A DNA stretch of 64,000 nt from Thiolapillus brandeum (lineage in GTDB: Bacteria > Pseudomonadota > Gammaproteobacteria > Chromatiales > Chromatiaceae), in the NCBI RefSeq assembly GCF_000828615.1, contig NZ_AP012273.1:2294001-2358000 (forward strand), given 5' to 3'. Positions 1 to 64,000 of this stretch are shown one piece after another. A program made the translations under genes and the position numbers. Numbering within the stretch: the stretch's first letter is position 1; each line of letters begins with the position of its first letter. The notes under the pieces were generated by a model that was given only the letters and a program-made list of their open reading frames with translations, was not told the DNA's origin and did not search any database.

Positions 1-396
1 TTTCTTGTGTACCTTGGCACCCTTCTTTGCCAGCTTGGCATCAAATTCCTGCTTGTGTGGAATAAACTTCTGAGCAGAATAATGCTCAGCCACTTTCTTG
101 ACGTTGTCATCAGAAAGTTTCTTGCTGATTTCCAGCATATCGGTTTCTTCACCGTCCTTGGGCTTGTACTTGTCCGCAGGCCGGTCTCCAGACTTGTAAC
201 TCTCGATGATGTCTTCCAGGGTTACTGCTGAAAATCCGGCGATACTGGGCACCTTGTCATCTTCGCTGTTGCCGTTTTTGCCATGACAGTTGTCGCACTT
301 GTCCGTCAAATCGCTGGCCTGAACCAGGATCGGCAGCGATACTGCCAGCACCAGGCCGGTCAACATGCTTACCAGGAGCTTTTTGCTGTTCTTCAT
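1..396 (-). CDS. Diheme-type cytochrome c, FccA/c553-like (3' part beyond window)
   Basis: Open at the left window edge; 132 residues are visible. A signal peptide (residues 1-27, ending VQAS) shows export to the periplasm. It is followed by a class I heme motif CDNCH (Cys34, Cys37, His38). The segment near residues 110-131 (PHKQEFDAKLAKKGAKVH) resembles the linker that precedes the second heme in the cytochrome subunit of flavocytochrome c sulfide dehydrogenase, so a second CxxCH probably lies outside the window. The start ATG is preceded by GGTGGAGG about 8 bases upstream. It lies downstream of amiB on the same strand, where E. coli has mutL. It may carry electrons in sulfide oxidation or be a generic c553; the partner flavoprotein is not visible. 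Confidence 0.8.
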   Translation of the reverse strand, partial: MKNSKKLLVSMLTGLVLAVSLPILVQASDLTDKCDNCHGKNGNSEDDKVPSIAGFSAVTLEDIIESYKSGDRPADKYKPKDGEETDMLEISKKLSDDNVKKVAEHYSAQKFIPHKQEFDAKLAKKGAKVHKK

Positions 397-488
397 ATAC
401 TATGCCTCCACCTTTTAAATTCTCCTTTGGAGGGCAGAGTTTACGAAATGCCGGAGGGCATGGCAACAACCCACCTTAATAGGAGACA

Positions 489-1829
489 TCAGGTACTGGG
501 AATTCTCAAGACCTGCCCCACCCGAATACGATCATTGCTGATGCGGTTTTCATTACGAAGATCAGCAATGCTGACACGATGCCGCTGAGCGATGGTGGAG
601 AGGGTATCTCCACGCTTGATGACATATTTGGCCGCCGGAGCCTGATGTTTGTGCTTTTCCATGGCCAGGCGTGTCCCCAGGGGCGGCTCGGCATTAAAAT
701 ACTCCCGTATGCCCTTGAATATGGCCTTGGCTATCTTGGTTTGATAGCTGGCGCTGGTCAGATTGCGCTCTTCTCCGGGATTTGAAATAAAGCCGGTTTC
801 GACGAGCATCGAAGGAATGTCCGGCGACTTGAGCACCATGAAACCGGCATTCTGCACCTTGTGCCCGTGCAGTTTCCCGATACGCCCCATTTCCCGATGT
901 ACACTACGCGCCGCGCGCAGACTGGCCGCCTGAGTGCCCGTTTGAGCAAGATCCAAAAGCACGGAGGCCAATACATCATCCTTGTCGTCCAGGCTCACAC
1001 CACCCACCATATCCGATGCGTTTTCCTTCTTCGCCAGCCAACGGGCCGCCTCACTCGATGCTCCCCGGTTGGACAGCACAAATACCGAAGAACCCCGTGC
1101 TTTCTTGTTGCGGAAGGCATCGGCATGAATCGAAATAAAGAAATCCGCATGATGGCGCCGGGCGATTTTCATGCGTTTGCGCAACCCCACGTAGTAGTCG
1201 CCCTTGCGGGTGAGTATGGCACGCATACCTGGTGTGGCATCGATGAGCTTCTTCAGACGCCGCGCAATAGCCAAGGTGATATCCTTTTCCCGGGACTTGA
1301 GCACCTTGCCCCGGGCACCCGGGTCTTCCCCGCCATGGCCGGCATCGATGGCAATGACCAGATCCCGGCCTTTACCGGAACCGGGGGTTTTCTTGACCGT
1401 CTGCACCACCGTAGGCTTTTCTCCCCGATCATACAGATCGATGACCAGCCGGTGTCCGTACTGGCCGCTTGGGCGCAACATGAAGCTCCGGGGACGCACG
1501 GACTGTTTCAAGTCCAATACCACCCGCAGTTTGCCATCCGGCTGGCGGGCATAACGCAAGCCGGAAATATGCCGATTATTGAGCTGATCCTTCTTGAGGC
1601 GGGTCTTGAGAACGGACTTGTCGAAATCGATGACCAGCCGGTGGGGTTGGTGCAGGGCAAACAGATGATGCTGAACCTGTTCACTGACATCGAACACCAG
1701 GCGCGTATGATCCGGTGCGTTCCACATGCGCACCCCATGAATCTGGGCATCCGCCAGGGCCATCACGGGAAGCGATAACCACAGCAGACACGCCAACAGG
1801 CATGACCTTTTCATCGATTGTGTACTCAT
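489..1829 (-). CDS. amiB: N-acetylmuramoyl-L-alanine amidase AmiB/AmiC type
   Basis: About 446 residues. Cleaves the amide bond between N-acetylmuramic acid and L-alanine of peptidoglycan during daughter-cell separation; periplasmic. A signal peptide (KRSCLLACLLWLSLPVMALA) is followed by an AMIN targeting domain (about 25-120), an Amidase_3 catalytic domain starting at IAIDAGHGGEDPG (about 155-375) with zinc ligands in DAGHGG, REKD and ISIHAD and the catalytic Glu in LVETGF, and a C-terminal LysM domain (YVIKRGDTLSTIAQ). The frame stays open upstream to 1958, but residues before MSTQSMKR do not look like secreted protein, so 1829 is preferred; 1814 is also possible. The order nnr-tsaE-amiB matches E. 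coli. Confidence 0.93.
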   Translation of the reverse strand: MSTQSMKRSCLLACLLWLSLPVMALADAQIHGVRMWNAPDHTRLVFDVSEQVQHHLFALHQPHRLVIDFDKSVLKTRLKKDQLNNRHISGLRYARQPDGKLRVVLDLKQSVRPRSFMLRPSGQYGHRLVIDLYDRGEKPTVVQTVKKTPGSGKGRDLVIAIDAGHGGEDPGARGKVLKSREKDITLAIARRLKKLIDATPGMRAILTRKGDYYVGLRKRMKIARRHHADFFISIHADAFRNKKARGSSVFVLSNRGASSEAARWLAKKENASDMVGGVSLDDKDDVLASVLLDLAQTGTQAASLRAARSVHREMGRIGKLHGHKVQNAGFMVLKSPDIPSMLVETGFISNPGEERNLTSASYQTKIAKAIFKGIREYFNAEPPLGTRLAMEKHKHQAPAAKYVIKRGDTLSTIAQRHRVSIADLRNENRISNDRIRVGQVLRIPST

Positions 1830-1938
1830 GATCACGATTGAAAAACCGGGTTCCCCTCTACTATTAACAAAAAATAGCATAGGAATCCATATTTTTCCAA
1901 TTATTTCGTGCACATAAGAAATTTTCCTAAAGCCAGTA

Positions 1939-2415
1939 CTAACATAGATCATGACCAAGACTGTGGATCACAGCAGCTCCCGCAGGCGAATAGGCCACCA
2001 ACTGAATCCGCCGACCAGCATCACTGTGATGCAACCGGAGTTCCAGATCTGGCGCAGGCAGCCAGCCCTGCCCCCTTTCCGGCCATTCCACCAGCACCTG
2101 ATGATTGCCATCAAAAATCTCCCGCCCGCCAAGAAACTCCAGCTCTTCCGGATCCGACAGACGATACAGATCCAGGTGAAAGACCGGCATCTGATCGAAC
2201 GGATAAGGTTCTACCAGGGTATAAGTGGGACTGCGCACGGCTCCCTGGTGGCCTCTGCCTCTCAGGAATCCCCGCACCAGGGTGGTTTTTCCTGTTCCCA
2301 GGTCACCCCGAAGGAACACCAGCAGAGGACATTCCCCCATGGCCCGGGCCAGGGCGGCACCAAAAGCCATCTGCTGCATCTCGGAAGTGGCTCGGAAAAT
2401 GGGTTGATCACTCAT
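1939..2415 (-). CDS. tsaE: tRNA t6A biosynthesis ATPase TsaE
   Basis: 158 residues, the usual length for the family. Cytoplasmic P-loop ATPase that works with TsaB, TsaC and TsaD to make N6-threonylcarbamoyladenosine at position 37 of ANN-decoding tRNAs. The Walker A motif is GDLGTGKT (about residues 37-44), followed by the family segment SPTYTLVEPY and VLVEWPERG. The start ATG overlaps the end of nnr by 8 bases, which indicates translational coupling. The frame extends further upstream into nnr, but only the MSDQ start gives a normal N-terminus. Confidence 0.93.
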   Translation of the reverse strand: MSDQPIFRATSEMQQMAFGAALARAMGECPLLVFLRGDLGTGKTTLVRGFLRGRGHQGAVRSPTYTLVEPYPFDQMPVFHLDLYRLSDPEELEFLGGREIFDGNHQVLVEWPERGQGWLPAPDLELRLHHSDAGRRIQLVAYSPAGAAVIHSLGHDLC

Positions 2416-3931
2416 TGTCAGGGTTCGCCAGGCGCCGGATATGGGACATGAGATCAGAGGCCAGCAGGCCACGCTCCCCGGCCCTGGCCGCCTTGTCCCC
2501 GGCAGCACCATGCAGACATACTCCAAGCTGAGCGGCTTCCCGTATCGGCCAGCCCTGAGCCAGCCAACCGGCAATCACTCCAGTGAGCACATCTCCCATA
2601 CCACCACTGGCCATCCCCGGATTGCCATCAGAACAGACAGCAGGACAATGATGAGCACCCGCAGCAATGATGCTGCCCGCACCTTTGAGCACCACCACGC
2701 CGCCATACTGGCGCTGAATCGCCTCCGCTGCCGCGAAGCGATCCCCATGAACGTCCCGGGTCGTCCACCCCAGGAGCCGGGCGGCTTCCCCCGGATGTGG
2801 CGTCAGCACCCAGTCTTCACGATGCCGGGGCGCATCGGCCAGGAGGTTCAGGGCATCCGCATCCACCACCAGGGGAAGCTCCCGATCCAGTACCCGCTGC
2901 CAAAGAGCCTGCCCCCAGGACTGTCGGCCAAGACCGGGGCCCAGGGCAATGACACTGGCCTTTTCCAGCAAGGGATCAATATGCGCAGCCTCTTCCACCG
3001 GGTGAACCATGATTTCGGGGCGACCGGCAAGCACCCCGGGAAGATGTTCCCGGCGGGTGGCAAGGCTCACCAGCCCCGCCCCCGTGCGCAACGCTGCCTC
3101 GGCACAAAGACGCCCCGCCCCGGCATATCCCCGGTCGCCACCCACCACCAGCACATGGCCAAAGTCTCCCTTGTGAGCACTGCGTTTTCTGGGGCGCAGA
3201 TGCTTGCGCTGACTCGACCAGTCCAGGCGGCGGGCGGAAAGTACCTGGCTGGCATACACCCAGGCCGGCACATCCAGGGCATGAAAGCTGATGTCTCCAC
3301 AGCAATCCGGTCCATCCGCAGTGAACATGCCCTGCTTCAGGGCAATGAAGCTGATGGTGGCATCCGCGCATACTGCAGTACCCAGTATTGAGCCCGTATC
3401 CGAATGCAGACCCGATGGGATATCCAGAGACAGCACAGGGATGTTGGCGGCATTCACCTGTCCAAGGATACGCGCCCAGCGGCCTTCCACGGTACGCTCC
3501 AGGCCCGTGCCCAACACGGCATCGACAATGAGATCCACATCCTGCGGCAGGTGATCACCGCAAGGCCGCCAGGGACCGGACAAGGCCGCATAACGCAAGG
3601 CGTTTGCGCGGGCGTCCCCCCTGATGCGCTCCCGGTCACCCAGTTGCAGTATCTGCACCTCCATTCCCGCCTGCAGGGCAAGGCGCGCCAATACGAAGCC
3701 ATCACCGCCATTGTTCCCGGTTCCGGCCAGTACCAGGATACGCCGGGCTTCCGGCCAACGCCCGCGCAGGAGGTCGAAAGCGGCCTGGCCCGCCCGTTCC
3801 ATGAGGGTATCGCCGGGAATGCCATAATCCTCGATCGCCAGGCGGTCCATCTCACGCACCTGCCCGGCACGGTACAGAGCCGCAGGCAGGCAATCTTTGT
3901 CAGGCAGGGGACGCCAGGTTTTCATGGGCAT
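2408..3931 (-). CDS. nnr: Bifunctional NAD(P)H-hydrate epimerase / ADP-dependent dehydratase
   Basis: 507 residues. Repairs damaged nicotinamide cofactors: the N-terminal YjeF_N domain (about 20-220, with GTGNNGGDGFV) epimerises R- and S-NAD(P)HX, and the C-terminal carbohydrate-kinase-like domain (about 240-505, with LTPHPGEAARL and GGMGDVLTG) dehydrates S-NAD(P)HX. First gene of the minus-strand nnr-tsaE-amiB unit. Its start is about 30 bases from the divergent queG start, so the two promoters must be compact or overlap the coding regions. Possible starts are TTG 3937, ATG 3931 and ATG 3925; none has a strong ribosome site. Confidence 0.93.
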   Translation of the reverse strand: MPMKTWRPLPDKDCLPAALYRAGQVREMDRLAIEDYGIPGDTLMERAGQAAFDLLRGRWPEARRILVLAGTGNNGGDGFVLARLALQAGMEVQILQLGDRERIRGDARANALRYAALSGPWRPCGDHLPQDVDLIVDAVLGTGLERTVEGRWARILGQVNAANIPVLSLDIPSGLHSDTGSILGTAVCADATISFIALKQGMFTADGPDCCGDISFHALDVPAWVYASQVLSARRLDWSSQRKHLRPRKRSAHKGDFGHVLVVGGDRGYAGAGRLCAEAALRTGAGLVSLATRREHLPGVLAGRPEIMVHPVEEAAHIDPLLEKASVIALGPGLGRQSWGQALWQRVLDRELPLVVDADALNLLADAPRHREDWVLTPHPGEAARLLGWTTRDVHGDRFAAAEAIQRQYGGVVVLKGAGSIIAAGAHHCPAVCSDGNPGMASGGMGDVLTGVIAGWLAQGWPIREAAQLGVCLHGAAGDKAARAGERGLLASDLMSHIRRLANPDNE

Positions 3932-3963
3932 GCTCAAAGGCTGAAATAGGGTATTCTACCGCC

Positions 3964-5034
3964 ATGCCATGCACAGTACAGCAACGGGATGGGAAGCAGT
4001 TGGCCCAGCAGATAAAGCAGTGGGCCGGCGAGCTGGGGTTTCAGCAGACAGGTATTGCGGATACGGATCTGGAGCTGGCGGGGGAACGTTTGAACCGCTG
4101 GCTGGAACTGGGGCGTCATGGCGATATGGATTACATGTGGAAACACGGCAGCAAGCGCTATCGCCCCGGGGAACTGGTGCCCGGCACCCTGCGGGTGATC
4201 TCTGTGCGCATGGACTATCTGCCCCCGGACGATGACCCCGTATCCGTGCTGCAGGATCCGGCGGCGGCCTTCATCTCACGCTATGCCCTGGGACGCGACT
4301 ACCACAAACTCATGCGCAAGCGTTTGCAGAAACTGGCCGGGCGCATCCGAGAAGCCGTGGGTGATTTCGGTTACCGGGTGTTCGTGGACTCTGCCCCAGT
4401 GCTGGAAAAACCCCTGGCGGTAAAAGCCGGCCTGGGCTGGATGGGCAAGCATACCTGCATCATCAATCGTGAGGCCGGCTCCTGGTTCTTTCTCGGCGAG
4501 CTCTATACGGATTTGCCCCTGCCCCTGGACGAACCCGTAGAGGAACACTGTGGCCGCTGCAGCGCCTGCATGGATATCTGCCCCACCCGGGCCATCGTTG
4601 CCCCCTACGAACTGGACGCCAGACGCTGCATCTCCTGGCTGACCATCGAACGGCACGGCCCCATTCCCGTGGCATTGCGCCCCCTCATGGGGAACCACAT
4701 CTATGGCTGCGACGACTGCCTGATGGCTTGCCCCTGGAACCGATTCTCCACTCCCACCCCCGAAGTGGATTTTCTGCCCCGCCAGGGCCTGGACAAAAGC
4801 ACGCTGCTGGAGCTGTTTTCCTGGGATGAGGCCAGCTTTCTGAAAAGAACCGAAGGTTCTCCCATAAGACGCATTGGCCATGAACGCTGGCTGCGCAACA
4901 TCGCCGTGGCCCTGGGCAACAGTAACGGTGGCAGCGCAGTCATGGAAGCATTGAAAAAACGCCTGGAAAACAGCAGCGCCCTGGTGGCGGAGCATATCCG
5001 CTGGGCATTGGAGCAGCTTGACAGAAACGCTTGA
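3964..5034 (+). CDS. queG: Epoxyqueuosine reductase QueG
   Basis: 356 residues. Reduces epoxyqueuosine to queuosine in tRNA, the last step of the modification; a cobalamin-dependent iron-sulfur enzyme related to reductive dehalogenases. Two 4Fe-4S motifs are visible: CGRCSACMDICP (about residues 197-208) and CDDCLMACPW (about 245-254). The C-terminal part is a short HEAT-like region (RHERWLRNIAVALGNS). It is divergent from nnr, as queG is next to nnr in E. coli. It ends 7 bases from the convergent metallo-hydrolase gene. Confidence 0.95.
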   Translation: MPCTVQQRDGKQLAQQIKQWAGELGFQQTGIADTDLELAGERLNRWLELGRHGDMDYMWKHGSKRYRPGELVPGTLRVISVRMDYLPPDDDPVSVLQDPAAAFISRYALGRDYHKLMRKRLQKLAGRIREAVGDFGYRVFVDSAPVLEKPLAVKAGLGWMGKHTCIINREAGSWFFLGELYTDLPLPLDEPVEEHCGRCSACMDICPTRAIVAPYELDARRCISWLTIERHGPIPVALRPLMGNHIYGCDDCLMACPWNRFSTPTPEVDFLPRQGLDKSTLLELFSWDEASFLKRTEGSPIRRIGHERWLRNIAVALGNSNGGSAVMEALKKRLENSSALVAEHIRWALEQLDRNA

Positions 5035-5041
5035 ACGGTTC

Positions 5042-5806
5042 TCAGGCCAGGCGGAACCAGTCACTGCCACCGGCCTGTTCCAGCACCGAGATGCGCGCAT
5101 CCAGATCCTGGCTCACTGCCGCCAGGGTACGGCGCGCGAGTTTCGGGCAGTTGTTTTGTTCACTCAAATGACCGAGCACCAGATGCTGCAAACGCTGATG
5201 GTGGATGTGCGACAGCAGGGCCGCCGCCTGATCGTTACTCAGATGCCCGTAATCCCCCCCCACCCTGGCCTGCAGCCGGGGGGGATAGGGGCCATCACGC
5301 AACATGCGCACATCGTGATTGCATTCCAGCAGCAAGCCGTCCACATCTGCAACCGCATCGAGCACATGGGGCGTGAAACTGCCGGTATCCGTCAAAATGC
5401 CCAGGGTCAGGCCGTCATGGCTAAAGGTAAACTGGGTAGGTTCCCGGGCATCATGAGGCACGGCGAAGGGCCGTACTTGGATTTCCCCAACCTGGAAGGC
5501 AGGGGTATGGGAGCCAAACAGCTGCAACTCGGGGACATCTCCGCAAGGCGCATTGCGCCAGGTACCGTGAGTCATCCACACCGGTGTGCCGTACTTGCGC
5601 GCCAGGGGACCGACCCCCTTGATATGATCACCATGTTCATGGGTGACCAACACGGCATCCAGGCTATCCGGACGCAGTTTCAGGCGCGCCATACGCGCCT
5701 CCAGTTCCCGGAGGGAAAAACCGCAGTCCAGCAACAGGCAGGTGCCTCCCGCCTGAATCAGGGTGGCATTGCCCCTGCTACCGCTGCCCAGTGACGCAAA
5801 GCGCAT
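5042..5806 (-). CDS. MBL-fold metallo-hydrolase (YycJ/WalJ-like)
   Basis: 254 residues, cytoplasmic. Metallo-beta-lactamase fold with the metal-binding motif THEHGDHIKG (about residues 54-63), an N-terminal segment typical of the YycJ group (RFASLGSGSRGNATLI) and a later GHLSNDQAA motif. The substrate is unknown; relatives are proposed DNA or RNA exonucleases. It lies 19 bases downstream of bamC and probably shares the dapA-bamC transcript. Confidence 0.88.
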   Translation of the reverse strand: MRFASLGSGSRGNATLIQAGGTCLLLDCGFSLRELEARMARLKLRPDSLDAVLVTHEHGDHIKGVGPLARKYGTPVWMTHGTWRNAPCGDVPELQLFGSHTPAFQVGEIQVRPFAVPHDAREPTQFTFSHDGLTLGILTDTGSFTPHVLDAVADVDGLLLECNHDVRMLRDGPYPPRLQARVGGDYGHLSNDQAAALLSHIHHQRLQHLVLGHLSEQNNCPKLARRTLAAVSQDLDARISVLEQAGGSDWFRLA

Positions 5807-5825
5807 TCGGCCGACCGGTTCGCGA

Positions 5826-6977
5826 CTACTTCAATTGCTCCTTGATCAGGGTCAGGATACGTTCATCAGTACCCGTTTTCAGGCGTTCCCCATCCTCACT
5901 GAGCACCCGCACCTGGCTGCCGCCATCCACGGACTGGACACGCACCAGGTAGAGAGTTGCCTCATCCACTTTGTCATTGCTGCGCCAGAAGGCCAGCTTG
6001 GACAGCCATCCGCCATCGCTGCTGTCATCCATGGGATCGTTGTAGCGGACATAGTAGGTGCCATGAGAACGGTCACGGTCTTCGACCACGAAACCCACGC
6101 GATCCAGGGCCAGGCCGGTAAGACGCCAGGCCTTGGAGAAAGGCTCGCCAATGAGCAGGGCCACACCATCGGAGCCCTTGACCAGGCGCGTCTTCACACC
6201 CTGCACTTCCCTGGCAGCTGCCAGGGCCGCCTTGGCTTCCGCCTCGGAAAGTCCCAGGTACACCATGATCTTGTTGAGCATGATGGCTTCCAGTCCGGGA
6301 TCCCGGGGGCGGATCTTCCAGTAGATCTGGTCCTCTTCATTGGTGGTGCCGGTGACAAAATCCTGCTCCATGCCAAAATGCACCAGGTAGAGTTCCGTCG
6401 TATCAGGATCTTCCCCACGCTCAAGACGGATACGGAAGCGATCCCGCAGGCCCGCATCATAGGCGCCCTCGAAAATCTTCTGGATGAAATCGGTGATAAA
6501 ACCGTTGCTCACATTGGCCTTGTTCTCCAGCCAGGTGGTTTCCATGACACCGATGGAAGGATCCTGCATATCCAAAAGGATACCGTTCTCCTGCCAGAAA
6601 TCGATGACCTTGTCCCAAACCGCATCCGCCGGAGCCTTTATCACCAACCAGCGATCCCGGCCCTCTCGGTTGACTTTGATATCGGGATTCTCCGGCAACA
6701 CGGCCTGACGCAGGCTGCGCAGGCCATTTGCCGATTTGGCCTCACGAACGCCCGTGTATTCGGAATAGGTGGTAACACCACCTTCCAGACCGGGAATCCG
6801 GTTCTCGATGCGTGAGGAGGAAAGATCCGGCGGCACCTCCAGCTTTTTGTCGGTCACGGATTCCCGTTTGTACTCCACCTGCTTGTCCGGAAGTATGTTG
6901 TCCAGGCCAGTGGAGCTGCAGGCTCCAAGAAAAAACACTGCCAGCAGAACAAGTAGTGGTTTGATACTGAAATTCAT
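5826..6977 (-). CDS. bamC: Outer membrane protein assembly factor BamC
   Basis: 383 residues. Lipoprotein of the BAM complex that inserts beta-barrel proteins in the outer membrane. A lipoprotein signal ends in LGAC (Cys20). Next comes an extended N-terminal segment with the BamD-binding-type motif DKQVEYKRE, then two helix-grip (NlpB) domains, about 95-220 and 240-375. It follows dapA by 47 bases, the dapA-bamC order known in E. coli. Confidence 0.92.
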   Translation of the reverse strand: MNFSIKPLLVLLAVFFLGACSSTGLDNILPDKQVEYKRESVTDKKLEVPPDLSSSRIENRIPGLEGGVTTYSEYTGVREAKSANGLRSLRQAVLPENPDIKVNREGRDRWLVIKAPADAVWDKVIDFWQENGILLDMQDPSIGVMETTWLENKANVSNGFITDFIQKIFEGAYDAGLRDRFRIRLERGEDPDTTELYLVHFGMEQDFVTGTTNEEDQIYWKIRPRDPGLEAIMLNKIMVYLGLSEAEAKAALAAAREVQGVKTRLVKGSDGVALLIGEPFSKAWRLTGLALDRVGFVVEDRDRSHGTYYVRYNDPMDDSSDGGWLSKLAFWRSNDKVDEATLYLVRVQSVDGGSQVRVLSEDGERLKTGTDERILTLIKEQLK

Positions 6978-7024
6978 GATTCGGGTTTCCTGGCCGTCAA
7001 CAGGCCGCGGTTATATTTCATTGC

Positions 7025-7900
7025 TCAGGCAATGCCAGCGTGGATCATGGCCTTGCGCAGAGGTTGATGATACTTTTGTGACAGCCAGGTCAGGGGCAGA
7101 CGTATGCCCTCCTGGATCATACCCATTTCCGCCAACGCCCATTTTACCGGAATGGGGTTGGATTCCAGAAACAGCTCCCGGTGCAGATCCGCCAGCCGGG
7201 CATCGATCTTCTCCGCAGTTTCCCGATCCCCCGCCAGGGCAGCTTCACACACCTGCGCCATGGCCCCGGGAACCACATTGGCCGTCACGGATATCACCCC
7301 ATTCCCGCCACTCAACATGAACTCACAGCCCGTGGCATCGTCACCACTGTAGAGGGCAAATTGCTTCCCGGACAGGGCGCGGATCTGTTCCAGCCGCCCC
7401 AGGTCGCCGGTAGCTTCCTTGATGCCAATGATATTGTCGATCTCCGCCAGGCGCCCCACAGTCTCGGGCAGCATATCGCAAGCCGTGCGGCCCGGCACGT
7501 TGTACAGGATCTGCGGGATATCCACGGCCTCTGCAATGGCCTTGAAATGCAGGTACAGGCCTTCCTGGGTGGGTTTGTTGTAATAGGGCGTCACCAGCAG
7601 ACAGGCGTCTGCCCCTGCCGCCGCCGCGCAGCGGGTCAGGCTGATAGCCTCGCTCGTAGAGTTTGCTCCGGTGCCGGCTATCACGGGAATACGCCCGGAA
7701 ATATGCTCAACGGTGCGCCGGATGACTTCGCAGTGTTCCTTCTCGTCCAGGGTGGCGGACTCTCCCGTAGTACCCATGGACACGATGGCGCCGGTGCCCT
7801 GCTCCACATGCCAGTCCAGCAGTTTGTACATGGCATCCAGATCCACGCTGCCATCCTGTGTCATGGGTGTCACCAAAGCCACCATACTACCCTGCATCAT
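7025..7900 (-). CDS. dapA: 4-hydroxy-tetrahydrodipicolinate synthase
   Basis: 291 residues, full length. Condenses pyruvate with aspartate semialdehyde, the first step of the diaminopimelate/lysine branch; cytoplasmic TIM barrel. The Schiff-base lysine is Lys161 (IGIKEATGD), with Tyr133 in YNVPGRT and the Thr pair in GTTGES (about 43-48). Two adjacent ATG codons begin the protein, so the start could be 3 bases further in. It is divergent from gcvR with a 196-base gap that holds both promoters. Confidence 0.97.
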   Translation of the reverse strand: MMQGSMVALVTPMTQDGSVDLDAMYKLLDWHVEQGTGAIVSMGTTGESATLDEKEHCEVIRRTVEHISGRIPVIAGTGANSTSEAISLTRCAAAAGADACLLVTPYYNKPTQEGLYLHFKAIAEAVDIPQILYNVPGRTACDMLPETVGRLAEIDNIIGIKEATGDLGRLEQIRALSGKQFALYSGDDATGCEFMLSGGNGVISVTANVVPGAMAQVCEAALAGDRETAEKIDARLADLHRELFLESNPIPVKWALAEMGMIQEGIRLPLTWLSQKYHQPLRKAMIHAGIA

Positions 7901-8096
7901 CTGTCTGCCACTCCGTCACTTGGAATCCGAGTCGGGCATGCCGCCATGGCACCACCCACAAGAGAGGTATTCTATCCTGTGGTAAAATTCGCTGACAAGG
8001 AAAACACTGTGCTATTCGACCACTTGGCCGCAAAACCGCACTGGAACACGTTTTGCCACAAGGAATATTCCGTCGAATAGGATAAACTTCCAGCAC

Positions 8097-8645
8097 ATGA
8101 ACAAGCCAAACAACCAACTTGTGCTCTCCGCCCTGGGAAAAGACCGGCCCGGCATCGTGGATGAGCTGTCCCAAGCCGTGTTCCAGCTGGACTGCAACAT
8201 CAGCGACAGCCGCATGACCGTACTGGGCGGGGAATTCGCCATCCTGCTCATGCTGGAAGGTCCCTGGAACCAGTTGGCACGCCTGGAAAGCCAGCTGCCG
8301 GAGCTGGAGAAAAGACTGGGTCTGACCATCATTGCCCGCCAGACCAGTTCAGGGGAAAGGAGTAATGCGGCACTGCCCTACCTGGTCGAGGTGGTATCCA
8401 TGGACAACCCCGGCATCGTACACAAACTGGCCAACTTCTTTTCCCGCCGAAAAATCAATATCGTGGACCTGGCAACCACCACCTACGCGGCACCCCACAC
8501 GGGCACTCCCATGTTCGCGGTGCAAATGAACATCAGCGTACCGGCAGGAACAGCCATCGGCGAACTGCGGGAGGAATTTCTCCAGTTCTGTGACGAAATC
8601 AATCTGGACGCGGTACTGGAACCCCATAAAAAACAATTGATTTGA
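8097..8645 (+). CDS. gcvR: Glycine cleavage system transcriptional repressor GcvR (tandem ACT)
   Basis: 182 residues with two ACT domains: residues 5-80 (LSALGKDRPGIVDELS) and about 90-175 (VEVVSMDNPGIVHKLANFF). In E. coli GcvR binds glycine and the activator GcvA to repress the glycine cleavage operon. Its position divergent from dapA and directly before bcp is the E. coli arrangement and supports the name. The stop codon overlaps the region of the bcp ribosome site. Confidence 0.88.
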   Translation: MNKPNNQLVLSALGKDRPGIVDELSQAVFQLDCNISDSRMTVLGGEFAILLMLEGPWNQLARLESQLPELEKRLGLTIIARQTSSGERSNAALPYLVEVVSMDNPGIVHKLANFFSRRKINIVDLATTTYAAPHTGTPMFAVQMNISVPAGTAIGELREEFLQFCDEINLDAVLEPHKKQLI

Positions 8646-8656
8646 GGGAAACCATC

Positions 8657-9130
8657 ATGATCAAGGTCGGCAAGAAGATTCCGGACGTTGAGCTGCTACT
8701 CACGGGCAACAAGACCCGCAGACTGTCCGACTACCGGGGTAAATGGATGGTGCTGTACTTCTATCCCAGGGCCAGCACCCCCGGCTGCACCCAGGAAGGC
8801 CTGGACTTCAAGGATGCCATCTACAAGTTTCGCCGCCAGTCCACAACCATTCTCGGTGCCTCCCGGGACAGCCTCAAAGCCCAGGAGCGGTTCTGGGAAA
8901 AACAGGGATTTCCCTTCGATCTGGTCGCCGACACGGAAGAGAATCTGTGCCAGGCCTTTGGTGTGATCAAAATGAAGAACATGTATGGAAAGAAGGTGCG
9001 TGGTATCGAGCGCAGCACCTTCATCATCGATGACCAGGGCATATTGCGCCAGGAATGGCGGGGCGTGAAGGTCAAAGGCCATGTCGAAGAAGTGCTGGAA
9101 ACGCTGAAAGCCCTGAAAAAAGCAGGATGA
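8657..9130 (+). CDS. bcp: Thioredoxin-dependent peroxiredoxin Bcp/PrxQ type
   Basis: 157 residues. Reduces hydroperoxides using a peroxidatic cysteine; cytoplasmic. Cys44 lies in STPGCTQEGLDF. The resolving cysteine found five residues later in E. coli Bcp is absent (Leu there), so this is either a 1-Cys type or uses another cysteine such as the one in ENLCQAFG. The start at 8657 is chosen because GAGGGA lies 8 bases upstream; an upstream TTG overlapping gcvR is less likely. Confidence 0.92.
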   Translation: MIKVGKKIPDVELLLTGNKTRRLSDYRGKWMVLYFYPRASTPGCTQEGLDFKDAIYKFRRQSTTILGASRDSLKAQERFWEKQGFPFDLVADTEENLCQAFGVIKMKNMYGKKVRGIERSTFIIDDQGILRQEWRGVKVKGHVEEVLETLKALKKAG

Positions 9131-9142
9131 GGATCCTGATCC

Positions 9143-10549
9143 ATGCCTGAATCCACTGCACAGCAACGTCTCTTCGTTCTTGATACCAATGTCCTCATGC
9201 ACGACCCCACTGCCCTGTTCCGTTTTGAGGAACACGACATCTTCCTGCCCATGGTGGTGCTGGAAGAGCTGGACAAGAGCAAGAAGGGCATGTCCGAGGT
9301 GGCACGCAACGTCCGCCAGGCCAGCCGTTTCCTGGACGATATCGTAGCCCATTCCAGCAAGACCGAGATCGATCAGGGCCTGAGCATTCCCAATTTTGGC
9401 AGCAGCGAGGATCAGCCGGTTCCCCGGGGGCGGTTGTTCTTCCAGACCCAGAGCCTGATCAACCATCTGCCGGATTCCCTGCCCGGAAATACTCCTGACA
9501 ATTCCATACTGGCCGCAGCCCTGGCTCTGCAGGAAAAACGCCCGGAACGCCACGTAGTGCTCATCTCCAAGGATATCAATCTGCGCATCAAGGCGGCCAT
9601 CGTCGGTGTACCCACGGAAGATTACAGCAATGACCAGGTTCTGGATGATGTCAGCCTGCTCTACAGCGGCACCCGGGAACTCCCGGAAAATTTCTGGGAC
9701 AACCACAGCAAAGACATGGAATCCTGGCAGGAGTCCGGCCACACCTGGTATCGGGTTTCGGGGCCGGATACCCGGGACTGGTATCCCAACCAGTGCCTGT
9801 ACATGGATGGCGACAGCAGTTTCCAGGCCATCGTGCGGGAAAAGGACGGTGACGACGCCCTCATCGAACTGGCGGATGACTACAGCAACGCAAAACATTC
9901 CATATGGGGCATACAGGCGCGCAACCGGGAACAGAACTTCGCGCTGAACATGCTCATGGATCCCAACATCGATTTTGTCACACTGCTGGGCACCGCAGGC
10001 ACGGGCAAGACCCTGCTGACCCTGGCCGCAGGGCTGGCCCAGGTGCTGGACAAAAGCCTGTACAAGGAAATCATCATGACCCGGGTCACGGTGCCCGTGG
10101 GCGAAGACATTGGTTTCCTGCCCGGCACGGAAGAGGAAAAGATGACCCCCTGGATGGGCGCACTCATGGACAATCTGGAAGTGCTCACTCAGACGGGCGG
10201 TGGCGACTGGGGACGAGCCGCTGCAGACGATCTGCTACGCTCACGCATCCGCATCCACTCTCTGAACTTCATGCGGGGCCGCACCTTTCTCAACAAATAT
10301 ATCATTCTCGACGAAGCCCAGAACCTCACCGCCAAGCAGATGAAGACACTGATCACCCGGGCCGGCCCCGGCACCAAGGTCATCTGCCTGGGTAACGTGG
10401 CACAGATCGACACGCCTTACCTGACCGAAACCACTTCCGGCTTGACCTATGTCGTAGATCGTTTCAAGCAGTGGCCTCACAGTGGCCACATCACCCTGCT
10501 GCGCGGTGAACGTTCGCGCTTGGCTGACTTTGCCTCGGATACCCTGTAA
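9143..10549 (+). CDS. PIN-domain PhoH-family ATPase (PhoH2-like)
   Basis: 468 residues. The N-terminal PIN ribonuclease-like domain (FVLDTNVLMHD, about residues 11-21, with acidic residues in LEELD and CTNLRIK-like positions) is joined to a PhoH ATPase domain with Walker A GTAGTGKT (about 287-294) and Walker B IILDEAQNL. Proteins of this architecture are reported as RNA-unwinding ribonucleases and in some actinobacteria as toxin partners; no antitoxin-like gene is adjacent here. It begins 12 bases after bcp and ends 5 bases before the next gene, so an operon is likely. Confidence 0.88.
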   Translation: MPESTAQQRLFVLDTNVLMHDPTALFRFEEHDIFLPMVVLEELDKSKKGMSEVARNVRQASRFLDDIVAHSSKTEIDQGLSIPNFGSSEDQPVPRGRLFFQTQSLINHLPDSLPGNTPDNSILAAALALQEKRPERHVVLISKDINLRIKAAIVGVPTEDYSNDQVLDDVSLLYSGTRELPENFWDNHSKDMESWQESGHTWYRVSGPDTRDWYPNQCLYMDGDSSFQAIVREKDGDDALIELADDYSNAKHSIWGIQARNREQNFALNMLMDPNIDFVTLLGTAGTGKTLLTLAAGLAQVLDKSLYKEIIMTRVTVPVGEDIGFLPGTEEEKMTPWMGALMDNLEVLTQTGGGDWGRAAADDLLRSRIRIHSLNFMRGRTFLNKYIILDEAQNLTAKQMKTLITRAGPGTKVICLGNVAQIDTPYLTETTSGLTYVVDRFKQWPHSGHITLLRGERSRLADFASDTL

Positions 10550-10554
10550 TCGTC

Positions 10555-11322
10555 ATGCACAATCAAACCCCGGAAAAGAACATCAAGCTGATGCGCCTCA
10601 TGAAACAGGCCATCGACGAGAATCTGCTGGTAGCCAGCTATCATCCCCTGCTGCAGACACGCTTTCCCGGCCGCAAAATCTACCTGCTGAGCTGCCATTT
10701 GAAAACCGCCACGGGGCAGCTTATTCCCTATAACAGTCTGCGCAAGCTGGCAGGCATGTCCAACATGGAGCCAGACCTGGATCGCTGGATGGCGGGAACT
10801 GGCCTGCAGGCTCTCAAGCGCATGCATCTGGAACAGCCTGAAGCCAGCATCATCATTCCCCAGTCAGGCAACGCTCTGCACAATGCCGAGTATCCCCGCT
10901 GGCTGGATCGCCAGCGCCAGCGGGAAGACCTCTCGAGCCGGGGTCTTGTCATTGCCTTCCACTTGTCACAGATTGCCAAGGATCTGAAACTGGCCCGGGA
11001 CTGCATCCAGGCCCTGCACAAGCTGGAGATCGAAACCATGATCGACCAGTTCTCTGAGCACCCGGCGGCCATCAAGATCCTCAAGGTAATGAATAGCAGC
11101 TACATCAGCGTCACTCAGAAACTGCTCGATGCTGATGACGAAGTCATTCATCGTATTATCAACGTGTGCCACAAGCGCGGGGTACGCATACTCCTGCCGG
11201 GTATCCGACGCCCCCAGGAAGTAAACCTGCACTGGTCATCGGGCGCAGACCTGCTGGAGGGCCCCTACATCCACCCCGCCACCAAAGACACTGAATTCAG
11301 TTTTCCTGCAGTGGTCAGCTGA
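10555..11322 (+). CDS. Degenerate EAL-domain protein
   Basis: 255 residues. The middle and C-terminal part follows the EAL phosphodiesterase fold: a segment ending in LDRWMAGTGLQAL, then an ASIIIPQSGNAL strand, PRWLDRQR, LVIAFHLSQI, and a terminal WSSGADLLEGPYIHP that matches the closing SxGxDxxQGYxxxxP region. The EAL signature itself and the catalytic metal ligands are not visible, so cyclic-di-GMP hydrolysis is unlikely; a binding or scaffold role is an inference. It lies between the PhoH gene and a Crp/Fnr regulator with gaps of 5 and 7 bases, so the three are probably co-transcribed. Confidence 0.65.
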   Translation: MHNQTPEKNIKLMRLMKQAIDENLLVASYHPLLQTRFPGRKIYLLSCHLKTATGQLIPYNSLRKLAGMSNMEPDLDRWMAGTGLQALKRMHLEQPEASIIIPQSGNALHNAEYPRWLDRQRQREDLSSRGLVIAFHLSQIAKDLKLARDCIQALHKLEIETMIDQFSEHPAAIKILKVMNSSYISVTQKLLDADDEVIHRIINVCHKRGVRILLPGIRRPQEVNLHWSSGADLLEGPYIHPATKDTEFSFPAVVS

Positions 11323-11329
11323 TTTCGCC

Positions 11330-11980
11330 ATGAAGCTGGAACCAGAGCCTTTCCAGTCCCTGTTTCCGGAGCTGGGAGACGATGAACAACTGGTTGAAGC
11401 CGTTCTTTCAGCCGGCAGCCAGGTTCAGCTCCCGGCAGGACAGCACATCTGCATGGAAGGCAGTACCTGCAGTCATCTGGCCTTCATTCTGTCGGGAAGG
11501 GGGCGTGTCTACAAGCTGAGCGAGACCGGCCGGGAAATCACTCTCTACCGGGTGGAGCCGGGGGAATGCTGCATCCTCACCTTGTCCTGCATCGTCAGTG
11601 AAAAGCGCTTTCCGGCCTTTGCCGTGAGCGAATCCGACCTGCAGGCCATTGTCGTACCTGCTGTTTCCATCCAACACTGGATGGACAACAATCGCACCTG
11701 GCGGCGCTACGCCTGGAACCTCATTGCCGAACGCCTGGGCGAAGTCATAAGCCTGGTGGAAGAAGTCACCTTCCGGCGCATGGATGAACGCCTGGCCTTC
11801 TACCTGAACCAGCCAAAGCTTTTTCCCTTGCAACAGCCGACACGCATCACCCATCAGCAGATCGCCGCAGAACTCGGCACCTCCCGGGAAGTCATCAGCC
11901 GCCTGCTCAAGGATCTCGAAGAACAGCGAGTCGTGGCCCTGGGCCGGGGCTGGCTGAAGGTACTGAAACCACCAATGTGA
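11330..11980 (+). CDS. Crp/Fnr-family transcriptional regulator
   Basis: 216 residues. Cyclic-nucleotide-binding fold (about 15-130) and a C-terminal winged helix with recognition helix region ITHQQIAAELGTSREVISRLLKDLEE (about 168-193). Several cysteines (CMEGSTC, CCILTLSC) could hold a redox or metal group, but the FNR cluster pattern is not present. The nucleotide-binding phosphate loop is not recognisable. A perfect 15-base palindrome overlaps its stop codon, and the next gene is a small membrane protein; both suggest it controls its neighbour. Confidence 0.85.
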   Translation: MKLEPEPFQSLFPELGDDEQLVEAVLSAGSQVQLPAGQHICMEGSTCSHLAFILSGRGRVYKLSETGREITLYRVEPGECCILTLSCIVSEKRFPAFAVSESDLQAIVVPAVSIQHWMDNNRTWRRYAWNLIAERLGEVISLVEEVTFRRMDERLAFYLNQPKLFPLQQPTRITHQQIAAELGTSREVISRLLKDLEEQRVVALGRGWLKVLKPPM

Positions 11981-11990
11981 CTTTGTCACA
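11976..11990. promoter_or_regulatory. Perfect palindrome, candidate Crp/Fnr-type operator
   Basis: TGTGAC-TTT-GTCACA is a perfect inverted repeat covering the stop codon of the Crp/Fnr regulator and lying 96 bases before the ATG of the next gene. The half site TGTGA is the Crp-type half site, although the 3-base spacer is shorter than in E. coli Crp sites. It could equally be a small RNA hairpin after the gene. Confidence 0.4.
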
Positions 11991-12085
11991 GACAATCTCC
12001 CCTGTTTGGTCTATCTTTCAGGCACAAGACGAGTAAAACCTGCCCGTCACATGAATCAGACAAAAAACATTCAGGAGAATAAAAC

Positions 12086-12265
12086 ATGAAACAGAACGTT
12101 GGTGGTATCGACAAGATTCTGCGTATCGTCGTAGGCCTGGCAGTCATCGGCTGGGGCATCTACGCCAAAAACTGGTGGGGCGCTCTTGGCGCCATACCTT
12201 TGTTCACAGGACTGATTGGGTGGTGCCCGTTCTATCCACTACTCAAGATAAGCAGCAAGAAGTAA
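12086..12265 (+). CDS. Small inner-membrane DUF2892 (YgaP-like) protein
   Basis: 59 residues: MKQNVGGIDKILRIVVGLAVI at the start, then two membrane segments (about 11-26 and 30-47) and the closing GWCPFYPLLKISS motif of the DUF2892 family. Such proteins occur as stand-alone membrane peptides or as the C-terminal part of rhodanese YgaP. Function unknown. AGGAG lies 8-12 bases before the ATG. It follows the Crp/Fnr gene and a candidate operator, and ends in a clear terminator. Confidence 0.85.
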   Translation: MKQNVGGIDKILRIVVGLAVIGWGIYAKNWWGALGAIPLFTGLIGWCPFYPLLKISSKK

Positions 12266-12279
12266 CACTTGATCAACCG

Positions 12280-12310
12280 AAAAAAGCCGGCATGAATGCC
12301 GGCTTTTTTT
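12280..12310. terminator. Bidirectional rho-independent terminator
   Basis: AAGCCGGCAT-GA-ATGCCGGCTT stem flanked by A-run and T-run on both strands. It lies between the plus-strand DUF2892 gene and the convergent end of ihfB, so it can stop transcription from both sides. Confidence 0.92.
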
Positions 12311-12328
12311 ATTTCAAAATCCTGTCGA

Positions 12329-12634
12329 TCAGATTTTCTTCAAGGATTCCTGATAGCGCTTGTTGACGCGTTCACGCAACTCGCGCCCAGGCTTGAAGTG
12401 GGGTACATGCTTGCCGGCCAGGGCTACTGGCTCACCGGTTTTGGGGTTGCGCCCCATGCGCGGCGGCCGGTAGTGCAGCGAAAAACTGCCAAACCCCCGA
12501 ACCTCGATGCGTTCACCACCAGCCAAAGACTGACTCATCTGTTCCAGTATGCACTTCACTGCCAGCTCGACATCCCGATGTGCCAGATGTGTCTGCTGAC
12601 GTGCGATGGCTTCTATCAGTTCAGATTTTGTCAT
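12329..12634 (-). CDS. ihfB: Integration host factor subunit beta
   Basis: 101 residues. DNA-bending nucleoid protein that pairs with IhfA in recombination, replication and sigma-54 transcription. Begins [11 protein letters not shown] and carries the family signature from [18 protein letters not shown] (about 47-64) with the intercalating proline region. It lies directly downstream of rpsA, as in E. coli and Pseudomonas. Confidence 0.97.
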
Positions 12635-12648
12635 CAGTTACCCCTGTG

Positions 12649-12671
12649 GCGGGGCAGCCGGGCTGCCCCGC
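12649..12671. promoter_or_regulatory. GC-rich hairpin between rpsA and ihfB
   Basis: An 11-base-pair perfect stem GCGGGGCAGCC / GGCTGCCCCGC with a one-base nominal loop, in the 49-base gap between the rpsA stop and the ihfB start. There is no T-run on the minus strand, so it is more likely a processing, attenuation or 3'-end-protecting structure than a full terminator. Confidence 0.55.
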
Positions 12672-12683
12672 TTTGATCCGGAT

Positions 12684-14372
12684 TTACTCAGCGTTGTCTT
12701 TGGTTGCAGACAACTGATCTTTCAACAGGTCACCCAGAGAAGCAGAACCGGCAGTGGCACCGCCAGACTTGTAGCTCTCGATGGTGGCCTTCTCTTCGTC
12801 GAAGTCCTTGCCCTTTATGGACAGCATCAGGGCGCGGTTCTTGCGATCCACACCGGTAAACTTGGCTTCGACTTCTTCGCCTTCCTTGAGAACCGTACGC
12901 GCATCCTCCACGCGATCACGGGAAATCTCGGAAGCACGGATATAACCATCAACACCTTCGGCCAACTCAACAGTAGCACCTTTGACGTCCACTTCCTTGA
13001 TGGTACCCGTAACAATGCTGCCTTTATCGTGAGTCGCCAGGTAAGTGGAGAATGGATCCTGATCCAACTGTTTGATTCCCAGGGAGATACGCTCACGCTC
13101 CGGATCCACGGACAATACCACGGTTTCCAGCTCCTGGCCCTTTTTGTAGTCGCGAATCAGGTCTTCGCCAGGCTCGTCCCAGGTAATGTCGGACAGGTGA
13201 ACCAGGCCGTCGATACCACCATCCAGACCGATGAAAATACCAAAATCGGTAATGGACTTGATCTTGCCGGTGACATGATCGCCCTTCTTGTGATTCTCGG
13301 CAAACTCATCCCAGGGATTGGGCTTGCACTGCTTCATGCCCAGGGAGATGCGGCGGCGCTCTTCGTCGATATCCAGCACCATGACTTCCACTTCATCACC
13401 CAGTTGAACAACCTTGGAAGGATGAATGTTCTTGTTGGTCCAGTCCATTTCGGACACGTGAACCAGGCCTTCCACGCCTTCCTCGATTTCCACGAAGGCA
13501 CCATAGTCGGCCAGGTTGGTGACCTTGCCGAACAGACGGGTACCCACCGGGTAACGGCGCATGATGTTGTCCCAGGGATCTTCGCCCAATTGCTTCAGGC
13601 CCAGGGAGACACGCATCTTCTCCTTGTCGAACTTGAGTACGCGCACGTCGATCTCATCGCCGATCTCGACCACTTCAGAAGGATGCTTGACACGCTTCCA
13701 TGCCATGTCGGTGATATGCAGGAGGCCATCGACGCCACCCAGATCCACGAAAGCACCATAGTCAGTAAGGTTCTTGACTATACCCTTGATGACCACGCCT
13801 TCTTCCAGGCTTTCCAGTACCTTGTCACGCTCTTCGCTGTATTCCTGCTCGACAACCGCGCGGCGGGAAACCACCACGTTGTTGCGTTTCTGGTCCAGCT
13901 TGATGACCTTGAATTCCAGGTCCTTGCCTTCCAGGTAAGCCGTATCACGCACAGGGCGCACATCCACCAGGGAACCCGGCAGGAAGGCACGCAGATCCTG
14001 CAGATCCACGGTAAAGCCGCCTTTCACCTTGCCAGTGATGCGACCGGTAACGATCTCCTCGTTGTCGAAGGCCTTTTCCAGCTTGGCCCAGGCATGATGG
14101 CGCTTGGCCTTCTCCCGGGACAGACGGGTCATGCCGGAACCGTCTTCTACGGACTCCAGGGCCACTTCCACCTGATCGCCCACGGAAACTTCGAGTTCTC
14201 CGTCCGCGTTCATGAACTGGCTCTTGGGAATCACGCCTTCTGACTTGAGGCCAGCATTGACAATCACATTTTCGTTGTCGATGCCGACGACGGTGCCAAT
14301 TACGATGGCACCAGGCTTGAGGTTGGTATTGGTAAAGCTCTCTTCGAGGAGATCCGCGAAACTTTCAGTCAT
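12684..14372 (-). CDS. rpsA: 30S ribosomal protein S1
   Basis: 562 residues, typical proteobacterial length, with six S1 RNA-binding repeats; repeats from the third on show the pattern [22 protein letters not shown]. The N-terminal [13 protein letters not shown] is the ribosome-anchoring segment. S1 brings mRNA to the 30S subunit. The cmk-rpsA-ihfB order is widely conserved. The leader upstream of this gene contains a structured repeat (14491-14663), unusual for a gene known in other bacteria to be autoregulated through its leader. Confidence 0.98.
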
Positions 14373-14490
14373 TGGTTGAATTACTCCGACCTGTCGAGCA
14401 GGCCACCCATGTAAAACCCGCTAGGGATTTCATACTTGGTTCAAGTTAAAAAATGCCTCATGCTGCCAAAATGGCCGCATGAAACGCCAA

Positions 14491-14663
14491 TTAATCAGGC
14501 CACTGAAAAACACCGTTCTTCGGCAGCCTGATTGCCGCACCAGGAAATGCGGCTCTCTTCAACGGCCTAAGCCATTGAAAATGGAGGAAAGACCCAATGG
14601 AATCTGCATCTTTCCCGGTTGAAACAGTCCATGGAAGGACTGTTTCAACATCCTGGTCAATTA
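14491..14663 (+). repeat. Multi-hairpin intergenic repeat, copy 1 (diverged), rpsA leader
   Basis: About 173 bases, taking up most of the 301-base gap between cmk and rpsA. Shares with copies at 19279 and 22286 the ordered blocks CGGCAGCCTGATTGCCGCAC, CATTGAAAATGGAGGAAAGA and a GTTGAAA... closing stem. Its ends TTAATCAGG / CCTGGTCAATTA are imperfect inverted repeats. The closing stem GTTGAAACAGTCC / GGACTGTTTCAAC is perfect although its sequence differs from the other copies. Outside the repeat the gap shows no gene. Confidence 0.8.
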
Positions 14664-14673
14664 TTCCCCTGTC

Positions 14674-15342
14674 TCAAACATGCGGAAGTGCTTTACGCAC
14701 GGCCTGCAACACCAAATCCACCACCTCGTCGATAGTCTTTGAGGTGGAATCGATGACCAGGGCATCATCCGCCGGCACCAGGGGCGCCACTTTGCGGTTA
14801 CGGTCACGCTGATCGCGCTCCTCGATTTCCGCAATGAGACCGGCTAGGTTAACATCCATTCCCTTATCCTTCAACTGCTTATACCGGCGTCTTGCCCGCT
14901 CCCCGGCACTGGCCTCGAGGAAAATTTTCACTCTTGCGCCAGGAAAAACCACGGTTCCCATATCCCGGCCATCCGCCACCAGACCAGGAGGCCTGGCATA
15001 GCTTCGCTGCCATTCCAGAAGCGCTGCGCGCACCTCGGGGATGGCGGCCACACGGGAAGCATTGTTGCCCGCAGTTTCCGTACGAATCTCCAGGGAAACA
15101 TCCTCATCATCCAAATAGACCCTGTCCGCCTCGAAACGCACCGGAAGATGCCGGGCAATCTCCGCCACAGCGGCATGATCATCATAGTCCACGCCTGCCT
15201 TGAGGGCGGCCAGTCCCGTAAGGCGATACAAGGCGCCGGAATCCAGAATATGCCAACCCAGGCTGTCAGCCACCCGGGCCGCTACCGTGCCTTTGCCGGA
15301 ACCGCTGGGGCCGTCGATGGTAAGAACCGGTATCTCAGTCAT
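14674..15342 (-). CDS. cmk: Cytidylate kinase
   Basis: 222 residues. Phosphorylates CMP and dCMP with ATP. P-loop [15 protein letters not shown] (about 9-23), the CMP-binding [11 protein letters not shown] segment and the lid region [10 protein letters not shown] are present. The ATG at 15342 overlaps the end of aroA by 8 bases, indicating coupling; the longer upstream frame lies inside aroA. Confidence 0.97.
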
Positions 15343-16654
15343 TGGCCGCCTCAATAGACAATCCCGCGCCCGATGCCAGGCGGACAAAATCCGGGAACGA
15401 GGTATTCACGTTGGCGCAGTCATTGATACGGATATCCCCATTGGCGCACAGCGCTGCCATGGCGAAGGACATGGCAATGCGATGATCCCCATGGCTATCC
15501 ACCTCTCCCCCCTGCAAGCCGCCGCCCTGAATCACCATGCCATCAGGCGTGGGGCGGGCATCCACTCCCAGGGCCCGCAGGCCGTCGGCCATGACCTGGA
15601 TACGGTCGGATTCCTTGACCCGCAGTTCCTCAGCCCCGGTGAGCACGGTTTCGCCCTCAGCACAGGCCGCAGCCACGAACAGGGCGGGAAACTCGTCGAT
15701 GGCCAGGGGTACCTGATCTTCCGGAATGCGGATGCCTTTCAGTGGCGCATAGCGCACGCGCAGGTCTGCCACCGGCTCGCCGCCCACATCACGCTCATTG
15801 CTGACTTCGATATCCGCACCCATAAGACGCAAAATGGTGATCACGCCATCCCGGGTGGGGTTCATACCCACATGTTCGAGAACCAGGTCTGAACCCGGAG
15901 CGATACTTGCACCCACCAGAAAGAAGGCCGCCGAGGAGATATCTGCCGGGACATCGATATCACAGGCTACCAGCTTGCCGCCCCCCTGCAGACACACCCG
16001 GCCACCTTCCTTGTGCAGTTCATAGCCAAATCCCTGAAGCATCCGTTCCGTATGATCACGGGTAGGCGCTGGCTCGGTAACACAGGTCTCCCCCCGGGCA
16101 TAGAGTCCGGCCAGGAGCACACAGGATTTCACCTGGGCGCTGGCCACTGGCAGTCTGTAGTCGATGCCCTGCAGAGACTCCACCGGCCGGATGTGCAAGG
16201 GAGCGGTGCCCGCTTCCGTGGTTTCGATCCGGGCACCCATAAGGGCCAGGGGATCGGTTACCCGGCGCATGGGACGACTGGACAATGAATCATCTCCCGT
16301 CAGGGTAATATCCAATCCCTGCCCTGCCAGCAGTCCCGACAACAGGCGCATGGAGGTACCGGAATTGCCCAGATCCAGGGCGGCCCCCGGACCCCGAAGA
16401 CCATGCATGCCCACCCCTTGAATAGTCACCTTCCCGTCCTCCGGGCCCTGTATATGGACACCCATACGGCGAAAGGCGTTGAGGGTTGCCAGGCTGTCCT
16501 CACCCTCGAGGAAGCCACTGACACGGGTAATCCCTTCTGCCAGTGAACCCAGCATGATGGAACGATGGGAAATGGATTTGTCGCCGGGAACGCGTAATTT
16601 TCCCTGCAGCGCACCGCCCGGGCGGACATGAAATCGGGTATCTGTTGGAGACAA
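15335..16654 (-). CDS. aroA: 3-phosphoshikimate 1-carboxyvinyltransferase (EPSP synthase)
   Basis: 439 residues. Transfers enolpyruvate from PEP to shikimate-3-phosphate in aromatic amino acid synthesis. Family motifs: [19 protein letters not shown] (about 23-41), [13 protein letters not shown] (about 95-107) and RVKESDRI. In P. aeruginosa the gene is fused to tyrA; here it is a separate protein with a 6-base gap. Confidence 0.97.
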
Positions 16655-16660
16655 GGCTAT

Positions 16661-17545
16661 CTACTCACTGGATTGTTCAGTCTGCAGCCCGTCCACATAG
16701 CGGTCACGGGCCTCCTTGGCGCGGGAAAACACCTCCAGCAAGTGATCGCCGTCACCTGCTGCAATGGTTTGCGCCAGTTCATTCATTTCTTCAGCAAAAG
16801 CCGACAACATCCGGCTCAGGGCCGGACCATTGGCCACGCAGACATCCCGCCACATGATGGGATTGCTGGAGGCGATCCGTGTGAAATCACGGAAACCGCC
16901 CGCTGCATAGCGAAAGATTTCATCATTTTCCTTCATCCGCGCCAGGGCATCCACCAGGCCGAAGGCCAGCATGTGGGGCAAATGGGAAGTGGCGGCCAGC
17001 ACCTCGTCATGGTGCTCAACGGACATCTCACTGACCTCGGCACCACAGGCTTCCCACATGGCCCTTACCCTCGCAGTGGCTTCGGGAACGGTAGTCTCCG
17101 TTGGCGTCAGGATCACCCGGCGATCTTCGTACAACTCGGCAAAAGAGGCTTCCACACCGTTCCTTTCCGTACCCGCAATGGGATGCCCCGGCACCAGGTT
17201 CGACGGCAGTTCACCAAAAGCCGCCTCGGCATCTGCCACCACGCTGGCCTTGCTGCTGCCGCCGTCGGTGATAACCGCATCTTCTGCCAGATGTCCCTTC
17301 ATGGCGGCAAAGGCATCCTTCATCGCCCCCAGGGGAACCGCCAGAAAAACCATGTCGGCCCCTTCCACGGCTTCACCGATATCATGGGTGTAGCTATCGA
17401 TGACACCCAGTTCGAGAGCCTTTTCCAGGTTGGCTTTGCCGCGGCCACAACCGACGATCTCCCGGACTTCACCGGCTTTTCGCAGGGCGCGCGCCAGGGA
17501 GCCGCCAATCAGTCCCACGCCAATGACGGCCAGCTTGCGGATCAT
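16661..17545 (-). CDS. tyrA: Prephenate/arogenate dehydrogenase
   Basis: 294 residues, a stand-alone dehydrogenase without chorismate mutase domain. Oxidatively decarboxylates prephenate (or arogenate) on the way to tyrosine. The Rossmann motif GVGLIGGSLARAL (about 9-21) and the conserved catalytic region GHPIAGTERNGVEAS (about 123-137) and TSHLPHMLAFGL are visible. It overlaps hisC by 4 bases and precedes aroA by 6 bases. Confidence 0.95.
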   Translation of the reverse strand: MIRKLAVIGVGLIGGSLARALRKAGEVREIVGCGRGKANLEKALELGVIDSYTHDIGEAVEGADMVFLAVPLGAMKDAFAAMKGHLAEDAVITDGGSSKASVVADAEAAFGELPSNLVPGHPIAGTERNGVEASFAELYEDRRVILTPTETTVPEATARVRAMWEACGAEVSEMSVEHHDEVLAATSHLPHMLAFGLVDALARMKENDEIFRYAAGGFRDFTRIASSNPIMWRDVCVANGPALSRMLSAFAEEMNELAQTIAAGDGDHLLEVFSRAKEARDRYVDGLQTEQSSE

Positions 17546-18663
17546 GGCGCCAACACCCTTTCCAGCACTTCCAGAAAGCGCCTGTTCTCTGCGGGGGCGC
17601 CGACGGTGACACGCAGATGCTCCGGCAGATCGTAATTGGCCACAGGACGCACGATCACACCATTTTCCAGCATTTTCTGGTAAATTTCCCCGGCATTTCG
17701 ACGCAAATTGACAGTAATGAAATTTCCTGCGGAAGGAATATAGTCCAGTCCCAACGTCTGGAACCCGGCGGCCAGTTGTGCGAGCCCCTGATCATTGTTG
17801 TCGCGGCTGCGGCGCAGAAATTCCACATCCTCCAGGGCAGCTTCCGCAGCCGCAAGAGCCGGCATGCTGACGTTGAAAGGGTGGCGCACCCGGCTGATCA
17901 GATCGACAAGTGGCGCACTGGCCATACCGTAACCGACACGAAGACCGGCCAGGCCATAAATCTTGGAAAAGGTGCGCGTGACGATCAGGTTGGGAAATTC
18001 CGCCAGCCAGGCCACCCCGTTGGGAAACGCCGCTTCAGTAACATATTCCGTGTAGGCTTCGTCCAGGACCACGATCACATCATCGCGCAACTTCTGCAGA
18101 AAGGCATATAACCGGTCTTTCGTGAGCCAGGTACCCGTGGGATTGTTCGGATTGGCGATGAAAACCACCCGGGTGTCCCCGTCCACCAGTTCGGCCATGG
18201 CATCCAGATCGTGTCCATAGGGCATGGTGGCATGGTCGGCGGGGCAAGCATCAGCGACCCGGCACTGCGCCCCCGCCGCCGTGGTATATATGGGATACAT
18301 GGCAAAGCTGTAACGGGAGAACACCGCATTGCGGCCCGGCGCCAAAAAGCTGCGCGCCACCATGTCGATCACGTCGCTGGAGCCTGCGCCCAGCACCAGC
18401 TCCTGTGACCTCAGGCCATGCCTGTCCGCCAGCTTTTTCTTGAGCCTGTAGCCGCTATCATCCGGATACAGATTGATGTCCGCGATGACATCGGCAGCCG
18501 CCTGCGCACCCAGGGGACTGGGACCCAGTGGGTTTTCGTTGGAAGCCAACTTGATGGTCCCTGACAATCCCAGCTCACGCTCCAGTTCCTCTATGGGTTT
18601 TCCCGGAACATAGGGATGCAGATCGTTGATGCCTGGTGCAGTTAATGTTGAAAAGTCGGTCAT
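17542..18663 (-). CDS. hisC: Histidinol-phosphate aminotransferase
   Basis: 373 residues. PLP-dependent class II aminotransferase; the lysine is in TRTFSKIYGLAGLRVGYG and the N-terminal region has LASNENPLGPSP. It sits in an aromatic amino acid operon (hisC-tyrA-aroA-cmk), so it may also serve phenylalanine/tyrosine transamination, as proposed for HisC2 of Pseudomonas. The start MTDFSTL is preferred over the longer frame to 18747 because it gives the family's N-terminus. First gene of the run down to ihfB. Confidence 0.95.
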   Translation of the reverse strand: MTDFSTLTAPGINDLHPYVPGKPIEELERELGLSGTIKLASNENPLGPSPLGAQAAADVIADINLYPDDSGYRLKKKLADRHGLRSQELVLGAGSSDVIDMVARSFLAPGRNAVFSRYSFAMYPIYTTAAGAQCRVADACPADHATMPYGHDLDAMAELVDGDTRVVFIANPNNPTGTWLTKDRLYAFLQKLRDDVIVVLDEAYTEYVTEAAFPNGVAWLAEFPNLIVTRTFSKIYGLAGLRVGYGMASAPLVDLISRVRHPFNVSMPALAAAEAALEDVEFLRRSRDNNDQGLAQLAAGFQTLGLDYIPSAGNFITVNLRRNAGEIYQKMLENGVIVRPVANYDLPEHLRVTVGAPAENRRFLEVLERVLAP

Positions 18664-18827
18664 AATCCGGGTGAGCCCTGAAATACAGCCGTCTATTTTA
18701 ACCCGAATTCGAAGGCAGGTGCTGCAGCGCAACGGAAATAGCCCCATTGCGCCCCTCTCTGGTTTTTTTTGCAGCGATAAGATAGCATTCTGCCTGCTTA
18801 CAACTTCTTGACAGCAAGGAAAATACC

Positions 18828-18968
18828 ATGAAAAAAATTATCATCGTTACCACCCTTCTTTCCCTTGTTTCCCTGCTGAACCTCAGCGGCTGCAGCACCA
18901 TGGAAGGCGTTGGCAAGGATATCCAGAAAGGCGGTGAAGCCATCGAAAAGACCGCGAAAAAACACTGA
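18828..18968 (+). CDS. Entericidin-like small lipoprotein
   Basis: 46 residues: a lipoprotein signal ending LSGC (Cys22) followed by STMEGVGKDIQKGGEAIEKTAKKH, the entericidin A/B family pattern. Members are small membrane-anchored peptides of unknown detailed role, in E. coli described as an antidote/toxin pair; only one member is present here. Divergent from hisC. A purine-rich AAGGAAA precedes the ATG. Confidence 0.85.
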   Translation: MKKIIIVTTLLSLVSLLNLSGCSTMEGVGKDIQKGGEAIEKTAKKH

Positions 18969-18973
18969 CATTG

Positions 18974-19004
18974 TTGACGGGGAAATGAAGGACTTCCCCG
19001 TCAA
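18974..19004 (+). terminator. Hairpin after the entericidin-like gene
   Basis: TTGACGGGGAA / TTCCCCGTCAA, an 11-base-pair perfect stem with a 9-base loop starting 6 bases after the stop codon. It lacks a long T-run (AATAAAT follows), so it is a weak terminator or 3'-protecting stem. Confidence 0.55.
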
Positions 19005-19278
19005 ATAAATGAACCAGAGAAGGGACATCACCCTTCCCTGTCGCAGCTCTTCCTGTCAACAGACTCCCGGCCACCCCGTCTCAATGCTGCGCTCCTTCCA
19101 GGATATCATCTGATCATCCCGGCCAAAACACGCCTTTGCTGAAGCACGCTGCGCCACGGCAGCCCGCCCGTTCGGTTTGATTCCCGACAGGCCCTTTCCC
19201 CATTTCCACAATTCCCATTCCGAATCAGGTACCAGCGAGTCGATGTGCCATTTTTCCGTCCATCTTCTTTGCGTCCAT

Positions 19279-19447
19279 TTAACAGGCTGTTGAAAAACAC
19301 CATTTTTCGGCAGCCTGATTGCCGCACAAGGATGTGCGGCCATTTTCAATGACCATAAGTCATTGAAAATGGAGGAAAGACAAAATCGCATTTTTGTCTT
19401 TTCGAGTTGAAAAAGCCCATGGATGGACTTTTTCAACACCCTGTTAA
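19279..19447 (+). repeat. Multi-hairpin intergenic repeat, copy 2
   Basis: 169 bases bounded by 19-base inverted repeats (TTAACAGGCTGTTGAAAAA at the left; the right end matches its reverse complement with one mismatch). Inside are three more stems: GCCGCACA / TGTGCGGC, CCATTTTCAATGAC / GTCATTGAAAATGG and AAAGACAAAA / TTTTTGTCTTT, then a closing stem AGTTGAAAAAG / CTTTTTCAAC. No coding capacity. It is the best-preserved copy and defines the family. Confidence 0.88.
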
Positions 19448-19609
19448 GGGCATCTCTATTAATTCTGTTTGAGCAGATCTGTGTTTGAGGAGCTCAAGAA
19501 CAAGGCGAAGATCGCAGCAAATAGCCAGCTATTTGGAAGATATTCAACGAAGTTATTGAGTTTCTCAAACGCAGAGATGCCGGACATGGATTATTGGAGG
19601 TGCCCTTAA
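19444..19609. repeat. 166-bp inverted-repeat element (MITE-like)
   Basis: Ends TTAAGGGCATCTC (19444-19456) and GAGGTGCCCTTAA (19597-19609) are inverted repeats with one mismatch over 13 bases; extended to about 20 bases they match at 17. Inner inverted segments CTGTGTTTGAGGA and TTCTCAAACGCAG give a palindromic body, and AAATAGC / GCTATTT forms the central hairpin. It shares the TTAA at its left end with the neighbouring repeat. Together with that repeat it occupies much of the gene-free stretch 18969-19676, in which I see no other gene. Confidence 0.7.
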
Positions 19610-19633
19610 GTTTCCCCCCCGTATCGCCGATGA
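19606..19633 (+). promoter_or_regulatory. Candidate sigma-28 (FliA) promoter for cheA
   Basis: TTAAG, 15 bases, then GCCGATGA, close to the motility sigma factor consensus TAAA-N15-GCCGATAA (here with one mismatch in each element). It lies 43 bases before the cheA start. The -35-like element is the last few bases of the inverted-repeat element ending at 19609. Confidence 0.5.
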
Positions 19634-19676
19634 GTTCCGTAACCCAACTATCGCCCCAAACAGCAACGGTATCTCT

Positions 19677-21749
19677 ATGTCCATGGATCTTTCTGAATTT
19701 CTCGACGTATTCCTCGAAGAATGTTTCGAGGGACTGGAAGCGATGGAATCCGGACTGCTGCATCTGGATGAAGGCACGGATCTTGAGGAGATAAACACGA
19801 TTTTTCGCGCCGCACATTCCATCAAGGGAGGTAGCGCGGCCTTCGGCTTTGACCATATATCCCAATTCACCCATGTCATGGAAACCCTGCTGGATGAACT
19901 GCGCAACGGCTCCCGGCAGGTTGACAAGAGTATCGTCGATCTGTTGCTTGCCTCGGTGGATATCCTGCGGGAAATGGTGGAAGGTCTGAAAACCGAGGAA
20001 ACCCCGGATGAGGCACGGGTTGCCGAACTGAAAAAAGCGCTGGAAATGGCGTTGGACAACAACAGGCCCGCCGATACAGAAGAGAAGCCCCTTACCGCAG
20101 CCAATGCGCCTGTCGAAGACACCGATCTGACCGAAGTCGTTTCCTGGCACATACGCTTTGTTCCCGGTCCGGATCTCTTCAGGAACGGCAATGACCCCGT
20201 ACGCATCTTCCAAGCTCTGGCAGAGCTGGGCTCACTGCAGGTCAGGACCGATACAGGCGATCTGCCATCCCTGTCAGAGCTGGACCCGACCCTGTGTCAT
20301 CTGCGCTGGGAAGCCACACTGGAAGGAACGGTTACAGAGGAGCAGATTCGCGAAATATTCAGCTGGGTGGAAGGCGACTGCCAACTGGAAATCAGCCGGC
20401 AGGCATTGGCGAAAGAGCCAGACACTACCGGGGTGACTGAAGAAGAAGCAGCCGCCTCAGAACCGGTGGCATCCACAGCGGCACCGACAGAAAAAAGCAA
20501 GACTCCCGCAGTCAAGCCCGCAAAACCAGGCAACCGTGAAAGCAGTTCCATTCGTGTCTCCATAGAGAAAGTGGATTTACTCATCAACCTGGTGGGCGAA
20601 CTGGTAATCACCCAATCCATGCTCAATCAGGCCGGCCTGACCCAGGCCCAGGGAGGCGGAGCCAGCGCAGAAGCATTGCTCAACGGTCTGGCCCAGCTGG
20701 AACGCAACACCCGTGAACTGCAGGAAAACATGCTGCAGCTTCGCATGCTGCCCATCAATGTCGCCTTCAACCGCTTTCCCCGCCTGGTACGCGACCTGTG
20801 CAACAAGATGGGAAAGAAGGTGGATCTGGTACTCACCGGCGAACAGACCGAAGTGGACAAGACCGTGCTGGAAAAGATCGGTGACCCGCTGGTACATCTG
20901 GTGCGCAATTCTCTGGATCACGGACTGGAAACGCCGGAAGTACGGGCGGCTGCCGGCAAACCCGAACAGGGCCGGCTTGAACTCAGCGCCCAGCACGAAA
21001 GCGGCAACATCGTTATCCGCATCATCGATGACGGTGCCGGTCTCAACCGGGAGAAAATCCTGCACAAGGCCATCGAGAACGGCCTGGTGAACGAAAAGGA
21101 CGAACTGTCGGAAGAACGCATCGACAACCTGATTTTCCAGCCCGGGTTTTCCACGGCTGACAAGGTCAGCGATCTTTCCGGTCGCGGCGTGGGCATGGAT
21201 GTGGTGAAACGCAATATCAATGACCTGGGCGGCACCGTCAGCATTCAATCACGCCAGGGCAAAGGCAGCACCGTCATGATCCGCTTACCCCTTACCCTTG
21301 CCATTCTCGATGGCCAGCTGGCCAGCATCGGCGAAGACACCTATATCCTGCCCCTGATCTCCATCGTCGAATCACTGCAGATCCGCCGGGAAAACCTCAG
21401 CAGTGTCGCGGGCTCCACTGAACTCTATCATTTCCGTGACGAGTATATTCCCATCATCCGTCTCAACAGGCTGCTGGGCAACACCGGTGGTATCGAAAGC
21501 CTGGAACAGGGTCTGCTGGTGGTCGTGGAAGCAGAAGGACAACATGCCGGTCTGTTCGTAGACCGCCTGCAGGGACAGCAACAGGTAGTCATCAAGAGCC
21601 TGGAAACCAATTTCCAACAGCTCGAAGGCGTCTCCGGCGCCACCATTCTCGGTGATGGGCAGGTTGCCCTGATCCTGGACATCCCCGGACTCGTTCACCT
21701 TTTCCATAAAACCAGAAACCAGCCGACAGCTCTGGCTGCGGCTTCATAA
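19677..21749 (+). CDS. cheA: Chemotaxis histidine kinase CheA
   Basis: 690 residues. Autophosphorylates and passes phosphate to CheY and CheB under receptor control. Domains: HPt P1 (1-105) with phosphorylation site His47 in FRAAHSIKGGSAAFGF; an alanine/proline-rich linker (about 250-285); P3 dimerisation (SSIRVSIEKVDLLINLVGELVI, about 290-355); P4 ATPase with VRNSLDHGLETPEVR, IIDDGAGLNREKI and SGRGVGMDVVKRNI; and P5 CheW-like domain (about 530-675). A second small domain at about 150-245 may be a P2-like or degenerate region. ATG codons at 19677 and 19683 are both possible. First gene of the chemotaxis operon. Confidence 0.96.
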   Translation: MSMDLSEFLDVFLEECFEGLEAMESGLLHLDEGTDLEEINTIFRAAHSIKGGSAAFGFDHISQFTHVMETLLDELRNGSRQVDKSIVDLLLASVDILREMVEGLKTEETPDEARVAELKKALEMALDNNRPADTEEKPLTAANAPVEDTDLTEVVSWHIRFVPGPDLFRNGNDPVRIFQALAELGSLQVRTDTGDLPSLSELDPTLCHLRWEATLEGTVTEEQIREIFSWVEGDCQLEISRQALAKEPDTTGVTEEEAAASEPVASTAAPTEKSKTPAVKPAKPGNRESSSIRVSIEKVDLLINLVGELVITQSMLNQAGLTQAQGGGASAEALLNGLAQLERNTRELQENMLQLRMLPINVAFNRFPRLVRDLCNKMGKKVDLVLTGEQTEVDKTVLEKIGDPLVHLVRNSLDHGLETPEVRAAAGKPEQGRLELSAQHESGNIVIRIIDDGAGLNREKILHKAIENGLVNEKDELSEERIDNLIFQPGFSTADKVSDLSGRGVGMDVVKRNINDLGGTVSIQSRQGKGSTVMIRLPLTLAILDGQLASIGEDTYILPLISIVESLQIRRENLSSVAGSTELYHFRDEYIPIIRLNRLLGNTGGIESLEQGLLVVVEAEGQHAGLFVDRLQGQQQVVIKSLETNFQQLEGVSGATILGDGQVALILDIPGLVHLFHKTRNQPTALAAAS

Positions 21750-21766
21750 ACAGGATCGAGATTTCA

Positions 21767-22288
21767 ATGAACAGCAACGCAGCACAAAAAATCGATGTGG
21801 ATCTGCAATCCGAACAGGGGGTGGATCAGTACCTTACTTTCTATCTCGCCGGAGAAGAATATGGCATCAACATACTCAAAGTGCAGGAAATCCGGGGCTG
21901 GAGCGAAGCCACACCCATGCCCAACACGCCGGAGTCGATTCTCGGCGTAATCAACCTGCGCGGCACTGTGGTGCCCATCGTGGAATTACGCAGCCACTTC
22001 AATCTGCCCGATGCCCCTCGCGGACCCACTACGGTCATCATCGTGGTCAAGGCGGAAGAAAAAAACGGCAATCAGCGCACCATGGGCATGGTGGTGGATG
22101 CAGTTTCAGAAGTACACAACATCGCTGCAACAGACATTCAGCCCGCTCCCCAGGTCGGAGACGCCGAAGATCAACCTGCGATCGCCGGCCTGGCCACCAT
22201 GGAAGAACACATGATCATCATTCTCGATGTCGATGACCTGATGATCAACCGCGTCCTTGGCATGGCGGACGAAGAACCAACCATCTAA
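21767..22288 (+). CDS. cheW: Chemotaxis coupling protein CheW
   Basis: 173 residues. Couples chemoreceptors to CheA. CheW domain from about 18 to 165 with LAGEEYGINILKVQEIRGW, TPESILGVINLRGTVVPIVELR and GMVVDAVSEVHNI. It starts 17 bases after cheA. Its TAA stop codon forms the first bases of repeat copy 3. Confidence 0.96.
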   Translation: MNSNAAQKIDVDLQSEQGVDQYLTFYLAGEEYGINILKVQEIRGWSEATPMPNTPESILGVINLRGTVVPIVELRSHFNLPDAPRGPTTVIIVVKAEEKNGNQRTMGMVVDAVSEVHNIAATDIQPAPQVGDAEDQPAIAGLATMEEHMIIILDVDDLMINRVLGMADEEPTI

Positions 22289-22449
22289 CAGGATGTTGAA
22301 AAAGCCCTTCCTTGGGCTTTTTCAACTCGGAAAGACAAAAATGCGATTTTGTCTTTCCTCCATTTTCAATGACTTATCGCCATTGAAAATGGCCGCACAT
22401 CCTTGTGCGGCAATCAGGCTGCCGAAAAACAGTGTTTTTCAACAGCTAA
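22286..22449 (-). repeat. Multi-hairpin intergenic repeat, copy 3 (inverted)
   Basis: About 164 bases between cheW and the chemoreceptor gene, in the opposite orientation to copies 1 and 2. Its left end TAACAGGATGTTGAAAAA includes the cheW stop codon. The stem GTTGAAAAAGCCC / GGGCTTTTTCAAC is perfect; CCATTTTCAATG / CATTGAAAATGG and GCCGCACA / TGTGCGG stems follow. It is transcribed as part of the operon and could affect relative expression of cheW and the receptor gene. Confidence 0.88.
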
Positions 22450-22479
22450 GAAGAAGATTCGCTCTATGGAGAAAACAGC

Positions 22480-25200
22480 ATGAAAATAAATGAGCCTGTA
22501 ACAGATAACGAAATCGTGATGAAGGACGGTCAGTTCATCGTTTCCACCACGGACCAGAAAGGCATCATCAAGTCCATCAATCGCGATTTCATCGAAATCA
22601 GTGGATTCACATCCGAAGAGCTGATCGGCAGAAGTCATAATCTGGTACGCCACCCGGACATGCCGCCCGAAGCATTCGAAGACCTGTGGCGCACCATCAA
22701 GGCCGATAAGCCCTGGATAGGCATCGTAAAGAACCGATGCAAGAACGGTGACTTCTACTGGGTGAAAGCTAATGTCACGCCCATGCGGGACCATGGGCGC
22801 ATTACCGGCTACATGTCTGTGCGTACCAAGCCCAGCCGACAGGAGATCGAACAAGCCGACGCCCTGTACAAAAAGGTGCGCGCAGGGGAAGCCAGCCTGC
22901 AGCCATCACGTTTCAAGCGGGTCATGCGGTATCTGGGTAATCTGGGGATGTCCAGATACCTGACCCTGCTGCAGGTTGCGTCGGTACCCGCCATGGCGGG
23001 CATTGCCTGGCTGGCCCATCAGGGGGCCGACCTCCCTACACTCGCAATGGTTATCGGAGGCACCGCAGTAATCTTTTCTTTCGCGATTCATTTGCTCAAG
23101 CGCTACGCCCAGCACCCCATCAACCAGGCGATCACCGCCATGCAGCAGATCGCCAACGGCGAATATTTCGATTGGGTAGAACCTCATCGGGATGACGAAC
23201 TGGGCCGGCTGCTGCAAAACATTCAATCGGCACAGATTCGCCTGGGTTATGAAGTCAACGAGATTCGACAGCAGGCCAATTCACTCAGTCGCGTACAGGA
23301 GGCTTTGGGCAGCGTAAACGCAAATGTCATGATTGCCGATCAGGATCTCAACATCATCTATCTCAACGAAGCGGTCAAAGAGATGATGCGCAATGCCGAA
23401 GAGGACATCCGCAAGGAACTGCCGGACTTCGACAGCAGCCAGCTCATGGGGGCCAACGTGGATGTCTTCCACAAGAACCCTGCCCACCAGCGCGGCATGA
23501 TGGAGCGCCTGCAGGAGTCCTTTACCACGGAATTCGAGCTTGGCGGACGTTCCCTGCGACTCACCGCCAACCCCATCATCAACGAACAGGGCGAGCGTCT
23601 GGGTACTGTGGTGGAATGGCTGGACCGCACCAACGAAGTCGCCGTAGAGCGTGAAATACAGTCTATCGTGGACAACGCCTTGATGGGCAACCTCACCGAA
23701 CGCGTAAGCCTGGTTGGAAAGGAAGGTTTCTTCCGCAATCTCAGCAGGGGCGTGAACGACCTGATGCAGATACTGGAACAGGTCATCGACGATACCGCCA
23801 GTGTGCTCGGCGCCCTGGCGAGAGGCGAACTCAACAAAACCATCGACAGAGATTACGAAGGTTCCTTCGCACGCCTGAAAGACGATGTGAATGCCACCAT
23901 TGGCAACCTCACCCGTGTTATCGGCAGCATTCGCAACAGCGCTGACGCCGTGGAGAATGCCTCACAGGAGATTGCAGAGGGCAACATGGATCTGGCACGC
24001 CGCACGGAAATGCAGGCCTCCAACCTGGAGGAAACCGCTTCCAGTATGGAGGAAATCACGTCCACCGTCCGCCAGAATGCAGACAATTCCGGCAAGGCCA
24101 GCGAACTTGCCAGCGTAACACTGGACCAGGCAGTGAACGGTGGCACGGTGGTGAAAAACACCATCACGGCCATGGAGAAGATCACAGATTCCAGCAAGAA
24201 GATCGCCGCCATCATCAGTGTCATCGACGACATCGCTTTCCAGACCAATCTGCTGGCATTGAATGCCGCCGTAGAGGCCGCCCGCGCCGGAGAACAGGGT
24301 CGCGGCTTCGCCGTGGTCGCCACCGAAGTACGCAACCTGGCCCAACGCAGCGCCACCGCCGCCAAGGAAATCAAGGATCTGATCGAAGACAGCGTCAACA
24401 AGGTGGAAGAAGGTTCCAGCCTGGTTGACAAGTCCGGCAAGACCCTGGACGAGATCGTCACCTCAGTGAAAAAAGTGAATGATTTCATCGCAGAAATCGC
24501 TGCCGCCAGCTCAGAACAATATGCTGGCATCGATCAGGTAAACCAGGCCGTGTCACAAATGGATGAAGTCACCCAGCAGAATGCCGCACTGGTGGAAGAG
24601 GCCGCACAAACCAGTCAGATGATGGATGAGCAGGCCAGGGAACTGGGCGAACTCATCTCCTTCTTCAGGACCGATGGTTCTTCCAACAGCAACTGGGACC
24701 AGGTGGAACGACGCTCTGCCGACCGCCCCTGGTCCGATACCAGCCAGCGTTCCGAGCTGGATTTCGCCACTGCCCGCACCAAGCACAAGCTGTGGAAAAC
24801 CCGCCTGCGCGCCTTCCTCGACGGTGAAGAATCCATGCACGAGGAAGAGGCCGTCTCGCACCATGCCTGTGATCTTGGCAAATGGCTGCACACCACCGGC
24901 CTGCGCGAGCATGGCGACCTGCCCAAAATGCGGGAGCTGGAAAAGATTCATGCGGAGATGCATACCCTCATCAAGCAGGTGATCCAGGCAAAACATGCCG
25001 GCGACCTTGCCAAGGCGGAAGCGGTGTTTGCCCGCGTGGAGAACTACTCGGATCAGATCGTTGCGCTTCTGGAACAGCTGGAACGGGAAACCGGCACCGG
25101 TGCCACACACACCGCCCCTCCCGCTCCGGCCAAAACCGATACCCATGCCCGGCCGAAACTGCAGGCTGTAGGTGCCGATGACGTGTGGGACGAGTTCTGA
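22480..25200 (+). CDS. Methyl-accepting chemotaxis receptor with PAS and CZB domains
   Basis: 906 residues. Order: Aer-like PAS (about 15-115, [20 protein letters not shown]; redox or energy sensing is typical), two close membrane segments (about 158-205), HAMP (about 206-260), second PAS (about 280-385), further HAMP-like helices (390-480), MCP signalling domain with hairpin tip [20 protein letters not shown] (about 585-604), then a zinc-binding CZB domain (about 770-865, with [22 protein letters not shown] and later HAEMH). The last residues VWDEF resemble the C-terminal CheR/CheB tether pentapeptide (NWETF type). No large periplasmic domain, so signals are cytoplasmic or membrane-based. 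Confidence 0.93.
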
Positions 25201-25202
25201 TC

Positions 25203-25499
25203 ATGACCGGCAACAGCAACACCACTTTACAGCTTGAACCGCATCTGGAACTCGACAGGCTGCCGGTACTGGCGCAGAAGATACGCGAGTCTCTGGCGGA
25301 AGACAGCTCCCTGGTTCTGGACGGTTCCGGAATTCAGAGTATCGACGGTGCCGCGATACAGTTGCTGCTACTGGCTATCCGGACTGCCATAGAGAAAAAC
25401 ATCCCCTGCCGCTGGCAGCAACCTTCTCCTTCGCTGAAAGAGGCGGTGGCACTGCTGGGACTCACGGACGAAATGTTACTGGAGGTAACAATGCAATGA
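25203..25499 (+). CDS. STAS-domain protein of the chemotaxis operon
   Basis: 98 residues, a single STAS domain. The family site usually reading D-S-S-G reads IDGAAIQLLLLA, so the phosphorylatable serine is absent and regulation by phosphorylation is unlikely. Its start lies 2 bases after the receptor stop codon and its last codons overlap cheR by 4 bases (ATGA). STAS proteins of this sort recur in chemotaxis operons, with unclear function. Confidence 0.8.
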   Translation: MTGNSNTTLQLEPHLELDRLPVLAQKIRESLAEDSSLVLDGSGIQSIDGAAIQLLLLAIRTAIEKNIPCRWQQPSPSLKEAVALLGLTDEMLLEVTMQ

Positions 25500-26350
25500 G
25501 CGGTTCTGCAGCAAGATCGGTCCGTCAGGGATTCGAATTCACCGACCAGGATTTTTCCAGACTTCGCGAACTGGTCTATCGGCACACGGGCATCCGTATG
25601 GCCGACAACCGGCGCGACCTGATCTACGGTCGTCTGTCACGGCGGCTGCGTGCATTGGGGCTGCGCAGTTTCGGCGCCTATTGCAGACTTATCGAAGATG
25701 GTCATAACGATGAACTGGAAGCCTTCACCAATGCGGTGACGACCAATCTGACAGCCTTCTTCCGTGAAGCACATCATTTCGACTATCTGGCCGAAACCCT
25801 GATACCCGAACTGCTGAAACGCAACCGGGACAGCCGTCGCATCCGACTCTGGTCTGCCGGTTGTTCCACCGGAGAAGAGCCCTACACCCTGGCCATGATC
25901 CTGCGCGAGAGCATCCCCGACATTCACAACTGGGATGTGCGCATACTCGCCACCGATCTCGATTCCGAAGTGCTGCTCAAGGCCTCCGCGGGCGTCTATG
26001 AGCAGCAGAATATTGAAGGGGTATTGGGCAGCCGCCTGAAACGCTGGTTCCGGAAAGGCACCGGCACCAACAAGGGTAAAGCAAGGGTGGTTCCACAGCT
26101 GCAGGAACTCATCACCTTTGGAAAGCTTAACTTAATGGAAGGCTGGCCGATGAAAGGACCATTCGATGTGATCTTCTGCCGCAATGTCCTGATCTATTTC
26201 GACAAGCCAACACAGAAGAAGCTGTTCGACCGCTTTGCGGACATTCTTGTACAGAAAGGTCATCTATTCATCGGACATTCCGAAAGCCCCATGGACCTGA
26301 CCGACCGGTTCGCCCTTATCGGACAGTCCATTTACAAAAAGAACCGATAA
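25496..26350 (+). CDS. cheR: Chemotaxis receptor methyltransferase CheR
   Basis: 284 residues. Uses S-adenosylmethionine to methylate glutamates of chemoreceptors. The N-terminal helical domain (about 15-80) is followed by the SAM-binding domain with RIRLWSAGCSTGEEPYTLAM (about 117-136), ILATDLDSEVL and FDVIFCRNVLIYFD. Partner of the VWDEF tail seen on the upstream receptor. Confidence 0.96.
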   Translation: MSGSAARSVRQGFEFTDQDFSRLRELVYRHTGIRMADNRRDLIYGRLSRRLRALGLRSFGAYCRLIEDGHNDELEAFTNAVTTNLTAFFREAHHFDYLAETLIPELLKRNRDSRRIRLWSAGCSTGEEPYTLAMILRESIPDIHNWDVRILATDLDSEVLLKASAGVYEQQNIEGVLGSRLKRWFRKGTGTNKGKARVVPQLQELITFGKLNLMEGWPMKGPFDVIFCRNVLIYFDKPTQKKLFDRFADILVQKGHLFIGHSESPMDLTDRFALIGQSIYKKNR

Positions 26351-26376
26351 AACGACAGGAAGGGAAGATACAGATC

Positions 26377-27528
26377 ATGAGCATACGCGTCCTCGTCATC
26401 GATGATTCCGCACTGGTGCGCAACCTGCTGAAACGTATCCTCGACCAGGACCCCCAGATCAAGGTCGTGGGTACTGCAGCAGATGCCTATATTGCGCGGG
26501 AAAAAATCAAGAAGTTGCACCCTGACGTACTGACGCTGGATGTTGAAATGCCGAAAATGGACGGCATTACCTTTCTGCAGAATCTCATGCGACTGCATCC
26601 CATGCCGGTGATCATGGTGTCCTCTCTGACAGCCAAAGGCGCCGACGTTACGCTCAAGGCCCTGGAACTTGGTGCCATCGACTTCGTCTGCAAACCCCAG
26701 GGGGATTTTTCCGGCTCTCTGGAATCCGTGAGCGAAGAAATCGTACAAAAAATCAAAACCGCCGCCAAAGCCAATATCCATGCTGCCGGTCGCAAGCGTA
26801 CCTCAGCACCACTTACGGTGGAGGAAAAGCAGACCGTGGATGCAGTCATTCCTGCGACAAGTAAGCGCCAGGGTGTGACTGGATTGCCTCCCCTGCTCGC
26901 TATTGGCGCGTCCACCGGAGGAACGGAAGCCATCAAGGATGTGCTGGTTGAACTGCCCACAGATATGCCCGCCATCGTTATAACCCAGCATATCCCGCCA
27001 GGATTCAGCACGGCCTTTGCGCAGCGTATGAACCGGCTTGCCAGTCTTACCGTCCATGAAGCCAGGGAAGGCCAGCAGATTCTGCCGGGGAATGTCTATA
27101 TTGCACCAGGCGCACAACATCTGCTGGTGGCCCGAAACGACAAGGGATACTACTGCAGACTCAGTAATGGTCCCCGGGTCAATAGGCACAAGCCCTCGGT
27201 AGATGTCCTGTTCCGCTCCGTCGCCCAGACGGCAGGCAGGAACGCCACCGGCGTCATCCTCACCGGCATGGGCGATGATGGCGCCCGCTCGCTGCTTGAA
27301 ATGCGCGAAGCCGGCGCCAGAACCATCGCTCAGGATGAAGAAAGCAGTGTCGTCTGGGGCATGCCGGGTGCGGCGGTCAAACAGGGAGCGGCAGAACAGA
27401 TCCTGCCCCTGAACAAGATTCCCGCGACACTGATCTATTTGCTGTCCAGCAAGGGAAAAACCAAACCGGCGTCAGGTTCGCTGCAAAGGCTGCGTGCAGC
27501 TACAGCGGCCTCGCCAAGCTTTCGATGA
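26377..27528 (+). CDS. cheB: Chemotaxis response regulator / protein-glutamate methylesterase CheB
   Basis: 383 residues. Receiver domain (1-125; acidic Asp9 and Asp10, phosphorylation site Asp55 in LTLDVEMPKMDG), linker, then C-terminal methylesterase domain with the catalytic serine in AIGASTGGTEA, histidine in TQHIPPGFS and aspartate in GMGDDGARSL. It removes methyl groups added by CheR. Confidence 0.96.
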   Translation: MSIRVLVIDDSALVRNLLKRILDQDPQIKVVGTAADAYIAREKIKKLHPDVLTLDVEMPKMDGITFLQNLMRLHPMPVIMVSSLTAKGADVTLKALELGAIDFVCKPQGDFSGSLESVSEEIVQKIKTAAKANIHAAGRKRTSAPLTVEEKQTVDAVIPATSKRQGVTGLPPLLAIGASTGGTEAIKDVLVELPTDMPAIVITQHIPPGFSTAFAQRMNRLASLTVHEAREGQQILPGNVYIAPGAQHLLVARNDKGYYCRLSNGPRVNRHKPSVDVLFRSVAQTAGRNATGVILTGMGDDGARSLLEMREAGARTIAQDEESSVVWGMPGAAVKQGAAEQILPLNKIPATLIYLLSSKGKTKPASGSLQRLRAATAASPSFR

Positions 27529-27552
27529 TCAATCACAACTCAGGAGAAAACG

Positions 27553-27915
27553 ATGAATATCATGGTAGTAGACGACAGCCTGGCGATGCGCCTTATCGTC
27601 ATGAAAACCTTGCGTGAAGCCGGTTACGACGGTCACGACATTACCCAGGCGGCCGATGGCGCCAAAGCACTGGAAGCCATCAAGGAAGAGGAACCGGATC
27701 TCGTGTTGTGCGACTGGAACATGCCCAACATGACCGGCCCCGAACTGCTGGAAACCCTCAAGGATGAAGGCATCAACCTCAAGTTCGGTTTCGTGACCAC
27801 CGAAGCGTCCGAGGAAATGCGCAGCAAAGCCCACGAGCTGGGAGCCCGTTTTCTCATCGCCAAACCTTTCACACCGGAATCCTTCAAGGAAAAGCTGGAT
27901 CCCTACCTCAACTAG
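27553..27915 (+). CDS. cheY: CheY-like single-domain response regulator
   Basis: 120 residues, receiver domain only. Asp7/Asp8 acidic pair, phosphorylation site Asp54 (LCDWNMPNMTG), threonine in FVTTEAS and lysine in IAKPFTPE. Expected output of CheA to the flagellar motor or to another target. No cheZ is seen in the island. AGGAG lies before the ATG. Confidence 0.93.
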   Translation: MNIMVVDDSLAMRLIVMKTLREAGYDGHDITQAADGAKALEAIKEEEPDLVLCDWNMPNMTGPELLETLKDEGINLKFGFVTTEASEEMRSKAHELGARFLIAKPFTPESFKEKLDPYLN

Positions 27916-27925
27916 GAGCAAGACC

Positions 27926-28414
27926 ATGCCAAGTATTCCCTTACCCAAGCCTGTCGAATTGCAACAGATACTGGCCATGATATATGGCAGCAACCTCAAG
28001 GCGGTACCCGGCGATCCGATACCGGCTACACCAGGCAATAAATCCCTGGTAGCACTCTATGTCGATGATGAGGATATGCCTGTGGCGACCTGTGCTGTGG
28101 ACTACAACTTCACGGCTTTCGCCGGAGCTTCTCTTACCAAGATACCCCTGGGAACGGCAAAGGAATGCGCGGAAACCGGTGATTTTTCCGAGATCATGGT
28201 CGGCAACGTACATGAAATCATGAACATCTGCTCCCGGCTGTTGATGACCAGTGACAGTCCGCATCTGCGGCTGCTGACGCTGTATAACTCACCGGAGGAG
28301 TTGCCGGAAGATGTGCAGGAACTGGTACAGGAACCACCCGCCACGGCGGATTTCAGCATTTCCTTCGCCAACTATGGCGATGGTGGAATGTCATTCCAGT
28401 CACTGGTTGCATGA
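27926..28414 (+). CDS. Unknown protein at the end of the chemotaxis operon (possibly CheC/CheX-like)
   Basis: 162 residues, no signal peptide or membrane segment. Begins 10 bases after cheY with AGGAG upstream, so it is clearly part of the operon. The central stretch MVGNVHEIMNICSRLLM recalls the E-x-x-N helix of CheC/CheX/FliY phosphatases, which would fit the missing CheZ, but only one such helix is visible and the resemblance is weak. The C-terminal half ends with FSISFANYGDGGMSFQSL. Confidence 0.7.
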   Translation: MPSIPLPKPVELQQILAMIYGSNLKAVPGDPIPATPGNKSLVALYVDDEDMPVATCAVDYNFTAFAGASLTKIPLGTAKECAETGDFSEIMVGNVHEIMNICSRLLMTSDSPHLRLLTLYNSPEELPEDVQELVQEPPATADFSISFANYGDGGMSFQSLVA

Positions 28415-28502
28415 ACGACAACCTGTTTTGATCGCCACGGATGGCGGAAATGCCGATTATGCAGGAGCAACAATTGGTCACAGGGTCAAACCCGACAGAC
28501 TC

Positions 28503-29591
28503 CTAGAGCACGGCCTTGGGATAGGAACCCAGTACTTTGTACATGCCCGCCTGCTTTTCCAGATCGGCAAGGGCCTGGCGAACATGCGGCTCATCCTTGT
28601 GGCCATCCACATCGATGAAGAACACGTAATCCCACATGCCCCGACGTGAGGGCCGGGACTCGATACGGGTCATGCTCACGCCATGTTGTGCCAGGGGTTC
28701 CAACAGCCGATGCAGGCCACCGGCTTCATTGCGGGTGGAAATGAGCAGACTGGTTTTGTCTTCGCCGGAGGGTGGCACTTCCTGCTGACCAATGATGAGA
28801 AAACGGGTGGTGTTCCCCGGCTCATCTTCGATATTGTGTGCCAGCACACCCAGGTTGTAGATCTCTCCGGCAGTTTCACTGGCAATAGCCCCTGCCCCGG
28901 GATCTTCCCGGGCGATGGTTGCGGCTTCGGCATTGCTGCCCACAGCTATCCTTTCCACATTGGGGAGATGCCGGTCCAGCCAGCCCCGGCACTGAGCCAG
29001 GGATTGCTGATGGGAGTACAGCTTCCTGATGTCTTTCAGGGAAGGTGCATTGGACAACAGGTTGTGATGAATACGCAGGGTCACTTCACCACAGATCTGC
29101 AAGGGTGAACTGAAGAACATATCAAGGGTATGGCTGATGACTCCCTCGGTGGAATTCTCCACCGGGACTACACCATACTGGCAGTTACCCGCTTCCACTT
29201 CCTGGAATACGTCAGAGATGGAACCCAGAGGCGTGGTGGTGACCGAATGGCCGAAATGCTTGAGCGCCGCCGCCTGGGTGAAGGTGCCCTCCGGCCCCAG
29301 AAAAGCAATATTCAAGGGATATTCCAGGGCCAGGCAGGCGGACATGATCTCGCGGAACAGACGCGCCATCTCCTCTGCATCCAGCGGTCCCTTGTTGCGT
29401 TCCTTGACCATGCGCAACACCTGGGCTTCGCGTTCCGGCCGGTAGTAAACCACCTCGTCACCACTTTGCTGCTTGATGTGTGCGACTTCACCCGCAGCAG
29501 CGGCGCGGGCATTGACCAGATCCTGGATCTGCTCATCAATGCGGTCGATGCGCTCACGAATGGCGTTGAGTTGTTCGGTTTCTGTCGTCAT
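28503..29591 (-). CDS. pheA: Bifunctional chorismate mutase / prephenate dehydratase
   Basis: 362 residues. N-terminal AroQ chorismate mutase (about 5-95, RERIDRIDEQIQDLVNARA), prephenate dehydratase (about 95-272, IAFLGPEGTFTQAA and the conserved GVVPVENSTEGVI), and a C-terminal ACT domain (about 282-358, with ESRPSRRGMWDYVFFID), the phenylalanine feedback site. In Pseudomonas it directly precedes hisC; here the chemotaxis island intervenes. Confidence 0.97.
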   Translation of the reverse strand: MTTETEQLNAIRERIDRIDEQIQDLVNARAAAAGEVAHIKQQSGDEVVYYRPEREAQVLRMVKERNKGPLDAEEMARLFREIMSACLALEYPLNIAFLGPEGTFTQAAALKHFGHSVTTTPLGSISDVFQEVEAGNCQYGVVPVENSTEGVISHTLDMFFSSPLQICGEVTLRIHHNLLSNAPSLKDIRKLYSHQQSLAQCRGWLDRHLPNVERIAVGSNAEAATIAREDPGAGAIASETAGEIYNLGVLAHNIEDEPGNTTRFLIIGQQEVPPSGEDKTSLLISTRNEAGGLHRLLEPLAQHGVSMTRIESRPSRRGMWDYVFFIDVDGHKDEPHVRQALADLEKQAGMYKVLGSYPKAVL

Positions 29592-29638
29592 GGCTTGTTC
29601 AGAACTGCGTCGATCCCGTTGGCTTCAGCTACCCGGGT

Positions 29639-30814
29639 TTACTTCTGGCAGCTCAGGCAACGCACAGACAGTACTCCTTCCACGGCGGCGATTTTGTCGA
29701 TTACGGCCTGTTCAGGCTGGGCTTCCAAATCGATGAGGGTCACGGCGATATCGCCCCGGGACTTGTTCAGCATATCCACGATGTTCATGCCAGCTGCGGC
29801 CAGGTCCGTGGAGATCTGCCCGAGCATGTTGGGCACGTTATTGTTCACCACCACCAGGCGCGGGTTGTCACCATGAGGCATATGGATCTCAGGGAAGTTC
29901 ACTGAATTGACAATGTTGCCATCCTCCAGCCAGGCGCGAATCTCATCAGCGACCATGATAGCGCAGTTTTCCTCCGCCTCACGAGTGGAGGCACCCAGGT
30001 GCGGCAGGGTCAGGCAGCGTGGATGATCCTTGAGGAGGTTGCTGGGAAAATCACAGACGTAAGCATACAGCTTGCCATCATCCAGGGCCTTCACCACCGC
30101 CTCATCATCGACGATCCCATTGCGGGCGAAATTGAGCACCACCGCATTGTCCGGCATCAGCTTGATGCGTTCTTCATTGATCATGTTGGCCGTGTGCTCA
30201 TTCAGGGGCACATGGAAGGTCACGAAATCAGAGCGGGACAGAAGATCGTCCACAGACAGGGCCTGTTCCACGTCCGCCTTGAGCTTCCAGGCAGACTTGA
30301 CGGTGATGGAGGGGTCATAACCCACCACGTTCATACCCAGATCATGAGCGGCATTGCAAATCCTTACGCCAATGGCACCCAGGCCAACCACTCCCAGGGT
30401 ACGGCCCGGCAATTCAAAACCCACGAAGTTCTTCTTGCCGGATTCAACCGCCCTGGTGATCTCGGCGTCTTCACCCTCCAGGGAGGTGGCGAACTTCCAG
30501 GCCGGGCCGATGTTGCGCGCCGCCATGAGCATGCCGGCGATCACGAGTTCCTTGACCGCATTGGAATTGGCCCCCGGAGCATTGAATACGGGAATGCCCT
30601 TCTCCGTCATCTGGTCTACGGGAATGTTGTTTACTCCCGCACCAGCACGGCCAATAGCCTGCACGGTCTCCGGGATATCCATATCGTGCATTTTGTATGA
30701 ACGCAACAATATGGCATCCGGGTGGGCAATTTCAGAAGCCACTTCGTAGCTTTCGCGAGGCAGCCGGTCCAGGCCGGCAGCGGAAATATTGTTCAGGGTC
30801 AGGATCTTGTACAT
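29639..30814 (-). CDS. serA: D-3-phosphoglycerate dehydrogenase
   Basis: 391 residues. Oxidises 3-phosphoglycerate, the first step of serine synthesis. D-isomer hydroxyacid dehydrogenase fold with NAD motif VVGLGAIGVRICNAA (about 142-156), catalytic Arg in NFARNGIVDD and His in LPHLGAST, and a C-terminal ACT domain (about 317-391). It lies between serC and pheA, a position where P. aeruginosa has no serA. The C-terminus CLSCQK has two cysteines. Confidence 0.93.
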   Translation of the reverse strand: MYKILTLNNISAAGLDRLPRESYEVASEIAHPDAILLRSYKMHDMDIPETVQAIGRAGAGVNNIPVDQMTEKGIPVFNAPGANSNAVKELVIAGMLMAARNIGPAWKFATSLEGEDAEITRAVESGKKNFVGFELPGRTLGVVGLGAIGVRICNAAHDLGMNVVGYDPSITVKSAWKLKADVEQALSVDDLLSRSDFVTFHVPLNEHTANMINEERIKLMPDNAVVLNFARNGIVDDEAVVKALDDGKLYAYVCDFPSNLLKDHPRCLTLPHLGASTREAEENCAIMVADEIRAWLEDGNIVNSVNFPEIHMPHGDNPRLVVVNNNVPNMLGQISTDLAAAGMNIVDMLNKSRGDIAVTLIDLEAQPEQAVIDKIAAVEGVLSVRCLSCQK

Positions 30815-30885
30815 ATTCGGCTCACTGCAATGGTTTCACCGGAGCATATCCGGCTTGGGTCAGGCTGGGCTTCCACCCCGCGCAC

Positions 30886-31962
30886 TCAGGCATTCCGCTG
30901 TTCGAAATCCTTCATGAATTCGATCAGGGCCTGTACTCCTTCTTCGGGCATGGCATTGTAAATACTGGCGCGCATACCGCCCACGGAGCGATGTCCCTTG
31001 AGGCTCTTCATTCCCTTTGCCGCAGCTTCCTCCAGGAACTTGCCGTCCAGTTCAGGATCCGCCAGGGTGAAAGGCACATTCATCCAGGACCGGCATTCGG
31101 GATCCACGGGGTTGGCGTAAAAATCCGAGGCATCAACAGCAGCGTACAGTTCTTCCGCCTTGCGCTCATTGATTACCGCCATGGCCTCCAGGCCACCATT
31201 GTTCTTGAGCCATTGGAACACCAGCCCCGCCAGATACCAGGCGTAGGTGGGCGGGGTGTTGTACATGGAATCAGCATCCGCATGAATCCGGTAATTCATC
31301 ATGGCCGGACAGCTGTCCGGAGCATGGCCGATGAGGTCTTCACGAATGATCACCAGGGTCAGCCCCGCCGGTCCCACGTTCTTCTGCGCGCCGGCATAGA
31401 TGATGCCGAACTTCGACACGTCTATGGGCCGGGACAAAATGGTGGAAGACATATCCGCCACCAAAGGGATGTCACCCGTATCCGGAATATAGGGAAACTC
31501 CACACCCTGGATGGTTTCATTGGGGGTGTAGTGTACATAGGCCGCATCACTGGAAAAACTCAGATCCGCTTCTGCAGGCGCTTTGAATTCCGCCGCCGTA
31601 TCCGCGACGACATTCACTTCCCCGTAGCGTTTGGCTTCTGCAATGGCCTTCTTGGACCAGCTTCCCGTATTGATGTAATCCGCCTTGCCCGTGCGCCCCA
31701 GGAGATTCATGGGCACCATGGCAAACTGGCTGGAAGCGCCACCCTGGAGAAACAGCACCTTGTAGTTGTCAGGAATCGCCATTATCTCCCGCAGATCGGC
31801 TTCTGCCTGGGCGGCGATACTCATGAATTCCTTGCCGCGATGGCTCATTTCCATCACTGACATGCCGGCGCCGTGCCAATCCAGAAGTTCTTCCCTGGCT
31901 TGGTTCAATACGTCTTCGGGTAGCGTGGCGGGACCCGCGCTGAAATTGTAGATTCGTGACAT
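30886..31962 (-). CDS. serC: Phosphoserine aminotransferase
   Basis: 358 residues. PLP enzyme that converts 3-phosphohydroxypyruvate to phosphoserine (also used in pyridoxine synthesis). Begins MSRIYNFSAGPATLPEDVL; PLP lysine in IYAGAQKNVGPAGLT; SHRGKEFM and LQGGASSQFAMVPMNLL are family motifs. The start at 31962 has CAGGAATCC upstream; the frame extends to 32004 without support. Paired with serA downstream. Confidence 0.97.
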   Translation of the reverse strand: MSRIYNFSAGPATLPEDVLNQAREELLDWHGAGMSVMEMSHRGKEFMSIAAQAEADLREIMAIPDNYKVLFLQGGASSQFAMVPMNLLGRTGKADYINTGSWSKKAIAEAKRYGEVNVVADTAAEFKAPAEADLSFSSDAAYVHYTPNETIQGVEFPYIPDTGDIPLVADMSSTILSRPIDVSKFGIIYAGAQKNVGPAGLTLVIIREDLIGHAPDSCPAMMNYRIHADADSMYNTPPTYAWYLAGLVFQWLKNNGGLEAMAVINERKAEELYAAVDASDFYANPVDPECRSWMNVPFTLADPELDGKFLEEAAAKGMKSLKGHRSVGGMRASIYNAMPEEGVQALIEFMKDFEQRNA

Positions 31963-32051
31963 TTTGGATTCCTGTTTGGTTACTACTCGGGTTTTTGTAT
32001 ACACCGCAGATCGGGCTTCACCGGCCTGCGGAGGATTGGAATAAAAAAGGA

Positions 32052-34595
32052 CTACTCGCCTTCATCCTCGTCATCCAGCATCTCGATGCGGGCGATACCG
32101 ATGAGCTTTTCCTGCTTGCTCAGGGCGATCATCTTCACGCCCTGGGCATCGCGGCCCATACGTGATACGTCGGATACAGGGGTGCGCACCAGGGTGCCGC
32201 CGTCGGTAATGAGCATGATCTCATCGTCCTCGTCCACCAGGATGGCGCCAATTTGCTCACCATTGCGCTCAGAGGTGCGAATGGAGATCAAGCCCTTGGT
32301 GCCGCGCCCCTTGGTGGGGAACTGATCGATACCGGTGCGTTTGCCGTAGCCATTCTCGCATACGCTCAGAATATCGCCTTCGTCGGCCACTACCAGGGAA
32401 ATGACCCGCTGGCCTTCGTCCAGGCGGATGCCACGCACGCCAGCAGCAGTGCGGCCCATGGCGCGCACGGCGCTCTCGTTGAAGCGTACTGCCTTGCCGG
32501 CACTGCTGAACAGCATGATGTCGCGTTCGCCATCGGTAATATCCACGCCGATGAGCTGATCACCCTCACGCAGATCCACGGCGATGATGCCATTGGCCCG
32601 GGGACGGGAGAAATCCGTCAAAGGCGTCTTCTTCACCGTGCCATGCTCCGTGGCCATGAACACGTACCTGTCTTCCTGGTATTCGCGGATCGGCAGCACA
32701 GCATTGATGCGCTCGCCTTCTTCCAGGGGCAGGAGGTTGACCATGGGCTTGCCCCGGGCATTGCGTCCCGCCTGGGGAAGTTCGTAAACCTTGAGCCAAT
32801 ACACCTTGCCCGTACTGGAGAAGCACAGGATGGTGTCATGAGTGCTGGCCACGAACAGCTTGTCCACAAAGTCTTCATCCTTGGTGGTGGTGGCCGTCTT
32901 GCCCCGGCCACCCCGGCGCTGGGCCTGATAGGTATCCAGGGACTGGGCCTTGGCATAGCCCTGATGGGACAGGGTGACCACCACGTCTTCCTCGGTGATG
33001 AGGTCTTCCAGAGTAAGATCCAGGCGGTCGGCAATAATCTCGGTGCGACGTTCGTCGCCGAACTGTTCACGAATCTCCAGCAATTCGCCCTTGATGACGT
33101 TCATGAGGCGGTCAGAGCTGGACAGAATATCCAACAGATCCGCGATGCGATCCAGGAGTTCCTGAAATTCGCTGATGATCTTGTCCTGCTCCAGGCCCGT
33201 GAGCTTCTGCAGACGCAGATCCAGAATGGCCTGAGCCTGGGTTTCCGTGAGACGGTAGCCGTCCGGCGTAAGGCCATAATCCCTGGGCAGATCATCGGGG
33301 CGGGAAGCATCGGCGCCTGCCCGGGAAAGCATGTCTTCCAGGGTTCCGGACTTCCACAGGCGCGCGCACAACTCCTTCTTCGCCGTGGCCGGATTGGGCG
33401 CGGCCTTGATCAGGGCGATCACCTCGTCGATATTGGCCAGAGCCACAGCCAGACCTTCCAGGATATGCGCCCGGGCGCGGGCCTTGCGCAGTTCGAAGAT
33501 GGTGCGGCGGGTGACTACCTCGCGGCGGTGGCGCACGAAATATTCCAGAAGCTGTTTGAGATTCAGCGTGCGCGGCTGGCTGTCCACCAGAGCCACCACG
33601 TTGATGCCGAACACGCTCTGCATCTGAGTGTGCTGGAACAGGTTGTTGAGCACCACCTCACCCACCTCGCCTTTGCGCAGCTCGATGACCATGCGCATGC
33701 CGTCCTTGTCGGACTCATCGCGCATCTCGGTAATGCCGTCCACCTTCTTGTCCTTGACCAGCTCGGCGATTTTCTCCATGAGCCGCGCCTTGTTTACCTG
33801 GTAAGGCAGTTCAGTGACCACCAGGCGCTGCTTGCCGTTGTCCATGTCTTCAAAATGGGTGCGGGCGCGCACGTAGATCTTGCCCCGCCCGGTGCGGTAG
33901 GCATCACGAATGCCCTTGGCGCCGTTGATAATGCCTGCGGTGGGAAAATCCGGCCCCGGCACATACTGCATGAGTTCATCGATGGAAATCTGCGGCTCAT
34001 CGATAACCGCCACACAGGCATCGATCACTTCCGTGAGGTTGTGAGGGGGAATATTGGTCGCCATGCCCACGGCAATGCCGGAGGAGCCATTGATGAGCAG
34101 ATTGGGAATCTTGGCCGGCAGCACTGCCGGTTCACTCTCGGATTCATCATAGTTAGGAATGAACTCGACCGTTTCCTTGTCGATATCCGCGAGCAGCTCA
34201 TGAGCGATCCTGGACATGCGCACTTCGGTATAACGCATGGCTGCGGGAGAATCCCCGTCCACGGAACCGAAGTTGCCCTGGCCATCGACCAGCATGTAGC
34301 GCAGGGAAAAAGGCTGGGCCATGCGCACAATGGTGTCATACACCGCCGTGTCTCCATGAGGATGATACTTACCGATGACATCACCCACCACCCGGGCGGA
34401 TTTCTTGTAGGGCTTGTTCCAGTCGTTACCCAACACGCTCATGGCGAACAACACCCGGCGATGCACGGGCTTGAGGCCATCCCTGACATCCGGCAAGGCC
34501 CGTCCCACAATAACGCTCATGGCGTAATCGAGGTAGGAATGCTGCATCTCGTCTTCGAGATTGACCGGAAGGACTTCCTTGGCGAATTCTGTCAT
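32052..34595 (-). CDS. gyrA: DNA gyrase subunit A
   Basis: 847 residues. Type II topoisomerase subunit that cuts and rejoins DNA. Quinolone-region residues Thr83 and Asp87 ([10 protein letters not shown]), catalytic Tyr in AAMRYTEVR, and the GyrA box QRRGGRGK that starts the DNA-wrapping C-terminal domain; acidic tail DDEDEGE. Threonine at 83 is the natural residue in several gammaproteobacteria, including P. aeruginosa. The order serC-gyrA-mtnA matches that genome. Confidence 0.98.
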
Positions 34596-34828
34596 CTGAA
34601 CTGGCGATTTCCGCGTAATGCAATCAGGAGCGGAATTTTACCACAAATCCTGCCCCGGGATGCAGGTAACAAAAGAAAAGCCGTAAAACGCCGATGAGAG
34701 GCTGAGAGGGTTCCTGCTCCTTGTCATGAACCACTTTTTGCCTATTGGCGAAAACTGCTCCGGGGACATGGAGATAGATTCGCCATCCTGCTTTTGACAG
34801 GGCGGATTCCCGCCGGGGGAGCTGCCCA

Positions 34829-35890
34829 TCAGGCCATGTGCATGGCCAACTTGCGGGCATCAGGAGCAGAAATGATTCCCCGTTCCGTAACAATGGCATC
34901 CACCAGTTCCGCCGGGGTGACATCGAATACCGGATTCCAGGCTTGCGCCCCGGCACTCGCAACCGGACTTCCACCACAGGCCAACAACTCCCCCGGGTCA
35001 CGGGTTTCTATGGGAATATCCGCCCCACTGGGACAATTCATATCGATGGTGGAAGTGGGCGCCGCCACCATCACCTTCACGCCATGAGCCCTGGCCACCA
35101 GGGCCAGTGAGTAGGTGCCGATCTTGTTGGCCACATCGCCATTGGCGGCGATGCGATCCGAACCCACCACCACCCAGGTCACGCCACCGGCGGCCAGCCG
35201 CGCCGCTGCCGCGCCATCCGCCAGCAGAGACACGGGGATGCCATCGCGCACCATCTCCCAGGCCGTCAGGCGGCTACCCTGCAGCCAGGGACGGGTTTCA
35301 TCTGCATAGACATGGTTCAGCTTGCCAGCCTTCCAGGCACTGCGAATCACTCCCAGGGCCGTTCCATATCCGCCAGTGGCCAGGGCTCCGGCATTGCAGT
35401 GGGTGATCACCGAGGTTCTGCCTTCAATAAGCGATGCTCCCAGGTCGCCCAGTACATGATTGGCCGCAACATCCTCCTCATGGATGGCCCGAGCTTCAGC
35501 GAGCAGGGCCGGTTCCGGGTCGGCATCCCCGGGCAGGGTGCGCAGCAGATCATCCATTCGGGCAATGGCCCATCCCAGGTTCACTGCCGTGGGACGCGCA
35601 GCTGCCAGGGTTCGCACATCACCCTGCATGGCGGTTTTCCAGTCTGCACCTGACTGGCGCCAGGCATGCCGCGCCGCCAGCACCATGCCATAAGCTGCGG
35701 TGACACCAATAGCCGGCGCACCGCGCACCACCATATCGGTTACTGCCCGGGCCGTGTCTTCGGCATTTTCGCAATGAATGAATTTTTCTTCATGAGGCAA
35801 CAGCCGCTGGTCGAGCAGCAACAGATCAGCATCCATCCACAGGACGGCATCATCGGGAGAAGCAGGACGATCCAGCTCAACAGTCTTCAT
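34829..35890 (-). CDS. mtnA: Methylthioribose-1-phosphate isomerase
   Basis: 353 residues. Isomerises methylthioribose-1-phosphate to the ribulose form in methionine salvage. Related to eIF2B subunits. [12 protein letters not shown] substrate motif, catalytic cysteine in [19 protein letters not shown] and aspartate in [19 protein letters not shown]. The 233-base gap to gyrA holds no gene. Divergent from mtaD, with 69 bases between the starts. Confidence 0.96.
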
Positions 35891-35959
35891 CAGGCATAGG
35901 TTCCAGAACAGTTTTGAGGTATTTTATAGCGACCCGCCACAGGACGCACACTATTCGCC

Positions 35960-37291
35960 ATGCAAGCCGACATTCTTATACACGCACGCTGGATTATTCC
36001 TGTAGAACCCCCGGATCAGGTGCTGGATCACCACGCCCTGGCCATCCACCAGGGACGCATCAGCGCCATCCTGCCCTCTGCCCAGGCCCGGGAACAGATT
36101 ACTGCTGAAAGGGTTGTCGAGCTGCCGGATCATGCCCTGATTCCCGGCCTCATCAACGCCCACACCCACACCCCCATGAACCTGTTCCGGGGCATGGCGG
36201 ACGACCTTCCTCTCATGGACTGGCTGACCCGGCACATCTGGCCCGCCGAGCAGCGCTGGATCAGCCCGGAATTCGTCGCCGATGGCAGCCGCCTGGCCAT
36301 GGCGGAAATGATCCGCAGCGGCACGACCTGCTTCAACGACATGTATTTCTTCCCCGACGTCACAGGCCAGGTTGCCCAGGACGCCGGCATACGGGCGGTG
36401 CTGGGGATGATCCTCATCGATTTTCCCTCCGCCTGGGCCACGGACAGCGACGACTACCTGGACAAGGCCCTGAAACTCCATGACCAGTTCCGCAACGAGC
36501 CTTTGATCAAGGCCATCTTCGCCCCTCATGCGCCCTATTCCGTTTCCGATGCACCTCTCCAGCGAGTGCGCACCCTGGCCAATGAGCTGGATCTGCCCAT
36601 CCATATGCATGTCCATGAAACCGCTGACGAGATCAGCCAGAGTCTGGAGCAATTCGGCCAACGCCCCCTGGCCCGCCTGGAAGCCCTGAATCTCCCCGGC
36701 CCCGACTTCATCGCCGTGCATATGACCCAGCTCCAGGATCAGGAGATCGAGCGCTTCGCCGCCAGTGGCAGTCATGTGGTGCATTGCCCGGAATCCAATC
36801 TCAAGCTGGCCTCGGGTTTTTGTCCGGTGGCGCAGCTGCTGGAAGCCGGTGTCAACGTAGCCCTGGGCACCGACGGCGCCGCCAGCAACAATGACCTGGA
36901 CATGCTTGGGGAAATGAAAACTGCCGCACTCCTGGGTAAGGGAGTAGCGCAGAATCCCGAAGCCCTGCCTGCGGCCCGGGTGCTGGCCATGGCCACCATC
37001 AACGCGGCCCGCGCCCTGGGTCTGGAGCAGGAGACCGGCTCCCTGAAAACCGGCAAGGCAGCAGATATCACCGCCATCGATCTCGGCCCGCTGGAAACCC
37101 GTCCTCTTTTCGATCCGGTTTCTCACATTGTGTACGCAGCAGGCCGGGAACAGGTAAGCGATGTCTGGGTCAACGGCTGCCACCTGCTGCAGGAACGGAC
37201 ACTCATGCGCATGGATCACGCACGTCTGCTGGCCAACGCCGGGCAATGGCAGGAAAAGCTGATAGAATGGCGGCAATCGGACGCCAGCTGA
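35960..37291 (+). CDS. mtaD: 5-methylthioadenosine / S-adenosylhomocysteine deaminase
   Basis: 443 residues. Amidohydrolase-fold deaminase of the methionine cycle. Metal ligands in [13 protein letters not shown] (about 66-78), HVHETADE and a final Asp in [15 protein letters not shown]. Divergent from mtnA; both act on methylthioadenosine metabolism. It ends 11 bases before the preferred ubiG start. Confidence 0.93.
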
Positions 37292-37302
37292 CCCAAGCCG
37301 CC

Positions 37303-38016
37303 ATGAACCACCACAACGTCGATCAAACCGAAATCAACAAGTTCGAAGAACTGGCCTCGCGCTGGTGGGATCCCCACAGCGAGTTCAAACCCCTGCACGA
37401 GATCAATCCCCTGCGCCTGGCTTATATTGAAGAACATGTGGGCGGGCTCAACGGCAAAAAGGTTCTGGACGTAGGCTGCGGCGGCGGTATCCTCGCGGAA
37501 TCCATGGCGGAAAAGGGTGCGCAGGTCACGGGCATAGATATGGGCGATGCCAACCTGGAAGTGGCGCGCCTGCATCTGCTCGAAAGCGGGCAGGAGGTGG
37601 AATACCGCCAGGTTCCCGTGGAACAGTTGGCTCAGGAGATGCCCGGCAGCTTCGACGTGGTCACCTGCATGGAAATGCTCGAACACGTACCCGATCCCGG
37701 CTCCATCATCCGCGCCTGCGCCACCCTGGCCCGGGCCGGCGGCCAGGTATTCTTCTCCACCATCAACCGCAATCCCAAGTCCTATCTGTTTGCCATCGTG
37801 GGCGCCGAGTATATTCTTCAGCTGCTCCCCAAAGGCACTCATGACTACGCCCGTTTCATCCGCCCGTCAGAATTGAACCGCTGGGTGCGCGAGGCAGGAC
37901 TGGAAACCCGGGACATCACCGGCATGACCTACAACCCCCTCACCAGGGTCTATCGCCTGGATCCCGGGGATGTGAACGTGAACTACCTGGTTACCACGGA
38001 CAAACCCGCTGAATGA
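37303..38016 (+). CDS. ubiG: Ubiquinone biosynthesis O-methyltransferase UbiG
   Basis: 237 residues. SAM-dependent O-methyltransferase acting twice in ubiquinone synthesis. N-terminal [20 protein letters not shown] is diagnostic; SAM motif [16 protein letters not shown] (about 52-67). Alternative in-frame ATG codons at 37267 and 37246 would overlap mtaD; 37303 gives the normal family start. It overlaps the next gene by 4 bases. Confidence 0.95.
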
Positions 38017-38678
38017 GCCAGCCTGAAATTCACGGGATGCTGTTCGACCTGGATGGCACCCTGGCCGACACGGCCCCGGATCTGGCCCTCGCCCTGAACC
38101 GCACCCTGGAACACTTCGGCCAGCCCACTCTTCCCTTCGAGGCCATCCGCCCCGTGGTCTCCCATGGCGGCATGGCACTGATACGCCGGGGCTTCGCCAT
38201 GGAGCCGGACGAGGAGGGCTTCGAGGAACGCCGCCAATATCTCCTGGATCAGTACCTGGACAACATCTGCGCTCAGACCCGCCTGTTTCCCGGCATGGAT
38301 CAGGTCGTCCGGCAACTGTGCCAAAAGGAGATTCCCTGGGGTATCGTCACCAACAAGCCCGCCTGGCTTACGAATCCCCTCATGGCGGCCCTGCCCATGC
38401 CCTGCACCACAGAGGTGATCATCAGCGGCGACACCCTGCCCCAGCGCAAGCCCCATCCCGCCCCCCTGCTGCTTGCAGCGCAACAGCTGGACCTGGCACC
38501 CGGCCACTGCCTGTATGTGGGCGATGCCGAAAGAGATATCGAGGCGGGCCGTGCGGCAGGCATGAGCACCGCCTGCGCCCTGTTCGGCTATCTGCAGGAG
38601 CAGGATCGCCCCGAAGACTGGCAGGCGGACTTCCGGTTACAACGCCCCGAGGAACTGCTCAGGCTGCTGCCAGGCTGA
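38013..38678 (+). CDS. mupP: HAD-family phosphatase, MupP/Gph type
   Basis: 221 residues. HAD hydrolase with motif [16 protein letters not shown] (about 10-24), motif III lysine in [10 protein letters not shown] and motif [14 protein letters not shown]. Position after ubiG and before a YciK-like SDR is that of MupP of Pseudomonas, an N-acetylmuramate-6-phosphate phosphatase of cell-wall recycling; sequence alone cannot exclude phosphoglycolate phosphatase. Confidence 0.85.
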
Positions 38679-38803
38679 CGCCAACCCTTCGTTGGCATGG
38701 AAACAGCCCACACAAACCGGGCGGTTGCAACAGCGCTTACGGAAGTTTCCCGGCGATTGCGGTAACATACCCAATCAACATCCAACACCATCCAGACCCA
38801 ATC

Positions 38804-39553
38804 ATGCAGAATTACCAGGCCCCTTCCGATCTTCTCAAGGACCGCGTCATACTGGTCACCGGCGCTGGCAGCGGCATTGGCCGTGCCGCATCCATCGCCT
38901 TTGCCACCCACGGCGCCACCGTAGTGCTGTTGAGCAAAACCCTGCCCAACCTGGAAAGCGTGTATGACGAAATCGAAGAGCTGGGCGCTCCCACCCCGGC
39001 CATCTATCCCATGCATCTGGAAGGCGCCACCACCCATGACTACGAGGAATTGGGTGAAAAACTGGAAAGCTCCTTTGGCCGCCTGGATGGCATTTTGCAC
39101 GACGCCGCCATCAATCCCTACCTAAGCCGCATCAAGGACTATGATCCCCAGGACTGGATGAAAGTCATGCAGGTAAACATCAACGCCCCCTTCATGATCA
39201 CCCAGGTCTGCCTCCCCCTGTTGCTGGAGGCCGAAGATGCTTCCGTAATTTTCACCTCCGATGCCGTAGGGCGCCAGGCCAAGGCGTACTGGGGAGCCTA
39301 CGCCGTGAGCAAATTCGGCGTGGAAGCCCTTACCCGGACCCTGGCCGAGGAGTTGGAAAACAGCAACGTGCGGGTCAACAGTATCGACCCGGGGCCCACA
39401 CGCACCCAGATGCGAAAAAATATTTTCCCCGGCGAAGATATCAACCTGATCAAGCCTCCCGAGGCCCTGATGCCCATGTACCTGTGGCTCATGGGCCGGG
39501 ACAGCCGGGGCACCCATGGCCAGGCCCTGACCTGGCAGGAAGAACCCCGATGA
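38804..39553 (+). CDS. YciK-like short-chain dehydrogenase/reductase
   Basis: 249 residues. Classical SDR: TGAGSGIGRAASIAF NAD(P) motif (about 20-34), the catalytic Ser in IFTSDAVGRQ and YAVSK (Tyr/Lys). The usual NAG motif reads HDAAIN. E. coli YciK is close in length (about 250), its substrate unknown. It occupies the same neighbourhood as PA3173 of P. aeruginosa. ATGA overlap with the next gene. Confidence 0.9.
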   Translation: MQNYQAPSDLLKDRVILVTGAGSGIGRAASIAFATHGATVVLLSKTLPNLESVYDEIEELGAPTPAIYPMHLEGATTHDYEELGEKLESSFGRLDGILHDAAINPYLSRIKDYDPQDWMKVMQVNINAPFMITQVCLPLLLEAEDASVIFTSDAVGRQAKAYWGAYAVSKFGVEALTRTLAEELENSNVRVNSIDPGPTRTQMRKNIFPGEDINLIKPPEALMPMYLWLMGRDSRGTHGQALTWQEEPR

Positions 39554-39765
39554 GAATCTTTTTCCTGATTGCGGCAATCGCCCTCTCCAGCCTGTATGGC
39601 TGTTCGGACAAGCCGTCTGAACCGGCAACACCCAAGGTCAGGGAAAAGCATTTCAACCCCTGGGAGGATCAGATGAAGGCAATGGACGATGCCAAAAACC
39701 TGGAAAAACAATTGCAGCAGGAAGCTGAAGACGTGGATAAAAAGGTCCGCGACATGGGAGGCTGA
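39550..39765 (+). CDS. Small lipoprotein, unknown function
   Basis: 71 residues. Lipoprotein signal with cleavage before Cys18 (SSLYGC), followed by a charged, helix-rich region (NPWEDQMKAMDDAKNLEKQL). Starts on the last base of the SDR gene (ATGA overlap). The NPWEDQxKAMDxA pattern recurs in gammaproteobacterial lipoproteins at this locus, to my recollection; no function is known. Confidence 0.75.
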   Translation: MRIFFLIAAIALSSLYGCSDKPSEPATPKVREKHFNPWEDQMKAMDDAKNLEKQLQQEAEDVDKKVRDMGG

Positions 39766-40017
39766 TTGACTCCCGTATTCGACGCTCTCAACTCCCTGGA
39801 AGCTCACCTGGTGAAAATCCGCCTCATCGGCGAAGGCATCGACGCCAAGGTGGGTGGCGACTATCTTCAAGGGGCCATGGGCGAACTGCCCGCACTGGGT
39901 TTTCTCAAAGTCTGGGTGGAAGACCGGGATGCCGTTCGCGCCAGGGCCATCCTCGCCCGGGCCAATGAAACGTCCGGCCACGAGCATGACGACGAAAACG
40001 CCCCTGAATCCTCCTGA
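39766..40017 (+). CDS. DUF2007 (putative signal-transducing) protein
   Basis: 83 residues with a TTG start directly after the previous stop codon. NSLEAHLVKIRLIGEGIDAKVGGDYLQGAMGELP is the DUF2007 pattern, a small fold related to P-II C-terminal regions. The end overlaps the preferred cca start by 32 bases. Role unknown. Confidence 0.75.
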   Translation: MTPVFDALNSLEAHLVKIRLIGEGIDAKVGGDYLQGAMGELPALGFLKVWVEDRDAVRARAILARANETSGHEHDDENAPESS

Positions 40018-41230
40018 ACAGGGATTACAAACCTACCTCGTCGGCGGCTGCGTGCGTGACCAGTTGCTGGGCCGGGATCATCGGGATCGTGACTGGGTAG
40101 TCATCGGCAGCACGGAAGAAGAGATGCTGGCCCGGGGCTTCAAACCCGTAGGCAGGGATTTTCCCGTATTTTTGCACCCCCTGACCAGGGAAGAATATGC
40201 CCTGGCCCGGGGCATAGGCCCTGATGGCGAACTCCACACCCACCCCGGCACCACCCTGGAAGAAGATCTGGCCCGACGGGATCTGACCGTCAACGCCATG
40301 GCCATGGATCCCGCAGGCCGGCTCATAGATCCTTTTCACGGTCAGCAGGATCTTGAACAGCGTATGCTGCGCCACATGCCCTGTTTCAGGGACGATCCCC
40401 TGCGTCTGCTGCGTCTGGCCAGGCTCGCGGCGCAACTCGATTTCCGTATTGCCCCGGAGACCTGCCACCTGGCTGCGGATATGGCCGCCCGGCATCTCCT
40501 GGACAAGGTAGCCCCGGAACGCCAGTGGCAGGAACTGCACCGCGCCCTAAGCACCCCTTCTCCCCGGCATTTCATCGAAGCTCTGCGGGAGTGCAGCATA
40601 CTTCACGCCTTCCTGCCCGAGATCGACGATCTTTTTGGCGTTCCCCAACCCGAACGCTATCACCCGGAGATCGATACCGGCGAACATGTGCTCCTGGCCC
40701 TGGACAAGGTGGTGGATCTGAGTGACGACCCCGGAGTATGTTTTGCTGTCCTCCTTCACGACCTGGGCAAAGCCGTCACCCCCAGAGAATACTGGCCCAG
40801 CCACCGGGGGCATGAAGCCCTGGGAGTACCCCTGGTGGACCGGGTATGCCAGCGCCTGCGCATCCCCTCCCGGTATCACCAACTGGCACGCAAAGTGGCC
40901 CGCTACCACCTGCTGGTGCACCTGGCCTTCGACCTCAAGCCCGCCACACTGGAAAAACTGCTCTCAGACGTGGATGCCTGGCGCAATCCCGAAGACTTCG
41001 AAAGATTTCTCCTGGCGGCACAGGCCGATGCCCAGGGCCGCAAGGGCCTGCAGGAACAACCCTACCCGCAGGCAGACTACCTGCGCCAGGTTTTTGTGGA
41101 AACACAGGATATATCAGCAAAAAACGTGGCGCCGGGGATCACCGGCAGGAAAATGGGAGAGGCGATACGCCGATTGCGTTGCGAGCAGATTGGCAGGATA
41201 AAAAAACAGCAGGCACACAGGAAAAACTGA
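39986..41230 (+). CDS. cca: CCA tRNA nucleotidyltransferase (multifunctional, HD domain)
   Basis: 414 residues. Adds or repairs the 3' CCA of tRNAs. Nucleotidyltransferase motif GGCVRDQLLGRDHRDRDWVVIG (about 18-39), RRDLTVNAMA motif, ERQWQELHRAL, and a C-terminal HD phosphohydrolase domain (HDLGKAVTP) as in the E. coli enzyme. The start at 39986 overlaps the preceding DUF2007 gene; other in-frame upstream starts are inside that gene. Confidence 0.95.
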   Translation: MTTKTPLNPPEQGLQTYLVGGCVRDQLLGRDHRDRDWVVIGSTEEEMLARGFKPVGRDFPVFLHPLTREEYALARGIGPDGELHTHPGTTLEEDLARRDLTVNAMAMDPAGRLIDPFHGQQDLEQRMLRHMPCFRDDPLRLLRLARLAAQLDFRIAPETCHLAADMAARHLLDKVAPERQWQELHRALSTPSPRHFIEALRECSILHAFLPEIDDLFGVPQPERYHPEIDTGEHVLLALDKVVDLSDDPGVCFAVLLHDLGKAVTPREYWPSHRGHEALGVPLVDRVCQRLRIPSRYHQLARKVARYHLLVHLAFDLKPATLEKLLSDVDAWRNPEDFERFLLAAQADAQGRKGLQEQPYPQADYLRQVFVETQDISAKNVAPGITGRKMGEAIRRLRCEQIGRIKKQQAHRKN

Positions 41231-41464
41231 TTCAAGGAAGCAGGTTACCTTGGCCTGAGCCTACCAGCAACTGTCGGAGCAACAGCTTGCCTGGTTCTCG
41301 AAGATTCCACTTCGTCCAACGGAAATCCAAAGCTCCCTGCAAAACTTTGCGAATGCCGTTTCCATTACAGTCCCAGGCATCCGCCAGTTCCCAAAAGGGC
41401 AGCCTGGAATGTTATCATGGGTTTATGATTCATCATGTCATTTCCACATTAAGGAGCTCAAACC

Positions 41465-41680
41465 ATGAAACTCTCTTCCATCCTTCTGGCTAGCACCCTG
41501 GCTTTTTCCCTGTTCGCACTGCAAGGTTGTGGAGGTGGTGGCGCCAAGGTGAGTTCCTCGGTCACTACCACAACCATGGGAGAGGAACTGCAGGACCTGG
41601 AAACCTCTTATAATAAGGGACTGTTGACCGAAGACGAATACAAGACGGCGCGCAAGGCCATACTCAAACGCTATCAGTAA
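41465..41680 (+). CDS. Small SHOCT-like lipoprotein
   Basis: 71 residues. Lipoprotein signal ending LQGC (Cys22), glycine stretch, then a C-terminal SHOCT-like helix pair (LQDLETSYNKGLLTEDEYKTARKAIL). TAAGGAGC lies 8 bases before the ATG. The 234-base gap upstream shows no gene. Confidence 0.8.
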   Translation: MKLSSILLASTLAFSLFALQGCGGGGAKVSSSVTTTTMGEELQDLETSYNKGLLTEDEYKTARKAILKRYQ

Positions 41681-41729
41681 TACCCGGGGATAATACGGGC
41701 AGGCGGGCAATCAGGGCTCAGCCTGCCTG

Positions 41730-42416
41730 CTACATGGCATCCACGGGCAGGGCGCACACATCGGCCGCTTCTTTCAGAGCTTCCCTGTCCAACAGATGCA
41801 CCTTGCTGCCTTTTATCTCAAGAATTTCTTTTGATTTCAAACCCTTGATGATCCTCGAAAAGGTCTCGGGCTTAACCGAAATTCGTGAGGCAATGACATG
41901 CTTGGGAATATCCAGATCGAAATCATCCCGATGATCCGGAGCCCGGGCCAGGATGAAAGCCGCCACCCGGCAGGTGGCGCTATGCAGACTGAGATCGTCA
42001 ATTTCCCGAACCAGGGAACGCAGACGGAAACTCATGTCCCCCAGCAAAGCCATGCACAAGTCAACTGAACTCTTGAGTATTTCCTGAAAATGCCGGGCAT
42101 CGATGCTTATGAGATTGGTCTCCCCCAGGGAAATCGCACCCACAGGGTAGCGGGGTTGTTCAAGGAACATCAGGGCTTCAGCGAAAGTGTGGCCGGCATC
42201 CACCAACTCTATGACTTTCTCGTTGCCATCAGGCGCCAGACGGAAAAGCTTCATGTGCCCACTCACTACCAGATAAAAACGCCTGAATTCATCCCCTTGC
42301 TGAAACAGCACACCACCATCCGCCAGGGTGATCATCTTTGCACGCTCCAGCACTTCTTCAAACTGAATATCCGTAAGTCTATGAAATATCATATTATTCT
42401 TTAGATATTCTCGCAA
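41730..42416 (-). CDS. Dnr/Crp-family regulator of nitric oxide respiration
   Basis: 228 residues. Cyclic-nucleotide-binding fold (about 8-125: GGVLFQQGDEFRRFYLVVSGHMKLF) and winged helix with IASRISVKPETFSRIIKGLKSKEIL (about 178-202). No FNR-type cluster cysteines at the N-terminus, as in heme-based NO sensors Dnr/NnrR. Divergent from norC with a perfect TTGAC-N4-GTCAA palindrome between them, so it is the likely activator of the nor genes. Confidence 0.85.
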   Translation of the reverse strand: MREYLKNNMIFHRLTDIQFEEVLERAKMITLADGGVLFQQGDEFRRFYLVVSGHMKLFRLAPDGNEKVIELVDAGHTFAEALMFLEQPRYPVGAISLGETNLISIDARHFQEILKSSVDLCMALLGDMSFRLRSLVREIDDLSLHSATCRVAAFILARAPDHRDDFDLDIPKHVIASRISVKPETFSRIIKGLKSKEILEIKGSKVHLLDREALKEAADVCALPVDAM

Positions 42417-42569
42417 GATAATAATCCCCGCCTTTATCGATTTTAGTAGAAAACCAGATTTTTTTGATCCTGGAGAAGAAAGTTATACCGGCTGAAACAG
42501 CATATCTTCCCAATCCTTCCGGCCAAACAACAGAAAATACCCTGTAATTGACATCCATCATTATAACAA

Positions 42570-42583
42570 TTGACCTGGGTCAA
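42570..42583. promoter_or_regulatory. Dnr/FNR-type operator upstream of norC
   Basis: TTGAC-CTGG-GTCAA, a perfect palindrome matching the TTGAY-N4-RTCAA consensus. It is centred 69.5 bases before the norC ATG; a start site 41.5 bases downstream would fall near 42618, with CATTAG as a poor -10, the spacing of a class II activated promoter. Confidence 0.78.
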
Positions 42584-42645
42584 AGCGCTTTTTTTGTGCT
42601 CTGGGCACATTAGCGGTACCTAAATTATCAAGGGAGATCACTCTA

Positions 42646-43077
42646 ATGGCACAGGCATTTACCAAAGCCATGGCGAGGAACATTTTTTACGGAGGAACTG
42701 TGTTCTTCTTTCTGCTGTTCCTGGCTCTGACTTTTCAAACCCACTCGGCACTACCGGACCGGGACAACCGGCAGGCAATCAACGATACCGTAGCCCTCGG
42801 CAAGAAAGTCTGGGAACAGAATGACTGCATAGGCTGCCACACTCTGTTGGGCGAAGGCGCGTATTTCGCACCGGAACTGGGTAACGTGTACAAGCGTTTC
42901 GGCAGTACCGACGCCATCAAGGCATTCATCTCCAGCCGTCCCAAGGATGGTATACCCGGTCGCCGCTCCATGCCCCAGTTCAACCTCAGTGATGAAGAGC
43001 TGACGGCTATTGCCGAATTCCTGAAGTATGTTTCGGGCATCAATGCTTCCAACTGGCCACCCAGCCCGCAAGGCTGA
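42646..43077 (+). CDS. norC: Nitric oxide reductase subunit C
   Basis: 143 residues. Membrane-anchored cytochrome c that feeds electrons to NorB. One N-terminal membrane helix (about 13-31), heme motif CIGCH (Cys61, Cys64, His65) and the methionine ligand in RRSMPQF. AGGGAG precedes the ATG. First gene of the nor operon. Confidence 0.96.
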   Translation: MAQAFTKAMARNIFYGGTVFFFLLFLALTFQTHSALPDRDNRQAINDTVALGKKVWEQNDCIGCHTLLGEGAYFAPELGNVYKRFGSTDAIKAFISSRPKDGIPGRRSMPQFNLSDEELTAIAEFLKYVSGINASNWPPSPQG

Positions 43078-43094
43078 TGCAACCCGGATTTTAA

Positions 43095-44501
<1,407 letters not shown>

Positions 44502-44551
44502 GCTCTGTCGCCGGGAAGGTTTTTCGCCTTCCTTGCGATTTGACATGTAAT

Positions 44552-44586
44552 TGAATAAGGCGGATGTGTATCATCCGCCTTATTCA
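44552..44586 (+). promoter_or_regulatory. Strong stem-loop between norB and norE
   Basis: Fifteen-base-pair perfect stem TGAATAAGGCGGATG / CATCCGCCTTATTCA with a 5-base loop, in the 116-base gap after norB. No T-run follows, so partial termination or protection of the norCB message is more likely than full termination. Confidence 0.65.
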
Positions 44587-44617
44587 GTTCTGGACTAGCG
44601 AAAATCGGATACCCATC

Positions 44618-45181
44618 ATGGAAAAGAACAAATGGCCACCAGGTGACCTCGTTATCTGGTTCTTCATCCTGGCGGAGCTGCTGGTGTTCGGCGTATTCTT
44701 CGCCGCCTATGCATTCACCCGCGCCAACAACATCGAGCTGTTCAATGAATATCAGCTGACCCTGGACCGTAATGCGGCGCTGATCAACACGGTAGCGTTG
44801 ATCACCAGCAGCTACTTCGTGGTACGGGCGGTGGCGGCCATCCGCGACGACAACAGTAGCCGTTGCTTTCACTGGCTGTTGGGAGCGTTATTCATGGGCG
44901 TCGTCTTCCTGGTCGTGAAGGGCATGGAATATCACCATCACTTCTCCCAGGGCATCAACCTCAGCACCAACACCTTTTACATGTTCTACCTGTCACTGAC
45001 TTTCTTCCATTTCCTGCATGTGATTCTGGGAATGATCATTCTGCTGGCCGTCGCCCTGAAAGCCCGATCCGGAGGCTACAGCGCAGCAGAACACACGGGC
45101 GTGGAAACCGGTGCATCCTACTGGCATATGGTGGATCTGGTATGGATGGTTCTGTTCCCCCTGGTCTATGTCATGAGGTAA
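44618..45181 (+). CDS. norE: NorE, cytochrome c oxidase subunit III-like protein
   Basis: 187 residues with five membrane helices. COX3-family pattern: PPGDLVIWFFILAELLVFGVFFAAYAFTRA at the start and FFHFLHVILGMIILL later. NorE supports maximal NO reductase activity in Paracoccus; it has no catalytic cofactor. The start at 44618 gives the family N-terminus. Confidence 0.88.
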   Translation: MEKNKWPPGDLVIWFFILAELLVFGVFFAAYAFTRANNIELFNEYQLTLDRNAALINTVALITSSYFVVRAVAAIRDDNSSRCFHWLLGALFMGVVFLVVKGMEYHHHFSQGINLSTNTFYMFYLSLTFFHFLHVILGMIILLAVALKARSGGYSAAEHTGVETGASYWHMVDLVWMVLFPLVYVMR

Positions 45182-45186
45182 CCAAG

Positions 45187-45456
45187 ATGGAAGACAAGAA
45201 ATTCATTCGCCCCTGCACCCTCATCTATATTCTGCTGCTGGCCCTGACCGTCACCACCTGGTTCATCGGCACACAGGAGCTCTCCGGCCTGCAGATCTCC
45301 CTGCTGGTGCTGGGGTTTGCCCTGCTGAAGGGACAGCTGATCGGTGATTACTTCATGGGATTGAAACAGGTTTCCGGCTTCTGGCGCTGGCCTGTTACAC
45401 TCTGGCTGATTCTGGTAGGGTCTCTGGTCACCTATGCTTTCAACATCAGTGCCTGA
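45187..45456 (+). CDS. norF: NorF, small membrane protein (COX4-like)
   Basis: 89 residues with three membrane helices. Prokaryotic cytochrome c oxidase subunit IV-like pattern (LLVLGFALLKGQLIGDYFMGLK). It begins 5 bases after norE, the usual norEF pairing. Confidence 0.85.
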   Translation: MEDKKFIRPCTLIYILLLALTVTTWFIGTQELSGLQISLLVLGFALLKGQLIGDYFMGLKQVSGFWRWPVTLWLILVGSLVTYAFNISA

Positions 45457-45473
45457 GGAGATTTGAGTACGCC

Positions 45474-45548
45474 ATGAACGCAACTATTGTATCCAGGAAA
45501 ACGGCCGGAAGCGTTCAGCGGTTTCCCGGCCCCGGAGAAACGATTTGA
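45474..45548 (+). CDS. Possible 24-residue leader ORF before norQ
   Basis: MNATIVSRKTAGSVQRFPGP and four more residues, with GAGGAG about 12 bases before its ATG. Its stop codon overlaps the TTG start of norQ (TTGA), which would couple norQ translation to it. It could be a real leader peptide, a gene remnant or chance. Confidence 0.3.
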   Translation: MNATIVSRKTAGSVQRFPGPGETI

Positions 45549-46330
45549 GCCAGGAAAACATTCCTTTCTACCTGTCCCAGGGAAATGAAACCGATCTGTT
45601 CCAGCATGCCTGGAGCAACCAGTTGCCGGTCATGATCAAGGGCCCCACAGGCTGCGGCAAGACCCGATTCATCGAGCACATGGCAGCAAAACTGGGACGT
45701 CCCTTATACACGGTTTCCTGCCACGACGATCTGACCGCGGCCGACCTGGTGGGGCGCCACCTCATTGGCGAAGAGGGCACCTTCTGGGTGGATGGCCCCC
45801 TGACCCGCGCCGTGCGAGAAGGCGCCATCTGCTATCTGGACGAAGTGGTCGAGGCGCGCAAGGACACCACCGTGGTGATCCACCCCCTCACGGACGACAG
45901 GCGCATCCTGCCCATCGAACGCACCGGAGAAACCCTCAAGGCACCTGCCGAATTCATGCTGGTGGTCTCCTACAATCCCGGCTACCAGAATATTCTCAAG
46001 GGGATGAAGCCCTCCACCCGCCAGCGCTTCGTGGGCATGACCTTCGATTTTCCGCCCCCCGAACTGGAGCAGGAAATCATCCTGCGGGAGACCGGCGTGG
46101 ATGAGAAAACCGCAACAGCCCTGGTCAAACTGGGCAATGCCCTGCGGGTGCTCAAGGACCACGATCTGGAAGAGGCGGCCTCCACCCGCCTGCTGATCTA
46201 TGCCGCCCGGCTGATGAAAAGCGGCCTGTCTGCCAGCGAGGCCTGCCTGGCCGCCATGGCCGAACCCCTCACGGACGACCTCGAAACCCGTGATGCGCTC
46301 ATGGAAGTGATCAGAATCAGCCTGCCCTGA
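45545..46330 (+). CDS. norQ: NorQ/CbbQ-family AAA+ ATPase
   Basis: 261 residues. MoxR-type ATPase that activates NO reductase together with NorD, probably for insertion of the non-heme iron. Walker A GPTGCGKT (about 31-38), Walker B AICYLDEVVEA, sensor in VVSYNPGYQNILKGMKPSTRQRF. The TTG start is supported by GGAG 8 bases upstream; the next ATG would remove Walker A. Confidence 0.93.
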   Translation: MSQENIPFYLSQGNETDLFQHAWSNQLPVMIKGPTGCGKTRFIEHMAAKLGRPLYTVSCHDDLTAADLVGRHLIGEEGTFWVDGPLTRAVREGAICYLDEVVEARKDTTVVIHPLTDDRRILPIERTGETLKAPAEFMLVVSYNPGYQNILKGMKPSTRQRFVGMTFDFPPPELEQEIILRETGVDEKTATALVKLGNALRVLKDHDLEEAASTRLLIYAARLMKSGLSASEACLAAMAEPLTDDLETRDALMEVIRISLP

Positions 46331-46370
46331 GCATGGCTCAATACAATAAGACACAAAGGAGGAAACCCCC

Positions 46371-46781
46371 ATGGATCAATCGCAGACTCAATCGCAGAAT
46401 GCCCCGTACAAAGGCCGGGCCATTGCCGCGGAATCTCTTTACCTGCTCAACCTGCTGTTCCCCATCATTCCCCTGGCTTTCCTGACGGTGATCTATTTCC
46501 GCAATCGCACGACCTCGAGCGAATACCTGCGCAGCCATGTGCTCCAGCCCTGGATCGCGGCCCTGATCAGCACCACCCTGTTCATACTCATCAATCTCGT
46601 TGCCTGGCTCATGGGTGGTTATTCCAGCATGGACAACCTGGTCAGCATTCACTCCCTGGTGGCCCTGGAAGCCTACACCCTGCTCGTCATACTGCCCTTT
46701 CTGGTGCCGGGACTCTTTGCCCTGACCAAGGCCATGTCCGGACTTGCCTGGCGCTATCCGCTCATCGGTCGCCTTTTGTGA
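46371..46781 (+). CDS. DUF4870-like membrane protein in the nor cluster
   Basis: 136 residues with three membrane helices (about 22-42, 61-83, 92-116) and the closing ALTKAMSGLAWRYPLIGRLL that resembles the end of DUF4870/Tic20-like proteins. AGGAGG lies before the ATG. The gene overlaps the next by 4 bases, so it belongs to the nor operon although it is not part of the standard norCBQDEF set. Confidence 0.7.
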   Translation: MDQSQTQSQNAPYKGRAIAAESLYLLNLLFPIIPLAFLTVIYFRNRTTSSEYLRSHVLQPWIAALISTTLFILINLVAWLMGGYSSMDNLVSIHSLVALEAYTLLVILPFLVPGLFALTKAMSGLAWRYPLIGRLL

Positions 46782-47734
46782 CCCCAGGGTGGCAACAGGG
46801 CACAGGAAAGATAAAGAACCGGCGCCGATTACTGCAATCAGCCTTCTTTATCCTGTTTCTCCTGGCGCCTCCCCTGAACATCCTGCGCTTTGATTTTTAC
46901 GCCAACCACCTGGTGCTGTTCGGTCAGAATATAGAGCTGGGCTTCACCGGCTTTCAATACGGGTTCACTCCGGCATCCGAAGTCATCATCAACCTGGTCT
47001 TCAAAGCCTTTCTACCCCTGGCGGCTGCCGGCCTGTTGTTGCTCTGGACAGCCTGGCGTTGGGGGCGGCTCTACTGCGGCTGGCTCTGCCCTCATTTCAG
47101 CATGGTGGAAGGCCTCAACCACCTCATGCTGCGGGCCACGGGCAAACCCCAGCTGTGGGAGTCCCAGACCTTACCCGCCCGCCAGCCTGACGGCAGTCTG
47201 TTGAAACCCAACCCCTGGTACTGGATTCTCCTGGTGCTCATTGCAGCGGCCATGGCATTTGCCTGGTCGGTGGCCAGCATCACCTATGTCCTGCCACCAG
47301 ATGTCATCTATTACAACCTGCTGCATGACCAGCTGAGCCGCCCCCAGTTCCTGTTCATCAGTATCCTGAGCCTGGTGCTGTTCCTGGACTTCCTGTTTGC
47401 GCGTCATCTTTTTTGCCGTTTCGGCTGCTCCGTGGGCGTGATACAAAGCCTGGCATGGATGGCCAACCGAAATGCCATGACCATCGGTTTCAACCGCAGC
47501 CGCGCCAGGGACTGCCAGGAATGCAACAATGCCTGCGACAATGTCTGTCCCATGCGCCTCAAGCCCCGCACTCTCAAGCGCAGGATGTTCACTTGCACCC
47601 AGTGCGGGGAATGTATTGAGGCCTGCACCCGGGTGGAGGCTCCCCGGGGCCGGGACAGCCTGCTAAAATGGGTCGAGGGTGACTGCGCACAGCACAAGAT
47701 AACGGGAAGAGAGCATGGCAAAGACTGTTTCTGA
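46778..47734 (+). CDS. NapH/CcoG-like membrane polyferredoxin in the nor cluster
   Basis: 318 residues, GTG start overlapping the previous gene. Membrane helices near 22-38, 72-92, 149-170 and 190-210; cysteines of YCGWLCPHF and LFCRFGCSVG face the same side as in NapH/CcoG proteins; two 4Fe-4S motifs follow, CQECNNACDNVCP (about 247-259) and CTQCGECIEACTR (about 274-286). No C-terminal Ig-like domain as in CcoG. Overlaps norD by 20 bases. It may deliver electrons or help metal-centre assembly of NO reductase. Confidence 0.85.
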   Translation: MTPGWQQGTGKIKNRRRLLQSAFFILFLLAPPLNILRFDFYANHLVLFGQNIELGFTGFQYGFTPASEVIINLVFKAFLPLAAAGLLLLWTAWRWGRLYCGWLCPHFSMVEGLNHLMLRATGKPQLWESQTLPARQPDGSLLKPNPWYWILLVLIAAAMAFAWSVASITYVLPPDVIYYNLLHDQLSRPQFLFISILSLVLFLDFLFARHLFCRFGCSVGVIQSLAWMANRNAMTIGFNRSRARDCQECNNACDNVCPMRLKPRTLKRRMFTCTQCGECIEACTRVEAPRGRDSLLKWVEGDCAQHKITGREHGKDCF

Positions 47735-49595
47735 TCTCCTGGAACTGGTGGAGATGGAAGAACATGTAGGCGGCTGGTGGCACGACTTCATCACCCGCCA
47801 CAGTGAACAGCGCCATCCCGAAGCCGCCGTGGCCCTGGCAGACATACAGCAGCTACTGGGTATCTGGTTCCGCGCCCTGGGCGGTGACGGCGGCCTGGAG
47901 ATCGCCACAGCAGACGCCACCCTGAGCAACGCCCGGCGCAGCCTCCTGCAACGCATGGCGGGCACCCAAAGGAAAACCGAGCTGGCCTGGCGGGATGAAA
48001 ACGCCCTGCGCCTGCCACCGGTGATCGACATCTTTCCCAACCCACAGCTCAACCGCGACCTCTACCTGTGGCTGGGCGCCCTGGCTGCCATGGACGATGA
48101 AAGCACCGACGAGCCCTGGTTCCGGCACAACCAGCGTATATCCCGCAGGGCCCTGGAACGTTTTCCCGGTCTCAGGGACAAGTACCTGGATCTGGTGCAG
48201 GCACATCTCGAACAACGTAAGCTGGGGCATTGGCCTGCGGACGAGATCGCCCAGGAGCAGGCCATTCGCAGAGCGCTCATCGAACCGGGAAGCATGGACG
48301 CCCTGCCTCCCTCCCGGCGCATGCCGGTTCCCGTGCCCCTGTGGCTGCATCCCAATCCCCCACAGGCCACCCCCATGCCCGCCGCGGAACCCCCCGAAGA
48401 TCCCGGCGCCGGTGGCGGCAAGGTGAAGGAACTGGAAGAGGTTGCACGCAAGCAGACCGAGAAAGCCGAAACCCAGGACAGCGACCGGGGATTGATCACC
48501 GTGCGCATGGAAAACATTTTCTCCTGGGGCGAACATGTCAACGTGGACCGGGGCACCGAGGACGAAGACAACGACGAGCGCGCCGACGAAGTGGCCAGGG
48601 ACCTGGACAAGATCAGCGTCACGCGCAACGGCAAGGCGGCCAAGACAAGAATCAGGTTCGACCTGGACCTGCCTGCCGAAGCCGAGGACGATGAAATCAT
48701 CAGCGATGACCTGATGCTCCCGGAATGGGACTGGAAGAAACGCCAGCTACTGGCGGATCACTGCCGGGTGGTGGAACTGGTGGCTCGGGATGCCCAGGCC
48801 ATTGCCCTGCCCAAGCGCCTGGACCGCACCGCCGCCAAGCTGCGCAGCCAGTTCCAGGCCCTGGCCCCGGCAAGAGTCTGGCATCGCGCCAGGCCGGATG
48901 GCGAGGAAGTGGACCTGGACGCCTACCTGCGCTACCGCACCGACCGCGCCAGCGGCTGCCAGGTGGCCGCGGACAATCTCTACCGGCAGATGAACGCGGG
49001 CGCGCGGGATCTGGCCTGCCTGCTGCTGGCGGACCTGTCCCTGTCCACGGACACCTGGGTGAACGATGAATCACGGGTGCTGGACGTGATCCAGGACAGT
49101 CTTTACCTGTTTGCCGAAAGCCTGGCCGCCACCGGCGATCAGTTTGGCATCTACGGCTTCTCCTCGCGCAAGCGCGATCCCATCCGCATCCACACCATCA
49201 AGACCTTCGAGGAAACCTACAACGGGCGCATCCGCGGACGCATACGGGCATTGACCCCCGGCTACTACACCCGCCTGGGTGCAGGCATACGCTACGCGGC
49301 GGAACGCCTCAAAGACCAGGGTGCGGGCCGTCGCCTGCTGTTGATCCTCACCGATGGCAAGCCCAACGACCTGGATCAATACGAAGGGCGCTACGGCATC
49401 GAGGATACCCGGCATGCCATCCAGAGCGTGCGAAACCTGGGTTTTCACCCTTTCTGCGTCACCATCGACCAGAAAGGCAACGATTACCTGCCCCACTTGT
49501 TCGGCTCCAGCGGCTACGTCGTGATCCGCGACCCCATGGAACTCCCCGGACAATTACCCCTGCTCTACGCCCGGCTCACCGCCCAGCAGCATTGA
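47715..49595 (+). CDS. norD: NorD, von Willebrand factor A-domain NO reductase activation protein
   Basis: 626 residues. N-terminal helical region, an acidic low-complexity centre (about 220-320), and a C-terminal VWA domain with MIDAS motif DLSLSTDTW (about 438-446) and LTDGKPNDLDQYEG. Partner of NorQ in activating NorCB. Starts inside the preceding gene, so translation is coupled. Confidence 0.95.
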   Translation: MAKTVSDLLELVEMEEHVGGWWHDFITRHSEQRHPEAAVALADIQQLLGIWFRALGGDGGLEIATADATLSNARRSLLQRMAGTQRKTELAWRDENALRLPPVIDIFPNPQLNRDLYLWLGALAAMDDESTDEPWFRHNQRISRRALERFPGLRDKYLDLVQAHLEQRKLGHWPADEIAQEQAIRRALIEPGSMDALPPSRRMPVPVPLWLHPNPPQATPMPAAEPPEDPGAGGGKVKELEEVARKQTEKAETQDSDRGLITVRMENIFSWGEHVNVDRGTEDEDNDERADEVARDLDKISVTRNGKAAKTRIRFDLDLPAEAEDDEIISDDLMLPEWDWKKRQLLADHCRVVELVARDAQAIALPKRLDRTAAKLRSQFQALAPARVWHRARPDGEEVDLDAYLRYRTDRASGCQVAADNLYRQMNAGARDLACLLLADLSLSTDTWVNDESRVLDVIQDSLYLFAESLAATGDQFGIYGFSSRKRDPIRIHTIKTFEETYNGRIRGRIRALTPGYYTRLGAGIRYAAERLKDQGAGRRLLLILTDGKPNDLDQYEGRYGIEDTRHAIQSVRNLGFHPFCVTIDQKGNDYLPHLFGSSGYVVIRDPMELPGQLPLLYARLTAQQH

Positions 49596-49628
49596 AATCG
49601 GCATTGTCCCCGAAATTGTCGGCTTCGG

Positions 49629-49642
49629 TTGACTGGCATCAA
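49629..49642. promoter_or_regulatory. Dnr/FNR-type operator upstream of the nor-linked cytochrome c
   Basis: TTGAC-TGGC-ATCAA, fitting TTGAY-N4-RTCAA. It lies 34 bases after norD and about 205 bases before the cytochrome start. -10-like TAGGGT occurs at 49675, but the spacing does not fit a standard class II site. Confidence 0.6.
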
Positions 49643-49840
49643 CCCCGGCGTTTTACTCCCCCATTTCAAAGTGCTAGGGTTTAATCAAGCAAGCGGGCAA
49701 TGGATGTGCAAGGATTTGCCTTGAACAAACCAAGAACAACAAGCCATGGAACCATGCAGTGACACCGGAGGACGGAAAGGACCGTTTGAGAGACGGAATT
49801 CGTCTCTATCAAAGTCAATTTATCGCGAGGCACGGTGGTC

Positions 49841-50218
49841 ATGAAAATCAAAATCCTGGTATCCACGGCGCTCCTCCTGGGGTTGGGCATTCAAAGCAGC
49901 CTGTTCGCTGCTTCACCCAGGGAAGAAGCCATCAACAAGGGATATGAACATTACAAGATCTTTTGCATCAACTGTCACGGCAAGAAGGCAGATGGTAAGG
50001 GGCCGTTGGCGGCCAGCCTGAAGATTGCGCCCGCCGACCTGACCCTGCTGAAACAGTCCGACCCGGACACCTGTATCGCCGAGCGAGTGTTGAAAGCTGT
50101 CTCAGGCGTGCATGACAGCGTTCCGGGACAAAAGGCCAATATGCCGACCTTCAGCGGGAACCTGGAAAGCATTACCATCTATGAGCTCGTGCAGTTCCTG
50201 AAGGCCATCCAGAAGTAA
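49841..50218 (+). CDS. Small periplasmic cytochrome c
   Basis: 125 residues. Signal peptide ending at FAA (about residue 24), heme motif CINCH (Cys42, Cys45, His46), likely methionine ligand in ANMPTFSG. Probable electron carrier, perhaps donor to NorC, since it has its own Dnr-like site. GAGG lies 10 bases before the ATG. The stop codon TAA is part of the target duplication of the adjacent MITE. Confidence 0.88.
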   Translation: MKIKILVSTALLLGLGIQSSLFAASPREEAINKGYEHYKIFCINCHGKKADGKGPLAASLKIAPADLTLLKQSDPDTCIAERVLKAVSGVHDSVPGQKANMPTFSGNLESITIYELVQFLKAIQK

Positions 50219-50378
50219 CCTGAATCCGTGGGTTCAGAGGGAGCGCAGAGCGCAAGATATTGATTCGGATAGCGTAATGAAAAATCGCAGCCATACCCAT
50301 AGGTCTGGTGAGATTTTTCATATAGCTAGACGGATCAAGAGCTTGTGCTATGTGCCCCGATGAACTCACGGATTCAGG
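50219..50378. mobile_element. 160-bp palindromic MITE with 6-bp target duplication
   Basis: Terminal inverted repeats of 18 bases (CCTGAATCCGTGGGTTCA at the left; right end matches with one mismatch), an imperfect palindrome through the whole element (for example GATTTTTCAT against ATGAAAAATC), no coding frame. It is flanked by AAGTAA at 50213-50218 and 50379-50384. The left copy carries the stop codon of the cytochrome gene, so insertion kept that protein intact. It separates that gene from the convergent hrpB. Confidence 0.8.
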
Positions 50379-50386
50379 AAGTAATC

Positions 50387-52870
50387 CTACAGATGGCGTT
50401 TCAGCCTTACCGGCCGGGCGGTGGCCGGATCGTCCGGCCACTGGTGCTTGGGATAGCGGCCACGCATTTCCTTCTTCACCTGTTCCCAGGCCCCGGCCCA
50501 GAATGCCGCAAGGTCCGTGGTCACCTGCAGGGGACGTCCCGCGGGTGACAAAAGGTGCAGCACCAGTGGCAGGCGGCCATGAAACACGGCGGGCGTCCGG
50601 GCCATGCCGTACATGAGCTGCAAAGGAGCCGCCAGCACCGGGGGCGAGGTTTGGTAGTCAATGGCTGCGGTGCTGCCATCGCCGAGCTTCCAGCGTCCGG
50701 GCAGCAGCTCGTCCAGCCGTTGCCCCTGTTCCCAGCTCATCATTCCCCGCAACACCGGGACCAGATCGATGCGCCGAACCTCCTTCAGGGAGCGCAGACC
50801 TTCTATCCAGGGCCCCAGCCAGGTTTCGAGATGACGGGTCAGCCATTCGGGGTTCACCTCCGGCCAATCACTCTGATCATCCAGTTGACGGGCAAGCTGC
50901 AGGCGCGCCTGGAGCTGGCGGGCCTCATCGGACCAGTTCAGGCAGTCCAGCCCCTTTTCCAGAATTGCCTGTAGAAGGATTTTGGTCACTGCGGGATCAT
51001 TGCTGTCCACCGGCACCTCCTGAACGGTCAACTGCAGGGCTCCCAGGGTGGATATGACGCGCTTGCTCACCCGCTCTGTCCGGGCATCCCAGCCCAGCTC
51101 CGTATTTTCCTGAATATGCCTGGCATGGACGGCCTGCAACTCCCCCTCATCCAGTTCCAGGGCCAGCCAGATACGTCCCTCGCGGCTCCCGGCATCCATC
51201 TGGGCAATGGCCAGGTATGGGGCCGTCGCCAGGCTATCGTCCCGGGGCAGCACCGCTCCCTTGCCCGATGCCATGAGGTAGCGTCCTTCCGAACCTGGCC
51301 GCCTCTGGGCCACCCGGTCAGGAAAAGCCAGGGACAACAACGCCGCGGCCGAGCATGTTTCCTTGGCCTGTTGCATTCCCTTGCCCTGGCGCAGCAGCCG
51401 ATCGCCCAGGCGCAGGATCTGGCGACAGGCCCCGGCATCGAAATCGGCAGGTACCTTGCCGCCCTGGCGCAACACATCCAGCGCCCGCAGACGCAGATAC
51501 AGGTCAGCGGGCCGTGGAACGCCCTGCCGGTAACGCCAGGGGTCCCGCTCCGACAACAGGGCCGCCAGATCCGCAGCCCGCAGATTGCCACTGCCACCGC
51601 ATACCAGCAGCTGCGCCAACCGGGGATGCAGGCCCAGGCGGGTCATTTGTCGCCCCTGGGCCGTTATATGACCGGCTTCATCCAGGGCATCGAGCATACG
51701 CAGCAGGTCCACGGCCTGGTTCCATGCAGCCACCGGCGGCCTGTCCAGCCAGGACAGATCTGCCGCATTCTTTACTCCCCAACCGGCCAGCTCCAGCACC
51801 AGTGAGGCCAGGTCAGCCTGCAGGATTTCCGCAGGGCGCTGGACAGGCCGGCTGCGGAACTCCTGTTCGGTGTACGCCCGGTAACAGGTGCCCGGTCCCA
51901 GACGCCCGGCACGCCCGGCACGCTGAATGGCCGATGCCTGAGCCACGGGCTGTACCTTCAATCGGCTGAGACCGCTGTCAGGATCGAATACGGGCTTTCG
52001 ACTCAAACCACTGTCCACCACCGTGCGGATGCCCTCGATGGTCAGACTGGTTTCCGCCACATCGGTGGCCAGCACCACCCGCCGCGGATGGTTCGGCGCC
52101 GGGCGCAACACCCGGCCCTGGGTGGCCGCATCCATCTCTCCGTGCAACTGCAGGACTTCTGCGGCTATCTGCATGCCAAGCAGGCTTTCCTGCAGTCTTT
52201 GGATTTCCCCCTTTCCGGGAAGAAACACCAGCACGTCCCCTTCCTGCTCCTCCAGGGCTCGATACACCAACCTGGCTGTGGCCTGCAGAACATCCCGGCC
52301 AGCCGGGCGAGCCAGGTGTTCGATATGCACGGAATACAGGCCACCATCAGAGGTGATCACGGTTCCGCCAATGAGATTGGCCACCGCCTGTTCATCCAGG
52401 GTGGCCGACATGATCAACAGCCGCAGATCCTCACGCAGAGATGCGCAGACATCCAGACACAAGGCCAGGGCCAGATCCGCCTGCAGGGATCGCTCGTGAA
52501 ATTCATCGAAGATCACCAGCCCCACATCGGACAGTTCGGGATCATCCTGCAGACGCCGCACCAGGAGGCCTTCGGTGAGTACCTCGATCCGGGTATGCTT
52601 CCCGATGCGCCTGTCCATGCGCACCTGGTAGCCAACACTCGCTCCCACTTCTTCATTCATCAGATCCGCCATGAAAGCGGCCGCCATGCGGGCCGCCGGC
52701 CGGCGGGGCTCGAGCATGAGAATCTTTTTCCCCTGCAGCCAGGGTTCATTCAGCAACGCCAGGGGCACCCGGGTAGTCTTTCCCGAACCCGGAGGTGAAC
52801 TCAGAACCGCATGTTTGCGCGGTAGGGTCTGGCGCAGCCGGGGCAGTATTTCTTCAACAGGCAGGGACAT
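50387..52870 (-). CDS. hrpB: ATP-dependent RNA helicase HrpB
   Basis: 827 residues, normal for HrpB. DEAH-type helicase: Walker A SSPPGSGKTTRVP (about 25-37), DEFHERSLQ, SATLD, and motif VI QRAGRAGRLGPG; long C-terminal HrpB region. RNA substrate unknown. The ATG at 52870 gives MSLPVEEILPRL, as in the family; 52882 is also possible. Confidence 0.95.
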   Translation of the reverse strand: MSLPVEEILPRLRQTLPRKHAVLSSPPGSGKTTRVPLALLNEPWLQGKKILMLEPRRPAARMAAAFMADLMNEEVGASVGYQVRMDRRIGKHTRIEVLTEGLLVRRLQDDPELSDVGLVIFDEFHERSLQADLALALCLDVCASLREDLRLLIMSATLDEQAVANLIGGTVITSDGGLYSVHIEHLARPAGRDVLQATARLVYRALEEQEGDVLVFLPGKGEIQRLQESLLGMQIAAEVLQLHGEMDAATQGRVLRPAPNHPRRVVLATDVAETSLTIEGIRTVVDSGLSRKPVFDPDSGLSRLKVQPVAQASAIQRAGRAGRLGPGTCYRAYTEQEFRSRPVQRPAEILQADLASLVLELAGWGVKNAADLSWLDRPPVAAWNQAVDLLRMLDALDEAGHITAQGRQMTRLGLHPRLAQLLVCGGSGNLRAADLAALLSERDPWRYRQGVPRPADLYLRLRALDVLRQGGKVPADFDAGACRQILRLGDRLLRQGKGMQQAKETCSAAALLSLAFPDRVAQRRPGSEGRYLMASGKGAVLPRDDSLATAPYLAIAQMDAGSREGRIWLALELDEGELQAVHARHIQENTELGWDARTERVSKRVISTLGALQLTVQEVPVDSNDPAVTKILLQAILEKGLDCLNWSDEARQLQARLQLARQLDDQSDWPEVNPEWLTRHLETWLGPWIEGLRSLKEVRRIDLVPVLRGMMSWEQGQRLDELLPGRWKLGDGSTAAIDYQTSPPVLAAPLQLMYGMARTPAVFHGRLPLVLHLLSPAGRPLQVTTDLAAFWAGAWEQVKKEMRGRYPKHQWPDDPATARPVRLKRHL

Positions 52871-53003
52871 GGAGCGGATCATAACACCCGCAGTCACCCG
52901 CGGAACACACCGCTGGCATCGATGTTTACCTTGATCTTGATCTATGACCATCTGAAATGAAATTGCTAGAATTACCAGCCCCTGTAGACACCAACATTCC
53001 CCC

Positions 53004-55437
<2,434 letters not shown>

Positions 55438-55579
55438 TGAAAATTCAACAGCCAGAGTAATTTTGCTTGAGGTTATCCCATCCCGGTAACAAACTCAATC
55501 CAAGTGGTAGAGGAATCTCTGATGAACTCCGGATACAGATATCAGGGGCAAAATTCTGTCTTCAAGTTAAAATCATCGA

Positions 55580-56909
55580 ATGCAGAGTGCTGAGAGTAAA
55601 AGAGTAGAAAAGATCGAGCTTCTGATCGAACAGGCGGTCAGGCTGCGCGAGGACGACTCGGCTCGAGCCATAGAACTGTGCGACGAAGCTATTGCTCTGG
55701 CCAAAAAGATTGAAGCTTCAGAACTGTCAGCACAGGCTTCTGTTCTACTGGCCCAGGCCCTGCTCTACAACGGCCGCTCCCAGGAGGCACTGGATACTGC
55801 ATTGCGCCTGGTAAACAGCACCGGCCAGCGATCAAAAACTCTGAAGGCAGACGCTCTGGACACACTGGCGCTGGTTTACGACACACTCGGTGCTTACCAG
55901 GATTCACTGCAAATACGCCTGGAACAACTCGATATCCTGCAGCAGCTTGAAGATGATCTGGGAATAGCCAATGTCCTGCACGCCATAGGGGTAGCCTATG
56001 CGCGCATGGATGACCACGCCAAATCCCTGGAAAACTACGAGCAGGCATACCGATTGAAGCAGTCGTTGGGCGCATCAGTGGAAAGCCAGGCCAAAACCCT
56101 CAACAATATCGGCCTTGCCAATCGCAATCTGAAAAATTTCGAAGCATCCCTTGCTGCACACATCAAGGCTGTGCAAATGATGGAACAGGAAAACAGCTTG
56201 TTTCTATCAGCTGCGGCACGCGGCAATCTGGCCCGTGTCCAGGAAGAGATCGGAGATGTGGAGTCGGCCGTCCAGAATTATGAGTCGGCGCTGAAAACCA
56301 TGCAGGAGACCAGCAGCCGTTATTTTTTGTCCGAATTGTTCCGGAACTATGCCGAATTGGAAGTTCGACAGAAAAACAACCAACATGCCATCGAGCTATG
56401 CCAAAAAGCGCTGGACCTGGGATATGAGATGGGCATGAAACCGGAAATTTTCAAAGCCCACCACCTCCTGGCGGAGATTCATGAGAGCCTCGATGCCTTC
56501 CCGGAAGCCCTACACCACCTGCGCCGTTTTCATGCGGTCGAAAAAGAAGTTTACAATGCGGAATCCGAGGCCCGGATACAGAATATGCGCGTTTTGCATG
56601 AACTGGAGCGCGCTCAACAGGAAAGCAAAATATACCGCTTGAAAAATGTTGAACTGGCAGAAGCGCTGGAAAAGGCGGAGCAGCTGCAACGCATGCTCGA
56701 AAAACAGTCTCTGGAAGATCAGCTCACCGGACTTCACAACCGGCGCCACCTGAATCAACGATTGCAGGTTGAATTCGACCGAACCCGACGGCACCAGCAA
56801 CCCTTGTCGCTGGTATTGTGTGATATTGATCATTTCAAACAGGTGAATGACCGTTTTTCCCATGCCATGGGCGATGAGGTATTGAAAGTCGTCGCCAATA
56901 TTCTTATTA
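55580..56909 (+). pseudogene. TPR-GGDEF diguanylate cyclase, 5' part (disrupted)
   Basis: About 443 original residues remain before the insertion; a further 28 codons read into the insertion up to 56995. Tetratricopeptide repeats (about 30-310, e.g. SQAKTLNNIGLANRNLKNFEASLAAH), a coiled-coil linker (about 320-380), then the start of a GGDEF domain (DQLTGLHNRRHLNQRL, LCDIDHFKQVNDRFSHAMGDEVLK). The break lies after VVANILI, before the GGEEF active-site loop, so this product cannot make cyclic-di-GMP. The missing end is at 58926-59223. Confidence 0.88.
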
Positions 56910-57007
56910 GACATGATGTTTTGACCTGCCCAACCTCAACGAACGTGGATTATGCTGGGGTTGGGAAATACACTCCCGACACAGAGCCACATTGAGGAGG
57001 ACAGGTC

Positions 57008-58216
57008 ATGAAAGAGTCTATCGCAAAAGCCATTGATAAACAGACAAAAGCGGCGCAGGTGAACACGGCGGATGCAGGCAGCTACGCGGCCTACATCGGG
57101 TTGGATGTTCACAAAGACACCATTGCGGTGGCTATCGCGTTACCGGGCCGGGAAGAACCGGTCTACCGGGGTGAAATTGCCCATGAAGGCCGAAAGGTGG
57201 AAAAATGGCTGAATCGCCTGAGTGTCGAGTTTGATGGTCAGGTGCTGCAATTCTGCTATGAAGCAGGGCCCTGCGGCTACGGGCTGTATCGCCGCCTGGT
57301 GGGGGCGGGTCATGACTGCCAGGTCGTGGCCCCCTCACTGATTCCGAGGAAGGCTGGTGAGCGGATCAAGACCGATCGGCGGGATGCACTGAAGTTGGCG
57401 CGGCTGTTACGGGCCGGTGAGCTGACAGCAGTGTGGGTACCGGATGCTGAGCAGGAGGCCATGCGGGATCTGACCCGGGCCCGGGACGACATGAAGAGCC
57501 AGGAGCGCAAGGCGCGTCAGCAGCTTAATGCTTTTGTGTTGCGTCACGGCCACCACTGGCCCCGGGGCAAGAAGCGCTGGACCCAGGCGCATTTCAACTG
57601 GCTGGAATCGATCCAATTTGAGCAGCCCTGGCTGCAGATTGTGCTGCAGGAATACATCGATGCAGTCAAGGCGGCGACCCGGCGGGTCACTGACCTGACC
57701 GAGCAGCTGATGCAAGCCTTACCGGGCTGGTCATTGGCCCCGGTGGTGGACGCCCTGGTGGCCCTGCGGGGGGTCGACAAGTTGGCCGCTACCGTCCTGC
57801 TGGCGGAGTTGGGCGATATCAGCCGTTTCGATTCCCCGAAACAGCTGATGGCCTACCTGGGACTGGTGCCGAGCGAGCATAGCAGTGGCGGCCGGCGACG
57901 TCAGGGCGCGATCACCCTGACCGGCAACGGTCATGCGCGCCGGATGCTGGTGGAGTGTGCCTGGAGCTACCGCTTTCCGGCGCGCCAGACGATGCATCTC
58001 AAACGAAAGGCCAAGGCGGCACCAGAACGGGCCAAGGCGATCGCCTGGCGGGCCCAGAAGCGTCTCTGCGGTCGCTATCGTCAGCTCACGCAGGCCGGCA
58101 AGAACGTCAAGTTGGTGTGTGTCGCGATTGCCCGGGAATTGGTCGGCTTCATCTGGGACATCGTACGGCAGGAGATGCCCCGCCTGATGGCCAAGAGTGG
58201 ATCGGCGGCTGGATAA
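57008..58216 (+). CDS. IS110/IS1111-family DEDD transposase
   Basis: 402 residues, apparently intact. N-terminal RuvC-like DEDD domain: Asp33 (GLDVHKDT), Glu85 (CYEAGPCG), Asp123 and Asp126 (KTDRRDAL). C-terminal Transposase_20 domain with AELGDISRFDSPKQLMAYLGL and the putative catalytic serine at 292/293 (SEHSSGGRRRQG), then TGNGHARRML. GAGGAC precedes the ATG. Family members act with an element-encoded guide RNA that chooses the target. Confidence 0.95.
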   Translation: MKESIAKAIDKQTKAAQVNTADAGSYAAYIGLDVHKDTIAVAIALPGREEPVYRGEIAHEGRKVEKWLNRLSVEFDGQVLQFCYEAGPCGYGLYRRLVGAGHDCQVVAPSLIPRKAGERIKTDRRDALKLARLLRAGELTAVWVPDAEQEAMRDLTRARDDMKSQERKARQQLNAFVLRHGHHWPRGKKRWTQAHFNWLESIQFEQPWLQIVLQEYIDAVKAATRRVTDLTEQLMQALPGWSLAPVVDALVALRGVDKLAATVLLAELGDISRFDSPKQLMAYLGLVPSEHSSGGRRRQGAITLTGNGHARRMLVECAWSYRFPARQTMHLKRKAKAAPERAKAIAWRAQKRLCGRYRQLTQAGKNVKLVCVAIARELVGFIWDIVRQEMPRLMAKSGSAAG

Positions 58217-58625
58217 GCCGTGTGCCGCACGATACGACTGCTACCATAGGAGGAGGAACGACAGGCACCTTGACTCAGGGTCTATCTGGCCGGTGTGGAG
58301 AACCCTTGTCCGGGTTATAACGGCATCGGCCATGACGGGATAACCTCAAGCGAGCATTCCCGGTCGATGATCCCTGACATTAGAGAAAGGCCAGCTCTGC
58401 GACGCAGTGAAGTCAGGTGGTAACCAATCCACGCATATCAGCATGATCCACCGTCGCAATCTGCTGGATGGACCCTGAGCCAAGGTGCTTGAACAATACA
58501 CCACGAGACTGACAGATAGATCGAGCATGGGCTTATCCACCCTTTGCCCACCGCTGCGCAATAAGCCAAAGGTTGCTACGCCGTGGACAAAGCGTGGATA
58601 AGCCCTCGGGGCAGTATTAGCTAGG
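58217..58625 (+). ncRNA. Candidate guide (seek/bridge) RNA region of the IS1111 element
   Basis: About 409 bases between the transposase stop and the right inverted repeat with no coding signal. In the IS1111 subgroup this end is known to encode the guide RNA. It contains CCGGGTTA at 58310-58317 and TGGCCGG at 58287-58293, both also present in the terminus of the palindromic element where the IS sits, and a long stem-loop at 58529-58605. Boundaries and structure of the RNA are not established here. Confidence 0.45.
58529..58605 (+). repeat. Long stem-loop near the right end of the IS
   Basis: GGGCTTATCCAC-C-CTTTG at 58529-58546 pairs with CAAAG-C-GTGGATAAGCCC at 58588-58605 (18 positions, one mismatch); the loop holds further pairing between CCACCGCTGCGCAA and TTGCTACGCCGTGG. 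Confidence 0.6.
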
Positions 58626-58647
58626 GGTTGACAGGTCAAAACATATC

Positions 58648-58923
58648 AACCCGGCCACTAAATATATCGCCCTCAGTGCTTCAAACAGGACGCGTATCAA
58701 GGCGCGGCTTGCAGGCAATGGCAAGCCCTTGTCAAAAGCCGCAACACCGATACGCGCCCTGTTTGAAGCACCTAACAAACTGATTATAAAAAGGAAGGCC
58801 GCCCTGTCTGCGCCAGTGGACTGCGTTATCAACACTTGCTGTAGAATGGCTACAGCGGCGCGTTGATGCCTTGCCACCGGCTCAGACAGGGCGGCTGAGG
58901 GCGATATATTTAGTGGCCGGGTT
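58648..58923. mobile_element. 276-bp palindromic element with 29-bp perfect terminal repeats
   Basis: Ends AACCCGGCCACTAAATATAT... (58648-58676) and its perfect reverse complement (58895-58923). Two inner hairpins: GTGCTTCAAACAGG... at 58676-58698 with 58749-58771 (23 positions, one mismatch), and GCCGCCCTGTCTG at 58798-58810 with 58883-58895 (perfect). No credible coding frame. It lies inside the GGDEF gene with the IS1111-type element fused to its left tip. Family unknown to me. Confidence 0.75.
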
Positions 58924-58925
58924 AA

Positions 58926-59223
58926 TTAAAACAATATCCGACAGGAAGACCTGGCAGTGCGTTATGGCGGTGAGGAATTTGTCCTGATGCTGCCCCAAAC
59001 CGGCGGTCGGGAAGCACAGCAGGCCTGCGAACATATTCGCCAGGCCATCGAATCCCATAATTGGAGCAAACTCCACCCTGATCTGAGGGTCACCATGAGT
59101 TTCGGCATCAGCGATCTTGTCTCGCTGGAAAACCACGAAGCCCTGCTGCATCACGCCGATCAGCAGCTCTACAGCGCCAAGCATGCCGGACGAAACCGGG
59201 TATGCTATTCACCATCGGCGTAG
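58926..59223 (+). pseudogene. TPR-GGDEF diguanylate cyclase, 3' part (disrupted)
   Basis: Continues the reading frame broken at 56909: NNIRQEDLAVRYGGEEFVLMLPQ and on to KHAGRNRVCY with a stop codon at 59221-59223. It holds the GGEEF active-site loop and an RxxD inhibitory-site motif (RQED) five residues before it. A stop codon (TAA) from the inserted DNA precedes it. It would be expressed only from an internal start such as GTG 58957, giving an inactive fragment. Confidence 0.85.
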
Positions 59224-61389
<2,166 letters not shown>

Positions 61390-61492
61390 CAGTAACCCAT
61401 GGTGTGCCCGGTGAGTCGTAAGGGAACCTCTGGTGAAGTCTGGACGAAGCAGTCAGCAAATCAGAGATTCCTTTACACGACATGGGATCCGG

Positions 61493-61885
61493 CTAACCAC
61501 CATCAACAGCAGCCATTACCCGTTGTAGTTTCTCCCGTACCGTATTCGCCAGGGTTTTCACTTCTTCCTTCTCTACCAGGGTGAGTACTGCCGCAGGATC
61601 CATGAAAGAGACGACGACATGGCCATCTTCATCTTCCCTCACCACAACATTGCAGGGCAGCAGCAGCCCGATATCCGGTTCGGCTTGCAATGCCTGATTG
61701 GCAAGGGGCGGATTACAGGCGCCGAGAATACGGTACGGCCGATAGTCCGCATCCAATTTAGCTTTTAGCGTGGCCTTGATATCGATCTCGGTCAGCACGC
61801 CAAAACCTTCCACCTTCAGCGCTTCGATCACCTTTTTTTCTACAGCTTCGAACTCACCCTGTACGCGGGTTGAAAAATAATACAT
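61493..61885 (-). CDS. DUF302-domain protein
   Basis: 130 residues. DUF302 fold: [36 protein letters not shown] at the start, [32 protein letters not shown] in the middle. Family function is unsettled; it is frequent next to cytochromes and metal-response genes. GAGGAAG lies before the ATG at 61885, which supports this start over the longer frame to 61963 that overlaps the cytochrome gene. Confidence 0.85.
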
Positions 61886-61896
61886 GGTAGCTTCCT

Positions 61897-62406
61897 CTAT
61901 GATTTGGACTTCATATGTTTCTGGTTGATTTGCATCCAGGTCGTATAGATCTGATCCGGCCAATGTGATTGTACCCAGGCAAGGATATCGTTGATCTGAT
62001 CGATCGTCAGTTTGTCTTTGAACGCGGGCATACTACCTCCCATGGGGATGCCGCCATTGCGCACGATCTGTTGCAACAGGGGCATGGGGTGATGCCAGGC
62101 ATGGGCGGTACCATTCAACGGAGGTGGCGGCAGCTTGCCTTCCGCATTGGTCTGCTTCCAGTCAGGAGCGCCGGAAGCATCCGGCTTGTGGCATTCGGCA
62201 CAGTTTGCCTGAAACAGTTTGTTACCTCGGGCAACCTGTGCTTCGTCATACCATCGAGGCGCCACCTGCATCTTCGGCACCGGATGCAAGGCGGCTGACA
62301 GCTTGGGTTTTGAATCTGCTGCGGCGGGCGTTTTCTGTTCGGAACAGGCAGCAATCACCAGCATCAAGGGCGTAATCAGCAGCAATGGAAATCGTGTGTT
62401 TTTCAT
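61897..62406 (-). CDS. Lipoprotein cytochrome c
   Basis: 169 residues. Lipoprotein signal with Cys21 (LVIAAC), heme motif CAECH (Cys69, Cys72, His73), methionine ligand likely in GGSMPAFKD. Probably bound to the outer face of the inner membrane or to the outer membrane. GGAGAA lies before the ATG. Between the P-II-like and DUF302 genes, so part of the cusA operon end. Confidence 0.88.
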
Positions 62407-62424
62407 AAAATCAGTTCTCCTTTT

Positions 62425-62751
62425 TCAGCAGGCATCTTCTCTACAGCGTTCTTTGGTGCGAATGTGATAGACAGCCGTCACCGGTGAGATGGCGACGAGC
62501 CCATCACCTTCCAGACCTGTATGCGCCACATTCATGATTTTTTCCGCGACGGATTCTGCCATCGCCTCGGGAATAAAAATCTCGATACGTACATGACTGA
62601 CCATCCAGTCATTGCGATAGAAGTCCGCATAGTCACCATAACCTTTGACATGACCGATACTCATACCGGGCATACCTTCGGCATGCAGCAGATCTTCTAT
62701 CGCTGATACCGCAGCTGGCCTGACGATGGCGGTAATTTTTGCAAAGCTCAT
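62425..62751 (-). CDS. P-II-like protein linked to a CusA efflux pump
   Basis: 108 residues. P-II fold (FAKITAIVRPAAVSAIEDLLHAEGMPGMSIGHVKGYGD) with a short T-loop lacking the uridylylated tyrosine region, and a cysteine-bearing C-terminus (ERCREDAC). Its start codon is 1 base after the cusA stop, so the two are tightly coupled. Likely senses metal or pump state rather than nitrogen; this is inference from context. Confidence 0.85.
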   Translation of the reverse strand: MSFAKITAIVRPAAVSAIEDLLHAEGMPGMSIGHVKGYGDYADFYRNDWMVSHVRIEIFIPEAMAESVAEKIMNVAHTGLEGDGLVAISPVTAVYHIRTKERCREDAC

Positions 62752-62752
62752 A

Positions 62753-64000
62753 TCAAACCTCCTCTGATTCGTTGGGTGAATTGTTGCTGGTCCTGGGAAG
62801 ACCTCGTTGCTTCCAGATCAGAAATACCGCTGGAAGGACGATGAGCGTCAGAATGGTCGCACTTACCATGCCACCGATCATGGGGGCGGCAATACGGCGC
62901 ATTACCTCCGAGCCGGTGCCGCCACCGAGCATGATGGGCAGCAGACCGGCGATGATGGCCGCCACGGTCATCATGATGGGGCGAACCCGCAGCAATGCCC
63001 CTTCGATCACCGCATTGCGCACGTCTTCCCGCGTCAGTTTCCTGCTCTGATGAGCTGCCCGATCGGTGAGTTGGCGCAAAGCCTGGTTGAGATATACGAG
63101 CATCACTACACCGATTTCCACGGACACGCCCGACAGTGCGATGAACCCGACGCCGACGGCAACCGACATGTTGTAGTCCAGCAAATACAGAAGCCAAATA
63201 CCTCCGACCAATGCCAGAGGAAGCGTACCCAGAATAATCAGCACTTCAGTAATGTTGCGGAAGTTCAGATACAGCAACAACACGATTATTACGACGGTCA
63301 CAGGTACGACGGTAGTGAGCTTCTCCTTGGCACGCACCATATATTCATACTGACCGGACCAGGAAATGGAATAACCCGGCGGCAGTTTCAGCTGTTCTGC
63401 CACTATGCGCTGCGCATCCACCACATAGGAACCCAGATCCCGCCCCTGAATGTCGATATAGGTCCAACCGTTTAGCCGGGCATTCTCGGTCTTGATCATA
63501 CCCGGGCCGGTTTCCACTCGCACATCGGCCACTTCCACCAAAGGAATATGTGCTCCTGCCGGAGTGACAATGGGCAGGTTGCGGATCCTTTCCAGGGAGT
63601 TGCGAATCTCCCTCGGATAACGCACATTCACCGGGTAGCGCTCCAGACCTTCAACCGATTGGGTCACCCGCATGCCCCCCAGGGCAGTACGCACTACTTC
63701 CTGAACATCAGCAATGTTCAGGCCAAAGCGGGCGGCAGCCTTGCGGTCGATGTCCACCGTGACATAACGGCCACCGGCTACCCGCTCGGAATAGACCGAC
63801 ACCGTACCCGGCACTTTCTGTATCACCTCTTCGAGTTGCTTCCCGACTTTCTGTATCACCTCCAGATCAGGCCCGGCGACCTTGACTCCCACGGGTGTCT
63901 TGATGCCCGTGGCCAACATGTCGATACGGTTTTTTATGGGCATTACCCAGGCGTTGGTCAGCCCCGGAAACTTCACCAGACCGTTCAGCTCCTTTTTGAG
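62753..64000 (-). CDS. cusA: CusA/CzcA-family heavy-metal RND efflux pump (5' part beyond window)
   Basis: C-terminal 415 residues visible; open at the right edge. Resistance-nodulation-division transporter that exports Cu(I)/Ag(I) or similar ions with a membrane-fusion and an outer-membrane partner. Visible: periplasmic region with VRYPREIRNSLERIRNLPI, then membrane helices from VPVTVVIIVLLLYLNF to MVSATILTLIVLPAVFLIWKQRG, and the family motif GGIWLLYLLDYNMSVAVGVGFIALSGVSVEIGVVMLVYL. CusA naming over CzcA rests on the methionine-rich segments seen and is moderate. Confidence 0.92.
   Translation of the reverse strand, partial: LKKELNGLVKFPGLTNAWVMPIKNRIDMLATGIKTPVGVKVAGPDLEVIQKVGKQLEEVIQKVPGTVSVYSERVAGGRYVTVDIDRKAAARFGLNIADVQEVVRTALGGMRVTQSVEGLERYPVNVRYPREIRNSLERIRNLPIVTPAGAHIPLVEVADVRVETGPGMIKTENARLNGWTYIDIQGRDLGSYVVDAQRIVAEQLKLPPGYSISWSGQYEYMVRAKEKLTTVVPVTVVIIVLLLYLNFRNITEVLIILGTLPLALVGGIWLLYLLDYNMSVAVGVGFIALSGVSVEIGVVMLVYLNQALRQLTDRAAHQSRKLTREDVRNAVIEGALLRVRPIMMTVAAIIAGLLPIMLGGGTGSEVMRRIAAPMIGGMVSATILTLIVLPAVFLIWKQRGLPRTSNNSPNESEEV

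Follow-up and report, generated by a model that had tools for sequence, protein, structure and literature searches.

Nested insertions of a MITE-like palindrome and a probably RNA-guided IS1111-family element in a TPR-GGDEF gene of Thiolapillus brandeum

In the window, a 64,000-nucleotide stretch of the Thiolapillus brandeum genome (contig NZ_AP012273.1, positions 2,294,001 to 2,358,000), a TPR-GGDEF gene is interrupted by a palindromic element that itself harbours an insertion sequence (IS) of the IS1111 family. We consider it very likely that this arrangement arose through two successive insertions, of the MITE-like element into the gene and then of the IS, guided by a seekRNA, into the tip of that element with no target duplication. 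The features of the region are as follows, with the insertion point of the IS in its target denoted by a bar.

55580..56906, + strand: 5' part of the broken TPR-GGDEF gene (Pfam TPR and GGDEF matches; orthologues L062 and L063)
56905..56906, no strand: TA bordering the palindromic element on its left, a presumed target duplication (orthologues and other, TA-edged copies)
56907..56908, + strand: TT, the bases with which the palindromic element begins, detached by the IS (tip TATTAACCCGG in free copies)
56909..58647, + strand: intact IS1111-family insertion sequence, 1739 bp (six copies with identical end sequences; Pfam)
56916..56935, + strand: left subterminal inverted repeat, separated by 7 nt from the end of the IS (inverted-repeat finding)
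57008..58216, + strand: DEDD transposase gene, 402 aa (open reading frame; Pfam)
58263..58492, + strand: predicted seekRNA region, 3' to the transposase gene (fold conserved between the IS of the window and nine relatives, ten IS in all)
58310..58317, + strand: guide T (CCGGGTTA), with complementarity to T|AACCCGG on the top strand of the target (right-flank covariation; unpaired in the consensus fold)
58379..58383, + strand: guide B (ATTAG), matching the left side of the target top strand, ATT|A (left-flank covariation; unpaired in the consensus fold)
58434..58447, + strand: putative donor-binding segment (CATATCAGCATGAT), closely matching the junction of the right with the left IS end (conservation)
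58625..58644, + strand: right subterminal inverted repeat, separated by 3 nt from the end of the IS (inverted-repeat finding)
58648..58925, + strand: remainder of the three-armed palindromic element (AACCCGGC...GCCGGGTTAA) (repeat finding, fold)
58676..58773, + strand: hairpin module A, sense on the + strand (covariance model R1, 75.7 bits)
58798..58895, - strand: hairpin module B, the same module as A (covariance model R1, 77.1 bits)
58926..58927, no strand: presumed right target duplication, now TT where TA is expected (orthologues)
58928..59223, + strand: 3' part of the broken GGDEF gene (Pfam GGDEF match for 58957-59220; orthologue comparison)
59685..59693, - strand: target-like tip (TTAACCCGG) without an IS, belonging to a second palindrome ~1 kb away (target-pattern search)

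The original prediction, made from the sequence of the window, held that two nested pieces interrupt a GGDEF gene, and the frames on both sides indeed match Pfam GGDEF, at profile positions 3-66 for the left frame (scanned over 55580-56995) and 77-161 for the right frame (58957-59220). The uninterrupted gene is present in two genomes of the same genus (L062 and L063), where the corresponding residues are L-L-R-D-N-V-R. The proposed empty-site junction, L-I-K-N-N-I, has one codon in excess relative to these orthologues. When the window flanks are joined at a TA, whose right copy would since have changed to TT, they read I-L-K-N-N-I-R, in frame and in alignment with the orthologues. The palindromic element thus probably entered the gene at a TA, as judged from sequence comparison, and since its right edge is TT rather than TA, the duplication depends on one assumed substitution. 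TA is found at the edges of element copies, and one gene with orthologues fits TA given one substitution; none of the intragenic element copies inspected for empty-site comparison was clean enough.

The inner piece (56909-58647) is an intact IS1111-family element that has six near-identical copies in the genome and was apparently active recently. Its transposase matches DEDD_Tnp_IS110 (PF01548, 66.2 bits) and, in its C-terminal part, Transposase_20 (PF02371, 73.5 bits), both above cut-off. As in the definition of the family given in excerpts of PMC11187229, the subterminal repeats carry 7-nt left and 3-nt right extensions, the longer non-coding region lies downstream of the transposase gene (between its end at 58216 and the IS end at 58647), and that region harbours, by sequence and predicted fold, segments for the top and then the bottom target strand.

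The IS is preceded by TATT (56905-56908) and followed by AACCCGG (from 58648). It does adjoin the palindrome, as predicted; however, it does not abut the first base of the terminal repeat, since the usual tip of the element is TATTAACCCGG, which places the IS 4 nt inside. The joined flanks reproduce this tip as it occurs in free element copies elsewhere in the genome, indicating insertion without target duplication. The motif T|ARCCCGG is present at all six own copies of the IS, four of which lie at tips of the window's palindromic family (the element being a half copy at L002), one at the tip of another palindrome and one at neither; L004 has no palindrome, and both L004 and L006 lack the window's family. 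Other IS copies in unrelated flanks, which had been named as evidence against targeting, were thus not found. Over the copies from this and other genomes, palindrome tips are occupied by 10 of 19 IS, compared with 8 of 1058 background positions (L106, which has a duplicated right end, is part of this test, and L104, whose left repeat is undetectable, is in no test). Together with the four of six own copies at family tips, these counts lead us to reject chance adjacency. Unoccupied TTARCCCGG sites number 58 in the genome, 42 of them tips of the window's family (counting three tips found as one-mismatch 16-mers), and a reversed-pattern control gave 25 sites. The second palindrome of the window (tip at 59685..59693) resembles, as judged by eye, the palindrome at the L006 insertion.

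The non-coding region of the IS points to a guide RNA. Across the ten aligned IS it has a mean column identity of 84% and is conserved around two variable islands, both of which belong to one unpaired internal loop in the predicted consensus fold and follow the order T, then B, reported for IS1111. Guide T scores no less than 7 of 8 with the right flank in all six own copies (wobble counted as half). For 20 copies with 11 distinct guides, its pairing score reaches 130, where permutation gives a mean of 117.6 (1 of 20000 permutations), and that of guide B is 60 against 46.7 for 21 copies (9 of 20000). The rows are not independent (six from the own genome, four from genome G389), and the tests collapsed to guides are much weaker, with 154 of 20000 permutations (0.8%) for T and 198 of 20000 (1%) for the 10 distinct guides B; L077 and L080 contribute no right flank and L082 no left flank. 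Guide T fits poorly at L098 (2.5 of 8), L079 and L082 (5 of 8 each). Guide B is short, and in own copies between 1 (L006) and 4 of its 5 bases match. In G389, the guide B of one IS (L108) differs by one base and its left flank (GTT) matches accordingly. Two variable segments that covary with the target flanks within a conserved non-coding region support, at the level of sequence, a guide mechanism, and the guide-RNA-targeted insertion into a palindrome end put forward in the original prediction gains from both this covariation and the shared target. The putative donor-binding segment, which would match the IS ends, includes ATATCAGCATGATCCACC, identical in 10 of 10 aligned IS.

Recognition of the palindrome itself, as a cruciform or a folded end, rather than of a linear sequence through a guide RNA, could also account for the preference for tips (10/19 versus 8/1058); attC and REP sites are targets of known relatives of IS1111 (excerpts of PMC11187229). 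We regard it as quite improbable. No palindrome was detected at 9 of the 19 copies, 7 of which nevertheless reach a guide score of 6 of 8 or more (L079 and L098 being lower), and the guides covary with the flanks. Among free sites 42 of 58 are tips, and among used ones 4 of 6, so there is no visible enrichment beyond sequence abundance, six being a small number. The IS therefore seems to read a sequence of ~10 nt and not the palindrome as such. That the IS carries the palindrome as a passenger or end structure, the two forming one composite element, might be suggested by their adjacency in the window, L003 and L005. This reading, foreseen in the original prediction as a possible refutation, has virtually no likelihood left: 16 of the 19 full-length palindromic copies are without the IS, the IS copies L004 and L006 are without the element, and the free copies of both thus refute it.

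The palindromic element is longer than the 276 bp first assigned to it, at ~285 bp with the usual tip of free copies. It is a palindrome, as predicted, with 32-nt, 97% complementary arms next to the IS, but not a simple one, since two hairpins within the terminal stem give a three-armed fold. These hairpins are two convergent copies of one module. Like MITEs, the element is short, dispersed (19 full-length tip pairs in the genome), non-coding and bounded by terminal inverted repeats. On the question of an IS630/Tc1-mariner derivation, what is seen is TA edges. No longer element with these ends was found in two genomes: neither the own genome (up to 1 mismatch) nor genome G155 (exact tips only) has an unpaired left tip and, no more than 3 kb after it, an unpaired right tip; a parent with degenerate ends, or one in other genomes, may still exist. 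Rfam searches of window positions 56800-60000 and six loci returned only miRNA matches below gathering scores. Carriage by plasmids or phages was discarded, element L164 having no match in plasmids and element L149 none in phages; two terminal-repeat patterns occur in 8 and 4 stretches of viral contigs, with no hairpin match in the parts of these examined. A role of the hairpins as 3'-end devices was also rejected, since no bias was seen: a crude ORF rule could classify 30 out of 60 elements, and of the 60 genes flanking these, 30 point their 3' end at the element.

The hairpin module extends beyond this genome, with covariance model matches in 114 of 369 gammaproteobacterial and 91 of 398 pseudomonadotal genomes; the terminal repeats around it differ between lineages. 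Model R1 is without the outer stem, which RNAalifold omits because, in our reading, A and B arms are offset by one base in the register of this stem. In the outer stems of non-redundant modules taken in sense orientation, G.T pairs outnumber A.C pairs (122 vs 22), which suggests that the module functions as folded RNA or single-stranded DNA. The 60 convergent pairs, as in the gene-end test, include overlapping loci and represent 57 distinct sequences. In each of 18 elements, the B arm, which was not chosen by motif, carries GCCTTG and GTT (CAAGGC and AAC on the opposite strand); AAC is present in 32 of 32 arms of a first set, which were picked by the motif CAAG[GA]C, so that the columns of this motif are constant by selection.

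Complementary arms might instead be kept so by template switching (quasi-palindrome correction), with no selected structure. The outer stems and inner parts of the terminal repeats differ between copies yet are complementary within a copy, and the terminal stem has near-equal G.T and A.C counts (15 and 13), as such a process predicts. Counted on the + strand in the unfiltered 18-row alignment, the B arm has 43 G.T and 15 A.C, opposite to the prediction of a strand bias, although two invariant pairs account for 36 of these cells, and leaving these pairs out gives 7 and 15 (p 0.13). Against template switching stand the internal loop, which is conserved yet unpaired, and the sense-oriented outer stems, which show 122 and 22 where a strand-neutral process predicts equality; we consider it unlikely. 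Tentatively, and with slightly less than even confidence, we propose that the element belongs to a pan-Pseudomonadota superfamily of MITE-like repeats, each with two convergent copies of one RNA-like hairpin enclosed by terminal repeats specific to the lineage; the hairpin has an outer stem of free sequence and an internal loop with conserved CAAGGC/AAC. The module would be a portable structured RNA or single-stranded DNA unit on unrelated mobile ends, and IS1111 elements would retune their guides to the tips of such repeats. As each copy would be conserved as a folded sense strand, a transcript from either side would meet a sense hairpin first. No description of the two-hairpin family was found in the open-licence PMC literature; names used locally for one genome may exist.

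The insertions very likely proceeded as follows. A non-autonomous MITE-like element of ~285 bp first entered the TPR-GGDEF gene, probably at TA. The IS then inserted 4 nt inside its left tip, using a seekRNA probably transcribed from the region downstream of the transposase gene. In the target loop of this RNA, CCGGGTTA would pair with the top strand at T|AACCCGG and ATTAG would match the top strand across the same point, so that the transposase could join a circular IS into T|A without target duplication, through strand-transfer chemistry such as that described for other family members in excerpts of PMC11187229 and PMC11208160.

Insertion of IS1111 elements into MITEs, REPs, attC sites and terminal inverted repeats is known. 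IS4321 and IS5075 are IS1111 members that insert in the terminal repeats of Tn21-family transposons; the window's IS is likewise aimed at the terminal inverted repeat of another element, but its host is a non-coding MITE-like repeat rather than a Tn3-family transposon. Correia/NEMIS, ERIC and REP repeats are dispersed non-coding inverted repeats with hairpins, some of them TA-edged, and are similar to the window's element as dispersed hairpin-bearing inverted repeats. By their available descriptions, neither these nor the R repeats of Pseudomonas fluorescens consist of two convergent CAAGGC/AACG hairpins, which sets them apart. The R repeats are also dispersed hairpin-bearing inverted repeats, and their families may include local members of the hairpin family (excerpts of PMC2718517). 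In Coxiella burnetii, 20 of 21 annotated IS1111 have downstream of them a small QMITE2, an element of 150-190 bp that contains a GTAG REP and has direct repeats of 7-11 nt (excerpts of PMC5896051 and PMC10969869). There as here, an IS1111-family element lands in a dispersed MITE-like palindrome, but the window's element is ~285 bp long and TA-edged, with two hairpin modules and the target TATT|AACCCGG. The downstream non-coding region, the order of guides T and B and the 7/3 extensions are shared with ISEc11, ISKpn4, ISPst6 and ISPa11, whose targets are a short linear site, attC or REP according to excerpts of PMC11187229, while ours are MITE-like tips and our seekRNA is a prediction. The same source describes natural redirection of ISEc11/ISXne4 through changed guides, to which the altered guides found here are comparable.

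Natural IS copies allow seekRNA guides to be tested independently, since guide and target vary in step from species to species and, perhaps in one case, within a single genome. This co-change ties the evolution of guides to abundant host palindromes. The presence of the hairpin module, with no Rfam match, in roughly a quarter to a third of the sampled genomes suggests a large overlooked class of repeats, which spread without a visible parent transposase.

Between the two parts of the broken TPR-GGDEF gene lie one IS and one palindrome, the latter a MITE-like element of ~285 bp.

Features of the interrupted locus (window coordinates)
55580-56906, 5' part of the TPR-GGDEF gene, about 440 codons up to the break; the C-terminal part restarts at about 58928
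56909-58647, IS, with inverted repeats at 56916-56935 and 58625-58644
58310-58317, first variable island (guide T), CCGGGTTA, complementary to the target top strand
58379-58383, second variable island (guide B), ATTAG, matching the target top strand

The IS transposase has 402 aa and both IS110-type Pfam domains. The inverted repeats are 7 nt and 3 nt away from the left and right ends, an asymmetry described as an IS1111 family trait in passages of PMC11187229. The genome harbours six copies, with 99-100% identity over the covered part of the query. Uninterrupted orthologues of the TPR-GGDEF gene are found in two genomes of the same genus (56 and 54% identity over the 5' part). At the insertion site they read L-L-R-D-N-V-R, with which the window flanks align as I-L-K-N-N-I-R, assuming that the element entered at TA and that the right TA has since mutated to TT; under this assumption, the reading frame is open across the joined flanks. 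The rejoined GGDEF frame of the original prediction has one codon too many relative to both orthologues. By eye, the elements of loci L134 and L144 seem to be at the extreme end of coding frames, whose stop codon may be provided by the element's TA/TAG tip.

The left flanks of the six IS copies end in TATT in four cases and in AATT and AGCT in the others, and the right flanks are AACCCGGC in four cases, AGCCCGGAG and AGCCCGGATATTTCACC in the others. Of the four copies with AACCCGGC, those of the window, L003 and L005 have a complete ~285-bp element next on the right, and the fourth (L002) has a single terminal repeat there. The L006 copy is at the tip of a different palindrome of about 124 bp, and the L004 copy is at no palindrome. 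As most free ~285-bp copies start with TATTAACCCGGC and end with GCCGGGTTAATA (L010, L014 and L022 are among the exceptions, one base off), the IS enters between TATT and AACCCGG, without duplication. Thus, the IS does sit at the end of the palindrome as first proposed, not exactly at its first base but 4 nt inside the tip defined by the free copies. A second palindrome at about 59566-59693 resembles by eye that of the L006 insertion. Its tip (59685-59693, - strand), roughly 1 kb away from the IS, offers an unoccupied TTAACCCGG target. At L076 (607-763), from another species, an IS related to this one is found just past a hairpin module that belongs to an element with a CTAGTGTCCTGTCCCGC end, and apparently within that element.

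We aligned the IS of the window with nine from other species. The region 3' of the transposase gene shows 84% mean column identity across the ten, except for the two islands, guides T and B of the predicted seekRNA. In the consensus fold of the ten IS, with two-sided changes in 23 of 68 pairs, both islands occupy opposite sides of a single large unpaired loop, and their order is that of IS1111 seekRNAs as presented in parts of PMC11187229. Judging from the sequences, the guide tends to change along with a differing target, as in the guide/target pairs CAGGCT/AGCCTG (L084), GGGGCT/AGCCCC (L081), CCGGGCT/AGCCCGG (L085) and CCGGGTT/AACCCGG (T. brandeum IS). The right-flank pairing score (20 copies) was equalled by 1 of 20000 reassignments and the left-flank score (21 copies) by 9 of 20000; with one value per distinct guide, the 11 right-flank guides give 154 and the 10 left-flank guides 198 per 20000. 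Guide fits are weak for L098 (2.5/8), L079 and L082 (5/8 each). A third segment, ATATCAGCATGATCCACC, does not vary in the ten IS and is probably the donor-binding part, given its likeness to the joined IS ends. In genome G389, guide B is GACGTT at L108 vs GACGCT at L097, L106 and L110, and the left flank of L108 has the matching GTT, a possible guide redirection within one genome. In the L106 copy, an apparent tandem duplication (about 2990-3290) covers the IS right end along with some of the non-coding region.

Is it the palindrome or its sequence that is targeted? In this and other genomes, 10 of 19 IS copies are at the outer tip of a palindrome (L001, L003, L005 and L006, i.e. four of the six T. 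brandeum copies, and L078, L083, L085, L097, L106 and L110), vs 8 of 1058 background positions. The other nine are off palindrome tips, and seven of these have guide scores of at least 6/8. Among free TTARCCCGG sites in the T. brandeum genome, 42 of 58 are tips of the ~285-bp family, close to the proportion among occupied sites. Most simply, the IS would recognise about ten bases, which are found at the tips of abundant palindromes.

The tips of the ~285-bp family in this genome form 19 full-length pairs, in 3 of which an IS interrupts one tip, as well as 3 short pairs (129-138 bp). Folded as one strand, the element has three arms, a ~30-bp terminal stem and the hairpins A and B. In an alignment of the window element with 17 others, 96.5% of 1888 cells are paired, and two-sided changes are found in 62 of 105 pairs (38.2 +/- 2.7 after shuffling); none of five measures was reached by any of 500 shuffles, and pairing falls to 32-38% when the partner is slid by one base. 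In the two genomes examined for it, no parent transposase sharing these ends turned up. The short versions (L174, L175 and L176, at 403251, 1969254 and 1249795) look as if the 5' portion of one hairpin had been joined to the 3' portion of its partner; L176 is downstream of a gene end resembling tsf by eye. Elsewhere, one copy seems to have cleanly lost a hairpin at its base (L173, about 2250-2460, genome G237), another carries a further palindromic repeat within the spacer that separates the two hairpins (L172, 1164-1354, genome G097), and genome G155 has terminal repeats standing tip to tip, as inverted repeats of 34 and 40 bp that leave no room for hairpins (582216-582249 and 2338977-2339016).

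Hairpins A and B are one module in opposite orientations. Across 32 aligned arms, the internal-loop AAC is invariant and the outer stem freely variable; CAAGGC is also invariant, but served to select these arms. Both motifs are kept in all 18 B arms of the element alignment, which were not motif-selected. R1, the covariance model of the module, matched 114 of 369 Gammaproteobacteria genomes (E <= 1e-4) and 91 of 398 Pseudomonadota genomes, two overlapping samples, in counts of genomes rather than copies with at most 10-11 candidates scored per genome. The 91 comprise 47 of the same class, counting T. brandeum itself, and 44 from other classes, among which a single family accounts for 36. In 77 loci, mostly chosen for having an R1 match, there are 142 hits (136 distinct, 129 with CAAGGC), with 60 convergent neighbour pairs (57 distinct) and 22 unpaired hits. 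Hits within 60 nt of each other are never divergent or in tandem; a divergent pair is seen at 62 nt in L154, where by our reading it falls between two adjacent elements. Terminal repeats vary among elements (CTAGTACTCC..., CTAGTGTCCTGTC..., CTAGTGTAGTGCG..., TATTAACCCGGC...). A different class of repeat carries one module: at 19479-19574 of the window (41 bits with R1), the surrounding repeat ends are GGGCATCTC.../GGAGGTGCCC, and a similar lone module in the L002 flank (3243-3338) has GGAACCTCTGAATAAG ends flanked by CTAG.

Read on the sense strand, the outer stems of a non-redundant set of 88 modules (74 pairable by the rule used) comprise 1299 Watson-Crick, 122 G.T, 22 A.C and 111 other cells (G.T vs A.C, binomial p 5e-18, related cells being counted as independent). 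As R1 leaves the outer stem unpaired, the search does not force this excess. Cruciform selection and quasi-palindrome correction are strand-neutral and thus predict equal G.T and A.C. In the 18-row alignment, the terminal stem has 15 G.T vs 13 A.C and the A arm 22 vs 8; the B arm, whose sense is the other strand, has 43 vs 15 on the + strand, contrary to prediction, with two invariant pairs supplying 36 of the 43 (7 vs 15 without them, p 0.13). We take the outer-stem bias as evidence that the sense strand of each arm would be maintained in folded form, either as RNA or as ssDNA. Flanking-gene orientation, used as a rough test of a 3'-end role, was unbiased (30/60).

We found no description of the ~285-bp two-hairpin family in the open-licence literature searched, and no Rfam match above gathering score in 56800-60000 of the window and six loci. 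Single-genome repeat families, such as those of P. fluorescens covered in part of PMC2718517, may include local members. Transposon ends are reportedly further targets of IS1111 elements. Sections of PMC11187229 list REPs and attC sites as known targets and report natural guide redirection (ISEc11/ISXne4), and insertion of an IS1111 element into a MITE is already known from Coxiella QMITE2 (parts of PMC5896051). The IS is a further example of known behaviour, and any novelty lies mainly in the target family.
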